This document shows positions 1-64,000 of a stretch of 64,000 nucleotides of DNA, one piece after another (the stretch's first letter is position 1; each line of letters starts with the position of its first letter). Source of the DNA: Nitrosomonas sp. sh817 (GTDB taxonomy: Bacteria; Pseudomonadota; Gammaproteobacteria; Burkholderiales; Nitrosomonadaceae); NCBI RefSeq assembly GCF_030908545.1, contig NZ_CP133083.1, forward strand, positions 682,001 to 746,000, in the 5' to 3' direction. The notes under the pieces were generated by a model that made no database searches, was not told the origin of the DNA, and saw nothing but the letters and a program-made list of their open reading frames with translations. The position numbers and the translations under genes are program-made.

Positions 1-460
1 AGCCAGCGGATGTGTTATTTCAACTTTGCTGGATGCTTTATTGGCAGATTCTTACTTTGAACGCAAGCCACCCAAAAGCACCGGTAGAGAATGGTTTAAT
101 CTGGAATGGCTGGAGCAAAAAATTTCAGGAAATGAACCCCTTGAAGACGTGCAAGCGACTCTGCTGGAATTGACAATCCGTTCGATTGCCGCGGCAATTG
201 TAGACTATTGTCCGGATACCGAAGAAATCTATGTTTGCGGCGGCGGGGCTCACAATGCAGCGTTGATGAGACGTCTGGCCGGTCAGTTGCCTGATCGAAG
301 GATCGAAATGACCGATTCGCTTGGTGTCGCTGCCGACTGGGTCGAAGCTTTTGCATTCGCATGGCTGGCCCGGCGAACCTTGCTGCGCGAAACCGGAAAT
401 CTGGCTGCGGTGACCGGCGCAAGCGGTGATAGAATTCTGGGTGCGATCTATCCGGCTTGA
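1..460 (+). CDS. anmK: Anhydro-N-acetylmuramic acid kinase, C-terminal part (5' end outside window)
   Basis: This is the 3' end of a gene whose start lies before the window; the reading frame is open from base 2. AnmK phosphorylates 1,6-anhydro-MurNAc during recycling of cell-wall muropeptides in the cytosol. The visible part has the family's KSTGREWFN segment, then the EIYVCGGGAHNAALMRRL stretch of the ASKHA-fold nucleotide-binding half, and the DSLGVAADWVEAFAFAWLA segment near the C terminus. About 150 residues are present of the usual 370 or so. It is convergent with erpA, with 28 bp between the stops. The family call is firm; nothing can be said about the start or promoter. Confidence 0.9.
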   Translation, partial: ASGCVISTLLDALLADSYFERKPPKSTGREWFNLEWLEQKISGNEPLEDVQATLLELTIRSIAAAIVDYCPDTEEIYVCGGGAHNAALMRRLAGQLPDRRIEMTDSLGVAADWVEAFAFAWLARRTLLRETGNLAAVTGASGDRILGAIYPA

Positions 461-488
461 ATTCCGCGTGATTCGAATCGAACTCGAA

Positions 489-833
489 TCATACGGAGAA
501 TGATGACCCGCAACCGCAAGTGCTTGTAGCGCCAGGATTTTTAATGATGAACTGTGCACCCTGTAAGTTCTCCTGGTAATCAATTTCAGCGCCGATCAAA
601 TACTGGAAACTCATCGGATCCACCAGTAATTTGACACCGTTTTTTTCCATCACGGTGTCGTCTTCGTTGACCTGTTCGTCAAAAGTAAAGCCGTATTGAA
701 ATCCTGAACAGCCGCCACCGCTGACAAAGACCCGGAGGTTAAGATTATTGTTACCTTCTTCCTCGATGAGCTGCTTGACCTTGGTTGCCGCATTTTCGGT
801 AAAGTTAAGTGGTGCATTGATTTGTGTGTTCAT
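489..833 (-). CDS. erpA: Iron-sulfur cluster insertion protein ErpA (A-type carrier)
   Basis: A small A-type carrier that receives Fe-S clusters from the Isc machinery and passes them to apoproteins. The three cluster-ligand cysteines are visible: one in [11 protein letters not shown] and two in the C-terminal TCGCGSSF motif. Length is 114 residues from the ATG at 833, typical of the family. The frame stays open to a GTG at 878, but those extra 15 residues are not family-like, so the internal ATG is preferred. It lies just downstream of the bactofilin gene on the same strand (57 bp gap) and may be cotranscribed with it. Distinction from IscA rests on the conserved N-terminal half and is less certain. 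Confidence 0.9.
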
Positions 834-890
834 ATACGCTGACAGTCCTGTAGATGAAAATTGTTGCTTACTCAGCACAAAGTGCGAGCG

Positions 891-1352
891 TTATTTTGTA
901 ATGGTTTCTGTGGGAGATTGCTGCTGATCAGCCGCAGCAGGAATTAATGGTATCATTTTATCCACGCTCTTTGCATGATCGTCTTCCGGAGAATTCTGGT
1001 GAATCATCTTTCCCTGAACGGAAGCGCCCAAATGGATTTCCAGCGAGCCATACTGAACATCTCCGTAGACTTTGGCATTTTCTTGTAATTCCAGATAGCT
1101 TGGCGCATGAACAGGGCCGTTGACAGTACCGTTTATTACGACGTTGGCAACGCTGATTTTGCCGGTAATGCTGCCTGCGTTACTGAGTACTAAAGTATCA
1201 TGTTCGCCGCCTGCAGCGATGATATTACCGGTAATGTGTCCGTCAATCCGCAAGCCGCCGGTAAAATGCACATCACCCGTCAGTTTGGTGTTCGCGCCAA
1301 TCAAGGTATCAATGTGGTGGTGTAGCTGGTTTTTTCTTTTTCTGCCGAACAT
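891..1352 (-). CDS. Bactofilin family polymer-forming cytoskeletal protein
   Basis: A 153-residue protein with the bactofilin core at about residues 20-115: TKLTGDVHFTGGLRIDGHITGNI followed by repeated glycine/valine strands (GSITGKISVANVVINGTVNGPVHA), typical of the right-handed beta helix that polymerises without nucleotide. A basic N-terminal tail (FGRKRKNQ) and a charged C-terminal tail flank the core. Bactofilins scaffold cell-wall or morphology functions at the inner membrane. A clear Shine-Dalgarno (GAAGGAG) precedes the ATG. It is followed by erpA and preceded, after 12 bp, by the DUF6776 membrane-protein gene, suggesting one transcript; a shared role with that neighbour is inference. 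Confidence 0.9.
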   Translation of the reverse strand: MFGRKRKNQLHHHIDTLIGANTKLTGDVHFTGGLRIDGHITGNIIAAGGEHDTLVLSNAGSITGKISVANVVINGTVNGPVHAPSYLELQENAKVYGDVQYGSLEIHLGASVQGKMIHQNSPEDDHAKSVDKMIPLIPAAADQQQSPTETITK

Positions 1353-1364
1353 GTTTTTTCTCCT

Positions 1365-2129
1365 TCACAAGACCGGTGACACGGTTTCGGTAAGAATGGC
1401 TTTGTTGTTGCCTTCTCTAAAGACTTCTACCTGGATGTTTTCGACGCTGGTATCCGGCGGTACTATAAAGCTTTCTTCTAATCGATGCAGAAATTTGAAT
1501 TCAACTGGAAAATTACGATGGGAGTTTTTATTGACCAATGGAATCAATTTACTCCGCCCATTTTGGGATAATTTAACTTGAAATTTAAGGCTGCCTTTAA
1601 AATCATTCGGGCGCTCGCCACTTTGAATCAAGGTCAGTGCATAGCGGTATTTTCCCGATATTTCGGTTTCTTTTAAACTGAATTGATAAACGGATATCCC
1701 GCTTTTGGTGTTATTTGATACAAGATGTTGGAAGAAAGCTAATTTCTCTTTGAGATGATCGTTTTCTTGCGCGAGTGATTTTACTTGTTCGGCGAGATTT
1801 TGGTTGGCCGTGCTTCCAATTTGCAATTGCTGGGCCAAATCCCCTATCTGTGAACACAATTGGCGTTTCTTCGTTTGTCTGCAAATCCCAGGATCGAAGG
1901 AATAGCTGAAATTTTCTTCGACGACATCATTGAATGCATTTTCCGAGCGCTTGCCAGCTTCGTACATAGCCCACGACAATAAAGTAATGAGTGAGCAGCA
2001 AGCGATACCCGCTAAAAGATAGAATTGCCAGGAGCGAAGCGGCTGGACGGCAACACGAGGAATTTTTGTTTTTTGAGGGGGAATCGTATGCACCGGACTT
2101 ACTTGCTTGTTAAATGGATGTTTAATCAC
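1365..2129 (-). CDS. DUF6776-type membrane protein with coiled coil
   Basis: A 254-residue protein of unknown function. It has a short basic cytosolic N terminus, one membrane segment at about residues 36-56 (FYLLAGIACCSLITLLSWAM), a probable coiled coil at about 95-135 (repeated leucines and glutamines around LAEQVKSLAQENDHLKEKLAF), and a C-terminal beta-rich region (about 150-254) likely to lie in the periplasm. Its position next to the bactofilin gene is the kind of association seen for membrane partners of bactofilins, but no function can be read from the sequence. The family name is from memory of this gene order in betaproteobacteria and is the weaker part of the call. Confidence 0.65.
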   Translation of the reverse strand: MIKHPFNKQVSPVHTIPPQKTKIPRVAVQPLRSWQFYLLAGIACCSLITLLSWAMYEAGKRSENAFNDVVEENFSYSFDPGICRQTKKRQLCSQIGDLAQQLQIGSTANQNLAEQVKSLAQENDHLKEKLAFFQHLVSNNTKSGISVYQFSLKETEISGKYRYALTLIQSGERPNDFKGSLKFQVKLSQNGRSKLIPLVNKNSHRNFPVEFKFLHRLEESFIVPPDTSVENIQVEVFREGNNKAILTETVSPVL

Positions 2130-2219
2130 TTACACATGGCATCCGGTTATTGTAACCGGATGCATCGAACATCTTACCGCAATCAAGCCAAAAAAACAGC
2201 GTTTGCTGATTTCCGGAAA

Positions 2220-3248
2220 CTAGGGCAACAAGGGAATCTGCTGGATGCCGAGTGATTCCGGCAAATTGAACATGATATTCATATTCTGAATTGCCTGACC
2301 TGCCGCGCCTTTAACAAGGTTATCGGTGACCGACAAAATCACCGCAGTATCGCCATTCTGTGGCTGGTGTACGGCGATCCGGCAAAGATTCGAGCCTCTG
2401 ACGGAGCGAGTTTCAGGGTGTTTTCCTGCCGGTAATACATCGACAAAAGCTTCATTCTGATAACGTTGCTCGTAGAGTTCCTGTAGATCAATTTTTTTAG
2501 TAAGTTTAGCGTAAAGCGTAGCATGAATCCCGCGGATCATCGGCACCAAGTGAGGCACAAAAGTCAAACCTACCGGTTGCTTGGCGACATTCGATAATCC
2601 CTGCTTAATTTCGGGGAGGTGCCGGTGTCCAGGCACGCCGTAGGCTTTAAAGTTGTCACCCGCTTCAGCAAGCAGTGTATGAACTTCCGCTTTCCTGCCA
2701 GCACCGGATACACCTGATTTGACATCGGCGATCAGGTGACCGGTGTCAATTGCTTTCGCTTCTATTAAGGGTAAAAAGCCAAGTTGAACGGCAGTGGGGT
2801 AGCAGCCCGGATTGGCGATTAAACGCGCATTTTTGATTTGCTCCCGGTTAATTTCAGGGAGCCCGTAAACCGCTTCAGCTACCAGGCTTGGGCAGGCATG
2901 TTGCATGCCGTACCATTTTTCCCATTCGGTGACATTCTTGATACGAAAATCTGCTGCAAGGTCGATAATTTTTACACCCGATTGCAGCAAGGATTCCGCT
3001 TGCTGCATTGCAATGCCATTGGGTGTGGCAAAAAATACCAGATCGCATTTATTTAGTTTCGCATTGGCAGGGTCGCTGAATTTGAGATCGATATACCCTC
3101 TGAGATTGGTAAATAATTCGGAAACAGCCATTCCTGCTTCGTTGCGCGATGTGATCGCCTTAATTTTTACTTTGGGATGGAGTGCCAGCAACCGCAGTAA
3201 CTCGACTCCTGTGTAACCCGTACCACCGACGATACCGACATTAATCAT
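2220..3248 (-). CDS. argC: N-acetyl-gamma-glutamyl-phosphate reductase
   Basis: Catalyses the NADPH-dependent reduction of N-acetyl-glutamyl phosphate in arginine biosynthesis. The 342-residue protein starts with the nucleotide-binding [17 protein letters not shown] motif (residues 5-21). It carries the catalytic cysteine at residue 149 in the ANPGCYPT motif, and the GVSGAGRKA and GHRHLPEI segments of the substrate-binding domain. Length fits the long (type 1) ArgC. It lies downstream of rpsI on the same strand, but the strong terminator at 3292-3320 separates the two, so argC needs its own promoter. No other arg gene is in the window. Confidence 0.96.
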
Positions 3249-3291
3249 GATGACTCCTGTATTTTATTTAAGGTACTTGCAAAAGTATCAA

Positions 3292-3320
3292 TAAAAAAGC
3301 CGCCTGTAAAAAGGCGGCTT
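3292..3320 (-). terminator. Rho-independent terminator of rplM-rpsI
   Basis: Read on the minus strand, an 8-bp perfect stem (AAGCCGCC / GGCGGCTT, around an 8-base loop) is followed by a run of six T. It lies 24 bp after the rpsI stop codon and before argC. Confidence 0.9.
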
Positions 3321-3343
3321 CAAAATTCCAAATACCAGTAAAA

Positions 3344-3736
3344 TTATCGTTTTGAAAATTGCTTGCGACGTCTCGCCTTCCGCAAACCCACTTTCTTTCT
3401 TTCCACTTCCCGAGCATCCCGGGTAACGAGTCCGGCTTTGCTTAATACGGGTTTTAAAGTCGCGTCGTAATCAATGAGTGCCCGTGTAATCCCATGCCGT
3501 ACCGCGCCAGCTTGACCTGATTCACCGCCGCCATGAATATTGACCATGATGTCAAATGTTGTCAGATTTTCTGTCAATTCAAGCGGTTGTCTGACGATCA
3601 TACGTCCGGTTTTCCGGGAGAAATAATCATCAACTGGTTTGTCGTTGACGGTGATTGCTCCCTTGCCGGGTTTTATGAACACACGAGCCACTGCACTTTT
3701 GCGACGGCCGGTTCCATAATTAAATTGGGTAGTCAT
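3344..3736 (-). CDS. rpsI: 30S ribosomal protein S9
   Basis: A 130-residue ribosomal protein that contacts the anticodon region of P-site tRNA through its basic C-terminal tail. It begins with [13 protein letters not shown] and ends with the canonical [12 protein letters not shown] tail, with the [16 protein letters not shown] segment between. It follows rplM with a 1-bp gap, the usual L13-S9 operon, and is closed by the terminator at 3292-3320. Confidence 0.98.
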
Positions 3737-3737
3737 A

Positions 3738-4172
3738 TTATGCTCTTACTTCGAGTGGTTTAGGTTGTTGAGCCGCATGCGGATGTGAATCTCCGGCATA
3801 CACTTTAAGTTTCTTTAGCATCGCATAGCCCAGTGGTCCCTTGGGTAACATGCCTTTAACAGCTTTTTCAAGTGGTCTGGCCGGAAAACGAGCGTGCATT
3901 TTCTTGAAAGTGGTGGCATAAATCCCGCCGGGATAGCCGGTATGGCGATAATAGATTTTATCGTCCGCCTTATTACCGGTTACGCGTAATTTATCCGCAT
4001 TGATTACAATGATATAGTCACCTGTGTCAACATGCGGCGTGTAGATTGGTTTGTGCTTACCGCGTAAGCGATGGGCGATTTGTGATGCGAGTCGGCCCAA
4101 TACTTTGTCAGTAGCGTCAATAAGAAACCAATCATGATTGACTTCGTGTGGTTTGGCTGAAAATGTTTTCAC
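3738..4172 (-). CDS. rplM: 50S ribosomal protein L13 (GTG start)
   Basis: A large-subunit assembly protein of 144 residues, starting [21 protein letters not shown]. The frame is open upstream to 4277, but homologues begin at KTFSAK. A GTG at 4170-4172 with a GGCAGG Shine-Dalgarno-like sequence gives this start. The promoter at 4207-4235 confirms it, because it would lie inside any longer coding region. The [15 protein letters not shown]-type segment and the MLPKGPLG motif near the C terminus are diagnostic. Cotranscribed with rpsI. Confidence 0.96.
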
Positions 4173-4206
4173 GAAAACCTGCCCTGCGTATTCAAAAGAG
4201 TCTGGA

Positions 4207-4235
4207 ATTCTAAGGTAGACATCCATAAAAGTCAA
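4207..4235 (-). promoter_or_regulatory. Sigma-70 promoter of rplM-rpsI
   Basis: Read on the minus strand: -35 TTGACT (4235-4230), a 17-bp spacer, then -10 TAGAAT (4212-4207). This is close to consensus with ideal spacing. It predicts a transcript start about 28 bases before the GTG of rplM. Confidence 0.8.
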
Positions 4236-4286
4236 ATTTGAAACAGTCATCGATTGATTCTCTGGGATGCTGTTCAATTTCCAATA

Positions 4287-5297
4287 CTAACTGTGATGGT
4301 CAATCACGGGTAAACCCAATTGTAATAATTCATCCCAGACATCACCTTGGGCAACGCCTTTGATAATACGGTCTATAAGCGCAGCTTGGCAGAGCTTTTG
4401 CAATAAGGTCTGCAAACTGGTGCGTTTGGCGGCGGTTAAGACGGTTTTCTGGCGTTCTCCCCAAATTCTCGCTTTTAGCAATAATTGATCCGGAGATTGG
4501 CCGCTGTTAAGCCCTCGGCGGATAGTGATGAGTTGACGGATTTGCTCGGTCAAGGTGGCGAGGATCAGCAAAGGAGCGGTTCCTTCGCCTTGTAACCCTG
4601 ACAGGATACGGTTGTAGCGCTGGCTATCACCGGAGATTAAAGCATCCGCTAGTTGATAAACATCGTACCGCGCAACATTCAGCACGACGTCTTTCACTTG
4701 ATCGAATGACAGTTCGCCGCTCGGGTAGAGCAAGGCAAGCTTTTGCATTTCCTGATGCGCCGCCAGCAGGTTTCCTTCCAGGCGATCGGCCAGAAACTGC
4801 AACGTTGCCGGAGTTGTTTTCTGGTGTTGTCCGGCAAGCCGCTGACTAAGCCATTCCGGCAACTGGTTACGATCGATCGGATAAAGCGGGATGAATGCAC
4901 CGGCAGATTCGAGTGTTTTAAACCACTTGCTTGCTTGGCCTTGTTTATCGATTCTCGGTAGGGTAACCAGTGTCATGGTATCGGGCGGCAACGTTTTGCA
5001 GTAAGCTTCAATCGCTTTGCTGCCCTCTTTGCCGGGTTTTCCGGACGGAATGCGGATCTCGATGAATTTCCGGTCACCAAATAGCGAGCGGTTATTGCCT
5101 GCATTGAGCAGATCGGACCAATTAAAGTGCTGATCAACAGTGAAAAGCTCGCGCTCGGTGTAGCCTTGCTGACGCGCGCAGGCACGCACTTGATCCGTGG
5201 CTTCCTGGATCAGGAGCGGTTCATTGCCGGAAAATGTATAGAGCGACGTGGATTGATTCTTCAGGAATTGTGTTAATTGCTCAAACCGAATGCGCAT
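4287..5297 (-). CDS. holA: DNA polymerase III subunit delta
   Basis: The delta subunit opens the beta sliding clamp within the clamp-loader complex. The 336-residue protein has the family's start (MRIRFEQLTQFLK...LYTFSGNEPLLIQEATDQVR), the TLPRIDKQGQASKWFKTLE segment of the AAA+-like domain and the C-terminal helical region (QLADALISGDSQRYNRILSGL). It follows lptE (23 bp gap) and leuS on the same strand, the common leuS-lptE-holA order. It ends 114 bp before the rplM start. Confidence 0.95.
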   Translation of the reverse strand: MRIRFEQLTQFLKNQSTSLYTFSGNEPLLIQEATDQVRACARQQGYTERELFTVDQHFNWSDLLNAGNNRSLFGDRKFIEIRIPSGKPGKEGSKAIEAYCKTLPPDTMTLVTLPRIDKQGQASKWFKTLESAGAFIPLYPIDRNQLPEWLSQRLAGQHQKTTPATLQFLADRLEGNLLAAHQEMQKLALLYPSGELSFDQVKDVVLNVARYDVYQLADALISGDSQRYNRILSGLQGEGTAPLLILATLTEQIRQLITIRRGLNSGQSPDQLLLKARIWGERQKTVLTAAKRTSLQTLLQKLCQAALIDRIIKGVAQGDVWDELLQLGLPVIDHHS

Positions 5298-5320
5298 GAA
5301 ATGCTCTACAGAATAAACGG

Positions 5321-5833
5321 TTATTGTGAGCTTTCTGCGGGTGCTTTATAGGCGGATAGCCGCCAGATGATTTGTTGCAATGCATCGCTCTGCATCTCTT
5401 TCACGAGTAATCGCTCTTCACCTTCTTTCGCCAGAATTTGCGCATCCAGGAACGGCAGGATACGGGTCAAAGCAATTTCGGTATTCGGCACAATTTCAAT
5501 GCCGCGCTGATCCAATACCCGGTAAATCACCCGGTAGATCAAGTTAAAGTCACGCACACGCCCGCCGCCCGACAGTGACAGAATCGCCCGTTCGTTGACC
5601 GCGCTGATAATGTCCAGTGTGGCTTCCGCTTCTGTCCGGGTGGTTGCTAACCGGGTTGTCGATGAATTTTTTATGAGACGCTCCATTTCCAATCCGATGG
5701 TATGACCGTCCGGCGCCATGACATACATCGACTTGAACGGCAAAGGCGAAATCTGGCCGCGCAGTTTGAATCCGCAAGCGGTGAGTAAACATAAAACGAT
5801 CAAACTCATTAATGGCAGCGTATAAAGTTTCAT
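5321..5833 (-). CDS. lptE: LPS-assembly lipoprotein LptE
   Basis: An outer-membrane lipoprotein that plugs the LptD barrel and helps insert lipopolysaccharide. The 170-residue precursor has a signal peptide ending in the lipobox LTAC, with the lipidated cysteine at residue 20, followed by GFKLRG, the typical LptE start. The fold-typical arrangement of a strand-rich N half (SMYVMAPDGHTIGLEME) and a C-terminal helix (EMQSDALQQIIWRLSAY) is visible. It lies 18 bp after leuS and directly before holA. Confidence 0.93.
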   Translation of the reverse strand: MKLYTLPLMSLIVLCLLTACGFKLRGQISPLPFKSMYVMAPDGHTIGLEMERLIKNSSTTRLATTRTEAEATLDIISAVNERAILSLSGGGRVRDFNLIYRVIYRVLDQRGIEIVPNTEIALTRILPFLDAQILAKEGEERLLVKEMQSDALQQIIWRLSAYKAPAESSQ

Positions 5834-5851
5834 GGGCTAAGAAAATCGGGA

Positions 5852-8482
<2,631 letters not shown>

Positions 8483-8542
8483 TTATACTGCTATCCGCCG
8501 CGCTTAGTCTCTTTCAATCCGACATCCACATAAAAAAGAATC

Positions 8543-9457
8543 ATGAGAAGAATTCATCCGTTACAGCGGAGCTTTTTTTGCTGTTTTGTTATGATCGGCT
8601 GGTTTTCTATGCATACCGGTTCATACGCCGATACCGCAGCGCTGGTGAGCGGCAATCAGGGTATTGGCGCATTGGGGCGGATTGAGCCGCGCTCCCGGGT
8701 CATTAAAATATCCCACAACGCCGGGCCGGAAGGCGCTCAGGTGCGGCAATTGCTGGTTCAAGAAGGCGATCTGGTTAATTCCGGCGGCAAACTGGCAATT
8801 CTTTCGGATCATGCAAAAAGAAAAGCGGAAGTCGAGGCTGCCAGGACTTTTGTGACGGTTCTTGAAGCGCAATTGAAAGTGGAAAAGCACTCGCTGGCTT
8901 TCAACCAGAGAGAATTCCAACGTTACCGGTCGTTGCAACAAGATGTCGCCACCAGTGAATCGCAAGCCGATAGCAAACGTTTGGCATTGCAACAATCCGA
9001 AACGACGATACAACGCTTATCCGCCGAGATAGCCAACGCCCGCTTCAAACAGAACATCGCCGAAGCCGAACTGGACAATGCTTTCATTTATGCACCGATC
9101 ACCGGCACCGTTTTGAAAATCCTGACGCGCCCCGGCGAGCGTATTAAGGATAGCGGTTTACTGGAAATGGCGGATTTAACACAACTGGATGTGGTTGCGG
9201 AAGTTTATGAAGCCGATTTGTTGCAAATTAAACCGGAACAGCAGGCCTTGATCAGCGCGACCGGTTTGTCGCGGGCTTATCGGGCACAGGTCAGGGAAAT
9301 CGGTTTTCAAGTAAAGAAAAACGATTTAAACGATACCGATCCTTTGGCGGATATCGACAACCGTATCGTGGAAGTGCGCTTGACGCTAGAAGCGGACGCA
9401 GTCGGGGTGCTGCGGCATCAGATTTTCCGTCAAGTCAAAATACGTTTCGTGCCATGA
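8543..9457 (+). CDS. DevB/HlyD-type membrane-fusion protein of an ABC exporter
   Basis: Periplasmic adaptor linking an inner-membrane ABC pump to an outer-membrane channel. The 304-residue protein has an N-terminal membrane/signal segment (about 9-29). A lipoyl half-motif (GRIEPRSRVIKIS... VRQLLVQEGDLVNSGGKLA) follows at about 45-90, then a coiled-coil hairpin at about 95-180 and the second lipoyl half (YAPITGTVLKILTRPGERI). The C-terminal beta-barrel region ends at a 4-bp overlap (ATGA) with the permease gene. With the next two genes it forms a devBCA-like operon, a type known in cyanobacteria for glycolipid export. The substrate here is unknown and no TolC gene is in the window. Confidence 0.85.
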   Translation: MRRIHPLQRSFFCCFVMIGWFSMHTGSYADTAALVSGNQGIGALGRIEPRSRVIKISHNAGPEGAQVRQLLVQEGDLVNSGGKLAILSDHAKRKAEVEAARTFVTVLEAQLKVEKHSLAFNQREFQRYRSLQQDVATSESQADSKRLALQQSETTIQRLSAEIANARFKQNIAEAELDNAFIYAPITGTVLKILTRPGERIKDSGLLEMADLTQLDVVAEVYEADLLQIKPEQQALISATGLSRAYRAQVREIGFQVKKNDLNDTDPLADIDNRIVEVRLTLEADAVGVLRHQIFRQVKIRFVP

Positions 9458-10623
9458 ATCTCGCTAGCTGGTGCTATTTTCCGGCGCGTTTGGCATGGCG
9501 GCAATTGGTGTTTGACCGCACCAAGCTGGCCGCCGCGATTGCCGGCGTGATGTTTGCGTGCGTGCTGGTGTTCATGCAATTGGGCTTCAGAGATTCTCTG
9601 TACGATAGCGCGATCTCCGCACCGTTGCGATTAACCGGGGATTTGTTTTTGATGCACAAGCAGACCGAAGCGATGTGGCGTCCGGTCAGATTTCCGCGCC
9701 GTGAACTGATGCGAGTGCTAGGGAATCCGGCGGTAGCCGAGGTCACGCCGGTATATTTAGCGCTGGCATCGTTCAAGAATATCGAGACTCAGGTGAAGCG
9801 AACGCTGATGGTGTATGGTTTTGATCCCGATGCGGAGATATTCGATATCGCCGGTATCCGCGATCACCGCATTGATATGCGGATTAAGGATACGATTTTG
9901 TTCGACGAATATTCCCGCCCGGAATTCGGACCCCTACGGCAATTGCTGGAAGCGGGCCGGGTTACGACCGAAGTCAATGATTACAAAGTCAACGTTGCCG
10001 GGGTATTTCGTTTGGGCGTATCTTTTGCGGCTGACGGTAATATCGTTACCAGCGATCTCAATTTCATGCGTATTTTTCCTAATCGCAATCATCATGCGAT
10101 CGACCTGGGCGTGATCAAGCTGCATCCCGGTGCGCCGGTATTGCAGGTACAACAAGAACTTAGACGGCAACTCAATGAATTTGTCGATATCTTTACCTAC
10201 CAGGAGTTGTTGAAGCATGAAAAGGATTATTGGGCGGATATGGCGCCGATCGGATTCATTTTCGGTTTCGGCACGATCATGGGATTGGTGGTCGGCCTTG
10301 TCATTGTCTATCAGATTCTCTTTACCGACATTGCCAATCTGCGCTATGAATTCGCCACACTGAAAGCGATGGGATACGAGCATGGTTATTTTATCCGGGT
10401 GGTGTTTGCCTCGGCGTTTTTTCTGGCAGTGCTCGGATTCGTTCCCGGCCTTATTTTGTCGGCGGCTTTATATCATTTGGCTGAATCGCAGATTTTCATG
10501 CCGATGCCGATGACTTTCAGCAAGCTCGGCACGGTGTTTTTGTTTATTCTTTCCATGTGCACCATAGCTGGATTGCTGGCGATCCGCAAACTGAAAGCCG
10601 CCGATCCGGCGGATATGTTCTGA
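9454..10623 (+). CDS. DevC-type ABC transporter permease (FtsX/MacB-like fold)
   Basis: Inner-membrane permease of the exporter. The 389-residue protein has one N-terminal membrane segment (about 25-45), a large periplasmic domain (about 46-265), and three C-terminal membrane segments at about 270-292, 320-345 and 360-380, the FtsX-like layout. The C-terminal KLKAADPADMF ending is typical of DevC proteins. It overlaps the adaptor gene by 4 bp and the ATPase gene by 3 bp (TGATG), so the three are translationally coupled. Confidence 0.85.
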   Translation: MNLASWCYFPARLAWRQLVFDRTKLAAAIAGVMFACVLVFMQLGFRDSLYDSAISAPLRLTGDLFLMHKQTEAMWRPVRFPRRELMRVLGNPAVAEVTPVYLALASFKNIETQVKRTLMVYGFDPDAEIFDIAGIRDHRIDMRIKDTILFDEYSRPEFGPLRQLLEAGRVTTEVNDYKVNVAGVFRLGVSFAADGNIVTSDLNFMRIFPNRNHHAIDLGVIKLHPGAPVLQVQQELRRQLNEFVDIFTYQELLKHEKDYWADMAPIGFIFGFGTIMGLVVGLVIVYQILFTDIANLRYEFATLKAMGYEHGYFIRVVFASAFFLAVLGFVPGLILSAALYHLAESQIFMPMPMTFSKLGTVFLFILSMCTIAGLLAIRKLKAADPADMF

Positions 10624-11300
10624 TGGCGCGGATTATCGACGTGCAGCATCTCAACTTCAGCTTCGGCAGCGGTGAAATCGAGCGTCCGGTTTTAAAGGAT
10701 GTCACGCTGTCTATTGACAAGGGTGAAATCGTACTGATGACCGGGCCGTCCGGTTCCGGGAAAACGACGTTTTTGACCATCGTCGGCGGTTTGCGCCAAG
10801 CCTGCCATGGCAGTGTGCACGTGTTGGATCAGCAACTGGTTGGTAGCGCCGAGCCAGTCAGAATCAAGATCCGGCAGCAGACCGGTTATATTTTTCAGCA
10901 ACATAACCTGCTCAAAGCATTGACTGCATTGCAAAATGTCAGTATGGCCCTGGAAATGCACGATGCCATGACGGAACAGCAGCGGCTTGAACAAGCAGCA
11001 GCGATGCTGGATGCTGTGGGGCTGGGCGACCGGATGGACTATCGGCCCGAACAACTTTCCGGCGGACAGCGCCAGCGGGTTTCGATTGCCAGAGCATTGG
11101 TCGGGCAACCTAAAATCGTCCTGGCTGATGAACCGACAGCTTCGCTGGATAAGCAGAGCGGTTACGAAGCTGTCGGAATTTTAAAAAAATTAGCTAAAGA
11201 ATCGGGTACTACCATTTTGCTGGTTACGCATGACTACCGCATTCTGGATATCGCTGATCGTGTCGTGGAACTGGAAGACGGCGTGATTCGAAATGCGTGA
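10623..11300 (+). CDS. DevA-type ABC transporter ATP-binding protein
   Basis: ATPase of the exporter, 225 residues from the ATG at 10623, which overlaps the permease stop as TGATG. An upstream in-frame extension exists but lies inside the permease gene and is not family-like. Walker A is GPSGSGKTT (near residue 40), the signature is LSGGQRQRVSIARAL, Walker B is IVLADEPTASLD, and the H-loop is LLVTHDYR. It belongs with LolD/MacB/DevA-type ATPases. Last gene of the three-gene unit. Confidence 0.88.
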   Translation: MARIIDVQHLNFSFGSGEIERPVLKDVTLSIDKGEIVLMTGPSGSGKTTFLTIVGGLRQACHGSVHVLDQQLVGSAEPVRIKIRQQTGYIFQQHNLLKALTALQNVSMALEMHDAMTEQQRLEQAAAMLDAVGLGDRMDYRPEQLSGGQRQRVSIARALVGQPKIVLADEPTASLDKQSGYEAVGILKKLAKESGTTILLVTHDYRILDIADRVVELEDGVIRNA

Positions 11301-11369
11301 TGGTGCATGGTGCGTGCTATAAGAAGCATTACTTGTAACAATCGTCAGCAAAAGCTTGCAGCAGCCTTA

Positions 11370-11576
11370 TTAATCCAGGCGAAAACCGATTTTCAGTTTT
11401 ACCTGGAAGTGCGCGACTTTGGCATCAACAATATGACCGCGGGTCTCCACGACTTCAAACCAATCCAGGTTATGCAAGCTTTGTCCGGCTTTTGCAATGG
11501 CTTGATGAACAGCGTCGTCACTGCTTTTCGTCGATGAGCCGACAATTTCAATCACTTTATAAACATGATCGCTCAT
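11370..11576 (-). CDS. Dodecin (flavin-binding small protein)
   Basis: A 68-residue protein with the dodecin pattern: HVYKVIEIVGSS, then AIAKAGQSLHNLDWFEVVETRGHI, where the tryptophan next to the flavin site is present, then VAHFQVKLKIGFRLD. Dodecins form hollow dodecamers that store or buffer riboflavin, FMN or FAD. A GGGGA Shine-Dalgarno precedes the start. It is a single-gene unit between the exporter and the divergently oriented M48 protease. Confidence 0.92.
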   Translation of the reverse strand: MSDHVYKVIEIVGSSTKSSDDAVHQAIAKAGQSLHNLDWFEVVETRGHIVDAKVAHFQVKLKIGFRLD

Positions 11577-11654
11577 TTTGAAATTCCCCTTTTATGTTGT
11601 TGGAAAAAACGTTATATCATATTTCCGGCGATTATTTTAATGGAGCAGTTTGCT

Positions 11655-12440
11655 ATGAAGTTCAGATTGGTTGTTGTTTTGTTGATATTAGTTACTTTAT
11701 GCGCTTGCGCCACGACCCCTACCGGACGAAGCCAATTGGCATTTATGCCGGATGATGAGCTGGACGCCATGGGATTACAAGCATTTACCGAAATGAAGAA
11801 TGAAAAACCGATGAGTCAGGATACGCGCGAGAATCGGTTTGTGCGTTGCATTACCGACGCCATTACGCGTGAAACCGGCGGTGAATGGGAAGTTGCGGTA
11901 TTCGAGGATAAATCATTGAATGCATTTGCATTGCCCGGCAAGAAAATCGGCGTTCATACCGGTTTGATCGATCTGGCGGACAACCAGGATCAGCTTGCGG
12001 CCGTCATAGGGCATGAGATCGGTCATGTATTGGCGAAACACAGTAACGAACGGATGTCACAGAAACTGGGCGCGCAAATCGGCATGTCGGTGATTGCCGC
12101 GATTGCTGCGCCGCGTACGCCGATGGGTCAGACCGCCATGGGGCTGCTCGGTGTCGGTACGCAGTATGGCGTATTGATGCCGTTTAGCCGCTTGCATGAA
12201 AGCGAAGCCGATGCGATCGGGATCGAATTGATGGCGAAAGCCGGGTTCAATCCGGCCGAGAGCATTACGCTCTGGCAGAAAATGGCGCAAGCCAGTCAAG
12301 GCTCGCAACCGGCTGAATTTTTATCGACGCATCCGTCGCACGATACCCGGATCGATGATCTCCAGGAACTAATGCCCAAAGCCACGGCATTGATGCAACA
12401 GGCCCGCGCCGCCGGAAAAAGACCGGATTGCGAGAAATAG
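11655..12440 (+). CDS. M48 family zinc metalloprotease, lipoprotein
   Basis: A 261-residue protein with an N-terminal signal ending in a lipobox-like LCAC (cysteine 18), so probably an outer-membrane lipoprotein facing the periplasm. The zinc site is HEIGH (histidines 120 and 124, glutamate 121), and the third ligand lies in the downstream ESEADAIGIELM motif. This is the LoiP/YcaL-like group of small M48 peptidases involved in envelope protein quality control. The start at 11655 is chosen because it gives a clean signal peptide; the frame is open upstream to 11565. Confidence 0.9.
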   Translation: MKFRLVVVLLILVTLCACATTPTGRSQLAFMPDDELDAMGLQAFTEMKNEKPMSQDTRENRFVRCITDAITRETGGEWEVAVFEDKSLNAFALPGKKIGVHTGLIDLADNQDQLAAVIGHEIGHVLAKHSNERMSQKLGAQIGMSVIAAIAAPRTPMGQTAMGLLGVGTQYGVLMPFSRLHESEADAIGIELMAKAGFNPAESITLWQKMAQASQGSQPAEFLSTHPSHDTRIDDLQELMPKATALMQQARAAGKRPDCEK

Positions 12441-12444
12441 CCGG

Positions 12445-12831
12445 TTATTGTTCCGGCGCCGGTTCGTGTGCCGGAAAATCCAGTTCAACCTTAGCACCGT
12501 CCGGATCATGGCAGAATAACTGCCATATCTCCAATCCTTGCAAGCGCTTTAATTCATAAGCGACACCGCATTGCTTAAGCCTATCGACAGTTGCTTGTAA
12601 ACCGGAAGCGGTAAAAGCCATGTGATCGATGACACCGGCCGCATCGGCCGGTATCGGCTTGCCCGCCATGATATGCAACACGGCCTGATCGCCTGCGTAG
12701 AGCCAGGCGCCCGGAAACGTAAACGGTGGCCGGTAGCCTTCTGATAGACCTAAGATGTTGATATAAAAATCTTTGCTGCTTTCAAGGTTGCTGCTTAAAA
12801 CCGTGAAATGATTCATTCCGAGAATCTTCAT
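12445..12831 (-). CDS. VOC family protein (glyoxalase/dioxygenase fold)
   Basis: A 128-residue vicinal-oxygen-chelate fold protein. It begins ILGMNHFTVLSSNLESSKDFY, has VIDHMAFTASGLQATVDRL in the second half, and ends with the FCHDPDGAKVELDF motif. Likely metal ligands are His in MNHFTV, His in IDHMAF and Glu in KVELDF. The exact substrate (glyoxalase I-like, dioxygenase or resistance protein) cannot be read. The start at 12831 is supported by AGGAGG nine bases upstream, although an in-frame start at 12852 exists. It is convergent with the M48 gene, 4 bp apart. Confidence 0.85.
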   Translation of the reverse strand: MKILGMNHFTVLSSNLESSKDFYINILGLSEGYRPPFTFPGAWLYAGDQAVLHIMAGKPIPADAAGVIDHMAFTASGLQATVDRLKQCGVAYELKRLQGLEIWQLFCHDPDGAKVELDFPAHEPAPEQ

Positions 12832-13362
12832 TTTGTTGTCCTCCTGCATCATGCCAGCTCCTTTCCCGAACGAAGCTGAGTCTCTCCATGTTCTTGCAAT
12901 GATGTTTATATATTCCTACAAATATAATGGGTTTTTCTTTTTTTATTTCATACTTGGATTTTTTCCATCATCGCTAGAATAGTAGAGACGGAACATTTTT
13001 ATCACCGGTTGATACTGCTCGGAAACTGCGTTAGCCAGTTGATGAAACAATATTTTATCAGCATTGTTTTTTATGCGGCCATCAATGTCAAGGAATCAAT
13101 TAAAGAAAATATTTCTTTTAGCCGTAAGAAAAATCTTACCTGTTATTTGAATCGGTAAATACCTGAATAATCACCTAGGGAAGCGCTGATTAATTCAGCG
13201 AACGTGCTGAAGGGCGAGGCGCACGGAACGCAACAACCGAGACATATCAATCTGATAGGCGAGGGAGTGAGTACCGCGCAACGAAGCAATTCGCTCGTGC
13301 AGTCAATTAATCAGCGCTTCCCTAATCAAAAATCAGCAATGTAACTAGAAGGAGCGGAAAAC
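12832..13362. other. Intergenic region between VOC gene and cheW
   Basis: About 530 bp without a gene. The first 340 bp are AT-rich and show no feature beyond possible promoter-like sequence. Bases 13178-13322 are a MITE, listed separately. The last 40 bp hold the cheW leader with an AGAAGGAG Shine-Dalgarno. Confidence 0.8.
13178..13322. mobile_element. MITE-like element, 145 bp, with IS5-type termini
   Basis: The ends are an 18-bp perfect inverted repeat (GGGAAGCGCTGATTAATT and its complement). The interior has no coding capacity. The flanks are CTAG on the left and CTAA on the right, matching the YTAR target preference of IS5-type transposases. The terminal sequence closely matches the right end of the complete IS5-family copy at 34.04-35.24 kb (GGGAAACGCTGATTAATTC), so this is probably a non-autonomous derivative moved by that transposase. 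Confidence 0.8.
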
Positions 13363-13875
13363 ATGTTACAGGAGCAGACGACCTCTGCAGCAAGCGGGTC
13401 ACCGCAACCGCAAAACAGCGGAGTGACCAATGAGTTTCTAACCTTTCGTCTGGGAAGCGAGGAATACGGGATTGAGATCCTCAAGGTACAGGAAATTCGC
13501 GGCTACGAAGCCATTACGCAGATAGCCAACGCGCCCGACTTCATTAAAGGTGTGGTGAATTTAAGGGGCATCATCGTGCCGATCATCGATATGCGGATTA
13601 AATTTTGCCTGGGCAGCGTGGAATACGATCAATTCACCGTCGTGATTATTCTCAATGTAGCAGGGCGGGTGATGGGGATCGTGGTGGATGGCGTATCCGA
13701 CGTGATCAGTTTGGAGTCTGAGCAGATTCGCCCAACGCCGGAACTAGGTTCGGTGATTGATACCGAATATATCATGGGTCTTGGGACGATTGATGATCGA
13801 ATGTTGATCATGATTGATATCGAGAAGCTGATGAGCAGTCACGATATGGGATTGATTGAATCCAGCATCAACTAG
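13363..13875 (+). CDS. cheW: Chemotaxis adaptor protein CheW
   Basis: Couples chemoreceptors to the CheA kinase at the inner membrane. The 170-residue protein shows the CheW pattern: [25 protein letters not shown], then [34 protein letters not shown] and [22 protein letters not shown]. An Asn/Gln/Ser-rich leader of about 25 residues precedes the domain. It lies 38 bp upstream of a chemoreceptor gene with the same orientation. No cheA, cheY, cheR or cheB is in the window, so this pair is separate from the main che cluster. Confidence 0.95.
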
Positions 13876-13913
13876 CAGGATGGTTTTTTAGGAAAAATTC
13901 ATAGGAGGTTGGG

Positions 13914-15638
13914 ATGTTTACAGAAACGACAATTAAGTTTCGTTTAAATTTAGTATTGATCATGATGGCAATGTTGCTAGTGAGTACCGGTACCATTGGT
14001 TTGTATGGTTTTAATCAGGGCAATGACAGACTGGAAACGGTCTATGAGGATCGCTTGATTACTACCGGGCAACTAAGCTCGATTCTGGATGTTTGGTATC
14101 AAGTCCGGGAAAATACCAGAAATGCGGTTGAGTCGAATAATGTTGCGACAGCCAAAACGCTGGGAGACGATGCGAACCGCTTGGTCAAGCAAAATGAAGG
14201 CGTGTGGGCAAAATATCTTGCAACGTACTTAACGCCTGAAGAAGAGGCGTTGACCAAAACCAAGGGTGAGCAGCACGTGCAGTATGTGAGTTCAATGAAT
14301 CGCACGATTCAGTTAGCGTCGTCCGGGGAGTTTGAAGCTGCGGCACGGAATCTGGCTGCCGATACCGTACCGAAGTTTACTGCTTTGCGCGATACGGTTT
14401 TTGCCTTGCTGGATTTGCAAAGTAAAATTGCCGAGCAGGAATATGCGCAAGCTCAAACCGATTTTCAGACTATTTTCATGATTTTATCCGCGATCATGAT
14501 CGTCAGTATCGTGGCGGCAGCCGTGTTCGGCATGTTGCTATTAAAGTCGATCGTTGACCCGCTGAATGAAGCCATAGAGATTGCTCATAAAGTCGCGTCG
14601 GGAGACCTCACTTCGAATATAACGGTGGGATCGACCAAGTCGTCGACCGGCAGATTACTGCAAGCATTAAAAGAAATGAACGATAGCTTGATAGACCTGG
14701 TCGGAAAAGTGCGTTCGAGCACGGATCAAATTACCACGGCATCGGGAGAGATTGCATCGGGCAACTCGGATCTGAGTCAGCGCACCGAAGAACAAGCGTC
14801 AAGCCTGGAAGAAACTGCATCCAGCATGGAAGAATTGACCTCAACCGTCAGACAAAATGCCGATAATGCACGCCAAGCGAATCAATTAGCGGCAGGTGCA
14901 TCGGAAGTTGCAGTCAAGGGTGGTGCGGTAGTAGGGCAAGTGGTGCAAACCATGAGTTCGATTAATGAGAGTTCCAAGAAAATTGTCGACATCATCAGCG
15001 TGATTGATGGCATTGCATTCCAAACCAACATTCTGGCATTGAACGCAGCGGTCGAAGCGGCCCGGGCCGGAGAGCAAGGCCGCGGCTTTGCGGTGGTGGC
15101 GACGGAAGTAAGAACCCTGGCGCAACGTTCAGCAGCGGCGGCAAAAGAGATCAAAGAGCTGATCAGCGACTCGGTGGCGAAAGTGGAAGACGGTACCCGT
15201 CTGGTCGACGAAGCAGGTGCGACGATGGATGAAATCGTGAGCGCGGTGAAACGTGTGACCGATATCATGAGCGAAATTTCCGCGGCATCACAAGAACAAA
15301 GCTCTGGAATCGAACAGGTCAATCAAGCGGTTACGCAGATGGACGAGGTGACGCAACAGAATGCCGCGCTGGTGGAGGAAGCAGCCGCAGCCGCCGAATC
15401 GATGCAAGAACAAGCGCAATCGCTATCGCAAGCGGTCAGCATATTCAGGCTATCAGGTGGTCATGGAGCGGTAACACCGGTTAAGAGAAGTAACCGTCCG
15501 GCAGCGGTCGCGAAGCTGCCTAATCGCGGCCCGGCAACGAGAAAAGCATTGGTAAAATCGAATGCGAGCGTAGCCAGTGAACCGGCGCCCCGCAAAGTTG
15601 CAGCCGGTGGTGGCGGGGGCGACTGGGAAGAGTTCTAA
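13914..15638 (+). CDS. Methyl-accepting chemotaxis protein
   Basis: A transmembrane chemoreceptor of 574 residues. Membrane segments are at about 13-33 and 187-210, bounding a helical four-helix-bundle-like periplasmic sensor. HAMP follows at about 211-265 and the cytoplasmic signalling domain at about 270-530, with the conserved tip around [22 protein letters not shown] basic proline/alanine linker leads to the C terminus DWEEF, which resembles the xWxxF pentapeptide that tethers CheR/CheB. The Shine-Dalgarno is AGGAGG. The ligand is not predictable. It is followed by a strong terminator. Confidence 0.95.
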
Positions 15639-15667
15639 AACTTATCCAGTCGTAGTCAGAATAACGA

Positions 15668-15700
15668 AACACCACCTGGTTTCCAGGTGGTGTTTTTTTT
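15668..15700 (+). terminator. Terminator of cheW-chemoreceptor unit
   Basis: A 12-bp perfect stem (AACACCACCTGG / CCAGGTGGTGTT) with a 3-base loop runs into eight consecutive T, 30 bp after the chemoreceptor stop. Confidence 0.92.
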
Positions 15701-16020
15701 GGTAGCTGCATGACTGAAGTTTGTTCCAAGGCGATGTCATAACCCGCTCGCTCGTTCGATTTGCGGGGGATTCATATAAATTGACATAAAATCATATGGT
15801 TGGATAGTTTTTATAAAATCGATACCGTTACCGGAGCTAATGCAGAAAGATCTCGACAGTTGCACCGATTGTTACAATAATGAAGGAATCCATCAGAGTA
15901 ACGCCAAAAAATATTCGAATTTTGGATTGTTATTGAATCCGATCCACATCAGCCCCAAACCTTAATTTGCTATAAATGCTTGAATTTTGCGAGGGGTACT
16001 AAAAATACGGTAACAGCGAC
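15701..16020. other. Intergenic region before the RND permease
   Basis: About 320 bp between the chemoreceptor terminator and the RND gene. No RNA gene, repeat or reliable promoter was recognised; it presumably holds the RND promoter. Confidence 0.6.
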
Positions 16021-19000
16021 ATGGCTAAATTTTTTCTTGAAAGGCCGATTTTTGCCTCGGTATTGTCAATCATCATTGTGCTCGCCGGTTTGGCTGCGGT
16101 TGTGCAATTACCGGTTGAGCAGTATCCCCGCATCACCCCGCCTACGGTCATCGTAACCGCAACCTTTCCGGGTGCGAGTGCTGAAACCATGATTAAAACC
16201 GTAGCCGCACCCATCGAAGAAAAATTGAGCGCCATCGAAGGATTGCTGTACTTCAATTCCAGTGCGGATTCCAGCGGCCGGTTGACGATTACGGTTACCT
16301 TTGAAATCGGAACGGATGTCGACCGGGCTGTGTTTAATGTCAGCAATGAAGTCAATACCGCATTGGCGCGCTTGCCCGACGAAGTCAGGCGGACCGGTAT
16401 TACGGTGCAGAAGCGCTCCAATGATTTACTGCTGGTTTTTGCGTTGACTTCCAAGGAGCCTAGCCATAACACCCTGTTTCTGAGCAACTTTATTACGATC
16501 AATTTGTTGGACGACTTACGACGGGCCACAGGTGTGGGCGAAGCACGGATTTTCGGGGCGCAGGATTACGCCATGCGGATCTGGTTGCGGCCTGATCGTA
16601 TGGCGCAGCTGGGCATCACCACCAGCGATATCGTGAACGCCATCCGTGCGCAAAATGCGCAGCAAGCGATCGGGAAAATCGGCCAAGAACCGGCGCTGGT
16701 TGATCAGCAACTGGTCTATACAGTAACTGCGAAAGGCCGGTTACTGGAACCCGAGCAATTCGAAGAGATCATCCTGCGCTCCGATGGCATGCGTGGTGTG
16801 TTGTATTTGAAGGATGTCGCGCGCATTGAACTCGGCGCGCAGGATTATGCAACGCGCACATTGCTGAACGGTCACCCCGGTCTTGGGATCGGAATTTTTC
16901 TTCGGTCCGGCGCCAATGCGCTGGAAACCGCAGCGGCTGTCAAAGCCAGAATGCAGGAACTGAAACAGTATTTTCCGGAGGGAGTGGAGTATGTCATTTC
17001 CTACGATACCAGCGTGTTTGTCAAAGCATCGATCTGGGAAGTCGTGAAGACCTTGGGAGAGGCTTTGTTGCTGGTGGTGCTGGTAGTCTATTTATTTTTG
17101 CAAAGCTGGCGGGCAACCCTCATTCCGGTCATCGCCATCCCGATCTCGTTGATCGGCACATTTGCCGGGTTGTGGTTGCTGGGATACTCCATTAATACGC
17201 TGACGCTTTTTGCCATGGTGCTGTCGATCGGCATCGTCGTCGACGATGCCATCGTGGTGCTGGAAAATATCGAGCGTCTGATCTCGCAGGAAAAGCTATC
17301 ACCCCTGGATGCCGCGATGAAAGCGATGCAGCAGGTTTCCAGCGCGGTAGTGGCGATGACCATGGTATTGGCGGCGGTTTTCGTACCGGTAGCTTTTTTG
17401 GGAGGCATTGCTGGGGAACTGTACCAGCAATTCGCGGTAACGGTCGCTGTCGCCGGCGTGATTTCAGGTATCGTGGCGTTAACGTTGACACCGACTTTAT
17501 GCGTGATGTTGTTGCGATCCACGCACCGGCAATCGGCTTTTTTTACCTGGTTTGACCGTCATTTCGAGCGGACGCGCCGGTTTTATGTCGGCATGGTCGG
17601 TCTGAGTCTGCGTCATTCGATTAAAAGCGCGTTGCTATTCATGGCAGTGATTATGTGTGTATTCATTCTGGTGAGAAACATACCGGATAGTTTCGTGCCG
17701 CCGGAAGATCAAGGCTTCGTGCTCGGTGCGGTGATTTTGCCCGACGGCGCCGCGCTTGGCCGCACCATCCGAACCGCCGATGCCATTACCACCGAAATGG
17801 CCAAGCTACCCGGCGTTACTTTTCAATTTGCCGTCAACGGTTTGGATTTTATTGGCGGCGGTAACAAAACCAATGTGTCGACGATTTTCCTGCGGATGAA
17901 AGATTGGTCCGAACGCACCACGACGGCGGAAGATGTGGTAAAAAAAATGTCGGAAGTGGGGGCACAGCAGCCGGATGGAATCGCAATCGCCTTTAACCCG
18001 CCGGCGATTCGTGGACTGGGCAGTACTGGTGGATTTGAATTATTTGTGCAGAGCCGGACAAACTCTGATCCGGCGCAATTGGCCCGTGTCGTCGACGAGT
18101 TGATGCGAACGTTGCGGCAAGAACCCAAGTTGGCAACGGTCAATACTTTCTTGCGGACATCGGTGCCGCAATATTTCATTGAAGTCGATGATGCCAAGGC
18201 CATTGCCCAAGGCGTGTCGATAGCGGATATCTATGCCACCCTGCAAAGCACCATGGGTACATTCTATGTGAATGATTTTAACCGCTCTGGACGGACCTAC
18301 CGCGTGCAATTGCAGGCGGAAGCGCCATTTCGCATGACGGCGGAGGATCTCGGCAAAGTGTATGTGCGTTCCGAGCCGGGCGCAATGATCCCGCTATCGG
18401 CTTTAAGCACGGTGAAGCACATTGTCGGCGCGGAACAACTGGAGCGGTTCAATGGTTTGTTAGCGGCTAAAGTGATGGGTAGCGGCGCGAAGGGGGTGAG
18501 TTCGGGGGAAGCGATTGCACGGGTGGAAGAGGTCGCTGCCGGAACATTACCGGATGGTTATCAGATCGCTTGGACGGGAGCAGCTTTCCAGGAGAAAAAA
18601 ATGGGATCGGCCGCGATTATTGCGCTGAGTCTCGCGGTCGTGATGGTTTTCCTGATTTTAGCGGCGCAGTTTGAGACTTGGGCGCTGCCGCTGGCGGTCA
18701 TCATGGCGATTCCTTTTGCGATGGCCGGCGCGTTGCTGGCGATTTTGCTGCGCGGCATGCCGAATGATATTTATTTTCAGATCGGTATGGTGACTTTGGT
18801 CGGATTGACCGCGAAGAATGCGATATTGCTGGTCGAATTTGCCAATCAGAAAATGAAACAAGGCATGGCAGTCTCCCATGCCGCTTTGCAGTCGGCGCAA
18901 CTGCGTTTCCGTCCTATCGTGATGACTTCGATGGCTTTCATACTGGGTGTCGTGCCGCTGGTACTGGCTACCGGCGCCGGTTCGGCAGCCCGGCAATCGA

Positions 19001-19161
19001 TGGGAACCGGCGTTTTTGGCGGCATGATATTGGCCACGGCGGTCGCGACAATTTTTGTGCCATTATTTTTCTCTTGGTTTGTACGCAGGCAAAATCCCGG
19101 ACAACCCGGGAGTAATAATAAAGCCACGCAACAGCAACCAACCGCATCGATCGATCGATAG
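16021..19161 (+). CDS. RND efflux permease, HAE1 (AcrB/MexB-like) family
   Basis: Proton-driven inner-membrane pump subunit of 1046 residues, the full family length. It begins MAKFFLERPIFASVLSIIIV, has the intramembrane aspartate pair in IGIVVDDAIVVLENIER near residues 406-408, and the repeat of two six-helix halves with large periplasmic loops. The C-terminal half has GLTAKNAILLVEFAN and the TGVFGGMILATAVATIFVPLFF segment. No membrane-fusion protein or TolC-type gene is adjacent, unlike most acrAB or mexAB operons, so partners must lie elsewhere. Substrates are not predictable. No strong Shine-Dalgarno precedes the ATG. Confidence 0.95.
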   Translation: MAKFFLERPIFASVLSIIIVLAGLAAVVQLPVEQYPRITPPTVIVTATFPGASAETMIKTVAAPIEEKLSAIEGLLYFNSSADSSGRLTITVTFEIGTDVDRAVFNVSNEVNTALARLPDEVRRTGITVQKRSNDLLLVFALTSKEPSHNTLFLSNFITINLLDDLRRATGVGEARIFGAQDYAMRIWLRPDRMAQLGITTSDIVNAIRAQNAQQAIGKIGQEPALVDQQLVYTVTAKGRLLEPEQFEEIILRSDGMRGVLYLKDVARIELGAQDYATRTLLNGHPGLGIGIFLRSGANALETAAAVKARMQELKQYFPEGVEYVISYDTSVFVKASIWEVVKTLGEALLLVVLVVYLFLQSWRATLIPVIAIPISLIGTFAGLWLLGYSINTLTLFAMVLSIGIVVDDAIVVLENIERLISQEKLSPLDAAMKAMQQVSSAVVAMTMVLAAVFVPVAFLGGIAGELYQQFAVTVAVAGVISGIVALTLTPTLCVMLLRSTHRQSAFFTWFDRHFERTRRFYVGMVGLSLRHSIKSALLFMAVIMCVFILVRNIPDSFVPPEDQGFVLGAVILPDGAALGRTIRTADAITTEMAKLPGVTFQFAVNGLDFIGGGNKTNVSTIFLRMKDWSERTTTAEDVVKKMSEVGAQQPDGIAIAFNPPAIRGLGSTGGFELFVQSRTNSDPAQLARVVDELMRTLRQEPKLATVNTFLRTSVPQYFIEVDDAKAIAQGVSIADIYATLQSTMGTFYVNDFNRSGRTYRVQLQAEAPFRMTAEDLGKVYVRSEPGAMIPLSALSTVKHIVGAEQLERFNGLLAAKVMGSGAKGVSSGEAIARVEEVAAGTLPDGYQIAWTGAAFQEKKMGSAAIIALSLAVVMVFLILAAQFETWALPLAVIMAIPFAMAGALLAILLRGMPNDIYFQIGMVTLVGLTAKNAILLVEFANQKMKQGMAVSHAALQSAQLRFRPIVMTSMAFILGVVPLVLATGAGSAARQSMGTGVFGGMILATAVATIFVPLFFSWFVRRQNPGQPGSNNKATQQQPTASIDR

Positions 19162-19251
19162 GCGAGGAATCTGCAGGATAAACCCGGCGGAATGCAATCC
19201 AATGAAAAGTGTTGCCGCGTGTAGGCTGTGATTTCGGCTACAATCACAGGT

Positions 19252-20949
19252 ATGAATTTAAGTAAAACGAAAATATTGCAGCCCCTTCAGAAAAAAATCG
19301 GAAATACCAATATTATCCTGATCGGCATGATGGGCGCCGGCAAAACCACGATCGGCAAGGCGCTGGCCAGCGCTTTGAACAAAGAGTTCATTGATTCCGA
19401 TCATGAGATTCAGAAGCGCACCGGTGTAAAAATCCCGGTCATTTTTGAAATCGAAGGGGAAGCCGGATTCCGCAAGCGCGAATCGGAAGCGTTATTTGAT
19501 TTGGCGCATAAAAACAACGTTGTGCTGGCGACCGGCGGCGGAGCTATTCTGAGTCCGGACAACCGCCGGTTGCTACGGCGCAGCGGTATCGTTATCTATC
19601 TGCGGGCATCCGTCAATGATTTATACCGGCGTACCCGGCATGACAAGAACCGGCCGTTGCTGCAGACCGATAACTTGTACGGCCGGTTGAGCGAACTTTA
19701 TGGTCAGCGCGATTCTCTGTATCGCGAAACAGCGCATTTGATCATCGACAGCGGCAAGCAAGGCGTTCGTTTTCTGGTTCAAAAACTTATCAATCAATTA
19801 ATCTCTGAAGACCTCGATCACATTATGTACGGTAGTGACATGAACGCTATGCAAACCATTACGGTAGATTTTACATCTTCATCCGAGAAACGCAGTTATC
19901 CGATCCATGTCGGTCACGGGATTTTGCAGCAGGCCGATTTGATTGCATCTTGCTTGCCGCAGAAACGGGTGGCGATTGTCAGCAATACCACCGTTGCGCC
20001 ATTGTATCTGGATCAATTGCGCGCAGCTCTGGAAGCCAAAGGAGTCGTTTCCCTTCCGATTATTCTTCCCGATGGCGAAGCCCATAAGAATTGGGAAACA
20101 TTGAATTTGATTTATGACGCGCTGCTGACAAACCATTGCGAGCGCAAAACCGCTATTTTGGCGCTGGGTGGCGGCGTGGTCGGCGATTTGACCGGATTTG
20201 CCGCAGCCACTTATTTGCGCGGCGTGCCGTTCATCCAGATTCCAACCACGCTTTTGGCGCAGGTGGATTCTTCGGTCGGCGGTAAAACCGGCATCAATCA
20301 TCCGCTAGGCAAAAATATGATCGGCGCGTTTTATCAGCCGCGTTTGGTTTTAACCGATAGTGCAACGCTGAATACCCTGCCCGACCGGGAATTGCGTGCG
20401 GGAATCGCCGAGATTATTAAATACGGTCTGATTCGCGATCCGGCGTTTTTCGAATGGCTGGAACAAAATATGCATCGTTTGCTGGCGCGAGATCCGATGA
20501 CGCTGAACGAAGCGATCCGGCGAAGCTGCGAGAACAAGGCTGAAATCGTGGCGTCCGATGAACAGGAAAAAGGTGTGCGGGCGTTATTGAATTTAGGCCA
20601 TACCTTTGGTCACGCAATCGAAAATGGCATGGGATACGGTGTCTGGTTGCATGGCGAAGCGGTGGCGGCTGGAACCATACTGGCGGCGGAGCTGTCGCGC
20701 CGCATGAAACTGATTGGTGAAGCGGATGTGATTCGAATCCGCAGAATTTTTCTCCAGGCGGGTTTGCCGGTTGTCGCGCCCGCGATGCCCGTGGAAAAGT
20801 ATCTGCAATTGATGACGCTGGATAAAAAGGTCGAATCCGGTAAAACACGATTTATCGTTCTGAATCGCATTGGAGAAGCGGTGATGCGCGCCGATGTTCC
20901 AGCCGAGCTCCTCAACGACACGATTCTCGCTTGCATGCCGCATGAGTAA
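19252..20949 (+). CDS. aroKB: Fused shikimate kinase / 3-dehydroquinate synthase
   Basis: One continuous 565-residue protein carries two shikimate-pathway enzymes. Residues about 15-185 are shikimate kinase, with Walker [10 protein letters not shown], the DSD shikimate-binding motif and the GGGAILS motif. Residues about 200-565 are 3-dehydroquinate synthase, with [27 protein letters not shown] and the metal-ligand histidines in [10 protein letters not shown] and WLHGEAVA. The linker near residues 186-203 contains several ATG codons, so separate translation of the aroB part is possible. In most proteobacteria these are adjacent but separate genes. The last 8 bp overlap the dGTPase start. Confidence 0.93.
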
Positions 20950-22063
20950 GCTTGCCGGTTATGCAGTGTCCTGCGAGAATTCACGAGGGCGCGCGATTGA
21001 TGAAGATCCGCCGGCCGGGCGCAGCGAATTTCAGCGGGACCGGGATCGCATCATTCATTCGGCGGCTTTCCGCCGCTTGGAATATAAAACCCAGGTGTTC
21101 GTGAATCATGAAGGCGATTTGTTTCGTACGCGTTTGACGCATAGCCTGGAAGTCGCGCAGATCGGGCGGTCGATTGCTCGAAACCTGGGATTGAACGAGG
21201 ATTTGGTGGAAGCCATCACCTTGGCGCACGATTTGGGACATACGCCATTCGGACATGCCGGACAGGACGCATTGAATGGCTGTATGCGGGACTATGGCGG
21301 TTTCGAGCACAATCTTCAATCGCTGCGGGTTGTCGATGTGCTGGAAGAACGGTACGCGGCTTTCGATGGCCTTAATTTATGTTATGAGACCCGGGAAGGC
21401 ATTCTCAAGCATGTGTCCAGAAAAAATGCACAGAAATTGGGCGCGTTGGGAGAGCGTTTCTTGCAACACAAAAGCCCTTCTTTGGAAGCGCAGCTCGCCA
21501 ATTTTGCCGATGAGATTGCCTATAATAATCACGATGTCGACGACGGCTTACGGTCCGGCTTGATCAATTTGGCGCAATTGCAGGAAGTTTCGATTTTTTC
21601 CCGCCACCTTCAGCGCGTCAAGGCGATGCATCCGTCGCTTTCCGAACGGCGCATGGTTTATGAGACCGTGCGCAATATGATCAATACCTTGGTGACCGAT
21701 CTGATACAGCAAAGCACGCATAATATCCGCGAAGCGGGTATCCGTAATCTGGAAGACGTTCATGCGGCACCCCCGTTGATCGGTTTTAGCGCGCAAGTCA
21801 AACAGGAACAGCAAACATTAAAGAAATTCTTGTTTGATAATCTGTACCGGCATTTCCGGGTGATGCGCATGAATAACAAAGCGCGCCATACCATCGAGAA
21901 ATTATTTACTGCATTCAGTTCGGAAATACGGTTGTTACCATCGAAGTATCAGGAGAAATTCGACGCCGACGGGCAACAAGCCATCGCCGACTATATTGCC
22001 GGCATGACCGATCGCTATGCGATAAAAGAGTATCAGCGCTTATTCACGATTGCAGAGGATTGA
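20942..22063 (+). CDS. dgt: Deoxyguanosinetriphosphate triphosphohydrolase-like protein
   Basis: A 373-residue HD-domain hydrolase that cleaves dNTPs to nucleoside and triphosphate. Key motifs are [22 protein letters not shown], the metal-binding [15 protein letters not shown] and [13 protein letters not shown] (HD), and [16 protein letters not shown]. The start at 20942 forms an ATGAGTAA overlap with the aroB stop and gives the family-like start [17 protein letters not shown]. The dgt-like designation covers both true dGTPases and broader dNTPases; which one this is cannot be read. The aroKB-dgt order is common in betaproteobacteria. Confidence 0.92.
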
Positions 22064-22219
22064 CGGGTGCTATTGAAGCACTGGAGAGTTCTTTGAACTA
22101 TTTACATATCCGGCTTCACTGAAATAGTGAATAGTGAAATGGTGTGCCTGAATTTTGATCGGGTGGATTGAGAATATACGCGGTGGCCATTCGCTGGTAA
22201 AATTGCAACCAAGGAAAGG

Positions 22220-22290
22220 TTAGGGAAACGCTGATTAATCCGGTGAGCGAAGTGATTCGTTCGAGCAGTCGATTAATGAGTGTTTCCTCA
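22220..22290. mobile_element. Short MITE-like copy with IS5-type ends
   Basis: The left end TTAGGGAAACGCTGATTAAT and a degenerate right end (complement AGGAAACACTCATTAATC) bracket about 65 bp. The right half (CGAAGTGATTCGTTCGAGCAG) is clearly related to the right half of the 145-bp element near 13.2 kb (CGAAGCAATTCGCTCGTGCAG), so it looks like an internally deleted relative. It lies 52 bp upstream of hemE. Confidence 0.7.
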
Positions 22291-22341
22291 GGTATGTGCA
22301 AAATGTAGCCTTTTATAACAACTATAAGCATAGGCTTTGGA

Positions 22342-23415
22342 ATGACGACACTTAAAAACGACACATTGCTTCGCGCATTGCTGAAGCAGCCGATAGAATA
22401 CACGCCGGTTTGGTTGATGCGGCAGGCAGGAAGATACCTTGCGGAATATAATGAAACGCGTGCGCGGGCGGGGGATTTTCTGTCGCTCTGCAAAAATCCG
22501 GGATTTGCAACCGAAGTAACCATGCAACCCCTCGCGCGTTTTCCGCTGGATGCCGCGATACTGTTTTCCGATATTTTGACTATTCCGGACGCAATGGGAT
22601 TAGGGTTGTATTTCTCCCAGGGCGAAGGTCCCATGTTTAAGCATCCGTTGCGGGAAGAAGCGGAAATCCGGGCATTGAAGGTGCCCGATCCGGGAGCGGA
22701 GTTGCGCTACGTGATGGACGCCGTATCGGAAATAAGAAAAGCATTGGACAATCGTGTTCCGCTGATCGGTTTTTCCGGCAGCCCTTTCACGCTGGCTTGT
22801 TATATGGTTGAAGGGCGCGGCGGTACCGAATTCCGTGAAATCAAGACCATGCTGTATTCACGCCCGGAGCTGTTGCATCACATCCTGGACGTCAATGCAA
22901 AAGCGGTAACGGCTTATTTGAATGCGCAGATCGAATCGGGCGCGCAAGCCGTCATGATATTTGATACCTGGGGCGGTGCGCTGTCGCATGCAGCATACCG
23001 GGAATTCTCTTTGCATTATATCCGCCAGATTGTTGCCGGATTGAAGCGGGAGCAGGATGGTTCGCGCATACCCAGCATAGTTTTTACCAAAGGCGGCGGG
23101 TTGTGGCTGGAAGCGATTGCAGATATCGGATGCGACGCCGTCGGGCTGGATTGGACCATCGATATCGGAGAAGCGCGCCGCCGTGTCGGCGATAAAGTGG
23201 CATTGCAGGGAAATCTCGATCCGTCCGTGCTGTTTGCCACGCCTGAAGTCATTGCCGCGGAGGTGGAAAAAATTCTGATGAGCTATGGTAATGGGAGCGG
23301 GCATGTCTTTAATCTCGGTCACGGTATTTCGCAATTTACGCCACCGGAGAATGCCGCGGCGTTAGTCAATGCGGTCCATACCTTGAGCCGCAGATTCCAT
23401 GCCGGAGGCGCTTAA
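22342..23415 (+). CDS. hemE: Uroporphyrinogen decarboxylase
   Basis: Decarboxylates uroporphyrinogen III to coproporphyrinogen III in haem synthesis, cytosolic. The 357-residue protein shows the signature [17 protein letters not shown] (residues about 19-35), the active-site [13 protein letters not shown] segment, [15 protein letters not shown], and the C-terminal [16 protein letters not shown]. Full length. A short MITE copy lies immediately upstream. It is followed by a response-regulator gene after about 30 bp, but functional linkage is not evident. High haem demand is expected in ammonia oxidisers, whose hydroxylamine oxidation uses multihaem proteins. Confidence 0.97.
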
Positions 23416-23446
23416 CCACAACCAATTGATAGTTGCAGGTAATCTT

Positions 23447-24136
23447 ATGCATATATTAATTATTGAAGATGATCTGGCGATTGCCGCCAATCTATATGAC
23501 TTTCTGGAATCAAGGGGGCATACGGTCGATGCTGCAGTGAATGGTGTTGCTGGTCTCCATCTGGCGGTTACGCAACGGTTTGATGCAATTTTGCTCGACT
23601 TGGGTTTGCCTGGAATGAACGGCATGACACTATGCCGTAAACTCAGGCAGGAATCACAAATCGACACACCCATTTTGATGCTGACTGCGCGCGATACGCT
23701 CGAAGATAAGCTGGCGGGTTTTGAACAGGGAGCCGACGATTATCTGATCAAGCCTTTTGCGTTGAAAGAAGTGGAAGCGCGTTTATTGGCATTGCATAAG
23801 CGGCATGCCGGAAAAGTAGCCAATCGCACGCTGGAGTTTGACAAGCTCTCTTTCGATCCGAAGACGCTGTCGATTCGCTTTGAGAACAAGAACGTCAAAC
23901 TTCCTCCCAAGTGTATCCGCTTATTGGCTTTGATGATGAGCGAACCGGGCCGGGTTTTCAGCCGCGAGGAACTGGAACTGGAAGCCTGGGAAGATGTTCA
24001 AGAAACCAGTGACACACTGCGTAGCCATATGCACATACTGCGGCGGGCATTGACCAAAGCGGGCGGATACGATCCGATAGAAACCGTGCATGGTCTCGGT
24101 TATTGTTTGACATCGCGTGTTCAGATTCCCGAATGA
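23447..24136 (+). CDS. Two-component response regulator, OmpR/PhoB family
   Basis: A 229-residue transcription regulator. The receiver domain (about 1-115) starts MHILIIEDDLAIAANLYDFL and has the phosphoacceptor aspartate in AILLDLGLPGMNG and the lysine in DYLIKPFAL. The C-terminal winged-helix DNA-binding domain (about 128-225) contains REELELEAWEDVQETSDTLRSHMHILRRAL and the YRLHG-like ETVHGLGYCL. The start at 23447 is used because the upstream extension overlaps hemE and is not receiver-like. It overlaps the kinase gene by 20 bp. The pair lies directly upstream of sbtA-sbtB, making bicarbonate uptake a possible target (inference). Confidence 0.92.
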   Translation: MHILIIEDDLAIAANLYDFLESRGHTVDAAVNGVAGLHLAVTQRFDAILLDLGLPGMNGMTLCRKLRQESQIDTPILMLTARDTLEDKLAGFEQGADDYLIKPFALKEVEARLLALHKRHAGKVANRTLEFDKLSFDPKTLSIRFENKNVKLPPKCIRLLALMMSEPGRVFSREELELEAWEDVQETSDTLRSHMHILRRALTKAGGYDPIETVHGLGYCLTSRVQIPE

Positions 24137-25391
24137 AAATAGTCTGCGCTACCGGGTTGCCGTAGCGCTGACAACTTTTAGCGTTTTTATCGTTGGAACG
24201 CTTTGTATTATTCTTTACTTTGTCTCGGATAATATCGAGGAAGAGCATATTGAGCAGGTGATCGAGATGGAAATGGATCATCTTGTTCAGCGCTATAAAA
24301 AGCACTCCGATTTTATCTACCAAGTCGGTTTGCATCTTAAAAGTTATGTTATTCATAACATCGATGACGAGTTGCAGATTCCAACGTATTTGCGCGGTTT
24401 GAATGCGGGATATCATCGGATTTACTATGGGCTGGAAGATTTTCACGTATTGGTGCGCACTGACCAGGGCGTGAAATTTCTTGTTGCCTACCGGATTGCG
24501 TTGCATCAGCAACGGTTAAGTAAATTAAGAGTGATCATCTTATTTTCCTGGTTTGCGGTGGTTGCCATCGCTTTTGTCGTCGGGTACTTGCTCGCCGGCG
24601 TGCTGGTCAAGCAAGTAACGGATCTGGCGGATCGTGTCAGTTCACTGGCAACAGAAGGCGATCAAACAGGCTTATTGACGCAACCGGATATGGACGAGGA
24701 AGTTGCGCAACTGGCGCAAGCCTTGGATGATTACCAAATCCGCATTAAACGAATGTTGCAGCGCGAGCAAGAGTTTACCGCCAATATCAGCCACGAATTA
24801 CGGACGCCGATTACTACCATTCTTACCAGTTGCGAGTTGCTGGTTGCTTCTGTTGATATACCGGCGCGAGCGCAACACCGGATAAAAATGATCGAAAGCG
24901 CGGCGACGCGCATGGGCGAGCAATTGCAAGCCTTGCTGTTCTTGGCGCGGGAGCAAGCGCTGGGCGCGACCGAGCCGATTGCGATTGCTGAATGCGTTTT
25001 CGATGCGGTTGAGCCGATTTGTACCGAAATTTACCGCAAAGGACTGGATTTCGAAGTCAATATCGCACCGTCTGTGACGATAGTACTGAACCGCCAAGCC
25101 TTGCATACCGCTCTGATGAACTTGCTGCGCAACGCAGTACAGTACACCGAGAGTGGTTTTATTCGTGTCGATTACAATAATCGCCGCTTATCCGTTACCG
25201 ACTCAGGTATCGGCATTGAACCGGCCTATCTGCCCTTACTGTATGAGCGTTTCTTTCGCGGCTCTGAGCAAGGCGAAGGCTTAGGAATCGGCTTGGCAAT
25301 CGTCAAGCGAATCTGCAATCACTACGGCTGGCGTATCGAAGTCGACAGCACCCCGGGCAAGGGTACGACTTTTCACATTATTTTCCCTTAA
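24117..25391 (+). CDS. Sensor histidine kinase with HAMP domain
   Basis: Membrane partner of the preceding regulator, 424 residues. Membrane segments are at about 12-36 and 137-160, around a periplasmic sensor of about 100 residues with no recognised ligand motif. HAMP follows at about 160-215, the phosphoacceptor SHELRTP box near residue 225, and the HATPase domain with LLRNAVQYTES (N box), DSGIGI (G1) and GLGIGLAIVKRI (G2). The start is a GTG inside the end of the regulator gene (20-bp overlap), indicating coupling. It belongs to the small-sensor group of OmpR-associated kinases. The signal is unknown. Confidence 0.9.
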   Translation: MFRFPNENSLRYRVAVALTTFSVFIVGTLCIILYFVSDNIEEEHIEQVIEMEMDHLVQRYKKHSDFIYQVGLHLKSYVIHNIDDELQIPTYLRGLNAGYHRIYYGLEDFHVLVRTDQGVKFLVAYRIALHQQRLSKLRVIILFSWFAVVAIAFVVGYLLAGVLVKQVTDLADRVSSLATEGDQTGLLTQPDMDEEVAQLAQALDDYQIRIKRMLQREQEFTANISHELRTPITTILTSCELLVASVDIPARAQHRIKMIESAATRMGEQLQALLFLAREQALGATEPIAIAECVFDAVEPICTEIYRKGLDFEVNIAPSVTIVLNRQALHTALMNLLRNAVQYTESGFIRVDYNNRRLSVTDSGIGIEPAYLPLLYERFFRGSEQGEGLGIGLAIVKRICNHYGWRIEVDSTPGKGTTFHIIFP

Positions 25392-25689
25392 TTTCTGAAG
25401 AAACACGCATCGTTCTCTTCACGAATTCTTCACGTTTCCTGTGTTAACGTTTCCGTGTGAAGGGTAATTCAGTCACGGGTTTCCAGGTATAAAACAGAGT
25501 GTTTTTCGTCGCCTGAATTTAACTAGGTAGTCACGTCTCGTAGAATTTTGATTCAAGAATTGAATTTCTCCATCAATTAGAGGGGGCATTTTTCTTTTTG
25601 CTTCGATTTCATCGAGACTCTGGAAGATACTGGAGTGAAAAATATTAATGAAACGGAATGGATATAACTATTAAAATAAGGAGTGTTGC
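25392..25689. promoter_or_regulatory. Upstream region of sbtAB with direct repeats
   Basis: About 300 bp between the kinase and sbtA. At 25418-25434 TTCACGAATTCTTCACG gives two TTCACG half-sites exactly 11 bp apart, the one-turn spacing typical of OmpR/PhoB-family binding sites. The second half-site also forms an imperfect inverted repeat with CGTGTGAAG at about 25454-25462, and GTTTCC occurs twice in between. No terminator was recognised. The sbtA Shine-Dalgarno is AAGGAG. Regulatory function is inference. Confidence 0.5.
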
Positions 25690-26646
25690 ATGGCTACTAT
25701 ACAACCAGTAGTGTTCTTTTTTGTTGCTGGGGTTTTGGCGGGCGTGATCAAGTCTGACCTGAAAATACCCGAAGCTTTGTACAAGAGTATGAGCTTGTTC
25801 TTGCTGATTGCCATTGGTTTCAAAGGCGGTGTGTCAATGGCGAAGTATGAAATCATGGAAGTATTACCAATTGCAGTTTCCATGGTGGTTTTATCGGCTT
25901 TGGTTCCATTAACCGCTTATCCGATTTTAAGATTCGTCGGTAAATTCACTCAGGCTGACGCCGGCGCCATTTCCGCGCACTATGGCTCGGTCAGCGCGGT
26001 GACCTTTGCCGTGGGTGTGGCTTTTCTGGCGGCGAAGGATGAGCCTTCTGAGGGCTATATGGTTTTGATTATGGCGCTGATGGAAATACCCGCGTTGGTA
26101 ACCGGTACAGTCCTGGCGCGCGCCGGTGCTGGCGGTGAAAAAACCCAATGGGGCAAGCTGATGCACGAGATTTTGACCGGTACCAGTCTTTATCTGTTAA
26201 TTGTGGGCGTTCTCATCGGGTACTATGCAGGGGTAGTAAAACTGGTGTCGCCATTGGATAAAATGTTCATGGACTTGTTCATGGGCGTATTGGCATTCTT
26301 CCTGCTGGAAATGGGATTGCTGGCATCGGCGCGGTTGAAGGCGGTTATGGCAAAAGGTGTTTTTATTGTGTCGTTCGGGATTTTGTTCCCGTTGATGGCT
26401 GGAATGTTTGGCGCTTATTTGGGCTGGATCTTCGGTCTGACTGAAGGCGGCACCATGCTGTTGGCGGTCTTGTATGCCAGCTGTTCATATATTGCTGCAC
26501 CGGCAGCTATGCGCATTGCAGTGCCGGATGCCGATCCTGCGGTTTCAATCGGCGCATCGCTGGGTGTGACATTCCCTTTCAATATCTTTATCGGGGTACC
26601 GATTTACTGGGAAATGGCGCACTGGTTCCATGGCATGGCAGTATAA
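25690..26646 (+). CDS. sbtA: Sodium-dependent bicarbonate transporter SbtA
   Basis: High-affinity Na+/HCO3- symporter of the SbtA (DUF897) family, 318 residues, inner membrane. It is almost entirely hydrophobic, with about ten membrane segments in two inverted halves. Conserved stretches include FKGGVSMAKYE in the first half, SAHYGSVSAVTFAVGVAFL around a helix break, and ASCSYIAAPAAMRIAVPDADPAVSIGASLGVTFPFNI near the C terminus. It is followed after 39 bp by a PII-like gene, the standard sbtA-sbtB pair of cyanobacteria and many autotrophs. In an ammonia oxidiser it would supply bicarbonate for CO2 fixation. Confidence 0.93.
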   Translation: MATIQPVVFFFVAGVLAGVIKSDLKIPEALYKSMSLFLLIAIGFKGGVSMAKYEIMEVLPIAVSMVVLSALVPLTAYPILRFVGKFTQADAGAISAHYGSVSAVTFAVGVAFLAAKDEPSEGYMVLIMALMEIPALVTGTVLARAGAGGEKTQWGKLMHEILTGTSLYLLIVGVLIGYYAGVVKLVSPLDKMFMDLFMGVLAFFLLEMGLLASARLKAVMAKGVFIVSFGILFPLMAGMFGAYLGWIFGLTEGGTMLLAVLYASCSYIAAPAAMRIAVPDADPAVSIGASLGVTFPFNIFIGVPIYWEMAHWFHGMAV

Positions 26647-26684
26647 TAAAGTACTTAATTAACCGGACAATTAATGGGGAAAAT

Positions 26685-27002
26685 ATGAATAATACGATTG
26701 CTATGAGACGATTTGAAATCGTTATCGGTATTGAGCAGCTTGAGCAACTGACGGATATATTGGAAAAATGTGAAGTACGTGGCTATACGGTACTTAAAAA
26801 TGCCGGCGGTTTGGGATCGCGTGGTGTGCGTGATCCGGATGATGTTTTGATGGAACAAGAGAACGTGATGGTTGTGCTTGCTTGCAAAGATGATCAGGCA
26901 CAGAGAATTGTCAACGAAGTTCGGCCGGTATTGAAAAAATTGGGTGGTATGTGCCTGATTTCGGATTGTCTGTGGCTTGAGGGACCGGCAGTCTCTTACT
27001 AA
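26685..27002 (+). CDS. sbtB: PII-like regulatory protein SbtB
   Basis: A 105-residue PII-superfamily protein expected to form trimers, bind adenyl nucleotides and act on the neighbouring SbtA transporter. It has the ferredoxin-like pattern (RFEIVIGIEQLEQLTDILEKCEVRGYTVLKNAGGLGSRG), a short variable loop (RDPDDVLMEQE), and VMVVLACKDDQAQRIVNEVRPVLKKLGGMCLISD. The C-terminal CGPxGC redox motif of some cyanobacterial SbtB proteins is absent; the chain ends LEGPAVSY. It is cotranscribed with sbtA and closed by a strong terminator. Confidence 0.88.
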   Translation: MNNTIAMRRFEIVIGIEQLEQLTDILEKCEVRGYTVLKNAGGLGSRGVRDPDDVLMEQENVMVVLACKDDQAQRIVNEVRPVLKKLGGMCLISDCLWLEGPAVSY

Positions 27003-27030
27003 CCGTTCTTTTTGCAGTTTCGTTTTATCT

Positions 27031-27070
27031 AGCAAAACGCGCAATAGAAACCTATTGCGCGTTTTGCTTT
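27031..27070 (+). terminator. Terminator of sbtAB
   Basis: A 17-bp perfect stem (AGCAAAACGCGCAATAG and its complement, AAAC loop) lies 29 bp after the sbtB stop. The distal arm contains GTTTT and is followed by TTTA, so termination is probably efficient on the plus strand. Confidence 0.85.
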
Positions 27071-27134
27071 ATCGCAAACGGTTTAGCCGATTGCCGGGAA
27101 ATCCAAAAATCCGGCTTTGTTATTCAAGTTGCCT

Positions 27135-27935
27135 ATGCATACCATGCAAAAAACCACACCGCTGCTATTACAGGTTATCCGGGTCATTAAATTGCTGTTT
27201 CATGTCATATCCGGTGTATTGCAATCGCTGGTGTATCCCTATTTTCCCCAGCACATCCGGCGATCGATGATGCAGCGATGGGCAACAGGCGTGCTGGCCT
27301 GTCTTGAAATCCGGTTGCAATGTTGCGGTAGCGTGCCGGCAGTGCAAGTGCAGCGGGTGCTGCTGGCGGCCAATCATGTTTCCTGGCTGGATGTGTGCGT
27401 GCTGATGGCTGCCTGCCCGACGCGTTTTGTCGCCAAAGCGGAGATCAGTCAATGGCCGGTTTTGGGTTTGCTAAGCCGGAATGTCGGCACGCTGTTTATC
27501 GAGCGCGCAAAACGCAGCGATACGCAGCGTATCAATCAGCAGATTGCAGAGGCGTTGGAGAATGGCGAAGTGGTGACGGTGTTTCCGGAAGGCACGACGA
27601 CCGACGGCTCTCAACTAAACCATTTTCATGCTTCTTTGCTGCAATCGGCAGTCAATGCGGATGCCTTGCTTTATCCGGCGGCGATCCAGTATTGCAACGT
27701 TGCCGGCGGGATTTGCAGGGAAGCGGCGTATATCGATTCATCGCTGATTGTGTCGCTGCAGAACATACTCAGCCAGCCGCGGATTGAAGCGGCATTAACT
27801 TTCACGCCTCCGGTTCCAAGCGGTTTGAGAAATCGCCGGGAATTGGCGCGCCTGGCCGAGCATGCGATTGCGGAAGTCTTGGCGGTGCCTATTCGCAAGG
27901 AATCTGAAAAATCTTCCGGTCTTCCAAGCGAATAG
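27135..27935 (+). CDS. 1-acyl-sn-glycerol-3-phosphate acyltransferase (PlsC family)
   Basis: Membrane-associated acyltransferase of 266 residues, transferring a fatty acyl chain to lysophosphatidate or a related lipid. An N-terminal hydrophobic segment at about 12-38 is followed by the catalytic HX4D motif in NHVSWLD, the FIERAKRSD segment and the substrate-binding VFPEGTTTDG motif. A few in-frame starts are possible (27117, 27135, 27144); none has a clear Shine-Dalgarno. It could equally serve lipid A- or ornithine-lipid-type modification. Its 3' end overlaps the convergent apaH gene by 47 bp. Confidence 0.87.
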   Translation: MHTMQKTTPLLLQVIRVIKLLFHVISGVLQSLVYPYFPQHIRRSMMQRWATGVLACLEIRLQCCGSVPAVQVQRVLLAANHVSWLDVCVLMAACPTRFVAKAEISQWPVLGLLSRNVGTLFIERAKRSDTQRINQQIAEALENGEVVTVFPEGTTTDGSQLNHFHASLLQSAVNADALLYPAAIQYCNVAGGICREAAYIDSSLIVSLQNILSQPRIEAALTFTPPVPSGLRNRRELARLAEHAIAEVLAVPIRKESEKSSGLPSE

Positions 27936-28689
27936 CGGTTAATTGCCCGCCCCAGACACAACCGCTATCCAAGGCAATCACATGATCGCTCAGATGTAAC
28001 CCTAATGCCGACCAATGCCCGCACACGATGGTATGCTGTTCACTGGCGCGGTGCGGCACGCGAAACCACGGTAAATAATCGGATGGAATGGTTGATAAAG
28101 CACCTTTAAAGTAAAGGTTCATTTTGCCATCGGCAGTGCAAATCCGCATTCGCGTCATGGCATTGACGATGACGCGTAAACGGATGAAGCCGCTCCAGTC
28201 GTCAAACCAGTAATCGGGTTCATTGCCATAGATGCCTGAAAAAATTTCGGGATAGCCGTCCTGACGTAAAGCGTTCTCCACTTCGGCTGACAGTTGCACG
28301 GCTTGAGCGATGGACCAAGAGGGCAGCAAGCCGGCATGTACCATCGCATAGGGGCCTTCGCTGTGAAATAATTTCTGCTGACGCAGCCAATGCAACAATT
28401 CCTCCCGGTCAGGCGCGTTGAGGATCGGCTGCAAGGTATCACTCGGATGATTTCTTCCGATACCCGCCGCAACCATCAATAAATGCAGATCATGATTCCC
28501 CAGTACGATTTGCACCGCATCGCCGGCTTGCTTGACATAGCGCAAGATCGCTAATGAATCCGGACCGCGGTTGACAAGATCCCCTGCCAGCCATAATTTA
28601 TCTTGGGTGGGGTCGAAGCGGATTAACGCGATGAGGCGTTGGAATGCTGTGAAACAGCCTTGCAAATCACCGATCGCATAAATGGCCAT
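27889..28689 (-). CDS. apaH: Bis(5'-nucleosyl)-tetraphosphatase, symmetrical
   Basis: Hydrolyses Ap4A to two ADP; it also removes Np4 caps from RNA in E. coli. The 266-residue metallophosphatase starts MAIYAIGDLQGCF, with the metal-binding motifs GDLVNRGPDS and LGNHDLHLL, MVHAGLLPSW, and the C-terminal CGHWSALG and ALDSGCVWGG motifs. It is full length and downstream of dapB (10 bp gap), probably in one unit. The final 47 bp overlap the convergent acyltransferase gene. Confidence 0.95.
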   Translation of the reverse strand: MAIYAIGDLQGCFTAFQRLIALIRFDPTQDKLWLAGDLVNRGPDSLAILRYVKQAGDAVQIVLGNHDLHLLMVAAGIGRNHPSDTLQPILNAPDREELLHWLRQQKLFHSEGPYAMVHAGLLPSWSIAQAVQLSAEVENALRQDGYPEIFSGIYGNEPDYWFDDWSGFIRLRVIVNAMTRMRICTADGKMNLYFKGALSTIPSDYLPWFRVPHRASEQHTIVCGHWSALGLHLSDHVIALDSGCVWGGQLTAIRLEDRKIFQIPCE

Positions 28690-28699
28690 GGCGAGGGTT

Positions 28700-29560
<861 letters not shown>

Positions 29561-29965
29561 TTATTTTTGACCACCGTTCTCTGGAGCGTTTTCTTCTTTT
29601 TCAGGGGGCGTTTGAGCCGGTTTTTGTTTTGCGGTCTCCTCTTTCGAGAAATTCATATAGTCTTCGATATTGATCAAAATATCATTGTCGAAGAAAAGCG
29701 TGAGCCGTTTTTGTTCAACCAGATCACCTTTTTTCCGGAACAAATAGACATAATCCCAGCGGTTGTCGCGAAAAGCGTCAATGATCAGCGGCGATCCCAA
29801 TACGAATAACACCTGCGATTTGGTCATGCCGGGCTTTAATTTTTCCAGCATTTCATCGGTAACGACGTTTCCTTGCTGCACATCGATCCGATAAATGACA
29901 TGCGGCAGGTATGAGCAGTTTGCCAGCAGCAAGAAAGTAAGCAGAACGGTAAATTTCGCAACCAT
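29561..29965 (-). CDS. bamE: Outer membrane protein assembly factor BamE
   Basis: Small lipoprotein of the BAM complex that inserts beta-barrel proteins. From the ATG at 29965 the 134-residue precursor has a signal peptide with the lipobox LANC. The conserved BamE domain follows (VIYRIDVQQGNVVTDEMLEKLKPGMTKSQVLFVLGSP...DNRWDYVYLF). A C-terminal tail rich in Lys, Glu and Pro is unusual only in length. The frame extends upstream to 29989, but the shorter start gives the better signal peptide. Divergent from fur, 77 bp apart, as in related genomes. Confidence 0.94.
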   Translation of the reverse strand: MVAKFTVLLTFLLLANCSYLPHVIYRIDVQQGNVVTDEMLEKLKPGMTKSQVLFVLGSPLIIDAFRDNRWDYVYLFRKKGDLVEQKRLTLFFDNDILINIEDYMNFSKEETAKQKPAQTPPEKEENAPENGGQK

Positions 29966-30042
29966 TTTGTTGATATGATATGTTTCCAAAGTAAGTACGG
30001 CGCTATATGATACAGTAAATTATTTTCCGAACAGAGATAACT

Positions 30043-30483
30043 ATGGGTAACTTTGATGATCTGAAAAGCATTGATCTAAAAAACAGCGGCCTTAAAACGA
30101 CACTGCCACGACTGAAAATATTGAATTTATTCGAGCAAAGCAGTGTGCGGCATCTGTCGGCTGAGGATGTTTACAAAGAGCTGATTAATGAAGGCGAAGA
30201 CATCGGGCTGGCGACAGTCTACCGGGTGCTGACGCAGTTCGAACAGGCCGGATTGCTGGAACGGCACCATTTCGAGAGTGGTAAAGCGGTGTTCGAACTG
30301 AAAGGCGACGGTCATCACGATCACTTGGTTTGCTTGCAGTGTGGCCGCGTGGAAGAATTCTACGATGCCGAAATCGAAAAACGTCAAACCGCCATCGCAA
30401 AAGAACGCGGTTTTAAATTGCAAGAGCATTCCTTGTCGCTATATGCGGATTGCATAAAAACCGACTGCCCGCATCGAAAATAA
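30043..30483 (+). CDS. fur: Ferric uptake regulator Fur
   Basis: Iron-responsive repressor of 146 residues. The N-terminal winged helix includes [31 protein letters not shown] and [17 protein letters not shown]. The metal-sensing region has [16 protein letters not shown] and the C-terminal zinc cysteines [12 protein letters not shown]. Ammonia oxidisers have a very high iron demand for haem proteins, so Fur control is expected to be broad, but no Fur box was identified here. The lytic transglycosylase gene begins 3 bp after its stop. Confidence 0.97.
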
Positions 30484-30486
30484 AAA

Positions 30487-31758
30487 ATGCCGGTGATCGT
30501 GTTCAGCATTCCTTCAATCAAGTCTCCATTAAATATCAGGAGTTTGCAGGCAGTTATTGTTGCATTCTCGGTTTTATTGTTAATACATCCGGCAGAAGCC
30601 AGTAATCCCCAGTTTGGCGAATGCATCTCCAGAATGAAGGATCAAGCGAGGAGCGAAGGTATTTCAGACAAAACCATCCAACAGGTTCTGGGGAAAGCAA
30701 GATATCTGCCGCGCGTGATTGAACTGGACCGGCGCCAGCCCGAATTCACGCAAACATTCGCAAACTACTTTGGTACGCGCATCAGCGAAGAACGCATTCA
30801 GCGCGGACGGGAGCTATTGACCAGGCATCGCGAGCTGCTGCGGCAGATTGAGCGGGAATCGGGCATACCGGCGCAATTTCTGGTTTCATTTTGGGGACTG
30901 GAAACCAACTACGGCGGTTTCTTTGGAGATTTCCGGATCACCGATTCGCTGGCGACATTGGCTTGCGATCCGCGCCGTAGCGGCTATTTTACGCAGGAAC
31001 TGCTGAATGCGATGCGCATCGTTGATGCCGGCGATATTGCCGCAGAGCGGATGATCGGGTCTTGGGCGGGTGCGATGGGGCATATGCAATTCATGCCGTC
31101 GACTTTTTTAAGGTACGCCAGAGATATCGACGGCGACGGACGCCGCGATCTGTGGGGGAGTATTCCGGATGCGATGGGTTCCGCAGCCAATTTTTTACGC
31201 CAATTGGGCTGGGTGCCGGGTTTAAACTGGGGGCAAGAAGTGCGTTTGCCGCCATCTTTCGATTATTCCCTGGCGGGGCGCGATCAGATGATGAGCTATG
31301 CCGAGTGGCAGCGCCTTGGCGTAGCGGCGATATCTGGTGCATCGCTGGGTCCTGCGGAGCAAAAAGCCGCACTGCTGGTGCCTTCCGGTCATCAAGGGCC
31401 GGCTTTCTTGGTGACCCAGAACTTCCACGTGATCATGCGCTGGAATCGCTCGGAATTTTATGCATTATCTGTCGGACATCTGGCCGACCGGATCGCGGGT
31501 GCTGCGCGATTGCACCGCATGCCGCCCGTTGAAACCATCAAAATTTCGCGTGAACAAGTGCGCCAACTGCAAAGGGATTTACTGGCATTGGGAATCGACG
31601 CCGGTGAAGCGGACGGCGTGCTGGGTTCCGCAACGCGGAAAGCGATCAGCCGTTTCCAGCAGAGAACGCAACGCATCGCCGACGGCCATCTCGATGCCGC
31701 CTTGTTGGTTGCGATTCGCGAGGCGGCAAACGGGGTAATGCAACAAATGGTGGAGTAG
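30487..31758 (+). CDS. Lytic murein transglycosylase (MltB family) with peptidoglycan-binding domain
   Basis: Cleaves peptidoglycan glycan strands to 1,6-anhydro products in the periplasm. The 423-residue protein has a signal peptide with a long N-region (about 1-38, ending PAEAS). The MltB-type catalytic domain spans about 45-340, with the catalytic glutamate in FWGLETNYGGFFGDF and the AMGHMQFMPSTFLRYARDIDGDG motif. A C-terminal peptidoglycan-binding domain (about 350-415) contains LQRDLLALGIDAGEADGVLGSATRKAI. There is no lipobox, so it is probably soluble. It lies 3 bp after fur, probably on the same transcript. Confidence 0.93.
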   Translation: MPVIVFSIPSIKSPLNIRSLQAVIVAFSVLLLIHPAEASNPQFGECISRMKDQARSEGISDKTIQQVLGKARYLPRVIELDRRQPEFTQTFANYFGTRISEERIQRGRELLTRHRELLRQIERESGIPAQFLVSFWGLETNYGGFFGDFRITDSLATLACDPRRSGYFTQELLNAMRIVDAGDIAAERMIGSWAGAMGHMQFMPSTFLRYARDIDGDGRRDLWGSIPDAMGSAANFLRQLGWVPGLNWGQEVRLPPSFDYSLAGRDQMMSYAEWQRLGVAAISGASLGPAEQKAALLVPSGHQGPAFLVTQNFHVIMRWNRSEFYALSVGHLADRIAGAARLHRMPPVETIKISREQVRQLQRDLLALGIDAGEADGVLGSATRKAISRFQQRTQRIADGHLDAALLVAIREAANGVMQQMVE

Positions 31759-31771
31759 TTCCGGGTATTTC

Positions 31772-32758
31772 TTAAACCAATAAGTGCCGGATGGCTTCTT
31801 GTTCGGCGACCAGTTCGCGGTAACTGGCTTGCATTTTCTCGTTATCCGCGCCGGTGATTTCCAGATCTTCGACAATTCGATACCGGCCATTTTGGCAAGT
31901 GACCGGGAAACTATAAATCACACCGCTGGGTATCCCGTAACTGCCGTTCGACGGTACCCCCATTGATACCCAATCGCCTTCCCGGGTACCGAAGATCCAA
32001 TCTTGCATGTGATTGATAATCGCATTGGCGGCGCTGGCCGCGCTGGATTTGCCGCGGCGCGCTTCAATGATCGCCGCGCCGCGTTTTTGCACGGTCGGGA
32101 TAAAGTGGTGTTCGACCCATCCGGCATCGTTGATCAGCGTTGATACTTTGTCATTGCCGAACATGGCGTGACTTAAATCCGGGAATTGCGTGTTGGAGTG
32201 ATTGCCCCATACGATCATTCTTTTGATGCCGGACACCGGTGCCCGGAGTTTTAACGCCACTTGCGACAAGGCGCGATTGTGATCCAGCCGCAGCATCGCC
32301 GAAAAGTTGCCGGGATCCAAGTCAGGGGCGTTTTTCAAGGTGATATACGCATTGGTATTGGCCGGATTGCCAACCACTAGAATCTTCACGTCGCGTTTGG
32401 CTGCGGCGTTCAACGCCCTTCCTTGCGAAATGAATATCGGGCCATTCGCTGTGAGCAAGTCTTTCCGTTCCATATTTTCACCGCGTGGCCGCGCCCCGAC
32501 CAGCAGGGCGATGTCGGCATTATCGAATGCAACTTCCGGATTGTCGGTGGTAACAATGCCTGCCAGCAACGGAAAGGCGCAGTCATAAAGCTCCATTACC
32601 ACGCCTTCAAAGAACGGTTGCGCTTCGGTCACATCGTGCAATTGCAAAATGACCGGCTGATCTTTGCCAAGCATGTCACCCGCAGCAATGCGATATAACA
32701 GGTTATAACAAATCTGCCCGGTTGCTCCGGTGACGGCGATACGAATAGGCGATTTCAT
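31772..32758 (-). CDS. mdh: Malate dehydrogenase
   Basis: Interconverts malate and oxaloacetate with NAD in the TCA cycle. The 328-residue enzyme has [20 protein letters not shown] at the N terminus (Rossmann motif, in the form used by the long cytosolic-type MDH group), [15 protein letters not shown] around the mobile loop, [10 protein letters not shown], the LDHNRALSQ motif and the catalytic histidine in [12 protein letters not shown]. It is convergent with the lytic transglycosylase gene, with 13 bp between the stops. Confidence 0.96.
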
Positions 32759-33084
32759 TTTTTTCCAATCCTCGAAAAGCCACCAATAGGTTGGAAAATT
32801 GGCGGTATATGGGGAAATGTGAACGGATTATACTTGCAATCAATGCCTCGCGGAAGAGCCGCTGCGCTGCGACTACCAGAATAAGGGCAGCATATTGATG
32901 ATTGCATGCTGGAATAATTACTTTCCTTGAAAACGGATCACAGCAAGAAACCCGGCACGTTATGAAAATACAACATTGCAGCCGGACGGAAATGCAACAT
33001 AACCCGGACCGGATCGCCCGCTTTGGCTTGCATCACCGTGCACATTGCGTATGATGCAAGCACTCACAATTTCCAGGAGATGTC
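32759..33084. other. Intergenic region between divergent mdh and DUF5995 genes
   Basis: About 326 bp expected to hold two divergent promoters. A CAGGAG Shine-Dalgarno precedes the DUF5995 start. No repeat, RNA gene or convincing operator was recognised. Confidence 0.6.
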
Positions 33085-33864
33085 ATGTCGCCCACCAGCT
33101 TTCCTTCCGCCATTGCTTCCCCGGCCACAACCATTGACGAAGTCATTACGCAATTAACCGCCATCGTCGAATGGTCAAAACAAAATAATTCCCGCATCGG
33201 CTACTTCGCCGCGCTGTACCGCAAAGTGACGATCCAGGTCAAGAAAGGCATTCAGGAAAATTATTTTGACGACGGTCCGCGCATGGAACGGCTCGATGTG
33301 ATTTTCGCTAATCGTTACATTCGCGCCTGTTATCTGCACTTTACCGATCAAACCCCGACCAAATCTTGGGTGCGGGCGTTTGACGCCACGCAACATTGGT
33401 GGCCGATCGTGTTGCAACATTTGTTACTGGGCATGAATGCGCACATCAATCTGGATCTCGGCATCGCCGCAGCGGAAACCATGCCGCCGGGAGAACTGCA
33501 AAACCTCAAGGGTGATTTCGACAAAATCAATGAAGTCCTGGCGGGTTTGGTCGGCGGCGTGCAAAGCGAATTGGCGCAGATCTGGCCGGTGCTGGGGTTG
33601 CTCAACCGCTTTCTGGGCTCGGTGCAAACCGCCATCATCAATTTCAGCATGGAAAAAGCCCGCGATGCCGCCTGGTCATTCGCGGAGAAGTTATCGCCGT
33701 TGCCGGGGCCGCAACGCCAACAGGCAATCCGGGAAAAAGACGAGATGATGGCATTGTTTTCCAACGTGATTTCTCATCCGGGGTTTTATGGCTCGTTCAT
33801 TACCGGCATCATCCGCTTGGGTGAACGTGGCACAACGCGTCAACGCATCGAAATTCTAGAGTGA
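33085..33864 (+). CDS. DUF5995 family protein of unknown function
   Basis: A 259-residue soluble, mostly helical protein. Family-like segments are TIDEVITQLTAIVEWSKQNNSRIGYFAALYRKVT near the N terminus, the W-rich ATQHWWPIVLQHLLLGMNAHINLDLGIAAAE core with a histidine and several acidic residues, and DAAWSFAEKL. No signal peptide or membrane segment is seen. The conserved histidine and acidic residues could suit a metal-dependent enzyme, but that is speculation. It is the last gene before the insertion sequences; whether it once belonged to the SulP locus is unknown. Confidence 0.75.
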   Translation: MSPTSFPSAIASPATTIDEVITQLTAIVEWSKQNNSRIGYFAALYRKVTIQVKKGIQENYFDDGPRMERLDVIFANRYIRACYLHFTDQTPTKSWVRAFDATQHWWPIVLQHLLLGMNAHINLDLGIAAAETMPPGELQNLKGDFDKINEVLAGLVGGVQSELAQIWPVLGLLNRFLGSVQTAIINFSMEKARDAAWSFAEKLSPLPGPQRQQAIREKDEMMALFSNVISHPGFYGSFITGIIRLGERGTTRQRIEILE

Positions 33865-34040
33865 TCTCAATTTAAATCCACCGATACATCATCTTTTTCG
33901 AAGGACATTGCGCCGGTTATCGCTGCTTTGATAGTACGCTGGGCTTATTGTCGTTGTGTTGAACAGGCTCAACATACTCATCTGTACCTCACAAAAATTT
34001 GACGTTGTATACGATACACTACTATCGAGTAAGGTGATTC

Positions 34041-35241
34041 TAGGGAAACACTGATCTATTCGATCAAATAGATAGACCTGCAAAGGTTAGATAAAATACC
34101 TTGCTATTGATAAACATGGAATAGAGCGATGCAATCAAGCTTTTCTGAGCTGGAATATGCGGCAAAGAAGAAACAAACCCGGCGTGATCGTTTTCTGGTT
34201 GAGATTGAAGCTGCAACACCGTGGACATCCCTGCTGAATGTTATAGCTCCGTATTATCCGGTTAGCGGTAGGCGAGGTCATCCACCGATTGGTTTGGAAC
34301 GGATGCTGAGGATGTATATTGTGCAACAGTGCTTTGGTTTTTCGGATGAAGGCGCGGAAGATGCTGTATACGACAGTCAAGCAATCCGCTGCTTTGTTGG
34401 TATTGATCTGAATCGGGAAGCAGTACCGGATGCGACGACTCTGCTGAGATTTCGCCATTTGCTGGAAGCGCATCATCTGACGGAATCCATTTTTGATGCA
34501 ATCAATGCACATTTGGCTGAACGCGGACTATTTCTTCGCGAAGGTACGATTGTTGATGCTACGCTGATCTCAGCGCCTCCTTCGACCAAGAATAGAGAAG
34601 GAAAACGCGATAGCGAAATGCATCAAACCAGGAAAGGCAAGCAGTGGCACTTCGGCATGAAGGTACACATCGGTGTCGATGCGCAATCAGGGCTTGTTCA
34701 TACCCTGATCGGAACGGCAGCCAATGTCCACGATGTTACTCAGGCACAGGCGCTGCTGCATGGTGATGAAACCGATGTATTTGGTGATGCGGGCTATCTG
34801 GGCGTTGAGAAACGAGAAGAGAATCTTGAATTGCCCGTAACCTGGCATATCGCGATGCGCCCTTCCAAGCGCAAGGCATTGCCCAAAACAACAGCAGGCG
34901 AACTGATGGAGAAGCTTGAACATGCAAAAGCCAGCATTCGTGCCAAAGTTGAGCATCCCTTTCATGTCGTAAAGAATCTGTTCATGCATCGCAAAACTCG
35001 CTACAAAGGAATGGCCAAAAATAATGCTCAGATGTTTTCACTGTTTGGGCTTGCCAACTTGCTGCTGGCTCGCCGGTGGTTATGTAGCTCTGACAGCCAG
35101 ATTGCGTCTTAAAGACAAGAAATGAGCGGAATAAGGCAAGAAATAACGCAATTCAACCCAGAATATGGCAAATTTTAACCCAATATCCCAGAACTGCTCG
35201 CTTTGCCCTTGGGGTGTGGCGAATTAATCAGCGTTTCCCTA
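34041..35241 (+). mobile_element. Complete IS5-family insertion sequence
   Basis: About 1.2 kb with inverted ends: left GGGAAACACTGATCTATTCG, right (complement) GGGAAACGCTGATTAATTCG. CTAG is present at both boundaries (34040-34043 and 35239-35242), matching the YTAR 4-bp duplication of the IS5 group. It encloses one intact transposase gene. It interrupts the leader of the first SulP gene; joining the flanks restores a continuous sequence through one CTAG. Confidence 0.88.
34129..35112 (+). CDS. IS5-family transposase
   Basis: An intact 327-residue DDE transposase. It begins SSFSELEYAAKKKQTRRDRFL and has the IS5-type N-terminal domain (RRGHPPIGLERMLRMYIVQQCFGFSDEG). First catalytic Asp: GTIVDATLI. 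Second: VFGDAGYLG. Catalytic Glu: RAKVEHPFHVVK, near residue 283. No frameshift is seen, so it may be active. It is the likely source of activity for the MITE-like elements with matching ends elsewhere in the window. Confidence 0.93.
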   Translation: MQSSFSELEYAAKKKQTRRDRFLVEIEAATPWTSLLNVIAPYYPVSGRRGHPPIGLERMLRMYIVQQCFGFSDEGAEDAVYDSQAIRCFVGIDLNREAVPDATTLLRFRHLLEAHHLTESIFDAINAHLAERGLFLREGTIVDATLISAPPSTKNREGKRDSEMHQTRKGKQWHFGMKVHIGVDAQSGLVHTLIGTAANVHDVTQAQALLHGDETDVFGDAGYLGVEKREENLELPVTWHIAMRPSKRKALPKTTAGELMEKLEHAKASIRAKVEHPFHVVKNLFMHRKTRYKGMAKNNAQMFSLFGLANLLLARRWLCSSDSQIAS

Positions 35242-35333
35242 GAGAAATTCTTGCATGGCGCTTCAGCATCTCGTCTTGGATATACAGCCATGCCATTGTT
35301 CACTGATATTCGTCGAATTAGGGGGGGGCAGTT

Positions 35334-36450
35334 TATAGACCCGGCCAATAAATAGTTTGAACTTTGAGTGATATTGCATGCCCATAGAAGAATGGAGAAA
35401 ATAGATGCAAGAACCTTAAAGGATGAAGCGCTGCATGAACGGCGGCGGCAAGTGATTCGTCTTTACAAGCGAGGCAGCACTTCTGTGCAAATAGCGCAAA
35501 TAACGGAACTGAGCGACACGGCTGTGAAGAAGATTATTCGACTTTATGAAACAGCTGGCGCAGCTGGACTAAAACCTGGTAGACGGGGACGAAGCGTGGG
35601 TGACAAGCGCAGCCTCAGCGAAGAGCAGGAGTTGAGATTGCAACGGCTTATTTGCGATAAGCGTCCTGAGCAACTGAAGATGGATTTTGCATTGTGGAAT
35701 CGTGGCGCGGTGAGTCAGTTAATCCAGCAGGAATGTGGCCTATCCATGCCGATACGTACGGTGGGGCACTACCTTAAACGATGGGGGTTTACCCCGCAGA
35801 AGCCGATCCGGCGTGCTTACGAACAACGCCCGGAAGCGGTAAAGCAATGGCTCAATGAGCAATACCCGGAGATAGCCAGACGCGCTCGAACTGAAGGCGG
35901 TGAAATTCACTGGGGTGATGAAACAGCACTAGTCAACACGGATGTGCGAGGACGTGGTTTTGCACCCAAGGGAAAAACGCCGGTAGCCTATGCGCCTGGT
36001 ACACGACAACGACTGTCAATGATTGCCACAGTGACAAACAAAGGTTGTGCACGGTGGCAGATTATCGATGGCAATTTCAATTCGGATCGGCTCATTGAGT
36101 TTTTTGAGCTTCTGATCAAAGATACGGAGAAAAAAGTGTTCTTGATCCTGGATAATTTGAGAGTACACCACAGCAAACCAGTAAAGGCTTGGCTGGAAGA
36201 AAATAAGGAAAAAATCGAATGCTTTTATTTGCCCAGCTACAGTCCGGAATTAAATCCAGAAGAGCGATTAAATTCAGATTTGAAACAGGCTATCGGTTCT
36301 AAAGTGCCGACGCGTACCAAGGAAAAATTGCGTAACGCTGCCAACGATCACATGACGATGCTGGAGAACAATCCAGAGCGTGTTGCTTCTTACTTCCAAG
36401 ATCCATATGTAAAATATGCCGCTTAAAACTATTTAATGGCCGGATCAATA
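35334..36450 (+). mobile_element. Complete IS630-family insertion sequence
   Basis: About 1.1 kb. The ends are imperfect inverted repeats: left TAGACCCGGCCAATAAATAG, right (complement) TTGATCCGGCCATTAAATAG, continuing into TTT. TA lies at both boundaries (35334-35335 and 36449-36450), the usual IS630/Tc1 target duplication. The right-hand TA provides the A of the ATG of the SulP gene at 36450. The left flank ends in AGGGGGGGGCAGTT, so the element separates that gene's ribosome-binding site from its start codon. Confidence 0.87.
35392..36426 (+). CDS. IS630-family transposase
   Basis: An intact transposase of about 344 residues from the ATG at 35392; a GTG at 35368 would add eight. The N-terminal helix-turn-helix region is RRQVIRLYKRGSTSVQIAQITELSDTAVKKIIRLY. 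The DDE catalytic triad is visible in IHWGDETALVN, FLILDNLRVHHSK and SYSPELNPEERLNSDLK. It resembles the single-frame IS630 group rather than the frameshifted ones. Confidence 0.92.
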   Translation: MEKIDARTLKDEALHERRRQVIRLYKRGSTSVQIAQITELSDTAVKKIIRLYETAGAAGLKPGRRGRSVGDKRSLSEEQELRLQRLICDKRPEQLKMDFALWNRGAVSQLIQQECGLSMPIRTVGHYLKRWGFTPQKPIRRAYEQRPEAVKQWLNEQYPEIARRARTEGGEIHWGDETALVNTDVRGRGFAPKGKTPVAYAPGTRQRLSMIATVTNKGCARWQIIDGNFNSDRLIEFFELLIKDTEKKVFLILDNLRVHHSKPVKAWLEENKEKIECFYLPSYSPELNPEERLNSDLKQAIGSKVPTRTKEKLRNAANDHMTMLENNPERVASYFQDPYVKYAA

Positions 36451-37784
36451 TGAAATCACAGATGGACGATAAGCAAGCATCGGGCGTTACGCAGGATGCG
36501 GCTGTTCCAGCCGGTTCCGCTGCTTTTCAAGCGCAGTACTTTTTCCGGGATACCGCTGCGGGTCTGATAACCGGCGCGATGGCGATCCCGCTGACGATCG
36601 GTATTGCGATTATGTCCGATTATCCGATCAAGGTCGGGCTGGCGACGGTTGCGTTTGCTTGCCTGGTGGGATGGATAAATGCCTGGATAAAGCCGGGTAA
36701 TTATATCGGCGCCCCGGGCATCGCTGCGGGCTTAGCGCCGGTGCTGGCGTTGGGTGTGGCTACATTTGGCTGGGAGAATATGGCATTTTGTATTTTTCTG
36801 ACGGCGATAATGCAAGCGATTATTTGGAAATTCAATTGGCAACGGTATCTGCTGGTTGCGGTTCCGGTTTATTTGGTCGAAGGTTTGCTGGCCGGCGTGG
36901 GGTTGAAAATATTATTGAAGTTCTCCGAATTTACTTACGAAATTCCAGAGGCTGCGGTCACCGAAGAATTTTGGAACGGCGCGCGTATGCAAATGGTCGG
37001 CATTTCCGCGGCGGGCCTTGCAGTATTTTTATTCCTGTTTTTCAAGTTTAAAGATACGCAACCAGCCGTTCCTTACTTTGCGTTGATTATCGGTGGTGCC
37101 GTGCTGGCGCAATTTGTCAGTGTGCCCATGATTTACGCCGAAGATGTCGATCTTTATTTGAAATTGCCATTGCCGCAAGCGGATGTGACGGTGATGATGA
37201 TGGTTTATATGGTGCTTTTCTGTGCCATGCTGGCTATCGTCGACGTGATCGAACAAGTCATGAGTAACGCTGCCATTGAAAAAATTGACCCGTTGGGACG
37301 TAAGACCAATAGCAATAACAGCTTGTTGGCCATCTGGATCGCCAATCTGGGTTCGAGCTTTTTCCATGGCATGACCAATCTGGATGGTTTGGCTAAAAGC
37401 ACCACGAATAAGCTGGCTGGTGCAATGACCAAGTTTTCCGTTCTGATTATCGGATTGGTGGTCTGCTTATTCACATTCAATCCACACTTTTTAAGTTATT
37501 TGCCCAAGTTTGCCCTGGCGGCAATCATGATGTTCACCGGCTACAAAATGATTGCAGGTCTGGTGCATGTCACGCACTACGGTACCTATGCATTGATGCT
37601 GGCGCTGCTAACCGGAGGCCTGGTTTATAAAGTCGGTATTTTTGAAGGATTGCTGATCGCGATGACATTTCACGGCATCATTCACTTCATGGTGTATACC
37701 AAGCACGATCATTTGCCGGGTAAGGCCGTCGTCAAACGTTACTTTGAAAATCTGAAGAAAGACAGCAACAGCAATCTTCAATAG
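36450..37784 (+). CDS. SulP family inorganic anion transporter without STAS domain (copy 1)
   Basis: Inner-membrane transporter of 444 residues, nearly all hydrophobic. The SulP core is clear from RDTAAGLITGAMAIPLTIGIAIMSDYPI and IGAPGIAAGLAPVLALGV at the N side and from ANLGSSFFHGMTNLDGLAKSTTNKLAGA later on. The usual C-terminal STAS domain is missing; the chain ends in a short charged tail. SulP members move bicarbonate, sulfate or dicarboxylates. The carbonic anhydrase gene close by favours bicarbonate (inference). Copy 2 at 39.95 kb is a close paralogue. The ATG overlaps the IS630 target site and no Shine-Dalgarno lies between the IS end and the ATG, so expression may be weakened. A second ATG lies at 36462. 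Confidence 0.88.
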   Translation: MKSQMDDKQASGVTQDAAVPAGSAAFQAQYFFRDTAAGLITGAMAIPLTIGIAIMSDYPIKVGLATVAFACLVGWINAWIKPGNYIGAPGIAAGLAPVLALGVATFGWENMAFCIFLTAIMQAIIWKFNWQRYLLVAVPVYLVEGLLAGVGLKILLKFSEFTYEIPEAAVTEEFWNGARMQMVGISAAGLAVFLFLFFKFKDTQPAVPYFALIIGGAVLAQFVSVPMIYAEDVDLYLKLPLPQADVTVMMMVYMVLFCAMLAIVDVIEQVMSNAAIEKIDPLGRKTNSNNSLLAIWIANLGSSFFHGMTNLDGLAKSTTNKLAGAMTKFSVLIIGLVVCLFTFNPHFLSYLPKFALAAIMMFTGYKMIAGLVHVTHYGTYALMLALLTGGLVYKVGIFEGLLIAMTFHGIIHFMVYTKHDHLPGKAVVKRYFENLKKDSNSNLQ

Positions 37785-37885
37785 CGATTTCTCGATGATT
37801 TTTAGATAAAGCAGTTGTGTCAGGAAAGGTGGATCACGAAGGCATTAATCCGGGGGATGCCCGGTATTTTTAACAAGGACATTTT

Positions 37886-38287
37886 ATGTACCAGAAAATA
37901 ATGATTGCTGTTGATGGTGGTGAAGCCTCCCGTCAGGCATTGGCGAAATCCGCCGATATTGCGAAAATGAATAACGCGGCAATCTGTATTGTTCATTGCG
38001 TGAAAGGCGATAACAAAATCGATGAACAAACGGGTGCGAAAATACTTAAAGAAGCCCGGTCATGTCTCGGCGATTTGAGCGCCCAAACCCGGCTTTTGAA
38101 TGCTGAAGCCGAATACGGCTCAAATGGAATTGCTGAAGTGATTGCCGTAGCGGCAGAGGAGTGGGGGGCCGATTTGCTGGTAGCTGGTGCCAGCAATCGA
38201 AGTAAATTGGAACGTTTCGTGAAAGGCTCGATCGCCGAACAGTTAGCCGCCAGAGTGAAATTTTCAGTGCTGCTGGTTCGCCCGTAA
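37886..38287 (+). CDS. Universal stress protein, UspA family
   Basis: A 133-residue Usp-fold protein: YQKIMIAVDGGEASRQALAKSADIAK at the N terminus and the nucleotide-binding signature AGASNRSKLERFVKGSIAEQLAARVKFSVLLVRP (G-x2-S/N...G-S) at the C terminus. Usp proteins bind ATP or signal stress and energy state; the specific role is unknown. It follows the first SulP gene by about 100 bp with a clear ACAAGGA Shine-Dalgarno. Usp genes beside anion transporters are common, suggesting a regulatory or accessory role, but this is association only. Confidence 0.9.
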   Translation: MYQKIMIAVDGGEASRQALAKSADIAKMNNAAICIVHCVKGDNKIDEQTGAKILKEARSCLGDLSAQTRLLNAEAEYGSNGIAEVIAVAAEEWGADLLVAGASNRSKLERFVKGSIAEQLAARVKFSVLLVRP

Positions 38288-38713
38288 AAATTCTACCGGA
38301 GAAGCCGGGCAATCGTGTCAAATGTCTGGCGGCAAAGAGTCGGGCTATATTCGTGATTATCCGGAAAGTCTGGAATTTCACCCGGCAAGCGGTGGGGCCG
38401 GTCACCGCAGCGGCATGGGCTTTTTCCTGATCCGGGATCGATTGGCGTAAGCTACTGCGTGTATTGAATAATACCTGATATCAGTGAGGAAAATTGCAAC
38501 ATCACCTGGCAGAAAATAGAGAATTACTGTCTGTAACATCGAAAAGTAGTGTTAGAATCCCAATGCCGGGTTTATTTTTATCGCGCTAGAAGATTGATAA
38601 ATCGATGAAAAAGACCTAGGTAATGTTTGCCATTCCCTTGAGTTACTTTGAATATGGCAAGTTTGAGATAGAACTTATGATGAAATGACTAATTACTACA
38701 AAGGATATCTAAA
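38288..38713. other. Intergenic region before the carbonic anhydrase gene
   Basis: About 425 bp. No open frame with coding character, no terminator with a T-run and no RNA gene were recognised. A TTAGAAT -10-like sequence near 38552 and the AAAGGATATC Shine-Dalgarno at the end suggest that the carbonic anhydrase gene has its own promoter. Confidence 0.5.
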
Positions 38714-39715
38714 ATGTTTGAAAGTTTAAAAAATCTGTTAAAACATTTTACAGGCAGTCAAGATACAGCATCATCAGCACCAGAAACGAACCCGCCTCCA
38801 CAACAACCACCAGTAGCTTCAACAACCGTTTCAACCGCTTCCGTCCCGGAAGAAAGCCTCAATCAGTATCTTTCGCTAGCGCAATTCAACCTGGGTCTGG
38901 GCAGCATCGGTCCCGACAATCGCGATGATATCGACAAGAATGTATTAATCCAGATGTATCAAGCGATTGCCGCCGGTGTATTCAACGTGCCTGCAAATGG
39001 CGTGGTGCCGGAAATCTGTGTCGATGGCCGCACCAAAGCCGATGGTTCGCGTTTCAGCGCGCCGTGTGCGGCGGGTGGCACTTTGAGCATCGTGTATGGC
39101 AGCGATCTGGGCGGCTCATCCGCCGGAGACGTGAACGAGTTGCAATTGACGACACAAGCGATTCATGCGCTCAAATCGAAAGGGCATTCCACCGGCGTGC
39201 ACGGCGATGACCACGGATCTTGCGGATGCGGCGCGTGTGCCAAAGCGCCGACGATTTATCAGCACGTCTCGGAACGTATCAACGATATCGCCGCGCTGGT
39301 CGGAAAGCTCGGCATTAACGTGACCGATGCGGAGAAAGGCTCGATTGTGCAGCAAGCCAACAATCGCCTGGGGCAGGCAGGCTTTTTCGCCGAAGACCGG
39401 GCTGCGGTGCTGCAAACGGCGCAGGATTGCGGAGCGCTCTTTGAAGAACTGGTCGGCAAGCACAACGAACTCGGCATCGCATTGAACACCAAGCCCGGCA
39501 CCACCGTGGATCGCGCTGCGATTCGCGCCAAGTATGGCCCGCAATACGATATATTCGTGGTCGATGCTTGGGCATTCGGCAATGCGGCTAAAGATATCAA
39601 TACCACCGGCAGCGATGACGACATTCAACGTATCGCGAAAGCCATTACCATTCAGAATGTTGCCACAGCTTCGATTCTTGGTCATGGCTCATTGCGGATT
39701 ATTCCCATTGCTTAA
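38714..39715 (+). CDS. Zeta-class (cadmium-type) carbonic anhydrase homologue
   Basis: Likely interconverts CO2 and bicarbonate. The 333-residue protein resembles one repeat of the diatom enzyme CDCA1. ICVDGR (Cys 102, Asp 104, Arg 106) matches its CVDGR metal-ligand and Asp-Arg dyad. KGHSTGVHGDDHGSCGCGAC supplies His 163 and a cysteine (probably 172; 170 and 175 are nearby) like CDCA1's SKGH-x2-SVHGD...GCG. FVVDAWAF and the TASILGHGSLRIIPIA ending match its C-terminal part. Residues 15-50 are a Pro/Ser/Thr linker and no signal peptide is seen, so it is probably cytosolic. It sits between two SulP genes. Metal (Cd, Zn or Co) and activity are not known. A beta-class enzyme is less likely, because the conserved segments fit CDCA better. 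Confidence 0.8.
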   Translation: MFESLKNLLKHFTGSQDTASSAPETNPPPQQPPVASTTVSTASVPEESLNQYLSLAQFNLGLGSIGPDNRDDIDKNVLIQMYQAIAAGVFNVPANGVVPEICVDGRTKADGSRFSAPCAAGGTLSIVYGSDLGGSSAGDVNELQLTTQAIHALKSKGHSTGVHGDDHGSCGCGACAKAPTIYQHVSERINDIAALVGKLGINVTDAEKGSIVQQANNRLGQAGFFAEDRAAVLQTAQDCGALFEELVGKHNELGIALNTKPGTTVDRAAIRAKYGPQYDIFVVDAWAFGNAAKDINTTGSDDDIQRIAKAITIQNVATASILGHGSLRIIPIA

Positions 39716-39728
39716 CTTCTTCAGATAA

Positions 39729-39777
39729 CAGACGCCCTTCATCGCCGGGGCCGTTCGATCCCGATGAAGGGCGTCTG
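39729..39777 (+). terminator. Hairpin after the carbonic anhydrase gene
   Basis: A 16-bp perfect stem (CAGACGCCCTTCATCG and its complement) with a 17-base loop begins 14 bp after the stop codon. There is no T-run, so it may act as an RNA-stabilising 3' hairpin or a weak terminator rather than a standard intrinsic terminator. Confidence 0.55.
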
Positions 39778-39822
39778 CAACACGGCAGCGGCAATTCTTG
39801 TCCTCCGGCTGTTCAACAACTT

Positions 39823-39836
39823 GTGATATATATCAA
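39823..39836. promoter_or_regulatory. FNR/CRP-like palindrome upstream of SulP copy 2
   Basis: GTGATATATATCAA differs by one base from the FNR consensus TTGAT-N4-ATCAA; the core TGATATATATCA is a perfect palindrome. It lies about 110 bp before the SulP start. Occupation by an FNR-type regulator is inference, and AT-rich palindromes can arise by chance. Confidence 0.4.
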
Positions 39837-39946
39837 AGTCAGGCGCCGGCAAATCGTATGTAATATTCCAGCCTGAGCTGAACGCATAGCTGGTTTATCC
39901 TGGCGCGGATAATTCCCACGGACCTTTTGCATCATTCGGAAAAATC

Positions 39947-41239
39947 ATGTCGCAGAACACGCAAAACCCATCGACCGGCCCGGCTGCCTTCCAATCGCGA
40001 TTTTTTGTGCGCGACCTGCAAGCCGGCATCATCACCGGAACCATGGCGATCCCGCTATCCGCCGGGATTGCATTGATGTCCGATTATCCGATCAAGGTAG
40101 CCTTGGCAACCGTCGTGTTCGCATGCTTCGTCGGCTGGATCAATGCCTGGTTCCGTCCCGGGAATTATGTCGGTGCTCCCGGCGTCGCCGCCGGCTTGGC
40201 GCCGGTGCTGGCATTGGGCGTGGCAACGTTCGGCATGGAAAATATGGCGTTTGTCATTTTTATGACGGCTTTGATGCAGGCCATTATCTGGAAATTTAAT
40301 TTGCAGAAGTACATTCTGGTCGCCGTTCCGGAATATCTGGTTGAGGGATTGTTGGCCGGCGTCGGGCTGAAAATCGCCATCAATTTTTTTACCATGACTT
40401 ACGAAATACCGGACAGCCTGGTTACGGAAAGCTTCTGGAACGCTGCGCGCATCCAAATGGTGTCGATCTCGCTGCTGGGGATGGTTGCATTCGTGTTTCT
40501 CTTCAGTAAATTCCAGTCCAGGCAACCTGCCATTCCGTATTTCTTCCTGATGGTTGCCGGTGCGATTCTGGCGCAGTTTATCGCGATGCCGATGCTGCAC
40601 GTGGAAGATGTGCCGTTGCAGTTATCGCTGCCGTTGCCGCGTTTCGACCATGCGCTGATGTGGTTGTATGTTTTGGGATTTGCGGTCATGCTGGCGGTGA
40701 TTGATGTGATTGAGCAAGTCATGAGTAATGCCGCCATCCAAAAAATCGATCCGTTGCAGCGCAAATGCAATACCAATAACAGTTTGCTGGCGATCTGGGT
40801 TGCCAACATGGGGTCGAGTTTTTTCGGCGGCATGACAAATCTGGATGGATTGGCCAAAAGCACCACCAATAAACTGGCCGGCGCCTATACCAAATTCTCG
40901 GTGCTAGTGGTCGGATTGGTAGTTTTATTTTTTGTGATCAATACGCAATATCTTGAATTTCTGCCGAAATTTTCGCTGGCGGTGATCATGATTTTCACCG
41001 GCTGGAAGATGATTCTGGGGTTATTGCATGTTGCGCATCAGGGGCAGTATGCATTGATGCTGGCGACGTTGTGCGCGTTACTGGTTTACCGCCTGGGGAT
41101 TTTCGAAGGATTGCTGCTGGCGCTGGCTATCCACGGGTTTGTGAACTTTGTGGTGCTGTATTATGTGCATAATGTGAAATCCGGCGCGATCATCAGGAAA
41201 TATTTGCAGCGCTTTTCCATCGGGGGCGGCGCCGATTAA
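39947..41239 (+). CDS. SulP family inorganic anion transporter without STAS domain (copy 2)
   Basis: A 430-residue paralogue of the transporter at 36.45 kb, matching it along its length (for example RDLQAGIITGTMAIPLSAGIALMSDYPIK, NAWFRPGNYVGAPG and FGGMTNLDGLAKSTTNKLAGA). It likewise has no STAS domain. It lies 231 bp after the carbonic anhydrase gene with its own possible promoter and the FNR-like palindrome. The C-terminal codons and the TAA stop (41237-41239) run into an IS5/MITE-type terminal repeat, so the last residues (about GGGAD) may not be ancestral. Bicarbonate is the favoured substrate by context; sulfate cannot be excluded. Confidence 0.88.
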   Translation: MSQNTQNPSTGPAAFQSRFFVRDLQAGIITGTMAIPLSAGIALMSDYPIKVALATVVFACFVGWINAWFRPGNYVGAPGVAAGLAPVLALGVATFGMENMAFVIFMTALMQAIIWKFNLQKYILVAVPEYLVEGLLAGVGLKIAINFFTMTYEIPDSLVTESFWNAARIQMVSISLLGMVAFVFLFSKFQSRQPAIPYFFLMVAGAILAQFIAMPMLHVEDVPLQLSLPLPRFDHALMWLYVLGFAVMLAVIDVIEQVMSNAAIQKIDPLQRKCNTNNSLLAIWVANMGSSFFGGMTNLDGLAKSTTNKLAGAYTKFSVLVVGLVVLFFVINTQYLEFLPKFSLAVIMIFTGWKMILGLLHVAHQGQYALMLATLCALLVYRLGIFEGLLLALAIHGFVNFVVLYYVHNVKSGAIIRKYLQRFSIGGGAD

Positions 41240-41254
41240 TCAGCATTTCCCTAA
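41235..41254. repeat. Solo IS5/MITE-type terminal repeat
   Basis: GATTAATCAGCATTTCCCTAAA, read in complement as TTTAGGGAAATGCTGATTAATC, matches the terminal repeat of the IS5 copy and of the MITE. No partner end is found nearby, so it is a single-ended remnant. It supplies the TAA stop codon of the second SulP gene. Confidence 0.65.
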
Positions 41255-41281
41255 AGTATTTTCATCACGCAGTGAAACCCT

Positions 41282-42097
41282 ATGAATGACAACCCATCAC
41301 CTGAATCGCAATCGTTTGTTGCGCTGGTTTTAGCGGCCGACCGCACCGGCAAGGATCCCATTACCCGGCATACGGGTGCGGCGTGCAAAGCGTTCGCGCC
41401 TGTTGCCGGTATTCCGATGATTATCCGCGTGCTGGATACGCTGGCCGCTTGCGAATCGATCAATCAAATTATCTTATGCGGTCCGCCGGAATCGCTGTTG
41501 CACCATTGCCCGGAATTGCAACAGCGGATTGCCAGCGACCAAGTCACCTGGCTGGCCAATCTCGATTCGCCCAGCCGCAGCGCCGAGCGGGGTTTAAGTA
41601 TTGTGCCGGATGATACGCCGGTGCTGATTACCACAGCTGATCATGCGCTGCTGACGCCCGCGATGGTGCAGGAATTTTTAAATGCATCAAGGACGGCGGC
41701 AGGCGACGCCATGGTTGGAACTGTGACGGAACAAGCAATTGCCGCGGCTTTTCCCGGTGCTAAGCGCACCATCATACGTTTGCGCGACGGCGGTTATCGC
41801 GGCTGCAATCTTTATGCATTCAGATCGCGAGGGCGCGCGCTGGTGCGTTTCTGGCAGCAAGCCGAGGATTTACGGAAAAATCCCGTGAAACTGATCGCAC
41901 GCGTATTGGGTTTCAAAACCGTATTGTCGTATTGCTTCGGTTTGCTGACGCTGCAGCAAGGCGTGGCGGCAGTATCGGAAAAATCGGGTGTCGCCATACA
42001 GGTGCTGGTTCTGAGCGATGCGTGCGCCGGCATCGATGTTGATAAAGTGGCGGATTTGCAATTGGCGGAATCGTTGCTGAGCCAACAGCAGCGTTAA
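41282..42097 (+). CDS. MobA-like nucleotidyltransferase family protein
   Basis: A 271-residue cytosolic protein of the GT-A-fold nucleotidyltransferase superfamily (NTP_transf_3 type). It has a variant of the usual N-terminal motif, ALVLAADRTGKDPITRHTGAACKAFAPVAGIPMIIRVLDTL, with the conserved lysine and the PM-I-RVL segment. VLITTADHALLTPAMVQEF follows, with the metal-binding aspartate. The C-terminal half (YRGCNLYAFRSRGRALVRFWQQAED) resembles proteins of unassigned substrate in betaproteobacteria. The donor (CTP, GTP or other) and acceptor cannot be deduced. It starts 43 bp after the second SulP gene; functional linkage is doubtful. Confidence 0.75.
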   Translation: MNDNPSPESQSFVALVLAADRTGKDPITRHTGAACKAFAPVAGIPMIIRVLDTLAACESINQIILCGPPESLLHHCPELQQRIASDQVTWLANLDSPSRSAERGLSIVPDDTPVLITTADHALLTPAMVQEFLNASRTAAGDAMVGTVTEQAIAAAFPGAKRTIIRLRDGGYRGCNLYAFRSRGRALVRFWQQAEDLRKNPVKLIARVLGFKTVLSYCFGLLTLQQGVAAVSEKSGVAIQVLVLSDACAGIDVDKVADLQLAESLLSQQQR

Positions 42098-42115
42098 TGG
42101 ACAACCTTTGATGCG

Positions 42116-42547
42116 CTATCGCGCCGGCAAGCTCAGAATGGCTTCGGCATTGCTGCTGGAAAAGACTTTCCGGGCGGCTTGTTGCCACGGCAGCCAGATA
42201 TAGTTCAGATGCTCGCGGGTTGAGATGGTAACTGGCATCGCCGACGGCAAACGCAAGCCGAACACGTGCTCGGTATTGAATCGTACATCCGGGCCATAGC
42301 GCCAGCGCCATTCTTCGTAGATTTCGTAGCGGTTTTCGACGTGCCAGTCGGTGAGTTGATAATCGGCTGCGTTTAAGCCGGTTTCTTCGGCGATTTCGCG
42401 CATTGCGGTATCGAACAGCGTTTCACCGGGATCCTGGCTGCCGGTCACCGACTGCCAGTAACCGGGGTGATCGGCGCGTTCGAGCAGCAAAACCTCTAAA
42501 TCAGCAGTATGAATAACGACCAGAACGGATACCGGGATTTTATACAT
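42116..42547 (-). CDS. nudB: Dihydroneopterin triphosphate diphosphatase (Nudix)
   Basis: Removes pyrophosphate from dihydroneopterin triphosphate in folate biosynthesis. The 143-residue protein has the Nudix box GSQDPGETLFDTAMREIAEETGL (GX5EX7REUXEEXGU pattern), the PVSVLVVIHTADLEVLLLERAD start and the HLNYIWLPWQQAARKVFSSSNAEAI ending typical of NudB. It is downstream of aspS (18 bp gap), the usual aspS-nudB order. Confidence 0.93.
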   Translation of the reverse strand: MYKIPVSVLVVIHTADLEVLLLERADHPGYWQSVTGSQDPGETLFDTAMREIAEETGLNAADYQLTDWHVENRYEIYEEWRWRYGPDVRFNTEHVFGLRLPSAMPVTISTREHLNYIWLPWQQAARKVFSSSNAEAILSLPAR

Positions 42548-42565
42548 TCGCCGGCAGACCGTTAC

Positions 42566-44359
42566 TCAGCCCGGTTTTACTTCCGTTTGGCGCAAGCGGA
42601 TACTCAATTCCCTTAGTTGCTTTTCGTCGACGGCGCTTGGCGCATGTGTCAACAGGCATTGAGCGCGCTGGGTTTTGGGAAAAGCGATGACATCGCGGAT
42701 CGATTCCGAACCGGTCATCATCGTCAGAATGCGATCCAGACCGAAAGCAATGCCGCCATGCGGCGGCGCGCCGTATTGCAACGCTTCCAGCAGGAAGCCG
42801 AATTTTTCTTGCGCTTCTTGTTCGGAAATATTCAATGCGCGGAAAACCTTGGACTGTACTTCCTGGCGGTGAATCCGCACCGATCCGCCGCCAATTTCGG
42901 AGCCGTTCAGCACCATGTCATAAGCCTTGGATAGTGCCTTGCCGGGATCGGTTTCGAGCAGATCTTCGTGACCATCTGCCGGTGAAGTGAACGGATGGTG
43001 CAGGGCTTTCCAGCGGTTTTCTTCGTCATCGAATTCAAACATCGGAAAGTCGACGACCCACAGCGGTTTCCAGCCGGGTTCGGCGTGGCCGTGCTGATGA
43101 CCGATCTTGATACGCAACGCACCCAGCGATTCGTTGACGATTTTGGCTTTGTCCGCGCCGAAGAAAATCAAATCGCCGTTTTGCGCTTGGGTTCTGGCAA
43201 GGATCGTTTGAATCGTCGCTTCCGGCAGGAATTTCAGAATCGGCGATTGTAACCCTTCGACGCCATCCGCCAAGTTATTGACTTTGATATACGCCAATCC
43301 CTTGGCGCCGTAGATGGCAACAAAGCTGGTGTAATCATCGATCTCCTTGCGCGACAGCTCGCCACCCTTCGGAATGCACAGCGCGGCAACGCGGCCATCG
43401 GGTTTTTCCGCGGCTTCGCGGAAAACCTTGAACGGCACCTCTTTCATGATGTCGGTCAATTCGGTGAATTCCAGCGGCACGCGCAAATCCGGTTTATCCG
43501 AGCCGTACTTGAACATTGCTTCTTCATGTGTCAGCCGCGGAAACGGATCGGGCAGATCGACATTGATCACCGATTTGAACAATCCGCGGATCATGCCTTC
43601 CATCAAGGACATGATTTCATTCTCTGACAGGAACGAGGTTTCAATATCGATCTGCGTGAATTCCGGCTGCCGGTCGGCGCGCAGGTCTTCGTCGCGGAAG
43701 CAGCGGGTGATTTGATAATAGCGATCAAACCCGGAGATCATCAATAACTGCTTGAACAGTTGCGGTGATTGCGGCAGCGCAAAAAAATGACCGGCATTAA
43801 CTCGCGACGGTACCAAATAATCCCGCGCGCCTTCCGGTGTTGATTTGGTCAGCATCGGCGTTTCGATATCGAGAAAACCATTCTGATCGAGAAACATCCG
43901 AACCGCCATCGCTACCCGGTGGCGCAAGCGCAGATTCGATTGCATCGCCGGACGGCGCAAATCGAGATAACGATGTTCCAGCCGCACCACTTCGCTGAGA
44001 TTGTCATCGTCCATCAGGAAAGGCGGCGTCAACGAAGTGTTCAATACTTCGATGGCGCTGACGAGGATTTCGATTTCGCCGCTGAACAACGCCGTATTGA
44101 CGGTTCCTTCCGGGCGTTTGCGCACCTTGCCGGTAATTTTCAGCACGAATTCATTGCGTACTTTCTCGGCGGTCTGAAAGGTTGACGCGTTATCAGGATC
44201 GCACACGATTTGCACCAAGCCTTCGCGGTCGCGCAAGTCGATGAATATCACACCGCCGTGATCTCTACGCCGGTGAACCCAGCCGAAAAGCGTGACAGTT
44301 TGATCGAGATATCCGGCATTGATGGCGCCGCAGTAATTGGTACGCATGATGTTGTTCAA
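42566..44359 (-). CDS. aspS: Aspartyl-tRNA synthetase
   Basis: Class II synthetase of 597 residues. An N-terminal anticodon-binding OB fold (about 1-110, [31 protein letters not shown]) is followed by the catalytic core with motif 2 ([22 protein letters not shown]) and motif 3 ([27 protein letters not shown]). The bacterial GAD insertion lies between them. Whether it is discriminating or also charges tRNA-Asn is not decided here. Its minus-strand neighbours are the FmdB-type gene upstream and nudB downstream. Confidence 0.97.
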
Positions 44360-44467
44360 TAGGTTGAATGATGAAAATTAAAGGGTATTGTTTTTTGCCG
44401 CATTGCGTACGATCCAGTGATCGGATCAATCAGATCGTTCCGGCATTTCGTTAACGGTTTCAGTCGA

Positions 44468-44773
44468 TTAGTCGACGGCTGCGGTAGAAGCGGTGTTGCT
44501 TTCTTTATTTGCAGTTGACTCCGTAGCGGAGGCAGTCTTTGTCTGCGCGTTGTCTTTAGTTGCCGCTGCTTTATCCGCCGGTTTGGATTTGCTGTTCTTG
44601 AAATCGGTAACGTACCAGCCGCTTCCTTTCAGTTGAAACCCAGCAGCAGAAATGCGTTTGACATAGCTGCTGCTGCCGCAAACCGGGCAAGCTGCAATCG
44701 GCGCGTCGCTTACTTTTTGTAAATGCTCTTTCTCAGCGCCGCATGAATTGCAACTGTATTCATAAATAGGCAT
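44468..44773 (-). CDS. FmdB family zinc-ribbon protein
   Basis: A 101-residue protein with an N-terminal zinc ribbon (MPIYEYSCNSCG...IAACPVCGS, two CxxC pairs), the SYVKRISAAGFQLKGSGWYVTDFK segment of FmdB-type proteins, and a low-complexity Ala/Thr/Lys tail (about 60-101). The start at 44773 has a perfect GGAGG Shine-Dalgarno; a longer in-frame start exists 12 bases upstream. Named after a putative regulator of an amidase gene; its real role is unknown. It lies upstream of aspS on the same strand. Confidence 0.88.
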   Translation of the reverse strand: MPIYEYSCNSCGAEKEHLQKVSDAPIAACPVCGSSSYVKRISAAGFQLKGSGWYVTDFKNSKSKPADKAAATKDNAQTKTASATESTANKESNTASTAAVD

Positions 44774-44989
44774 CGAGACCTCCAATAATACAGTATTGAA
44801 AAGCCGGGTATTATACCTTAACTCCCTGGGTTTGATAGGTATCTCACTGTGGTTGGGTTGGAAGCAACGGCTATTTGATCCTATTAGTCCGGTATCATGC
44901 AGCGATTCCGGTTAATCCTTTGCTGCATCACAAGCATGAAAGCGATTATCGGTATTGAAATTCCTTTTCATACTTTCGGATTTTTATGA

Positions 44990-47900
44990 TTAACCGAACA
45001 ACTTGAAGTATTCGCCGATGATCAATCCCAAAAAGCCAAGCGTCAGCAATAACGAGCGTATCGCCGGTTGTTCGAACAGCGGTTCGAATGCACCATAGTC
45101 GATTTCCTGGATTTCACGGATGACAGTTTCTTTACCGGAATGCGGCAGGTTTTTGATCGCGTTGATAGCGGTCCGCTTGAGCTGAACGGCTTCGATTCGC
45201 AGTTTTGCTCCCGCGTACAGAAGCAGGGAAATACTCAGGATCACGGTGAAACCGACATGCAACGGGAAAGCGATGTTGTCGAAATAACTCATCCGGGCGA
45301 TAAGCAGCAGCATAATGGCGATGAGCGGATAATAGATCAGTTGATCGACGACACGCGTTCTTTTGGCAACCAGTGTAACAATGTCTTGAAGTGATTTCAG
45401 GGCGGCAGCGGGATTATCTTGTTCGTAAATCGGCAATACTTTAGCTTTAATTGTTTCTAGTTTACCGTGAAGTTTTTCAAGTACAGTTAATTTTTCAAGA
45501 TTATTATTTTCACGCTTCAGTGCTGCGAAACTTGTTTCAAGTTCTTCAATTGATTTCTTGGCTCTGTATACATTCGTGTAATTTAGAGATTTTAGTTTCT
45601 TGTACCACTCGTCCAATTCATACGAGGAATCCGTTTCTGTTAGAAGATAGTCGAGATTCTCTTCGTTCTCAAAAGTTCTATTAGCTAGCAATGGATGTTT
45701 AGTACGTATTTTCTCGATCCAATGCAGGCAAAGCCTTTGCGCATCGAGAACCAGGAATGTCGACAGCATGATGATGGAAAAGCTGAGCACCCGGGAGGTT
45801 TCTTCCCAGAAAATACAACTATCTCCCCGGCAGGGCGGCGGCAATACCGGAAACAATTGATACAAGAGCGCGGCAACGATCATGAAAATGCAGAACTTTA
45901 ATGAAGCGCGCAGCAGGCGATGCCTGAATCGGCCATGGTCATAATATTCTTGCCATAAATCCTTAGAGGAGATAACAGCTCTTGGGTAATTGCCGTTTAG
46001 TTCCCCTTTATTATCTGCTGTACTACACGTGACTTGTGGCCGGAGAATATCTTTCTCGATCAAGGTTTGAATAGACTTAATTTCTTTTCCTAAGATCAGT
46101 ACGCTAATAATAAGAGTCATCAGTATTGTTTCCAGTATTGATACTGTTTCATTTATAACAGACAGTATTGCATACGCAATAACTGGTATAGAAAACGGTA
46201 TGATTAGACTCAGGATTCCTATAGGAAAACAAATGATCATTAAAATCGAGAACGTAATAATCCCCATTAAAACAATTGCCTGAGGTAGATTATTAGTGTC
46301 TATGGCATAAGCATAAATTAAAACAATTATAAAAATTATGAAAAGAGCAATGGAAGCTTCTAGTCTCTTTTTAGGTTCTGTTGAATGCTCGTTTTTCCAA
46401 TCGAATATCTCACTTACAGTAAGCGGTTTTTCGTCCTTAAATAGTGTATTTAAATTACCAAGATCTGAAAAATATCGCCTATTTAGCCGATCAAAATTGG
46501 CTTCCAATGATCGTATTGTCGAGTAAATAAATGCAATTACCAGGGAAAAGGTCAACCATCGCAACAAAATGGACGGCCACATGCTGACGCCATCGGTGAA
46601 GCTGAAAGGCTCTTCGTCTGCTAAGTTGATTGCATAAAATGCCAGAACGAAGAAGCAAACGGTTGTCGCTAACAACCAAACGACGATTGCACCTGAGTGG
46701 GGTTTGATCTGCTGCACGGTGAAGATCAGTGCGATTGCGATGAGAAACCATAAGATCAATTGGTTTTTCAATCGTTTCTGCGGCCCGGTGTAGTCGGGAT
46801 GCACCGATTCTTTCTGATACCCATACAAATAAACCGGGCCGTATCTACCGATTTCAAAAATTAAAGATTCGCGGCTAGCTTTCTTTAAGTTAATCTCCTT
46901 ATCTTCACTATCACTTATAAGCTTATAGAAAGTGCGGTAATAAATTTCGGTTTGCAAACTGTCCCGGAAAGGGGGGATTTGCTTCTGAAACTCCTCATTC
47001 AACCGCAGATCGAACGGTGTCGCCACGATCAGGTTTCTGGTCCAGCGCCAGTACTGCGGGTGCAGCATTTCCGCATCGAGATCGGTTGTAAACAAGACGA
47101 TATTGGGAATTTCCGCGCGTAGCGCTTCAAAAATCACCAGCTTGTCATAAAAATCGCTGCCGAAAACGCCAACAGCCTTGATGTGCTTTTTATGATCCGT
47201 GTCCTTGTGTGATTCTTTGATTTGCCGGGTCAGCCGGTATAAATAATCGAACTGCGCCGGCCCGATGGGCAAGTTATGCTGATCCATGATGGACAGGATC
47301 TCTTCGCGCTTTTCGACGGTTTTGCTGATGCCTTCCTGACCCTGCTTGCCAAGTTGCCGCTGGTAAGCATCCAAGCCTTTGAAGTAAGTGTAATTGCTTA
47401 TGTCACTGTCGCATTCGTTTTTGCTATTTTTATCTTCACTGCATTGTTCCTTAATAGAATCCTTGAGGTCATTCGTCAGCTTCTGGAAACTTTCTGTATC
47501 ATACTCTGAAATGATCGCGATTTCGGAAGGGAGCATTTTGCGGTGAGTAACAAGCTCTTTTTTCAGTAGATCAATGAGGGAATTTTCGCTGTTTTCTGGT
47601 GGTTTGAGATCCGGTAATTCAATTTTCATAAGCATACTGCTTGTGATTTTTGTTTCAAATGTATCTTTATCGATTCCCCAGATCACAAGAAGATTATCGT
47701 TGCCATTACGTTCGAAGTGTTCCCAGCGAATATCGTATTGGGATTTCCCATTAATCTTTTGGCTCGCGCAAAAATTGATTCTGTTGGGTTTTGATGGACG
47801 ATACCCTGCTGCGATTAAACCACTGACTACTGCATAACGATACCGTGTTCTGAATTCCTTTTTTTCGACAGTGTTTGGCCTGATTTCAACAGAGGGTAAT

Positions 47901-48289
47901 AATATTTTTATTGGAGTTTTTCCCTGGTTTTCTGTGAGTTCAGAAATCGCTCTAGTTAGTAAGCCATTTTTGCAGTAGCAAAGGTCATTATTTTTTTCGG
48001 ATTTTTCCGCGAGAGGACGCGATTTTCCAGTGCTACCGCTAAGATTGAATGCTTCATGTAATTTGTCATGGAGCTCATCCTCTCCAGGATCAAACTCAAA
48101 AGGATCTTGCCATAGCCAGCTTTCGTAGGAATTATCGCTGACACGAGGAGCTTGGCTGTGTTTACTGGTTGAATCGTAGGGACGCGGGCTTTGGATGGGG
48201 CGATCTTGCCACATCATAAATGCCAGAATGATGAGCAAGGCAAGCCCGACAAGCGCGAGATCGGGTTCTCCGGTATGCTTGGGCATCAT
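44990..48289 (-). CDS. Large multi-pass membrane protein of unknown function
   Basis: A 1099-residue protein I do not recognise. A membrane anchor at about 11-27 is followed by a soluble region (28-508), probably periplasmic. This contains IKAVGVFGSDFYDKLVIFEALR and NIVLFTTDLDAEMLHPQ at about 370-411, reminiscent of a type 1 periplasmic-binding (receptor) fold. About ten membrane segments follow: about 510-527, 533-553, 573-592, 645-664, two to three within 668-735, about 815-835, 850-870, 1000-1045 and 1080-1096. A coiled coil lies near 925-960. The middle of the gene is much more AT-rich than the neighbours, hinting at acquisition. It stands alone, without cotranscribed genes. Confidence 0.6.
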   Translation of the reverse strand: MMPKHTGEPDLALVGLALLIILAFMMWQDRPIQSPRPYDSTSKHSQAPRVSDNSYESWLWQDPFEFDPGEDELHDKLHEAFNLSGSTGKSRPLAEKSEKNNDLCYCKNGLLTRAISELTENQGKTPIKILLPSVEIRPNTVEKKEFRTRYRYAVVSGLIAAGYRPSKPNRINFCASQKINGKSQYDIRWEHFERNGNDNLLVIWGIDKDTFETKITSSMLMKIELPDLKPPENSENSLIDLLKKELVTHRKMLPSEIAIISEYDTESFQKLTNDLKDSIKEQCSEDKNSKNECDSDISNYTYFKGLDAYQRQLGKQGQEGISKTVEKREEILSIMDQHNLPIGPAQFDYLYRLTRQIKESHKDTDHKKHIKAVGVFGSDFYDKLVIFEALRAEIPNIVLFTTDLDAEMLHPQYWRWTRNLIVATPFDLRLNEEFQKQIPPFRDSLQTEIYYRTFYKLISDSEDKEINLKKASRESLIFEIGRYGPVYLYGYQKESVHPDYTGPQKRLKNQLILWFLIAIALIFTVQQIKPHSGAIVVWLLATTVCFFVLAFYAINLADEEPFSFTDGVSMWPSILLRWLTFSLVIAFIYSTIRSLEANFDRLNRRYFSDLGNLNTLFKDEKPLTVSEIFDWKNEHSTEPKKRLEASIALFIIFIIVLIYAYAIDTNNLPQAIVLMGIITFSILMIICFPIGILSLIIPFSIPVIAYAILSVINETVSILETILMTLIISVLILGKEIKSIQTLIEKDILRPQVTCSTADNKGELNGNYPRAVISSKDLWQEYYDHGRFRHRLLRASLKFCIFMIVAALLYQLFPVLPPPCRGDSCIFWEETSRVLSFSIIMLSTFLVLDAQRLCLHWIEKIRTKHPLLANRTFENEENLDYLLTETDSSYELDEWYKKLKSLNYTNVYRAKKSIEELETSFAALKRENNNLEKLTVLEKLHGKLETIKAKVLPIYEQDNPAAALKSLQDIVTLVAKRTRVVDQLIYYPLIAIMLLLIARMSYFDNIAFPLHVGFTVILSISLLLYAGAKLRIEAVQLKRTAINAIKNLPHSGKETVIREIQEIDYGAFEPLFEQPAIRSLLLTLGFLGLIIGEYFKLFG

Positions 48290-48529
48290 CTTGTTAATCC
48301 CCTTTAAACGTGGTTCATATCAAGTGCTGGGCAAGAAACGGGAAGATATTGGACGGCTGTATTTCTATAGCAAAATTAGAATAATAGATAAGCTAATTGC
48401 CACAGATTTGGTTTGACGCGATTGTTAATCTGATGTGTGAATATCTTCCTTTTTTGTATGCTATCACAACATATGAATTTTGCTGATCGGTTTCAGTGTA
48501 CCCGGTGTAGCAGACACTCAAAAATACTG

Positions 48530-49864
48530 CTACAACACATACCTCGCCAAATCCTCGCTTTGCGACAAGTCTTTGAGGCGTTCGTCGACGTATGCCGCGT
48601 CGATGTTGATGGTTTCTCCGCTGTGTTTCGGGGCGTCGTAAGAAATGTCTTCGAGCAGTTTTTCCATGACGGTGTGCAAACGCCGCGCGCCGATATTTTC
48701 GGTTTTACTGTTGACTGAGAAGGCGATCTCTGCCAATCGCTTGATGCCGTCGTTGCCAAATTGCAGTTTCACGCCTTCCGTCGCCAGCAGCGCTTCGTAT
48801 TGCCGGGTCAGGCAGGCGTCGGTATTGGTCAGGATCTGTTCAAAGTCGCTGACGCTTAAACTGGCCAATTCGACGCGGATCGGAAAACGGCCTTGTAATT
48901 CTGGTATCAGATCGGATGGCTTGGACATGTGAAACGCGCCGCTGGCGACAAACAGAATGTGATCGGTTTTGATCATGCCGTATTTGGTCGATACGGTTGT
49001 GCCTTCCACCAGCGGCAGCAAATCACGCTGCACGCCTTGGCGGGAAACATCGCCGCCAGTGTGGCCCGAGGAGCGACTGGCGATTTTGTCAATTTCATCG
49101 AGAAAAACAATGCCGTTCTGCTCGACATTCTGAATGGCATTCAATTTCAGTTCTTCGTCATTGACCATTTTTGCAGCTTCTTCTTCAAGCAGTAATTTTT
49201 TTGCTTCACGAATTGTCATTTTGCGGGTTTTTTTACGCTCGCCGGTCATATTCTGAAACATGCCCTGGATTTGAGATGTCAAGTCTTCCATGCCGGGGGG
49301 CGCGAAGATTTCCATGCTGGCGCGTGGCGAAGCTACATCGATTTCAATTTCTTTATCGTCCAGTTCGCCTTCGCGGAGTTTTTTCCGGAATTTTTGCCGG
49401 GTCGAACTGTCGTGATCTTCGCTACTGGATTGGAAGCCGAAATCCCTTGAGCCCGGTAAGAGCGCATCGAGAATGCGATCTTCAGCTTGATCTTCCGCCA
49501 GCGGCTGTTTTTTCCGCGTTTCTCGTTCTCTGGCTTCCTTAATGGCGGTTTCCGCCAGGTCGCGGATGATCGAGTCGACATCGCGCCCGACATAGCCCAC
49601 TTCGGTGAATTTGGTGGCCTCGATTTTGATAAAGGGCGCATCGGCTAATTTAGCCAGACGGCGCGCAATTTCAGTTTTGCCGACTCCGGTCGGGCCGATC
49701 ATCAGAATGTTCTTGGGGGTAATTTCCTGGCGCAACGGGTCTGCAATTTGCTGACGGCGCCAGCGATTCCTCAGTGCGATCGCGACAGCTCGTTTAGCTG
49801 CCTGCTGGCCAATAATGTGTTTATCCAATTCGTGGACAATTTCCTGAGGGGTCATTTGTGACAT
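48530..49864 (-). CDS. hslU: ATP-dependent protease ATPase subunit HslU
   Basis: AAA+ unfoldase that feeds substrates to the HslV peptidase. The 444-residue protein starts [28 protein letters not shown], with Walker [15 protein letters not shown], the [14 protein letters not shown] pore region, the charged I domain (about 110-235), Walker [12 protein letters not shown], and the C terminus LARYVL that docks into HslV. It is 78 bp downstream of hslV in the dapF-DUF484-xerC-hslV-hslU series. Confidence 0.97.
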
Positions 49865-49942
49865 GATGTTAAGTTCTAAAATAGGATGAATATAACAAGA
49901 AAACCAAATTATCGATCAGACAGGCGGCTGGAATGCAGTGAG

Positions 49943-50464
49943 TTAATCAATTGTTTCAATAATATGATCTTGATTGGTATAGATACAAATATCGCCGGCG
50001 ATTGTTAATGCTTTTTTTACGATCTCCTTGGGCGGCAGATCAGTATTCTCCAGCAATGCGCGGGCCGCAGCCAAGGCATACGAGCCGCCGCTGCCAATCG
50101 CGGCAATCCCTAGTTCAGGTTCGATAATATCGCCCGCGCCAGTGATGATGAGAGTTGCATCTTCATTTGCAACTACCAGCATCGCTTCAAGCCTGCGCAA
50201 AATCCGGTCCGTGCGCCAGTCTTTGGCCAATTCGACGGCGGCTCGCATGATATGGCCGTGATGCGCTTCCAGCTTGCCTTCGAACCGTTCAAACAGGGTA
50301 AATGCATCGGCAGTACCACCGGCAAATCCCGCCAGAATTTTGTCATGATAAAGCCGACGCACTTTACGTGCGCTAGATTTGGCCACGACCGCTCCCAGCG
50401 TTACCTGACCGTCACCCCCCAGCGCAACTTGCTTGCCGCGCCTTACTGAAACAATGGTTGTCAT
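49943..50464 (-). CDS. hslV: ATP-dependent protease peptidase subunit HslV
   Basis: Proteasome-like threonine peptidase of 173 residues. From the ATG at 50464 the protein starts [24 protein letters not shown], exposing Thr 2 as catalytic nucleophile after Met removal. [21 protein letters not shown] and [15 protein letters not shown]-like [16 protein letters not shown] motifs are present. The frame extends to 50533, but the extension would bury Thr 2, so the short start is certain. It lies between xerC and hslU. Confidence 0.97.
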
Positions 50465-50543
50465 GAAATTTCTTAATTTGTTACAAAATTCGATTATAAC
50501 GCATAAAGCATCGCTGATCCGGTCAAGAAGCAAGCCGCGTTAT

Positions 50544-51437
50544 TCAACTTCTTTTTTTGGCCCGGGGATGCGCAGCATCATAGATTTTGGTCAGGTGCTG
50601 AAAATCCAGATGGGTATAGACCTGGGTGGAAGTGATATGCGCATGTCCGAGCATTTCCTGGACCGCACGCAGATCGCCGCTGGATTGCAGCAAGTGGGAA
50701 GCAAACGAGTGCCGCAGGATATGCGGATGCACATTTTGTTGAATACCTTGCTGCCTTGCACGTTGTTTCAAGCGGTAACCGATGGTGCGAGGGCTGATCG
50801 CGCAGCCGCGTTGTGACACGAAAAGTGCTGTTTCGCCGGTATTGGCGATCAAAGGACGTTGTTTCAGCCAAGCCTGCAGCGCTTGGATTGCAAGTTTGCC
50901 GACTGGAACAATGCGGGCTTTGTTTCCTTTGCCAAGCACCTTGACCGTTTCCCCGGCAAAGTCGATATCGCCGGGTTTGAGTTGAGTCAATTCTGTTAAC
51001 CGCAACCCTGAAGAATAAAATAATTCAAATATGGCGCTGTCCCGGGCTGTCAGCAGATGATCGGCTGAGAATTGCAGCAATTGCGCCGCTTCATCCGGGG
51101 ACAGCGCATTGGGAAGTTTTTGCGGTGACTTGGGCAGCCGGATGCCGATGCACGGATTTTGCTGAAAACGATGTTTCCGGATTAAATAATGATAAAAGCT
51201 GCGCCACGCCGACAACATTCTTGACAGACTTCTGCCGGAAAGACCTTTGCCGTGAAGTTGCGCGATGATATGGCGGATATGCTGGGGGTGAACTTGCGCG
51301 AGGTTATTGGAGTTGAGATGTTTTAGCAGAACCGCAATATCGCGCGCATAATTCTTGCCGGTGTGCGGCGACAACCGCCGCTCGTAAGTTAAGTAGTCGA
51401 TATACGCAGCCGCTAAAGATCCGGATTCAGCGCTCAT
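50544..51437 (-). CDS. xerC: Tyrosine recombinase XerC
   Basis: Site-specific recombinase that resolves chromosome dimers at dif with XerD. Its 297 residues carry the N-terminal SAM-like core-binding domain (AAYIDYLTYERRLSPHTGKNYARDI). The catalytic residues are visible: Arg in SSGLRLTEL, His/Arg in HPHILRHSFASHLLQ, and Tyr in TQVYTHLD. The start at 51437 avoids overlap with the DUF484 gene; a longer start at 51476 is possible. Its position after DUF484 and before hslV favours XerC over XerD. Confidence 0.93.
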   Translation of the reverse strand: MSAESGSLAAAYIDYLTYERRLSPHTGKNYARDIAVLLKHLNSNNLAQVHPQHIRHIIAQLHGKGLSGRSLSRMLSAWRSFYHYLIRKHRFQQNPCIGIRLPKSPQKLPNALSPDEAAQLLQFSADHLLTARDSAIFELFYSSGLRLTELTQLKPGDIDFAGETVKVLGKGNKARIVPVGKLAIQALQAWLKQRPLIANTGETALFVSQRGCAISPRTIGYRLKQRARQQGIQQNVHPHILRHSFASHLLQSSGDLRAVQEMLGHAHITSTQVYTHLDFQHLTKIYDAAHPRAKKRS

Positions 51438-51447
51438 GAGAAATTGT

Positions 51448-52125
51448 CTATGCGGTGGCAGTCTCGGTGTTTTCAAGCTGACCGCAGCGCGCTAAGGTGG
51501 TGCAGGCCAATTCCCCGAGGCGCTTTAAATGCAATGTACCCATTTCCGGGTAAAATCTTTCCGCGTCCGGGCTGCCCAGAACGAGCAAGCCGATGGTTTG
51601 TGACGTGTTTAACGGAATCATCGCGAATGAATGCAAGTGTTCCGAGCTTTCGCCAAACCATTGTTTGATTTCGTCTGCGATATGATTGCCGCAATAAGGC
51701 TGGGGCAGACTCTCGGCGATGGCTTGAACATCTTCACTGGTCGGGGTGAATTCCACTTTAGACGGATCAGCGCCCGGTATTTTCCAGAAGCGCATCGCCA
51801 CCAGCGGTACGGAAAAATCTTCTTTCAGGCTGAAATACAATGCATTCAAAAGTTCATCCAGATTGGCTACCGAAATGAGTGCGATCGCCAGCCGGTGCAT
51901 CTTCTCTCCAATTGCGTCATTTTCCTCGCCGAAACTGATCAATTCCAAAAGCTTATCTTGCAACGCACGGTTTCTTTCCCTCAAGGAGATGAGCTGGCGT
52001 TCGTTCAACGAGATAACCTTGTCGCTCTGCGGGTGCGAGATTTGAATATCCGCCAGCAAATCGGCGTAATCGTTGAAAAACTGCGGATGTTCCTGCAAAT
52101 ACTGTGCGACATCTTCTGCTTTCAT
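51448..52125 (-). CDS. DUF484 family protein
   Basis: A 225-residue protein of unknown function that accompanies xerC and dapF across proteobacteria. It starts DVAQYLQEHPQFFNDYADLLADIQISHP, then has a probable short coiled coil (VISLNERQLISLRERNRALQDKLLELI), and a GAF-like C-terminal domain (about 85-220, with HLHSFAMIPLNTSQTIGLLVLGSPDAERFYPEMG). The conserved neighbourhood is the main support for the family call. Confidence 0.9.
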   Translation of the reverse strand: MKAEDVAQYLQEHPQFFNDYADLLADIQISHPQSDKVISLNERQLISLRERNRALQDKLLELISFGEENDAIGEKMHRLAIALISVANLDELLNALYFSLKEDFSVPLVAMRFWKIPGADPSKVEFTPTSEDVQAIAESLPQPYCGNHIADEIKQWFGESSEHLHSFAMIPLNTSQTIGLLVLGSPDAERFYPEMGTLHLKRLGELACTTLARCGQLENTETATA

Positions 52126-52142
52126 GGTGTTTCCTTGATTGA

Positions 52143-52970
52143 TTACAAATTTATTTCACCTTCGAACACGGTGACTGCCGGACCGGTCATCCATACCGGC
52201 TCGTTCTTTCCTTCCCAGCGGATGGCCAAGTCCCCGCCGCGTGTGCTGACGGTTACCCGCGGATCGAGCAATCCCAGATTGATACCGGCGGCGACCGCGG
52301 CGCAAGCGCCTGTTCCGCATGCCAGCGTTTCACCGGCGCCGCGTTCATAAACGCGCAATTTGATGTGCGTGCGATCCACCACTTGCATAAAGCCGGCATT
52401 GACTTTCTTTGGAAAACGCGGGTGTTGCTCTAGCAATGCGCCTTCCGTTTCAACCGGGGCGCGATCAACATCCGGCACGACGCGAACCGCATGCGGATTA
52501 CCCATCGACAATGCACTTATTGTAACCGGCTGACCGGCTATTTCAAGTTGATACGTTGGCGCGATGTGTTCAGCGATAAAAGGGATCTGCGCCGGTTCAA
52601 AAACAGGTTGCCCCATGTTGACGGTAACGTTGCCGCTGATTTCCAGTTTCGGCGAGATCACGCCGCTGAGTGTTTCGATACGGATCTCGCTTTTTTGCGT
52701 TAGACCATGATCGTGCACGTAGCGCACGAAACAGCGCGCACCGTTGCCGCATTGTTCCACTTCGCTACCATCGGCGTTAAAAATGCGATAACGGAAATCC
52801 GCGTCGCCTTCGGCTTGTTCGACCAGCAGGATTTGGTCGCAGCCGATGCCAAAATGACGATCCGCCAGAAAACGCAATTGCTGGCGATCAAGATGGATGG
52901 CTTGATGGATTCCATCCAGCACTACGAAGTCGTTGCCAAGCCCTTGCATTTTGGTGAATTTAAGTTTCAT
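52143..52970 (-). CDS. dapF: Diaminopimelate epimerase
   Basis: Converts LL- to meso-diaminopimelate for peptidoglycan and lysine. The 275-residue enzyme has the two catalytic cysteines in [10 protein letters not shown] and [14 protein letters not shown], the [13 protein letters not shown] start and the MGNPHAV motif. The start codon overlaps the upstream GNAT stop as ATGA, so the two are coupled. Followed by DUF484 and xerC, the classical order. Confidence 0.97.
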
Positions 52971-53488
52971 TGATGATTTTTCCAGTGAGATAAATCAAGT
53001 GTCATCAAATAGTCATTCATGAAAAAACCGCCGCCGATATCCACAATACTATCACTCGTGATCTCAAATCCATAATGTTGATACGCAGCAATGGCGGTTT
53101 GGTTTTGTTTGTTGACAGTCAGAATCAATGATTGCAGGTTATTTTTCTTGAGAATTGCGATTGCGTCGGCGATAAACTTCCTGCCGTAGCCTTGGCGATG
53201 ATGATTGCAATGTATGTAGAGCTTGTCGATTTTGAGTTCGCCCGGATTCGTCGTGCGCATGCAGCAGGAAAAACCGATCACGTTTTCTTCAAGAACCAGC
53301 TTGCGCCACCAGATACCGGGATTTTTTAATTGCTCCCGGATTAGATCCGGTTGATAACGTTGTGCCAGCATATATTCGATTTGCGCGGATGAAATGATGC
53401 CGGCGTAGTGGTGCCGCCAGATAATTCCAGCCAGGGTTGAAATATTAAAAACATCCGCAGGCGCTAAAGGCGATATGTTGACCGGCAT
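52967..53488 (-). CDS. GNAT family N-acetyltransferase
   Basis: A 173-residue acetyl-CoA-dependent acyltransferase. The GNAT core is visible in [34 protein letters not shown] (motif A, with the HRQGYGRKF pyrophosphate loop), [24 protein letters not shown] (motif B) and the DYLMTLDL ending. The acceptor is unknown. It overlaps dapF by 4 bp and heads the dapF-xerC-hslVU series. Confidence 0.88.
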
Positions 53489-53527
53489 ATTCCCAGTCGC
53501 TGATCAGAAAACGATATTGTACGCGTC

Positions 53528-53962
53528 TTAACAATCGGTTGGAGATAATGTAAGCGGCGGTTTATTGAATTTACTGCGCATGGTGTTGATCGCATGCAAA
53601 ATTGTGTGTTGTCCGACGATCTTCGATTCCAGTCTGCGTTTACCGGGGAAGTCAATGAAAGAGATCCCGATCAGCATCGTAAGCAAGCCTTGTCCTGGCA
53701 AAAACAACATCAGAAAGCCCGCGATCAGAAAAATAGTCCCGGCGATATTCTTCACGATCAATCCGATCAGGCGTAACGCTGGATGATGATCTTTCATCCA
53801 ATAACGGGGAACGCGCAAATCAAAGTAGTCGCTCGGCAGGCGGATCAGTATCCATGGAATGGCGATCAGCGAGCCGATAAAGCCGATAATGGATGCGATC
53901 ATTAGACCAATGAGGACATCGGTGGATACCCATTGTTGAACAACCAGGATCAAATCTTCCAT
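53528..53962 (-). CDS. PGPGW-type small membrane protein
   Basis: A 144-residue inner-membrane protein with three or so membrane segments at about 17-39, 68-90 and 92-105. It carries the LFLPGQGLLTMLIG variant of the PGPGW motif and the FPGKRRLE segment that follows it in the family. Function unknown. Single gene between the GNAT gene and amoC, all on the minus strand, but separated from amoC by that gene's terminator. Confidence 0.82.
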   Translation of the reverse strand: MEDLILVVQQWVSTDVLIGLMIASIIGFIGSLIAIPWILIRLPSDYFDLRVPRYWMKDHHPALRLIGLIVKNIAGTIFLIAGFLMLFLPGQGLLTMLIGISFIDFPGKRRLESKIVGQHTILHAINTMRSKFNKPPLTLSPTDC

Positions 53963-54051
53963 GAAAGAAAACCGGTAGGATATAAAAACGATAAGACTTG
54001 CGGGTGCAATGAATGTGTTGCCGGGTTGGTTGCTAGCCGCAGAAAGACATT

Positions 54052-54085
54052 AAAAAAACCTGCTGCCGGATCTTCCGGCAGCAGG
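54052..54085 (-). terminator. Terminator of amoC
   Basis: A 12-bp perfect stem (CCTGCTGCCGGA / TCCGGCAGCAGG) with a 3-base loop, followed on the minus strand by seven T. It lies 27 bp beyond the amoC stop, showing that amoC is transcribed alone. Confidence 0.93.
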
Positions 54086-54111
54086 TTGATATCATTCCAC
54101 TTGCGAATGAA

Positions 54112-54921
54112 TTAAGGAACAATTCTGTTGTTCAGAATTTCGCGGCTTGCACCGTTCCAGGTTACGTCAGTCAGGTTTGAGTAACGGGTGACGATTTGTG
54201 CTGCAATACCGCCCGAGAACAAGCCTGCCCAGCCCAGAATTACAAAGCCCCAGTGCAATGGCGCGCTAAACAGTTCTTCCATGAACCAGAATGCATGACC
54301 CCATTCGTTCAAACCAACGTTCGGCAGAATCATCAATGGGCCTGCAATCGCCATTACCAGCGGGAATGATGTGCCGCGGCTGTACAGTGGCAGACGGGTC
54401 ATCGCGTACAGGTATGAGGCTACGCCACATACGATGTACATCGGGAATGAGCCGTAGAACACGACCACGTGACTTGGCGTGAAGCTGGTGTCACGGATGA
54501 TCACTTGGTGCCAGCTTGCATCTTGTTCGGTGAAGAAGCTGCCGCCCCAGTAAACACCAAACAAGTAAACACCCAGCCACATCATCCAATAGAAATAACG
54601 TTTGATTTCCAGTTTGGTGTCCAGGTTGTCCAATTGCTCTTTGGTGTCACGGGTCTTCAGGATCCAGCCCCAGGTTACCAATGCAAACAAAGGCATCAGG
54701 GTCATGTGTACGCGCCACAGTCCCATCCATACTTTGTCAAATTCCGGTTCCATCGAGTCCATTCCGTGTGAATACGCAAATGTCCTTTGGTACCAGATCC
54801 AGAATATCGCTACCAGCAGCATGGTGCCCATGCCCAGTTTGTAGTACTTCGAGTCGTACCACAGCGACATGTCATAGCTCGCGCTCGACGCGCTACTCGT
54901 TGTGCCATACGTTGTTGCCAT
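54112..54921 (-). CDS. amoC: Ammonia monooxygenase subunit C, stand-alone copy
   Basis: Integral membrane subunit of the copper ammonia monooxygenase, which oxidises ammonia to hydroxylamine. The 269-residue protein has an N-terminal Ser/Ala/Thr tail, about six membrane segments, and conserved parts such as [51 protein letters not shown] and [25 protein letters not shown], including histidines and acidic residues implicated in metal binding. No amoA or amoB is next to it and it has its own promoter region and terminator. This matches the monocistronic amoC linked to stress recovery in Nitrosomonas europaea. AGGAGG precedes the start. Confidence 0.95.
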
Positions 54922-54994
54922 TTTATTTGCCTCCTATTAATAAATGGGTAGAGATGTTTTGCAAGGAAAAATTATTCCTTGTTTAACACATGGT

Positions 54995-55025
54995 TTTAGA
55001 CAGGCTTTCATTTAGCGAAAGTTCC
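54995..55025 (-). promoter_or_regulatory. Candidate SigmaE-type promoter of amoC
   Basis: Read on the minus strand: GGAACTT (55025-55019), then 18 bp, then TCTAAA (55000-54995). The two elements match the SigmaE consensus (GGAACTT...TCTRA) well, but the spacer is 1-2 bases longer than usual. The stress link of the stand-alone amoC makes this plausible. It is 74 bp upstream of the start codon. Confidence 0.45.
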
Positions 55026-55186
55026 CGTTTATTCATCAAAACGACTGTGCAATGAGCGGTTAATTATTGTTATGACGCCCAGCAATGGATATTTTAAAAA
55101 TTAATAGTCTTTACTTCAAGTGGTTAAGTAATATTTATTGCGGGTCAACCATGGAGGGTTGTCACATTGATGCAATAAAAATGTAA

Positions 55187-55220
55187 CTGTCATAAATCTG
55201 TAACATTGCTACTTTATAAC
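55187..55220 (+). promoter_or_regulatory. Pho box and -10 of the phosphate porin-pstS unit
   Basis: CTGTCATAAATCTGTAAC (55187-55204) agrees with the PhoB consensus CTGTCATA(A/T)A(T/A)CTGTCA(C/T) except for one base, and TATAAC (55215-55220) follows 10 bp later, the canonical geometry. A further weaker TGTCAC-type half-site lies one to two turns upstream near 55160. Confidence 0.82.
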
Positions 55221-55267
55221 GCTCGTCATCTTTATCGATTGAATTTTTAACCACGGATCAGAGACTG

Positions 55268-57001
55268 ATGATGAAACTAAATAGATTTATCTTGATGGCG
55301 ATCGTTGCAGTTAATCTAGGCATGTTATCCAATGCGTATGCTTTGGATCTATATGTTGATACGACAACCAAGCAGATTTATGCGGAACCGGGGCCAGGGC
55401 GTGTGCATATGGGGACGTTTGTGAAAGCCGAGAGCACGCCAGCCAAAAACGAACCACCTAAAGTCGTGGAAGCACCATTAAAAACACCGGCAGACTCTGG
55501 ACAATTGGCTGAAAATCAATCCGAGGAAATGAAAAAAAGAAGATCTGCGGAACGTCTTGCCAGAATTTCCGAAAAGGCGGAAAAGGCCCGGTTTGTCAAT
55601 CAAGTGTCCTTGCTTGAAGAACGCATGAAAGAAGTAGAAAAAATTCATGGCACTTTTGACGATCGCGGTTTGCATTGGGCAACCAAGGACGGCAATTTTT
55701 CTATGTCGCTCAATGGCCGTATTCAACCGGCTTCGCAGTACAATTTTGAGAATGATCCAAATCCGGCATTTGGTGCCAACACTGCAAACGAATTAAACAG
55801 CGGCATGAATATCCGCCGGGCGCGTTTAGGGGTTGAAGGTACTTTTTTCAAAGTATGGGATTATAAATTTGAGTACGATTTCAGCCGCGGTAACGGATCG
55901 GTCGGATCGGGAATTACCGATGCTTTTGTGCGTTTGAATCATACCGATGCGCTGTCCTATAAACTGGGTTCGTTCAAGGAACCGTTTAGTTTGGAAGAAG
56001 CCGCCAGTAACCGCTATCTGACTTTTATCGAACGGCATATGTCGGTTAACTCCTTCGTCGATAACCCGAATACCTATAAAACCGGTATTGGTGCCAATTA
56101 TGCGGTTAGAAGGTGGCAAACCGGGATTGCGTTTCAAACGGAACCGATCGGTTCATGGTCTTCGGCTTCAACATCGGTCAATGCCAACGGTAACCAGAAC
56201 CGTAACAACGGCTCGGGCGATACCGGCTGGCAAGGCATCGGCCGGATCAGCGGCAGACCATGGATGGAAGACGATACCAAATTCCTGCATCTCGGTATTT
56301 CGGCTGGCCACACGAATGTCAATACGCAGTATCGCGCCGATGGCACGATGGTTGGTGAGGGACAAATCGGCGGCGGGGGGGGTATGTCGTTCTTCGCGTT
56401 TCCAGGAACCAACGTCGACCGGACCAATATTTTGAATACCGGTAATTTAAGCACCGGCGCGCTGGGCAATCCCAATCGCCGCGAAGTCACCAGCTACGAC
56501 CGCTTTGGTGCAGAGACCTGGTTTGTGTACGGCCCATTGTCGTTGCAAGGTGAATATTTGCGTACCAATATCAATGGTGTCGGTTACGATAATGAACATC
56601 TGACGGGATATTACGGTTTTGCAAGTTACTTCCTGACCGGCGAATCTAAAGCGTATCATGTCAGAAACGGCGCGGCGAACCGGATTAAACCGAACCGTCC
56701 ATTCCAGTTTAACGGATCGGGCTGGGGTGCTTGGGAAATCGCGGCCGGTTACGATTACATCGATATGAATTCGGGTGTCATTGCGGGCGGTAAAGCGGAT
56801 ATGGTTAGATTCGGTTTGAACTGGTATCCGCATTCGAACGTTAAATTCCAGGCGAACGTGATACATGTGCTCGATATCAATACCGCCAGGACGCCGATTA
56901 CCAATACCGATGGTTACTCCGGCGGCGCCGGCGCCCGTACCAATGGCTGGAACAATGGCGACTTGAGCGCTTTCCTGACCCAATGGACCATCGACTTTTA
57001 G
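55268..57001 (+). CDS. Phosphate-selective porin, OprO/OprP family
   Basis: Outer-membrane trimeric channel for phosphate or polyphosphate. The 577-residue precursor has a signal peptide (about 1-25, ending SNAYA), a region of about 100 residues with a coiled coil (about 75-125, many Glu/Lys/Arg), and the beta-barrel domain from about 135. This starts DRGLHWATKDGNFSMSLNGRIQPASQYNF, includes the MNIRRARLGVEGTFFKVWDYKFEYDF signature of Porin_O_P, and ends in a terminal phenylalanine (LTQWTIDF) needed for barrel assembly. A Pho box lies upstream and pstS follows 50 bp downstream. Confidence 0.92.
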   Translation: MMKLNRFILMAIVAVNLGMLSNAYALDLYVDTTTKQIYAEPGPGRVHMGTFVKAESTPAKNEPPKVVEAPLKTPADSGQLAENQSEEMKKRRSAERLARISEKAEKARFVNQVSLLEERMKEVEKIHGTFDDRGLHWATKDGNFSMSLNGRIQPASQYNFENDPNPAFGANTANELNSGMNIRRARLGVEGTFFKVWDYKFEYDFSRGNGSVGSGITDAFVRLNHTDALSYKLGSFKEPFSLEEAASNRYLTFIERHMSVNSFVDNPNTYKTGIGANYAVRRWQTGIAFQTEPIGSWSSASTSVNANGNQNRNNGSGDTGWQGIGRISGRPWMEDDTKFLHLGISAGHTNVNTQYRADGTMVGEGQIGGGGGMSFFAFPGTNVDRTNILNTGNLSTGALGNPNRREVTSYDRFGAETWFVYGPLSLQGEYLRTNINGVGYDNEHLTGYYGFASYFLTGESKAYHVRNGAANRIKPNRPFQFNGSGWGAWEIAAGYDYIDMNSGVIAGGKADMVRFGLNWYPHSNVKFQANVIHVLDINTARTPITNTDGYSGGAGARTNGWNNGDLSAFLTQWTIDF

Positions 57002-57051
57002 TTGAAAGTATTTTGGGTGCGAATAGCAATCCTAATAAACGGGAGTACGAA

Positions 57052-58077
57052 ATGCCAAAATCATGCAATGTTAAGGTACTAATTTCTTTATTCTTATTGA
57101 GTTTCTGGATCAGCGCTGCCGGAGCCGTAAACGCACAGTCAGTGGTTAAAATCGACGGTTCCAGTACTGTTTATCCGATTACTCAAGCGGTGGCCGACCA
57201 GTTTCAGGAAGTCAAGCAGGGGGCAATTCAGGTGACGATTGCTGTCTCCGGCAGCGGTGGCGGTTTCCGGAAGTTTTGCCGGGGAGATATCGACATTGTC
57301 AATGCTTCCCGCCCGATCCTGAAAAATGAAATGAAAGAATGCAAAAATGCCGGGGTGCAATATGTGGAAATACCAGTGGCGTTCGATGCGCTGACGGTAG
57401 CGATCCATTCCGGCAATACTTGGAGCAAGACCATGACGGTTGCGCAGTTGAGGAAACTCTGGGAACCGGCAGCCGAAGGTAAAATCACCCACTGGAATCA
57501 AATTAATTCGATATGGCCGGCAGAAGCAATCAAACTGTTCGGTCCTGCGAGAGATTCCGGTACTTACGATTATTTTACCGGAGCAATCACTGGAAAAGCG
57601 AAGTCAAGCCGTACAGATTTCACCAGATCCGATGATGACACCAGCTTGGTGCAAGCGGTAGCCGGTGATAAAAACGGCTTGGGTTTTCTCGGGTTTGCGT
57701 ATTACATTGAAAATCAGGATAAGGTCACTGCAGTGGCGATTGACAACGGTACTGGTCAAGGAGCGGTTCTGCCGTCCGTAGAATCTGTTGAAGACGGCAG
57801 TTATCAACCGTTATCCAGACCCATGTTTATCTATGTCAGCCTCAAAAGTGCCGGGAAACCGGAAGTAAAGGAATTCGTCGAGTTTTATCTCAAAAATGCC
57901 TTGCTATTGGTCAAGGAAACCCATTTTTTTCCATTGCCGCCACGAGCCTATACAACCATGCTGGGGCATTTCAATAAAAAAAGAGCGGGTACGGTTTTCA
58001 ATGGCGTGCCGGTGATTGGCTTGACGATTGACGAATTGATCCGCCGGGAGGAGCGCTTGCAGTATGAAAATTATTAG
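57052..58077 (+). CDS. pstS: Phosphate-binding protein PstS family
   Basis: Periplasmic phosphate receptor, 341 residues from the ATG at 57052 (GGGAG Shine-Dalgarno). The signal peptide (about 1-31) ends near GAVNAQS. The phosphate-binding features of the family are present: IDGSSTVYPITQAVADQF, SGSGGGFRKFCRGDIDIVNASRPI and the GPARDSGTYDYF segment. No pstC, pstA, pstB or phoU follows, so the membrane ATPase complex must be elsewhere. It is cotranscribed with the porin behind the Pho box. The stop codon lies in a duplicated TTAG created by a mobile-element remnant, so the last residues could differ from the ancestral end. Confidence 0.9.
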   Translation: MPKSCNVKVLISLFLLSFWISAAGAVNAQSVVKIDGSSTVYPITQAVADQFQEVKQGAIQVTIAVSGSGGGFRKFCRGDIDIVNASRPILKNEMKECKNAGVQYVEIPVAFDALTVAIHSGNTWSKTMTVAQLRKLWEPAAEGKITHWNQINSIWPAEAIKLFGPARDSGTYDYFTGAITGKAKSSRTDFTRSDDDTSLVQAVAGDKNGLGFLGFAYYIENQDKVTAVAIDNGTGQGAVLPSVESVEDGSYQPLSRPMFIYVSLKSAGKPEVKEFVEFYLKNALLLVKETHFFPLPPRAYTTMLGHFNKKRAGTVFNGVPVIGLTIDELIRREERLQYENY

Positions 58078-58125
58078 GGAAGCGCAGCAGATCGCTTGCG
58101 CAGGCAATAATCAGCGTTTTCTTAG
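58074..58125. mobile_element. Remnant of an IS5-type/MITE element at the end of pstS
   Basis: TTAG occurs at both ends (58074-58077 and 58122-58125). Between them are a left end GGAAGCGC and a right end whose complement is GAAAACGCTGATTATTGCC, similar to the terminal repeats of the IS5 and MITE copies. Total 44 bp between the duplications, so it is an internally deleted copy. The left TTAG holds the pstS stop codon. Confidence 0.65.
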
Positions 58126-58186
58126 CTTGGAGAATTCATAGCATTCCTGCTAAAAGCGGTCTTTATGCGGTTACAGTACGGAAGCG

Positions 58187-58236
58187 GGCAAAAAATGCGG
58201 AACGAGTACGCGTCGCATTTTTTGCCTGTTTTTTCT
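58187..58236 (+). terminator. Terminator of the porin-pstS unit
   Basis: A 13-bp perfect stem (GGCAAAAAATGCG / CGCATTTTTTGCC) with a 14-base loop is followed by TGTTTTTTC. It is 110 bp after the pstS stop, beyond the mobile-element remnant. Confidence 0.85.
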
Positions 58237-58351
58237 GACATCGGTTTGCGCTTCATTAATGTTTTTTCAAAATGCCGCGGCATTCATTTATGATATGGAT
58301 TGTTCCCCGTAATTAAATGACGCCATCGCGCTTTCGATAATCAATCAGATC

Positions 58352-59863
58352 ATGCCTTTCAGCCCAATCATTCTGTGGACAGATGCACTTGTCTATTTGT
58401 TTGTCTTAACAGTATTTTTTTGGGTTTGGTATGTGCGTCGGAACGAACATCTGCTGATGCCATGGAAGCGTGTAGGGCATAGCGCCAGCGGAATGTCGGC
58501 ACTGACGGTGCTGCTTTTTTTTCTGTTGGCCGGTTTGCTGGATACCGTGCATTTCCGCCCGGCGCTCGACCATAAGAGTCCGAGTGGCGAAACGATTTAC
58601 AGCGTCGAAGTATTGAGTCTGCTGGATTTAATTTTAACGCCGCTACGCACCAATGTTGAGAAAACCTATTCCGCGCCGCTGGCAACTCATTTGTACGCGA
58701 AGGAGACGATCGAATCACCGGATGGCGGGCAAGTGCGGGCCTTCGCCCGGCTGGAATTCGGCGGTTCGCATTTGCAGGATCCCGAGAAAGAGTATTTTCC
58801 GGATATTCTTGGAAGAATCGTTAAAGGCCTGGCATACGGTTTTCTGGTGTGGCTTGGCATGGCAATTTGCTTAATTTCGTATCTGTCGCGCCGCCATCAA
58901 CAAAATTTCCTTCAAAGTATGTCCGCGATCTGGCGGCGAACCAGCGAAATTCCATGGTACGCGATCCTGATCACGTTATTGATTTTGCTATTGCTGATCG
59001 GTTCCAGTGCAATGCTGGCGGTGCACTATCATGTGTTGGGTACCGATAAAGTCGGCCAGGATGTTTTGTATCAATCGCTTAAAAGCATCCGCGTTGCATT
59101 GGTGATTGGAACATTGACCACGCTGATCATGCTGCCGTTTGCTTTGCTGCTGGGGATCATGGCCGGGTATTTCCGGGGTTGGATCGACGATGTGATTCAG
59201 TATATCTATACCACGTTGAACTCGATTCCCAGCGTGCTGTTAATTGCGGCGGCGGTGCTGATGATGCAGGTTTATATCGAAACGCATGCGGAATTATTTG
59301 AAACCATTGCATCACGCGCCGATTTACGGTTGTTGTTTTTGTGCATGATTCTTGGTGTGACCAGTTGGACGAGCTTGTGCCGCTTGTTGCGCGGGGAAGC
59401 GCTTAAATTACGCGAATTGGAATACATTCAGGCGGCGCATGCGTTCGGGGTCTCGCATTGGCGCATCATCAGCCGCCATATCTTGCCGAATGTGATGCAC
59501 ATTGTGCTAATTGCAACCGTCATGGATTTCAGTGGATTGGTGCTGGCCGAGGCAGTATTGTCCTATGTTGGTGTCGGTGTCGATCCTTCGATGATCAGCT
59601 TTGGCACCATGATTAATGCCGCGCGTCTGGAGATGGCCCGGGAACCGATGGTGTGGTGGGCTTTGCTGGCAGCGTTCGGCTTTATGTTCACGCTGGTGTT
59701 GAGCGCCAATCTGTTTGCCGATGCGGTGCAAAACGCGCTGGATCCGCGTACCCGGACGTTGAAATTAAGCAGTCGTTTTTTTCAACGGTATGGAAAAGAT
59801 GAGATTTCTCCAAACAAGACTTCCGGCTCCATGACTCCGGCAGGTTCATCCAATTCGAAATGA
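58352..59863 (+). CDS. Peptide-type ABC transporter permease (DppC/OppC family) with extended N terminus
   Basis: Inner-membrane permease of 503 residues, well above the usual 300. The C-terminal 300 residues are a standard OppC-type domain: HVLGTDKVGQDVLYQSLKSIRVALVIGTL, DVIQYIYTTLNSIPSVLLI, and the coupling motif LRELEYIQAAHAFGVSHWRIISRHILPN. The first 200 residues add membrane segments at about 8-26, 48-65 and 158-180 and a periplasmic loop, with no recognised domain. The 4-bp overlap with the ATPase gene shows coupling. No second permease (DppB) or binding protein (DppA) is in the window; upstream lies pstS. Confidence 0.83.
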   Translation: MPFSPIILWTDALVYLFVLTVFFWVWYVRRNEHLLMPWKRVGHSASGMSALTVLLFFLLAGLLDTVHFRPALDHKSPSGETIYSVEVLSLLDLILTPLRTNVEKTYSAPLATHLYAKETIESPDGGQVRAFARLEFGGSHLQDPEKEYFPDILGRIVKGLAYGFLVWLGMAICLISYLSRRHQQNFLQSMSAIWRRTSEIPWYAILITLLILLLLIGSSAMLAVHYHVLGTDKVGQDVLYQSLKSIRVALVIGTLTTLIMLPFALLLGIMAGYFRGWIDDVIQYIYTTLNSIPSVLLIAAAVLMMQVYIETHAELFETIASRADLRLLFLCMILGVTSWTSLCRLLRGEALKLRELEYIQAAHAFGVSHWRIISRHILPNVMHIVLIATVMDFSGLVLAEAVLSYVGVGVDPSMISFGTMINAARLEMAREPMVWWALLAAFGFMFTLVLSANLFADAVQNALDPRTRTLKLSSRFFQRYGKDEISPNKTSGSMTPAGSSNSK

Positions 59864-61911
59864 AAACTTTGCTGGAAATAGACGATCTGGCAACGATATT
59901 GCATACCGGCAGTTTGCCAGTCCGCGCGGTCGATGGCTTGTCGTTGAATATTTTGCAAGGAGAGACATTCGCGCTGTTAGGTGAATCCGGCTGCGGCAAG
60001 TCGATGACGGCTCTGTCGGTTATGCGGTTGCTGCCGGATGTGGGTGAAATCGCCGCCGGACAGATCAGAATGCATGGCGTGGATCTTTTGCAATTGCCCG
60101 AGGCGGCTATGCGCAAGGTTCGTGGTAAGCAGATCGGCATGATTTTTCAAGAACCCATGCTGAGCCTGAACCCGGTGTTGACGATCGCCGAGCAAATTGG
60201 AGAAGTATTAGAACAGCATCTGAATCTGGCGCCGGCGGCGATGCAGGCGCGTATTCAAGAATTGCTCGAGCAAGTCGGTATTCCGGATGCGCAACGGCGC
60301 ATGCACGAATATCCGTTTCAATTTTCCGGAGGCATGAAGCAGCGCGTCATGATCGCGATGGCGTTAGCCGGTGAGCCGGAGCTGTTGATCGCCGATGAAC
60401 CGACCACTGCCCTGGATGTTACGATTCAGGCACAAGTGCTGGATTTGATGCGGCATATCCAGCGACACACGCGCATGGCAATATTATTGATTACCCATGA
60501 TTTGGGGGTGGTGGCGGAAATGGCGCAGCGCGTGGCGGTGATGTATGCCGGAGAAATCGTTGAACTGGCGCCCCGCTCGGCTTTTTTTCAGCAACCGGCG
60601 CATCCCTATTCGCAGCAATTATTCGCTTCGCTACCCGGTAAGCATAAACGCGATCAAGCGTTGACGGTAATGAACGGCGTTGTGCCGTCGTTATCTCAGC
60701 AATTCAGCGGTTGCCGTTTTGCCGACCGATGCAATCAAGTAATGGCGATTTGCCGTGAGGCGGTTCCACAATGGCATCAGCTCGATGATGCGCATCAAGT
60801 TCGTTGTCATTTGTATCAATCCGGTGTGAACCACGCCCTGCCGGTAACCGGCGTGAGTTCACCAGGGGTTGCGCTGCATACTGAAACAAATCGAACGGAA
60901 CAAGTGTTATTGCAAGTGGCGGATCTCAAAGTGCATTTCCCGGTTCACAAAGGCTTGTTCAAACGGGTGGCCGGGCATATTAAAGCGGTTGATGGCGTGT
61001 CGTTTCAAATCGCCGCCGGGAAAACGCTGGCATTGGTCGGGGAATCCGGTTGCGGTAAAACGACCATAGGCAAAAGTATTCTGCAGTTGATTCAACCCAC
61101 TGCGGGAAGTGTGCGGTTCAAAGGGCAAGAATTGACGGGCTTGAAGCGGAGCCAGTTAAAACCGGTGCGTTCGCAGTTCCAGATTATTTTCCAGGATCCC
61201 TATTCGTCATTGAATCCGCGCATGCGTATCAAGGAAATCTTGCAAGAAGGCATGAGCGCGTTGAAAGCCGGTGCCGTCAGCCCGCCAGCGAATGACGGAG
61301 GTTTACAGGACAATTCAAGCGAGCTGGAAATCGATTCGTTATTGCAACGAGTCGGATTGCCTGCTGAGGTAAAATGGCGTTATCCGCACGAATTTTCCGG
61401 TGGTCAGCGTCAGCGCATTGCCATTGCGCGTGCTTTGGCAGTGAATCCAAAACTATTGATTTGCGATGAACCGACCAGCGCTTTGGATGTTTCGGTGCAG
61501 GCGCAAATTCTGAATTTGTTAAAAACGCTGCAAAATAACTTGGGGCTTGCTTTTTTGTTTATTACCCACAATATCGCTGTTGTAGAATATTTGGCGGATG
61601 AGGTTGCTGTCATGTATCTTGGACGGATCGTCGAACGCGGGTTGATCGATGAGGTAATGGGGAGTCCCAGGCATCCCTATACCCAAGCATTGTTATCGTC
61701 GGTTCCGCGGATCGCAGCAGACGCGGATCGGCAATTTGTTCCGTTAAAAGGCGATTTGCCGTCACCGGCTGCGCCCCCGGCTGGCTGTCATTTTCATCCG
61801 CGTTGCGCGCAGGCGATGGCGGTATGCCGGGAGCGTTATCCGTCGGCCAGCTCATTCAGTGCAACGCATTCCACACACTGCTTTCTTTATTCACCCGAAC
61901 AGATTTCTTGA
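59860..61911 (+). CDS. Fused double ATPase of a peptide-type ABC transporter (DppD-DppF-like)
   Basis: A 683-residue protein with two complete nucleotide-binding domains, like GsiA or YejF. The first (about 1-330) has Walker A GESGCGKSMT, signature FSGGMKQRVMIAMALA, Walker B LLIADEPTTALD and the C-terminal CRFADRCNQ cysteine motif of the oligopeptide-type C domain. The second (about 345-683) has GESGCGKTTIGKS, FSGGQRQRIAIARALA, LLICDEPTSALD and HPRCAQAMAVC. Overlap with the permease (4 bp) and close spacing to prfC (4 bp) suggest one transcript. Substrate (di/oligopeptide or glutathione-like) unknown. Confidence 0.9.
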   Translation: MKTLLEIDDLATILHTGSLPVRAVDGLSLNILQGETFALLGESGCGKSMTALSVMRLLPDVGEIAAGQIRMHGVDLLQLPEAAMRKVRGKQIGMIFQEPMLSLNPVLTIAEQIGEVLEQHLNLAPAAMQARIQELLEQVGIPDAQRRMHEYPFQFSGGMKQRVMIAMALAGEPELLIADEPTTALDVTIQAQVLDLMRHIQRHTRMAILLITHDLGVVAEMAQRVAVMYAGEIVELAPRSAFFQQPAHPYSQQLFASLPGKHKRDQALTVMNGVVPSLSQQFSGCRFADRCNQVMAICREAVPQWHQLDDAHQVRCHLYQSGVNHALPVTGVSSPGVALHTETNRTEQVLLQVADLKVHFPVHKGLFKRVAGHIKAVDGVSFQIAAGKTLALVGESGCGKTTIGKSILQLIQPTAGSVRFKGQELTGLKRSQLKPVRSQFQIIFQDPYSSLNPRMRIKEILQEGMSALKAGAVSPPANDGGLQDNSSELEIDSLLQRVGLPAEVKWRYPHEFSGGQRQRIAIARALAVNPKLLICDEPTSALDVSVQAQILNLLKTLQNNLGLAFLFITHNIAVVEYLADEVAVMYLGRIVERGLIDEVMGSPRHPYTQALLSSVPRIAADADRQFVPLKGDLPSPAAPPAGCHFHPRCAQAMAVCRERYPSASSFSATHSTHCFLYSPEQIS

Positions 61912-61915
61912 AATT

Positions 61916-63526
61916 ATGAGTATTCAAAACGAAGTGGCGCGCCGCCGCACATTCGCTATTATTTCACATCCCGACGCCGGGAAAACCACATTGACTGAGA
62001 AGCTGCTGATGTACGCCGGGGCGATTCATATCGCGGGCAGCGTTAAAGCGCGCAAAGCCAGCCGGCATGCCACATCCGATTGGATGGAGATCGAGAAGCA
62101 GCGCGGAATCTCGGTGGCGAGTTCGGTCATGCAGATGGAATACCGCGATTGCGTCATCAATTTGCTGGATACGCCGGGCCACCAGGATTTCTCGGAAGAT
62201 ACCTACCGCGTATTGACGGCGGTTGACGCCGCGCTGATGGTGATCGATGCTGCCAATGGTGTAGAAGCGCAGACTTTGCGGTTGCTGGAGGTGTGCCGCG
62301 CCCGCAACACCCCGATCGTGACATTTGTTAACAAAATGGACCGGGAAGTGCGTGAACCGCTGGATTTGATCGATGAGATCGAGCGTACGCTCGGCATGTC
62401 GACAATCCCTTTTACCTGGCCGGTTGGCATGGGAAAGAATTTTCACGGCGTGTGCGATTTGAAGAATAACTGCATGCGGGTTTTCCAACCGGGATCCGAT
62501 CGCGTTGACAGTGATAATGAAGTGATTGCGCAATTCGACGATCCGCAAATCCGGCAGCGGTTTGGCAGGGATTTGGATGTCGCGTTGCAGGAAATCGATT
62601 TGATCAAAGGCGCATCTCCGGTTTTTGATCACGCGGCATTTCTTGCCGGCGAGCAAACACCGGTTTTCTTTGGCTCGGCGATCAATAACTTCGGCATACG
62701 GGAAATCCTCGATGCGCTGGTGGATCTCGCGCCGCCGCCGGAGTCGCGTAATGCTATTCAGCGGGAAGTGCTGCCGGATGAAAAAAAATTCTCCGGTATG
62801 GTATTCAAAATCCAAGCCAATATGAATCTTGCGCATCGCGACCGTATTGCGTTTGTGCGTGTTTGTTCCGGCCATTTCAAACGCGGCATGAATTTGAGAG
62901 TGGCGCGGAACGGCAAGGATATCCGCACCAGCACGGTGGTGTCGTTTTTGTCGCAACGGCGCGATATTCTCGAAGAAGCCTATCCCGGCGACATTATCGG
63001 CATACCGAATCATGGCACGCTGCAATTGGGCGATACATTAACCGAAGGCGAAATTTTGCAATTTACCGGTTTGCCATTCTTCGCGCCCGAGATTTTCCGT
63101 ACGGTTGAGATTGCCGACCCGCTACGCAGCAAACAACTCAAGCTGGGTTTGGCGCAGTTGGGCGAGGAAGGGGCGATCCAGGTTTTCCGTCCGCATCTCG
63201 GCAATATGCTGTTGCTCGGGGCGGTCGGCACGCTGCAATTTGAAGTGGTCGCGCACCGTTTGCAGCATGAATACGGCGTCGCGGCTCGAATCGCTTCTGC
63301 AAAATATCAACTGGCGCGATGGATTACCTGCGACGATCCGCGCGAGTTGCAACGATTCATCGAAGCCAACGCGCACCGGATTGCGTACGATGCGGTTGAT
63401 GCGCCGACCTTTCTGGCGTCGTTTGGCGCGGAACTGAGTGTAGCTCAGGAAAATTGGCCGGCGATCTGTTTCCATAAGTTGCGCGAGCATGCCGGTCTGG
63501 TTTTTCAAAACCACTTGAACGGATAA
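61916..63526 (+). CDS. prfC: Peptide chain release factor 3
   Basis: GTPase that removes RF1/RF2 from the ribosome after termination. Start at 61916, giving MSIQNEVARRRTFAIISHPDAGKTTLTEKL (536 residues). G1 is HPDAGKTT, G3 is LLDTPGHQDFSEDTYR and G4 is FVNKMDR, followed by EF-Tu-like domain II and the RF3 C-terminal domain (FRPHLGNMLLLGAVGTLQFEVVAHRLQHEYG). The frame extends upstream to 61859 but overlaps the ABC gene, so the internal ATG is preferred. Confidence 0.96.
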   Translation: MSIQNEVARRRTFAIISHPDAGKTTLTEKLLMYAGAIHIAGSVKARKASRHATSDWMEIEKQRGISVASSVMQMEYRDCVINLLDTPGHQDFSEDTYRVLTAVDAALMVIDAANGVEAQTLRLLEVCRARNTPIVTFVNKMDREVREPLDLIDEIERTLGMSTIPFTWPVGMGKNFHGVCDLKNNCMRVFQPGSDRVDSDNEVIAQFDDPQIRQRFGRDLDVALQEIDLIKGASPVFDHAAFLAGEQTPVFFGSAINNFGIREILDALVDLAPPPESRNAIQREVLPDEKKFSGMVFKIQANMNLAHRDRIAFVRVCSGHFKRGMNLRVARNGKDIRTSTVVSFLSQRRDILEEAYPGDIIGIPNHGTLQLGDTLTEGEILQFTGLPFFAPEIFRTVEIADPLRSKQLKLGLAQLGEEGAIQVFRPHLGNMLLLGAVGTLQFEVVAHRLQHEYGVAARIASAKYQLARWITCDDPRELQRFIEANAHRIAYDAVDAPTFLASFGAELSVAQENWPAICFHKLREHAGLVFQNHLNG

Positions 63527-63534
63527 CGCGAACC

Positions 63535-64000
63535 ATGACGGTTTGGCAATGGTTGCTGCTATCGTGCATGTTTCTGGCTTTGCCATTGCGCGCGGGCGAT
63601 GCATTACTGTTAAGCCATGAGAAAACAACCCGGTTTGTCGTGATCGGTGACATGCCCTATACCGATGCCGAATACGCATTGCTGGAACAACCCGGCGGCG
63701 CCCTCGCCAAAGCGATTAGAGCCACGGATCCGCCGGTTTTAATTCATTTGGGTGATTTCAAAAGGGGGCGCTTGAGTTGCAGTGACGAGCTGTTGCAAGA
63801 TCATTACCGCCAGATTGCGTTTCTAAATCCGCATAAGACAGTCTATACACCCGGCGATAACGACTGGACTGATTGTGATCGTTTTACCTTATCGGTTCGT
63901 TACGATGAGTTGGAACGATTGAGTTTCCTTCGCCAGCTTTTTTTCCATCAAGATCAATGGCAATTGACCAAGCATATTCCGGGCTTGGTCCGTCAGAGCG
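63535..64000 (+). CDS. Metallophosphoesterase-like protein, N-terminal part (runs off window)
   Basis: The first 155 residues of a protein that continues beyond the window. A signal peptide (about 1-20, LALPLRAGDA) suggests periplasmic export. Calcineurin-like metal-binding motifs are visible: FVVIGDMPY, LIHLGDFKRG and VYTPGDNDWTDCD, the last two resembling the GD and GNH/GDND motifs of the phosphoesterase family. The start ATG lies 8 bp after the prfC stop, so it may be cotranscribed. The substrate is unknown and the catalytic C-terminal histidine part is not in view. Confidence 0.75.
   Translation, partial: MTVWQWLLLSCMFLALPLRAGDALLLSHEKTTRFVVIGDMPYTDAEYALLEQPGGALAKAIRATDPPVLIHLGDFKRGRLSCSDELLQDHYRQIAFLNPHKTVYTPGDNDWTDCDRFTLSVRYDELERLSFLRQLFFHQDQWQLTKHIPGLVRQS

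Follow-up and report, generated by a model that had tools for sequence, protein, structure and literature searches.

Organization of the locus

The window (the whole stretch of 64,000 nucleotides that was analyzed) belongs to a Nitrosomonas genome of 3.15 Mb in two contigs. An uninterrupted ORF with an ATG start encodes a protein of 333 amino acids that resembles the cadmium carbonic anhydrase CDCA1 of the diatom Thalassiosira weissflogii. The gene order around it is SulP1, Usp, CDCA, SulP2, and an SbtA/SbtB-type gene pair lies 12 kb away. The features are listed in table 1.

Table 1. Features of the carbonic anhydrase locus (positions in the window).
Feature	Position	Strand	Basis or remark
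SbtA-family bicarbonate transporter, 318 aa	25690..26646	+	PF05982, E 6.5e-107; 70% identical to SbtA of L078
P-II-like (SbtB-like) protein, directly 3' of SbtA	26685..27002	+	PF00543, E 2.8e-12; 63% identical to that of L078
SulP-family transporter 1 (SulP1), 444 aa	36450..37784	+	PF00916, E 1.5e-22; 65% identical to SulP2
Universal stress protein (Usp)	37886..38287	+	PF00582, E 5.9e-22
Zeta-type (CDCA-like) carbonic anhydrase gene, 333 aa	38714..39715	+	ORF; PF18484; comparison with CDCA1-R1
Amphipathic N-terminal peptide MFESLKNLLKHFTG, residues 1-14	38714..38755	+	identical in 17/17 rows of alignment A1
Pro/Ser/Thr-rich linker, residues 15-51, length species-dependent	38756..38866	+	
PF18484 match, residues 91-297	38984..39604	+	Pfam, one stretch
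Cys102, first predicted metal ligand, in CVDGR	39017..39019	+	aligned with CVDGR of CDCA1; invariant 30/30
His163, second predicted ligand	39200..39202	+	PF18484 position 64 = CDCA1 His; invariant 30/30
Cys170, extra cysteine	39221..39223	+	aligned to Leu of CDCA1; invariant 30/30
Cys172, third predicted ligand	39227..39229	+	PF18484 position 74 = GCG Cys of CDCA1; 30/30
Cys175, extra cysteine, ligand Cys +3 residues	39236..39238	+	Phe in CDCA1-R1; invariant 30/30
SulP-family transporter 2 (SulP2), next downstream gene	39947..41239	+	PF00916, E 8.8e-25

Assignment to the zeta class

The protein matched the Pfam family PF18484 ("Cadmium carbonic anhydrase repeat") with 150.9 bits against a cut-off of 29.2 (E 3.9e-44). 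The direct match to repeat R1 of CDCA1 (CDCA1-R1; 3bob) was weak (E 0.0029, and 0.1 with profile A2), and a profile-profile comparison with the same repeat gave a probability of 93.6 (E 2.1e-7) over the CVDGR, HGD..CG and H-N/T-E segments and the VDAW/VDGW end. No NCBIfam model matched at E 1e-5. Among the Pfam matches, the beta-class family PF00484 was absent at E up to 1, as was the CsoSCA family PF08936, which is also missing from the window genome. The initial annotation, made from the sequence alone, had called the protein CDCA-like, with one domain in place of the tandem repeats of the diatom enzyme, and both points were borne out by these matches and by the single PF18484 stretch. The tandem repeats are regarded as a trait of CDCA1 and not as defining the class, because a single CDCA1 repeat is active (PMC4413181).

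As to the two-lobe CDCA fold, AlphaFold2 models had mean pLDDT values of 48.4 (full length) and 41.0 (domain only), which are too low for geometry, probably because the alignment contained 17 similar sequences. A fold search with the full-length model returned zero matches at E 0.001.

Predicted metal ligands and their spacing

To locate the ligands, the PF18484 profile was aligned with truncated pieces of the window protein and of CDCA1-R1. Profile position 64 was reached by the window piece with His163 as its last residue, position 74 by the CDCA1 piece ending in its GCG cysteine, and position 75 by two pieces, the window one cut after Gly173 and the CDCA1-R1 one cut after the final Gly of GCG. 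The profile alignment with CDCA1-R1 set HGDDHGS-CGCG over HGDHSSDMLGCG, and since the two approaches agree, Cys172 is predicted to be the CDCA1-type ligand. By sequence, Cys102, His163 and Cys172 occupy the CDCA1 positions of the Cys-His-Cys set of the zeta class, which we take to be Cys53, His105 and Cys115 in CDCA1 numbering, consistent with the loop 107-115 that PMC4413181 names. Replacement by Ala in silico cost 4.5, 3.9 and 6.1 bits, respectively, against PF18484. The Asp and Arg of CVDGR, which presumably have a catalytic role in the zeta class, are present, and CVDGR was found in 30/30 homologues.

The spacings Cys-His, His-Cys and Cys-His (the latter His in NELGIA) are 61, 9 and 78 in the window protein, 61 or 62, 9 and 78 over the 30 homologue rows, and 52, 10 and 44 in CDCA1-R1. 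Relative to CDCA1, nine residues are added between Cys and His and 34 after the ligand Cys. In the alignment, the larger change is thus the 34-residue insertion, not the one-residue-shorter loop to which the initial annotation had drawn attention.

That annotation had also placed three cysteines (170, 172 and 175) in an unusual metal site; these numbers and the motif VHGDDHGSCGCGAC proved exact, and the complete set of cysteines in the protein is 102, 118, 170, 172, 175 and 239. The proposed departure from the CDCA1 site stood as far as the spacing is concerned (His163 to Cys172 is 9, against 10 in CDCA1-R1), with the qualification that Cys172 alone covers the CDCA1 ligand in the profile mapping.

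Conservation of Cys170 and Cys175

The 47 CDCA loci (L001-L047) were reduced to 30 distinct proteins, all from the single genus Nitrosomonas; the set leaves out L048 and the small upstream ORFs described below. The pattern VHGD.H..CGCGAC with the same spacing was found in all 30, which makes a chance feature of one protein an insufficient account of it. Positions 102, 170, 172 and 175 are Cys in every row, whereas Cys118 is present in 19/30 and Cys239 in 9/30, and each remaining cysteine position is occupied in 1 to 3 rows. For each of the three loop cysteines, some genomes use TGC and others TGT, indicating that silent changes are tolerated; replacements were not seen. Pairwise identity in the domain falls to 57%. 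Since 103 of the 282 columns of the domain do not vary within this one-genus set, the invariance of two cysteine columns by itself says little.

Constancy of the two extra cysteines, raised as a question by the initial annotation, therefore holds for the Nitrosomonas-type proteins (30/30) but not for CDCA1, where Leu and Phe stand at positions 170 and 175 in each of the repeats R1-R3. Because the diatom enzyme lacks both, Cys170 and Cys175 are, judged by alignment, additions to the basic zeta-CA site that it does not require. The PF18484 profile scored Leu170 (+0.3 bits) and Phe175 (-0.7 bits) nearly equal to Cys, while Ala cost 2.5 bits at position 170 and 3.2 bits at position 175. As the profile accepts Leu and Phe about as well as Cys, its seed appears to hold both diatom-type and CGCGAC-type members.

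N-terminal peptide, linker and upstream region

The N-terminal peptide has a hydrophobic moment of 0.80, a value matched by 10 of 10000 shuffles. The DNA pattern coding for it was found at 24 sites in 22 of the 125 family genomes, and eight more distant genomes have different N-terminal starts that are nevertheless amphipathic. From residue 15 to the start of a conserved LxxFxLG motif, the length varied between 15 and 50 residues over the 30 rows. The linker had been noted before as rich in Pro, Ser and Thr and as lacking a signal peptide; residues 15-54 indeed contain 20 P/S/T of 40, and by eye the N-terminus has no signal-peptide-like hydrophobic run. The peptide probably serves in tethering or targeting. 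Targeting to carboxysomes is not favored, because none of the six CsoSCA genomes has a PF18484 gene (Fisher p 0.086 within the genus).

Two of the peptide sites (in G028 and G063) are additional to the carbonic anhydrase gene and belong to small ORFs upstream of it (L034 2260-2508, 82 aa; L036 8001-8282, 93 aa). Apart from the MFESLKNLLKHFTG peptide, these contain only a tail rich in Pro, Ser, Thr and Glu, and the upstream region is duplicated. The 80 bases 5' of the start codon (window about 38636-38713) are well conserved in the window, in 14 loci and at the two small ORFs, with segments such as CTTTGAATATGGCAAGT and TACAAAGGATA, which suggests a shared promoter or 5' element.

Distribution and other carbonic anhydrases

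PF18484 was detected in 30 of the 125 family genomes, all of one genus (30/85 in that genus). All 16 loci with named relatives were from Nitrosomonas, and the cultured species among the matches include N. ureae Nm13 and N. supralitoralis. In the phylum, order and class samples, which overlap, 3/398, 7/399 and 2/369 genomes gave a match. Only two of these matches were outside the genus and both were treated as false: L048 (29.5 bits against the cut-off of 29.2) lies inside an ORF that by eye reads as an amidohydrolase, and L089 (20.1 bits) is under the cut-off. Plasmids, phages and viral contigs gave no PF18484 match.

The other carbonic anhydrase families searched were alpha-CA (PF00194), beta-CA (PF00484), CsoSCA and PF08332; they were present in 98, 99, 6 and 6 of the 125 family genomes, respectively. 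The window genome has one beta-CA and one alpha-CA besides the zeta-type gene. Four PF18484-bearing genomes (G026, G028, G045 and G063; completeness 90, 66, 99 and 99) had no member of the four families. A general role of the zeta-type enzyme as sole carbonic anhydrase was rejected, since most bearers have a beta- or alpha-CA and the gene was not significantly commoner in genomes without beta-CA (Fisher p 0.59), without alpha-CA (0.40) or without the two of them (0.71). Five other members of the genus lack alpha-CA, beta-CA and PF18484, so the absence of a known carbonic anhydrase does not prove a need for this one. Two genus members about 99% complete (G021 and G073) lack all four families as well as PF18484, and may use a gamma-CA or an undescribed enzyme.

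Gene neighborhood

Neighborhoods were compared in 27 distinct genomes (26 represented by loci, plus the window), several stretches ending at contig ends. SulP2 lies downstream of the gene on the same strand in nine, the window included. SbtA was found in the examined stretch of three others: in L078, SbtA and P-II are directly upstream of the zeta-type gene on the same strand, and in L075 and L080 the SbtA/P-II pair is 4.5-7.5 kb away, L080 also having a SulP remnant beside the gene. In the remaining 15 of 27, neither SulP nor SbtA was near the gene within these stretches, several of which end at contig ends.

SbtA of L078 matched a solved SbtA (E 2e-24), and its P-II neighbor matched P-II entries including 5d4n (E 2e-4), which we take to be a carboxysome-associated, bicarbonate-binding P-II. 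No solved relative of SulP2 was found at E 0.001, and both SulP1 and SulP2 are below the NCBIfam sulfate permease cut-off. SulP1 and SulP2 may well carry bicarbonate; SulP and SbtA transporters of bicarbonate in autotrophic Proteobacteria are described in PMC10880623.

In the window, a sensor histidine kinase gene directly precedes the SbtA and P-II-like genes (24117-27002), which could place the uptake of bicarbonate under the control of a two-component system. In a near-identical relative (L032), the window block 33862-38474 (two transposase genes, SulP1 and Usp) is replaced by other sequence, and because the block is missing there, SulP1-Usp seems to have come to lie beside the gene recently, by gain or rearrangement.

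Interpretation

The protein is best explained as a cytosolic, single-domain carbonic anhydrase of the zeta type that serves the uptake of inorganic carbon and has thiols in the loop where metal is exchanged, a reading to which we assign a probability of about 0.6. Homology, ligand mapping, conservation, spacing and gene neighborhood were shown by the analysis; the activity, the metal, the role of the extra thiols, the tethering and the direction of the reaction are inferred. Cys102, His163 and Cys172 would hold one Zn or Cd ion, with Asp104 and Arg106 of CVDGR beside it as in CDCA1. The enzyme would interconvert CO2 and the bicarbonate imported by the SulP- and SbtA-type transporters, and CO2 could thus be supplied to carbon fixation. 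The predicted ligand Cys172 has Cys170 and Cys175 on either side of it, in the loop whose CDCA1 counterpart shifts on metal binding and release. The most likely role of these two cysteines is that of second-shell or alternative thiol ligands in the capture, retention or transfer of the metal. Disulfides are unlikely in a cytosolic protein. With the flexible linker behind it, the amphipathic peptide probably serves to tether the enzyme to a membrane or a partner protein.

The two extra cysteines could instead be neutral, inherited from the ancestor of the genus and unchanged since because the whole domain evolves slowly. The restriction of the homologues to one genus, the 103 invariant columns and the near-equal profile scores of Leu170 and Phe175 are in keeping with this; the variability of Cys118 and Cys239, the purely silent changes in the loop Cys codons and the domain identities down to 57% speak against it, and we consider it unlikely. 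Somewhat less likely still is a second metal ion, bound beside the catalytic one of a zeta-type carbonic anhydrase by Cys170 and Cys175 and perhaps by the invariant His167. All three residues are invariant (30/30) and CxCxxC is a common metal-binding pattern, but the loop would have to be rearranged to bring three ligands so near the first site, and the passages on CDCA1 in PMC4413181 offer no precedent for a second site in that enzyme.

The least probable alternative is that the protein is not a carbonic anhydrase and reuses the CDCA fold for cytosolic metal binding, buffering or sensing. Its cysteine-rich loop, the changes of +9 and +34 residues relative to CDCA1 and the other carbonic anhydrases in most gene-bearing genomes would fit such a protein. 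However, all 30 homologues keep the three ligands together with Asp and Arg in CVDGR, the neighbors are likely transporters of inorganic carbon and not of metal, and in four genomes the search of the carbonic anhydrase families brought up no other member.

A bolder extension of the zeta-type carbonic anhydrase reading, which we hold to be improbable and about as doubtful as this last alternative, is that the CGCGAC loop of the bacterial zeta-CA branch is a metal trap. Cys170 and Cys175, with His167, would either take up a second metal ion or take turns with Cys172, and the supply of metal (under Zn, Cd or Cu stress) would thereby switch the CO2 supply of the ammonia oxidizer on or off, the N-terminal peptide tethering the enzyme at the bicarbonate transporters.

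Cadmium carbonic anhydrase is the textbook example of an enzyme with a use for cadmium. A single-domain relative in cultured Nitrosomonas provides a bacterial system for probing the choice between Zn and Cd, with natural genomes available in which the families searched yielded no second carbonic anhydrase, and it suggests how carboxysome-free nitrifiers deal with inorganic carbon. New in the current study are the conserved amphipathic N-terminal peptide, which in two genomes is also carried by itself on a small gene upstream, the 34-residue insertion following the metal loop, the four relatives with the zeta-type enzyme as sole carbonic anhydrase among the families searched, and neighbors that look like bicarbonate transporters. 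A title and abstract search of the open-licence literature found no paper on a Nitrosomonas zeta-CA, which is weak evidence of absence. The occurrence of bacterial zeta-CA is already in print at survey level, since such genes are mentioned in a survey of finished bacterial and archaeal genomes (PMC10880623). A 2015 review places CDCA homologues only in diatoms (PMC4413181).

Comparison with known systems

The protein shares with CDCA1 (PDB 3bob, 3boh and 3uk8) the PF18484 family, CVDGR, the positions of the His and GCG-Cys ligands and a colinear second half ending in VDAW/VDGW. It differs in having one domain where CDCA1 has three repeats, a His-Cys spacing of 9 in place of 10, Cys170 and Cys175 at positions where CDCA1 has Leu and Phe, the additions of 9 (Cys-His) and 34 residues (after the ligand Cys), and the N-terminal peptide with its linker. 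In CDCA1, loss of the metal shifts the two ligand cysteines and region 107-115 to give a stable open form, which explains the easy exchange of metal (PMC4413181). The equivalent region of the Nitrosomonas protein is one residue shorter and has gained one thiol, with another just after it.

Beta-class carbonic anhydrases (PF00484) have an Asp-Arg pair at the metal site. This pair and the Cys-His-Cys metal site are shared by the window protein as a functional analogy, but PF00484 is absent from it and a separate beta-CA gene is present in the same genome. According to PMC4413181, a CDCA1 repeat mimics a beta-CA dimer. CsoSCA (PF08936) likewise serves autotrophic carbon fixation; it belongs to a different Pfam family and did not co-occur with PF18484 in any of the 125 family genomes. 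No report pairing SbtA/SbtB or SulP with a zeta-CA was found by title or abstract in the open-licence literature. The known uptake systems of the SbtA/SbtB and SulP (BicA-type) kinds find their likeness here in the SbtA and P-II-like genes that adjoin the zeta-CA gene in L078 and in the SulP gene that adjoins it in the window.
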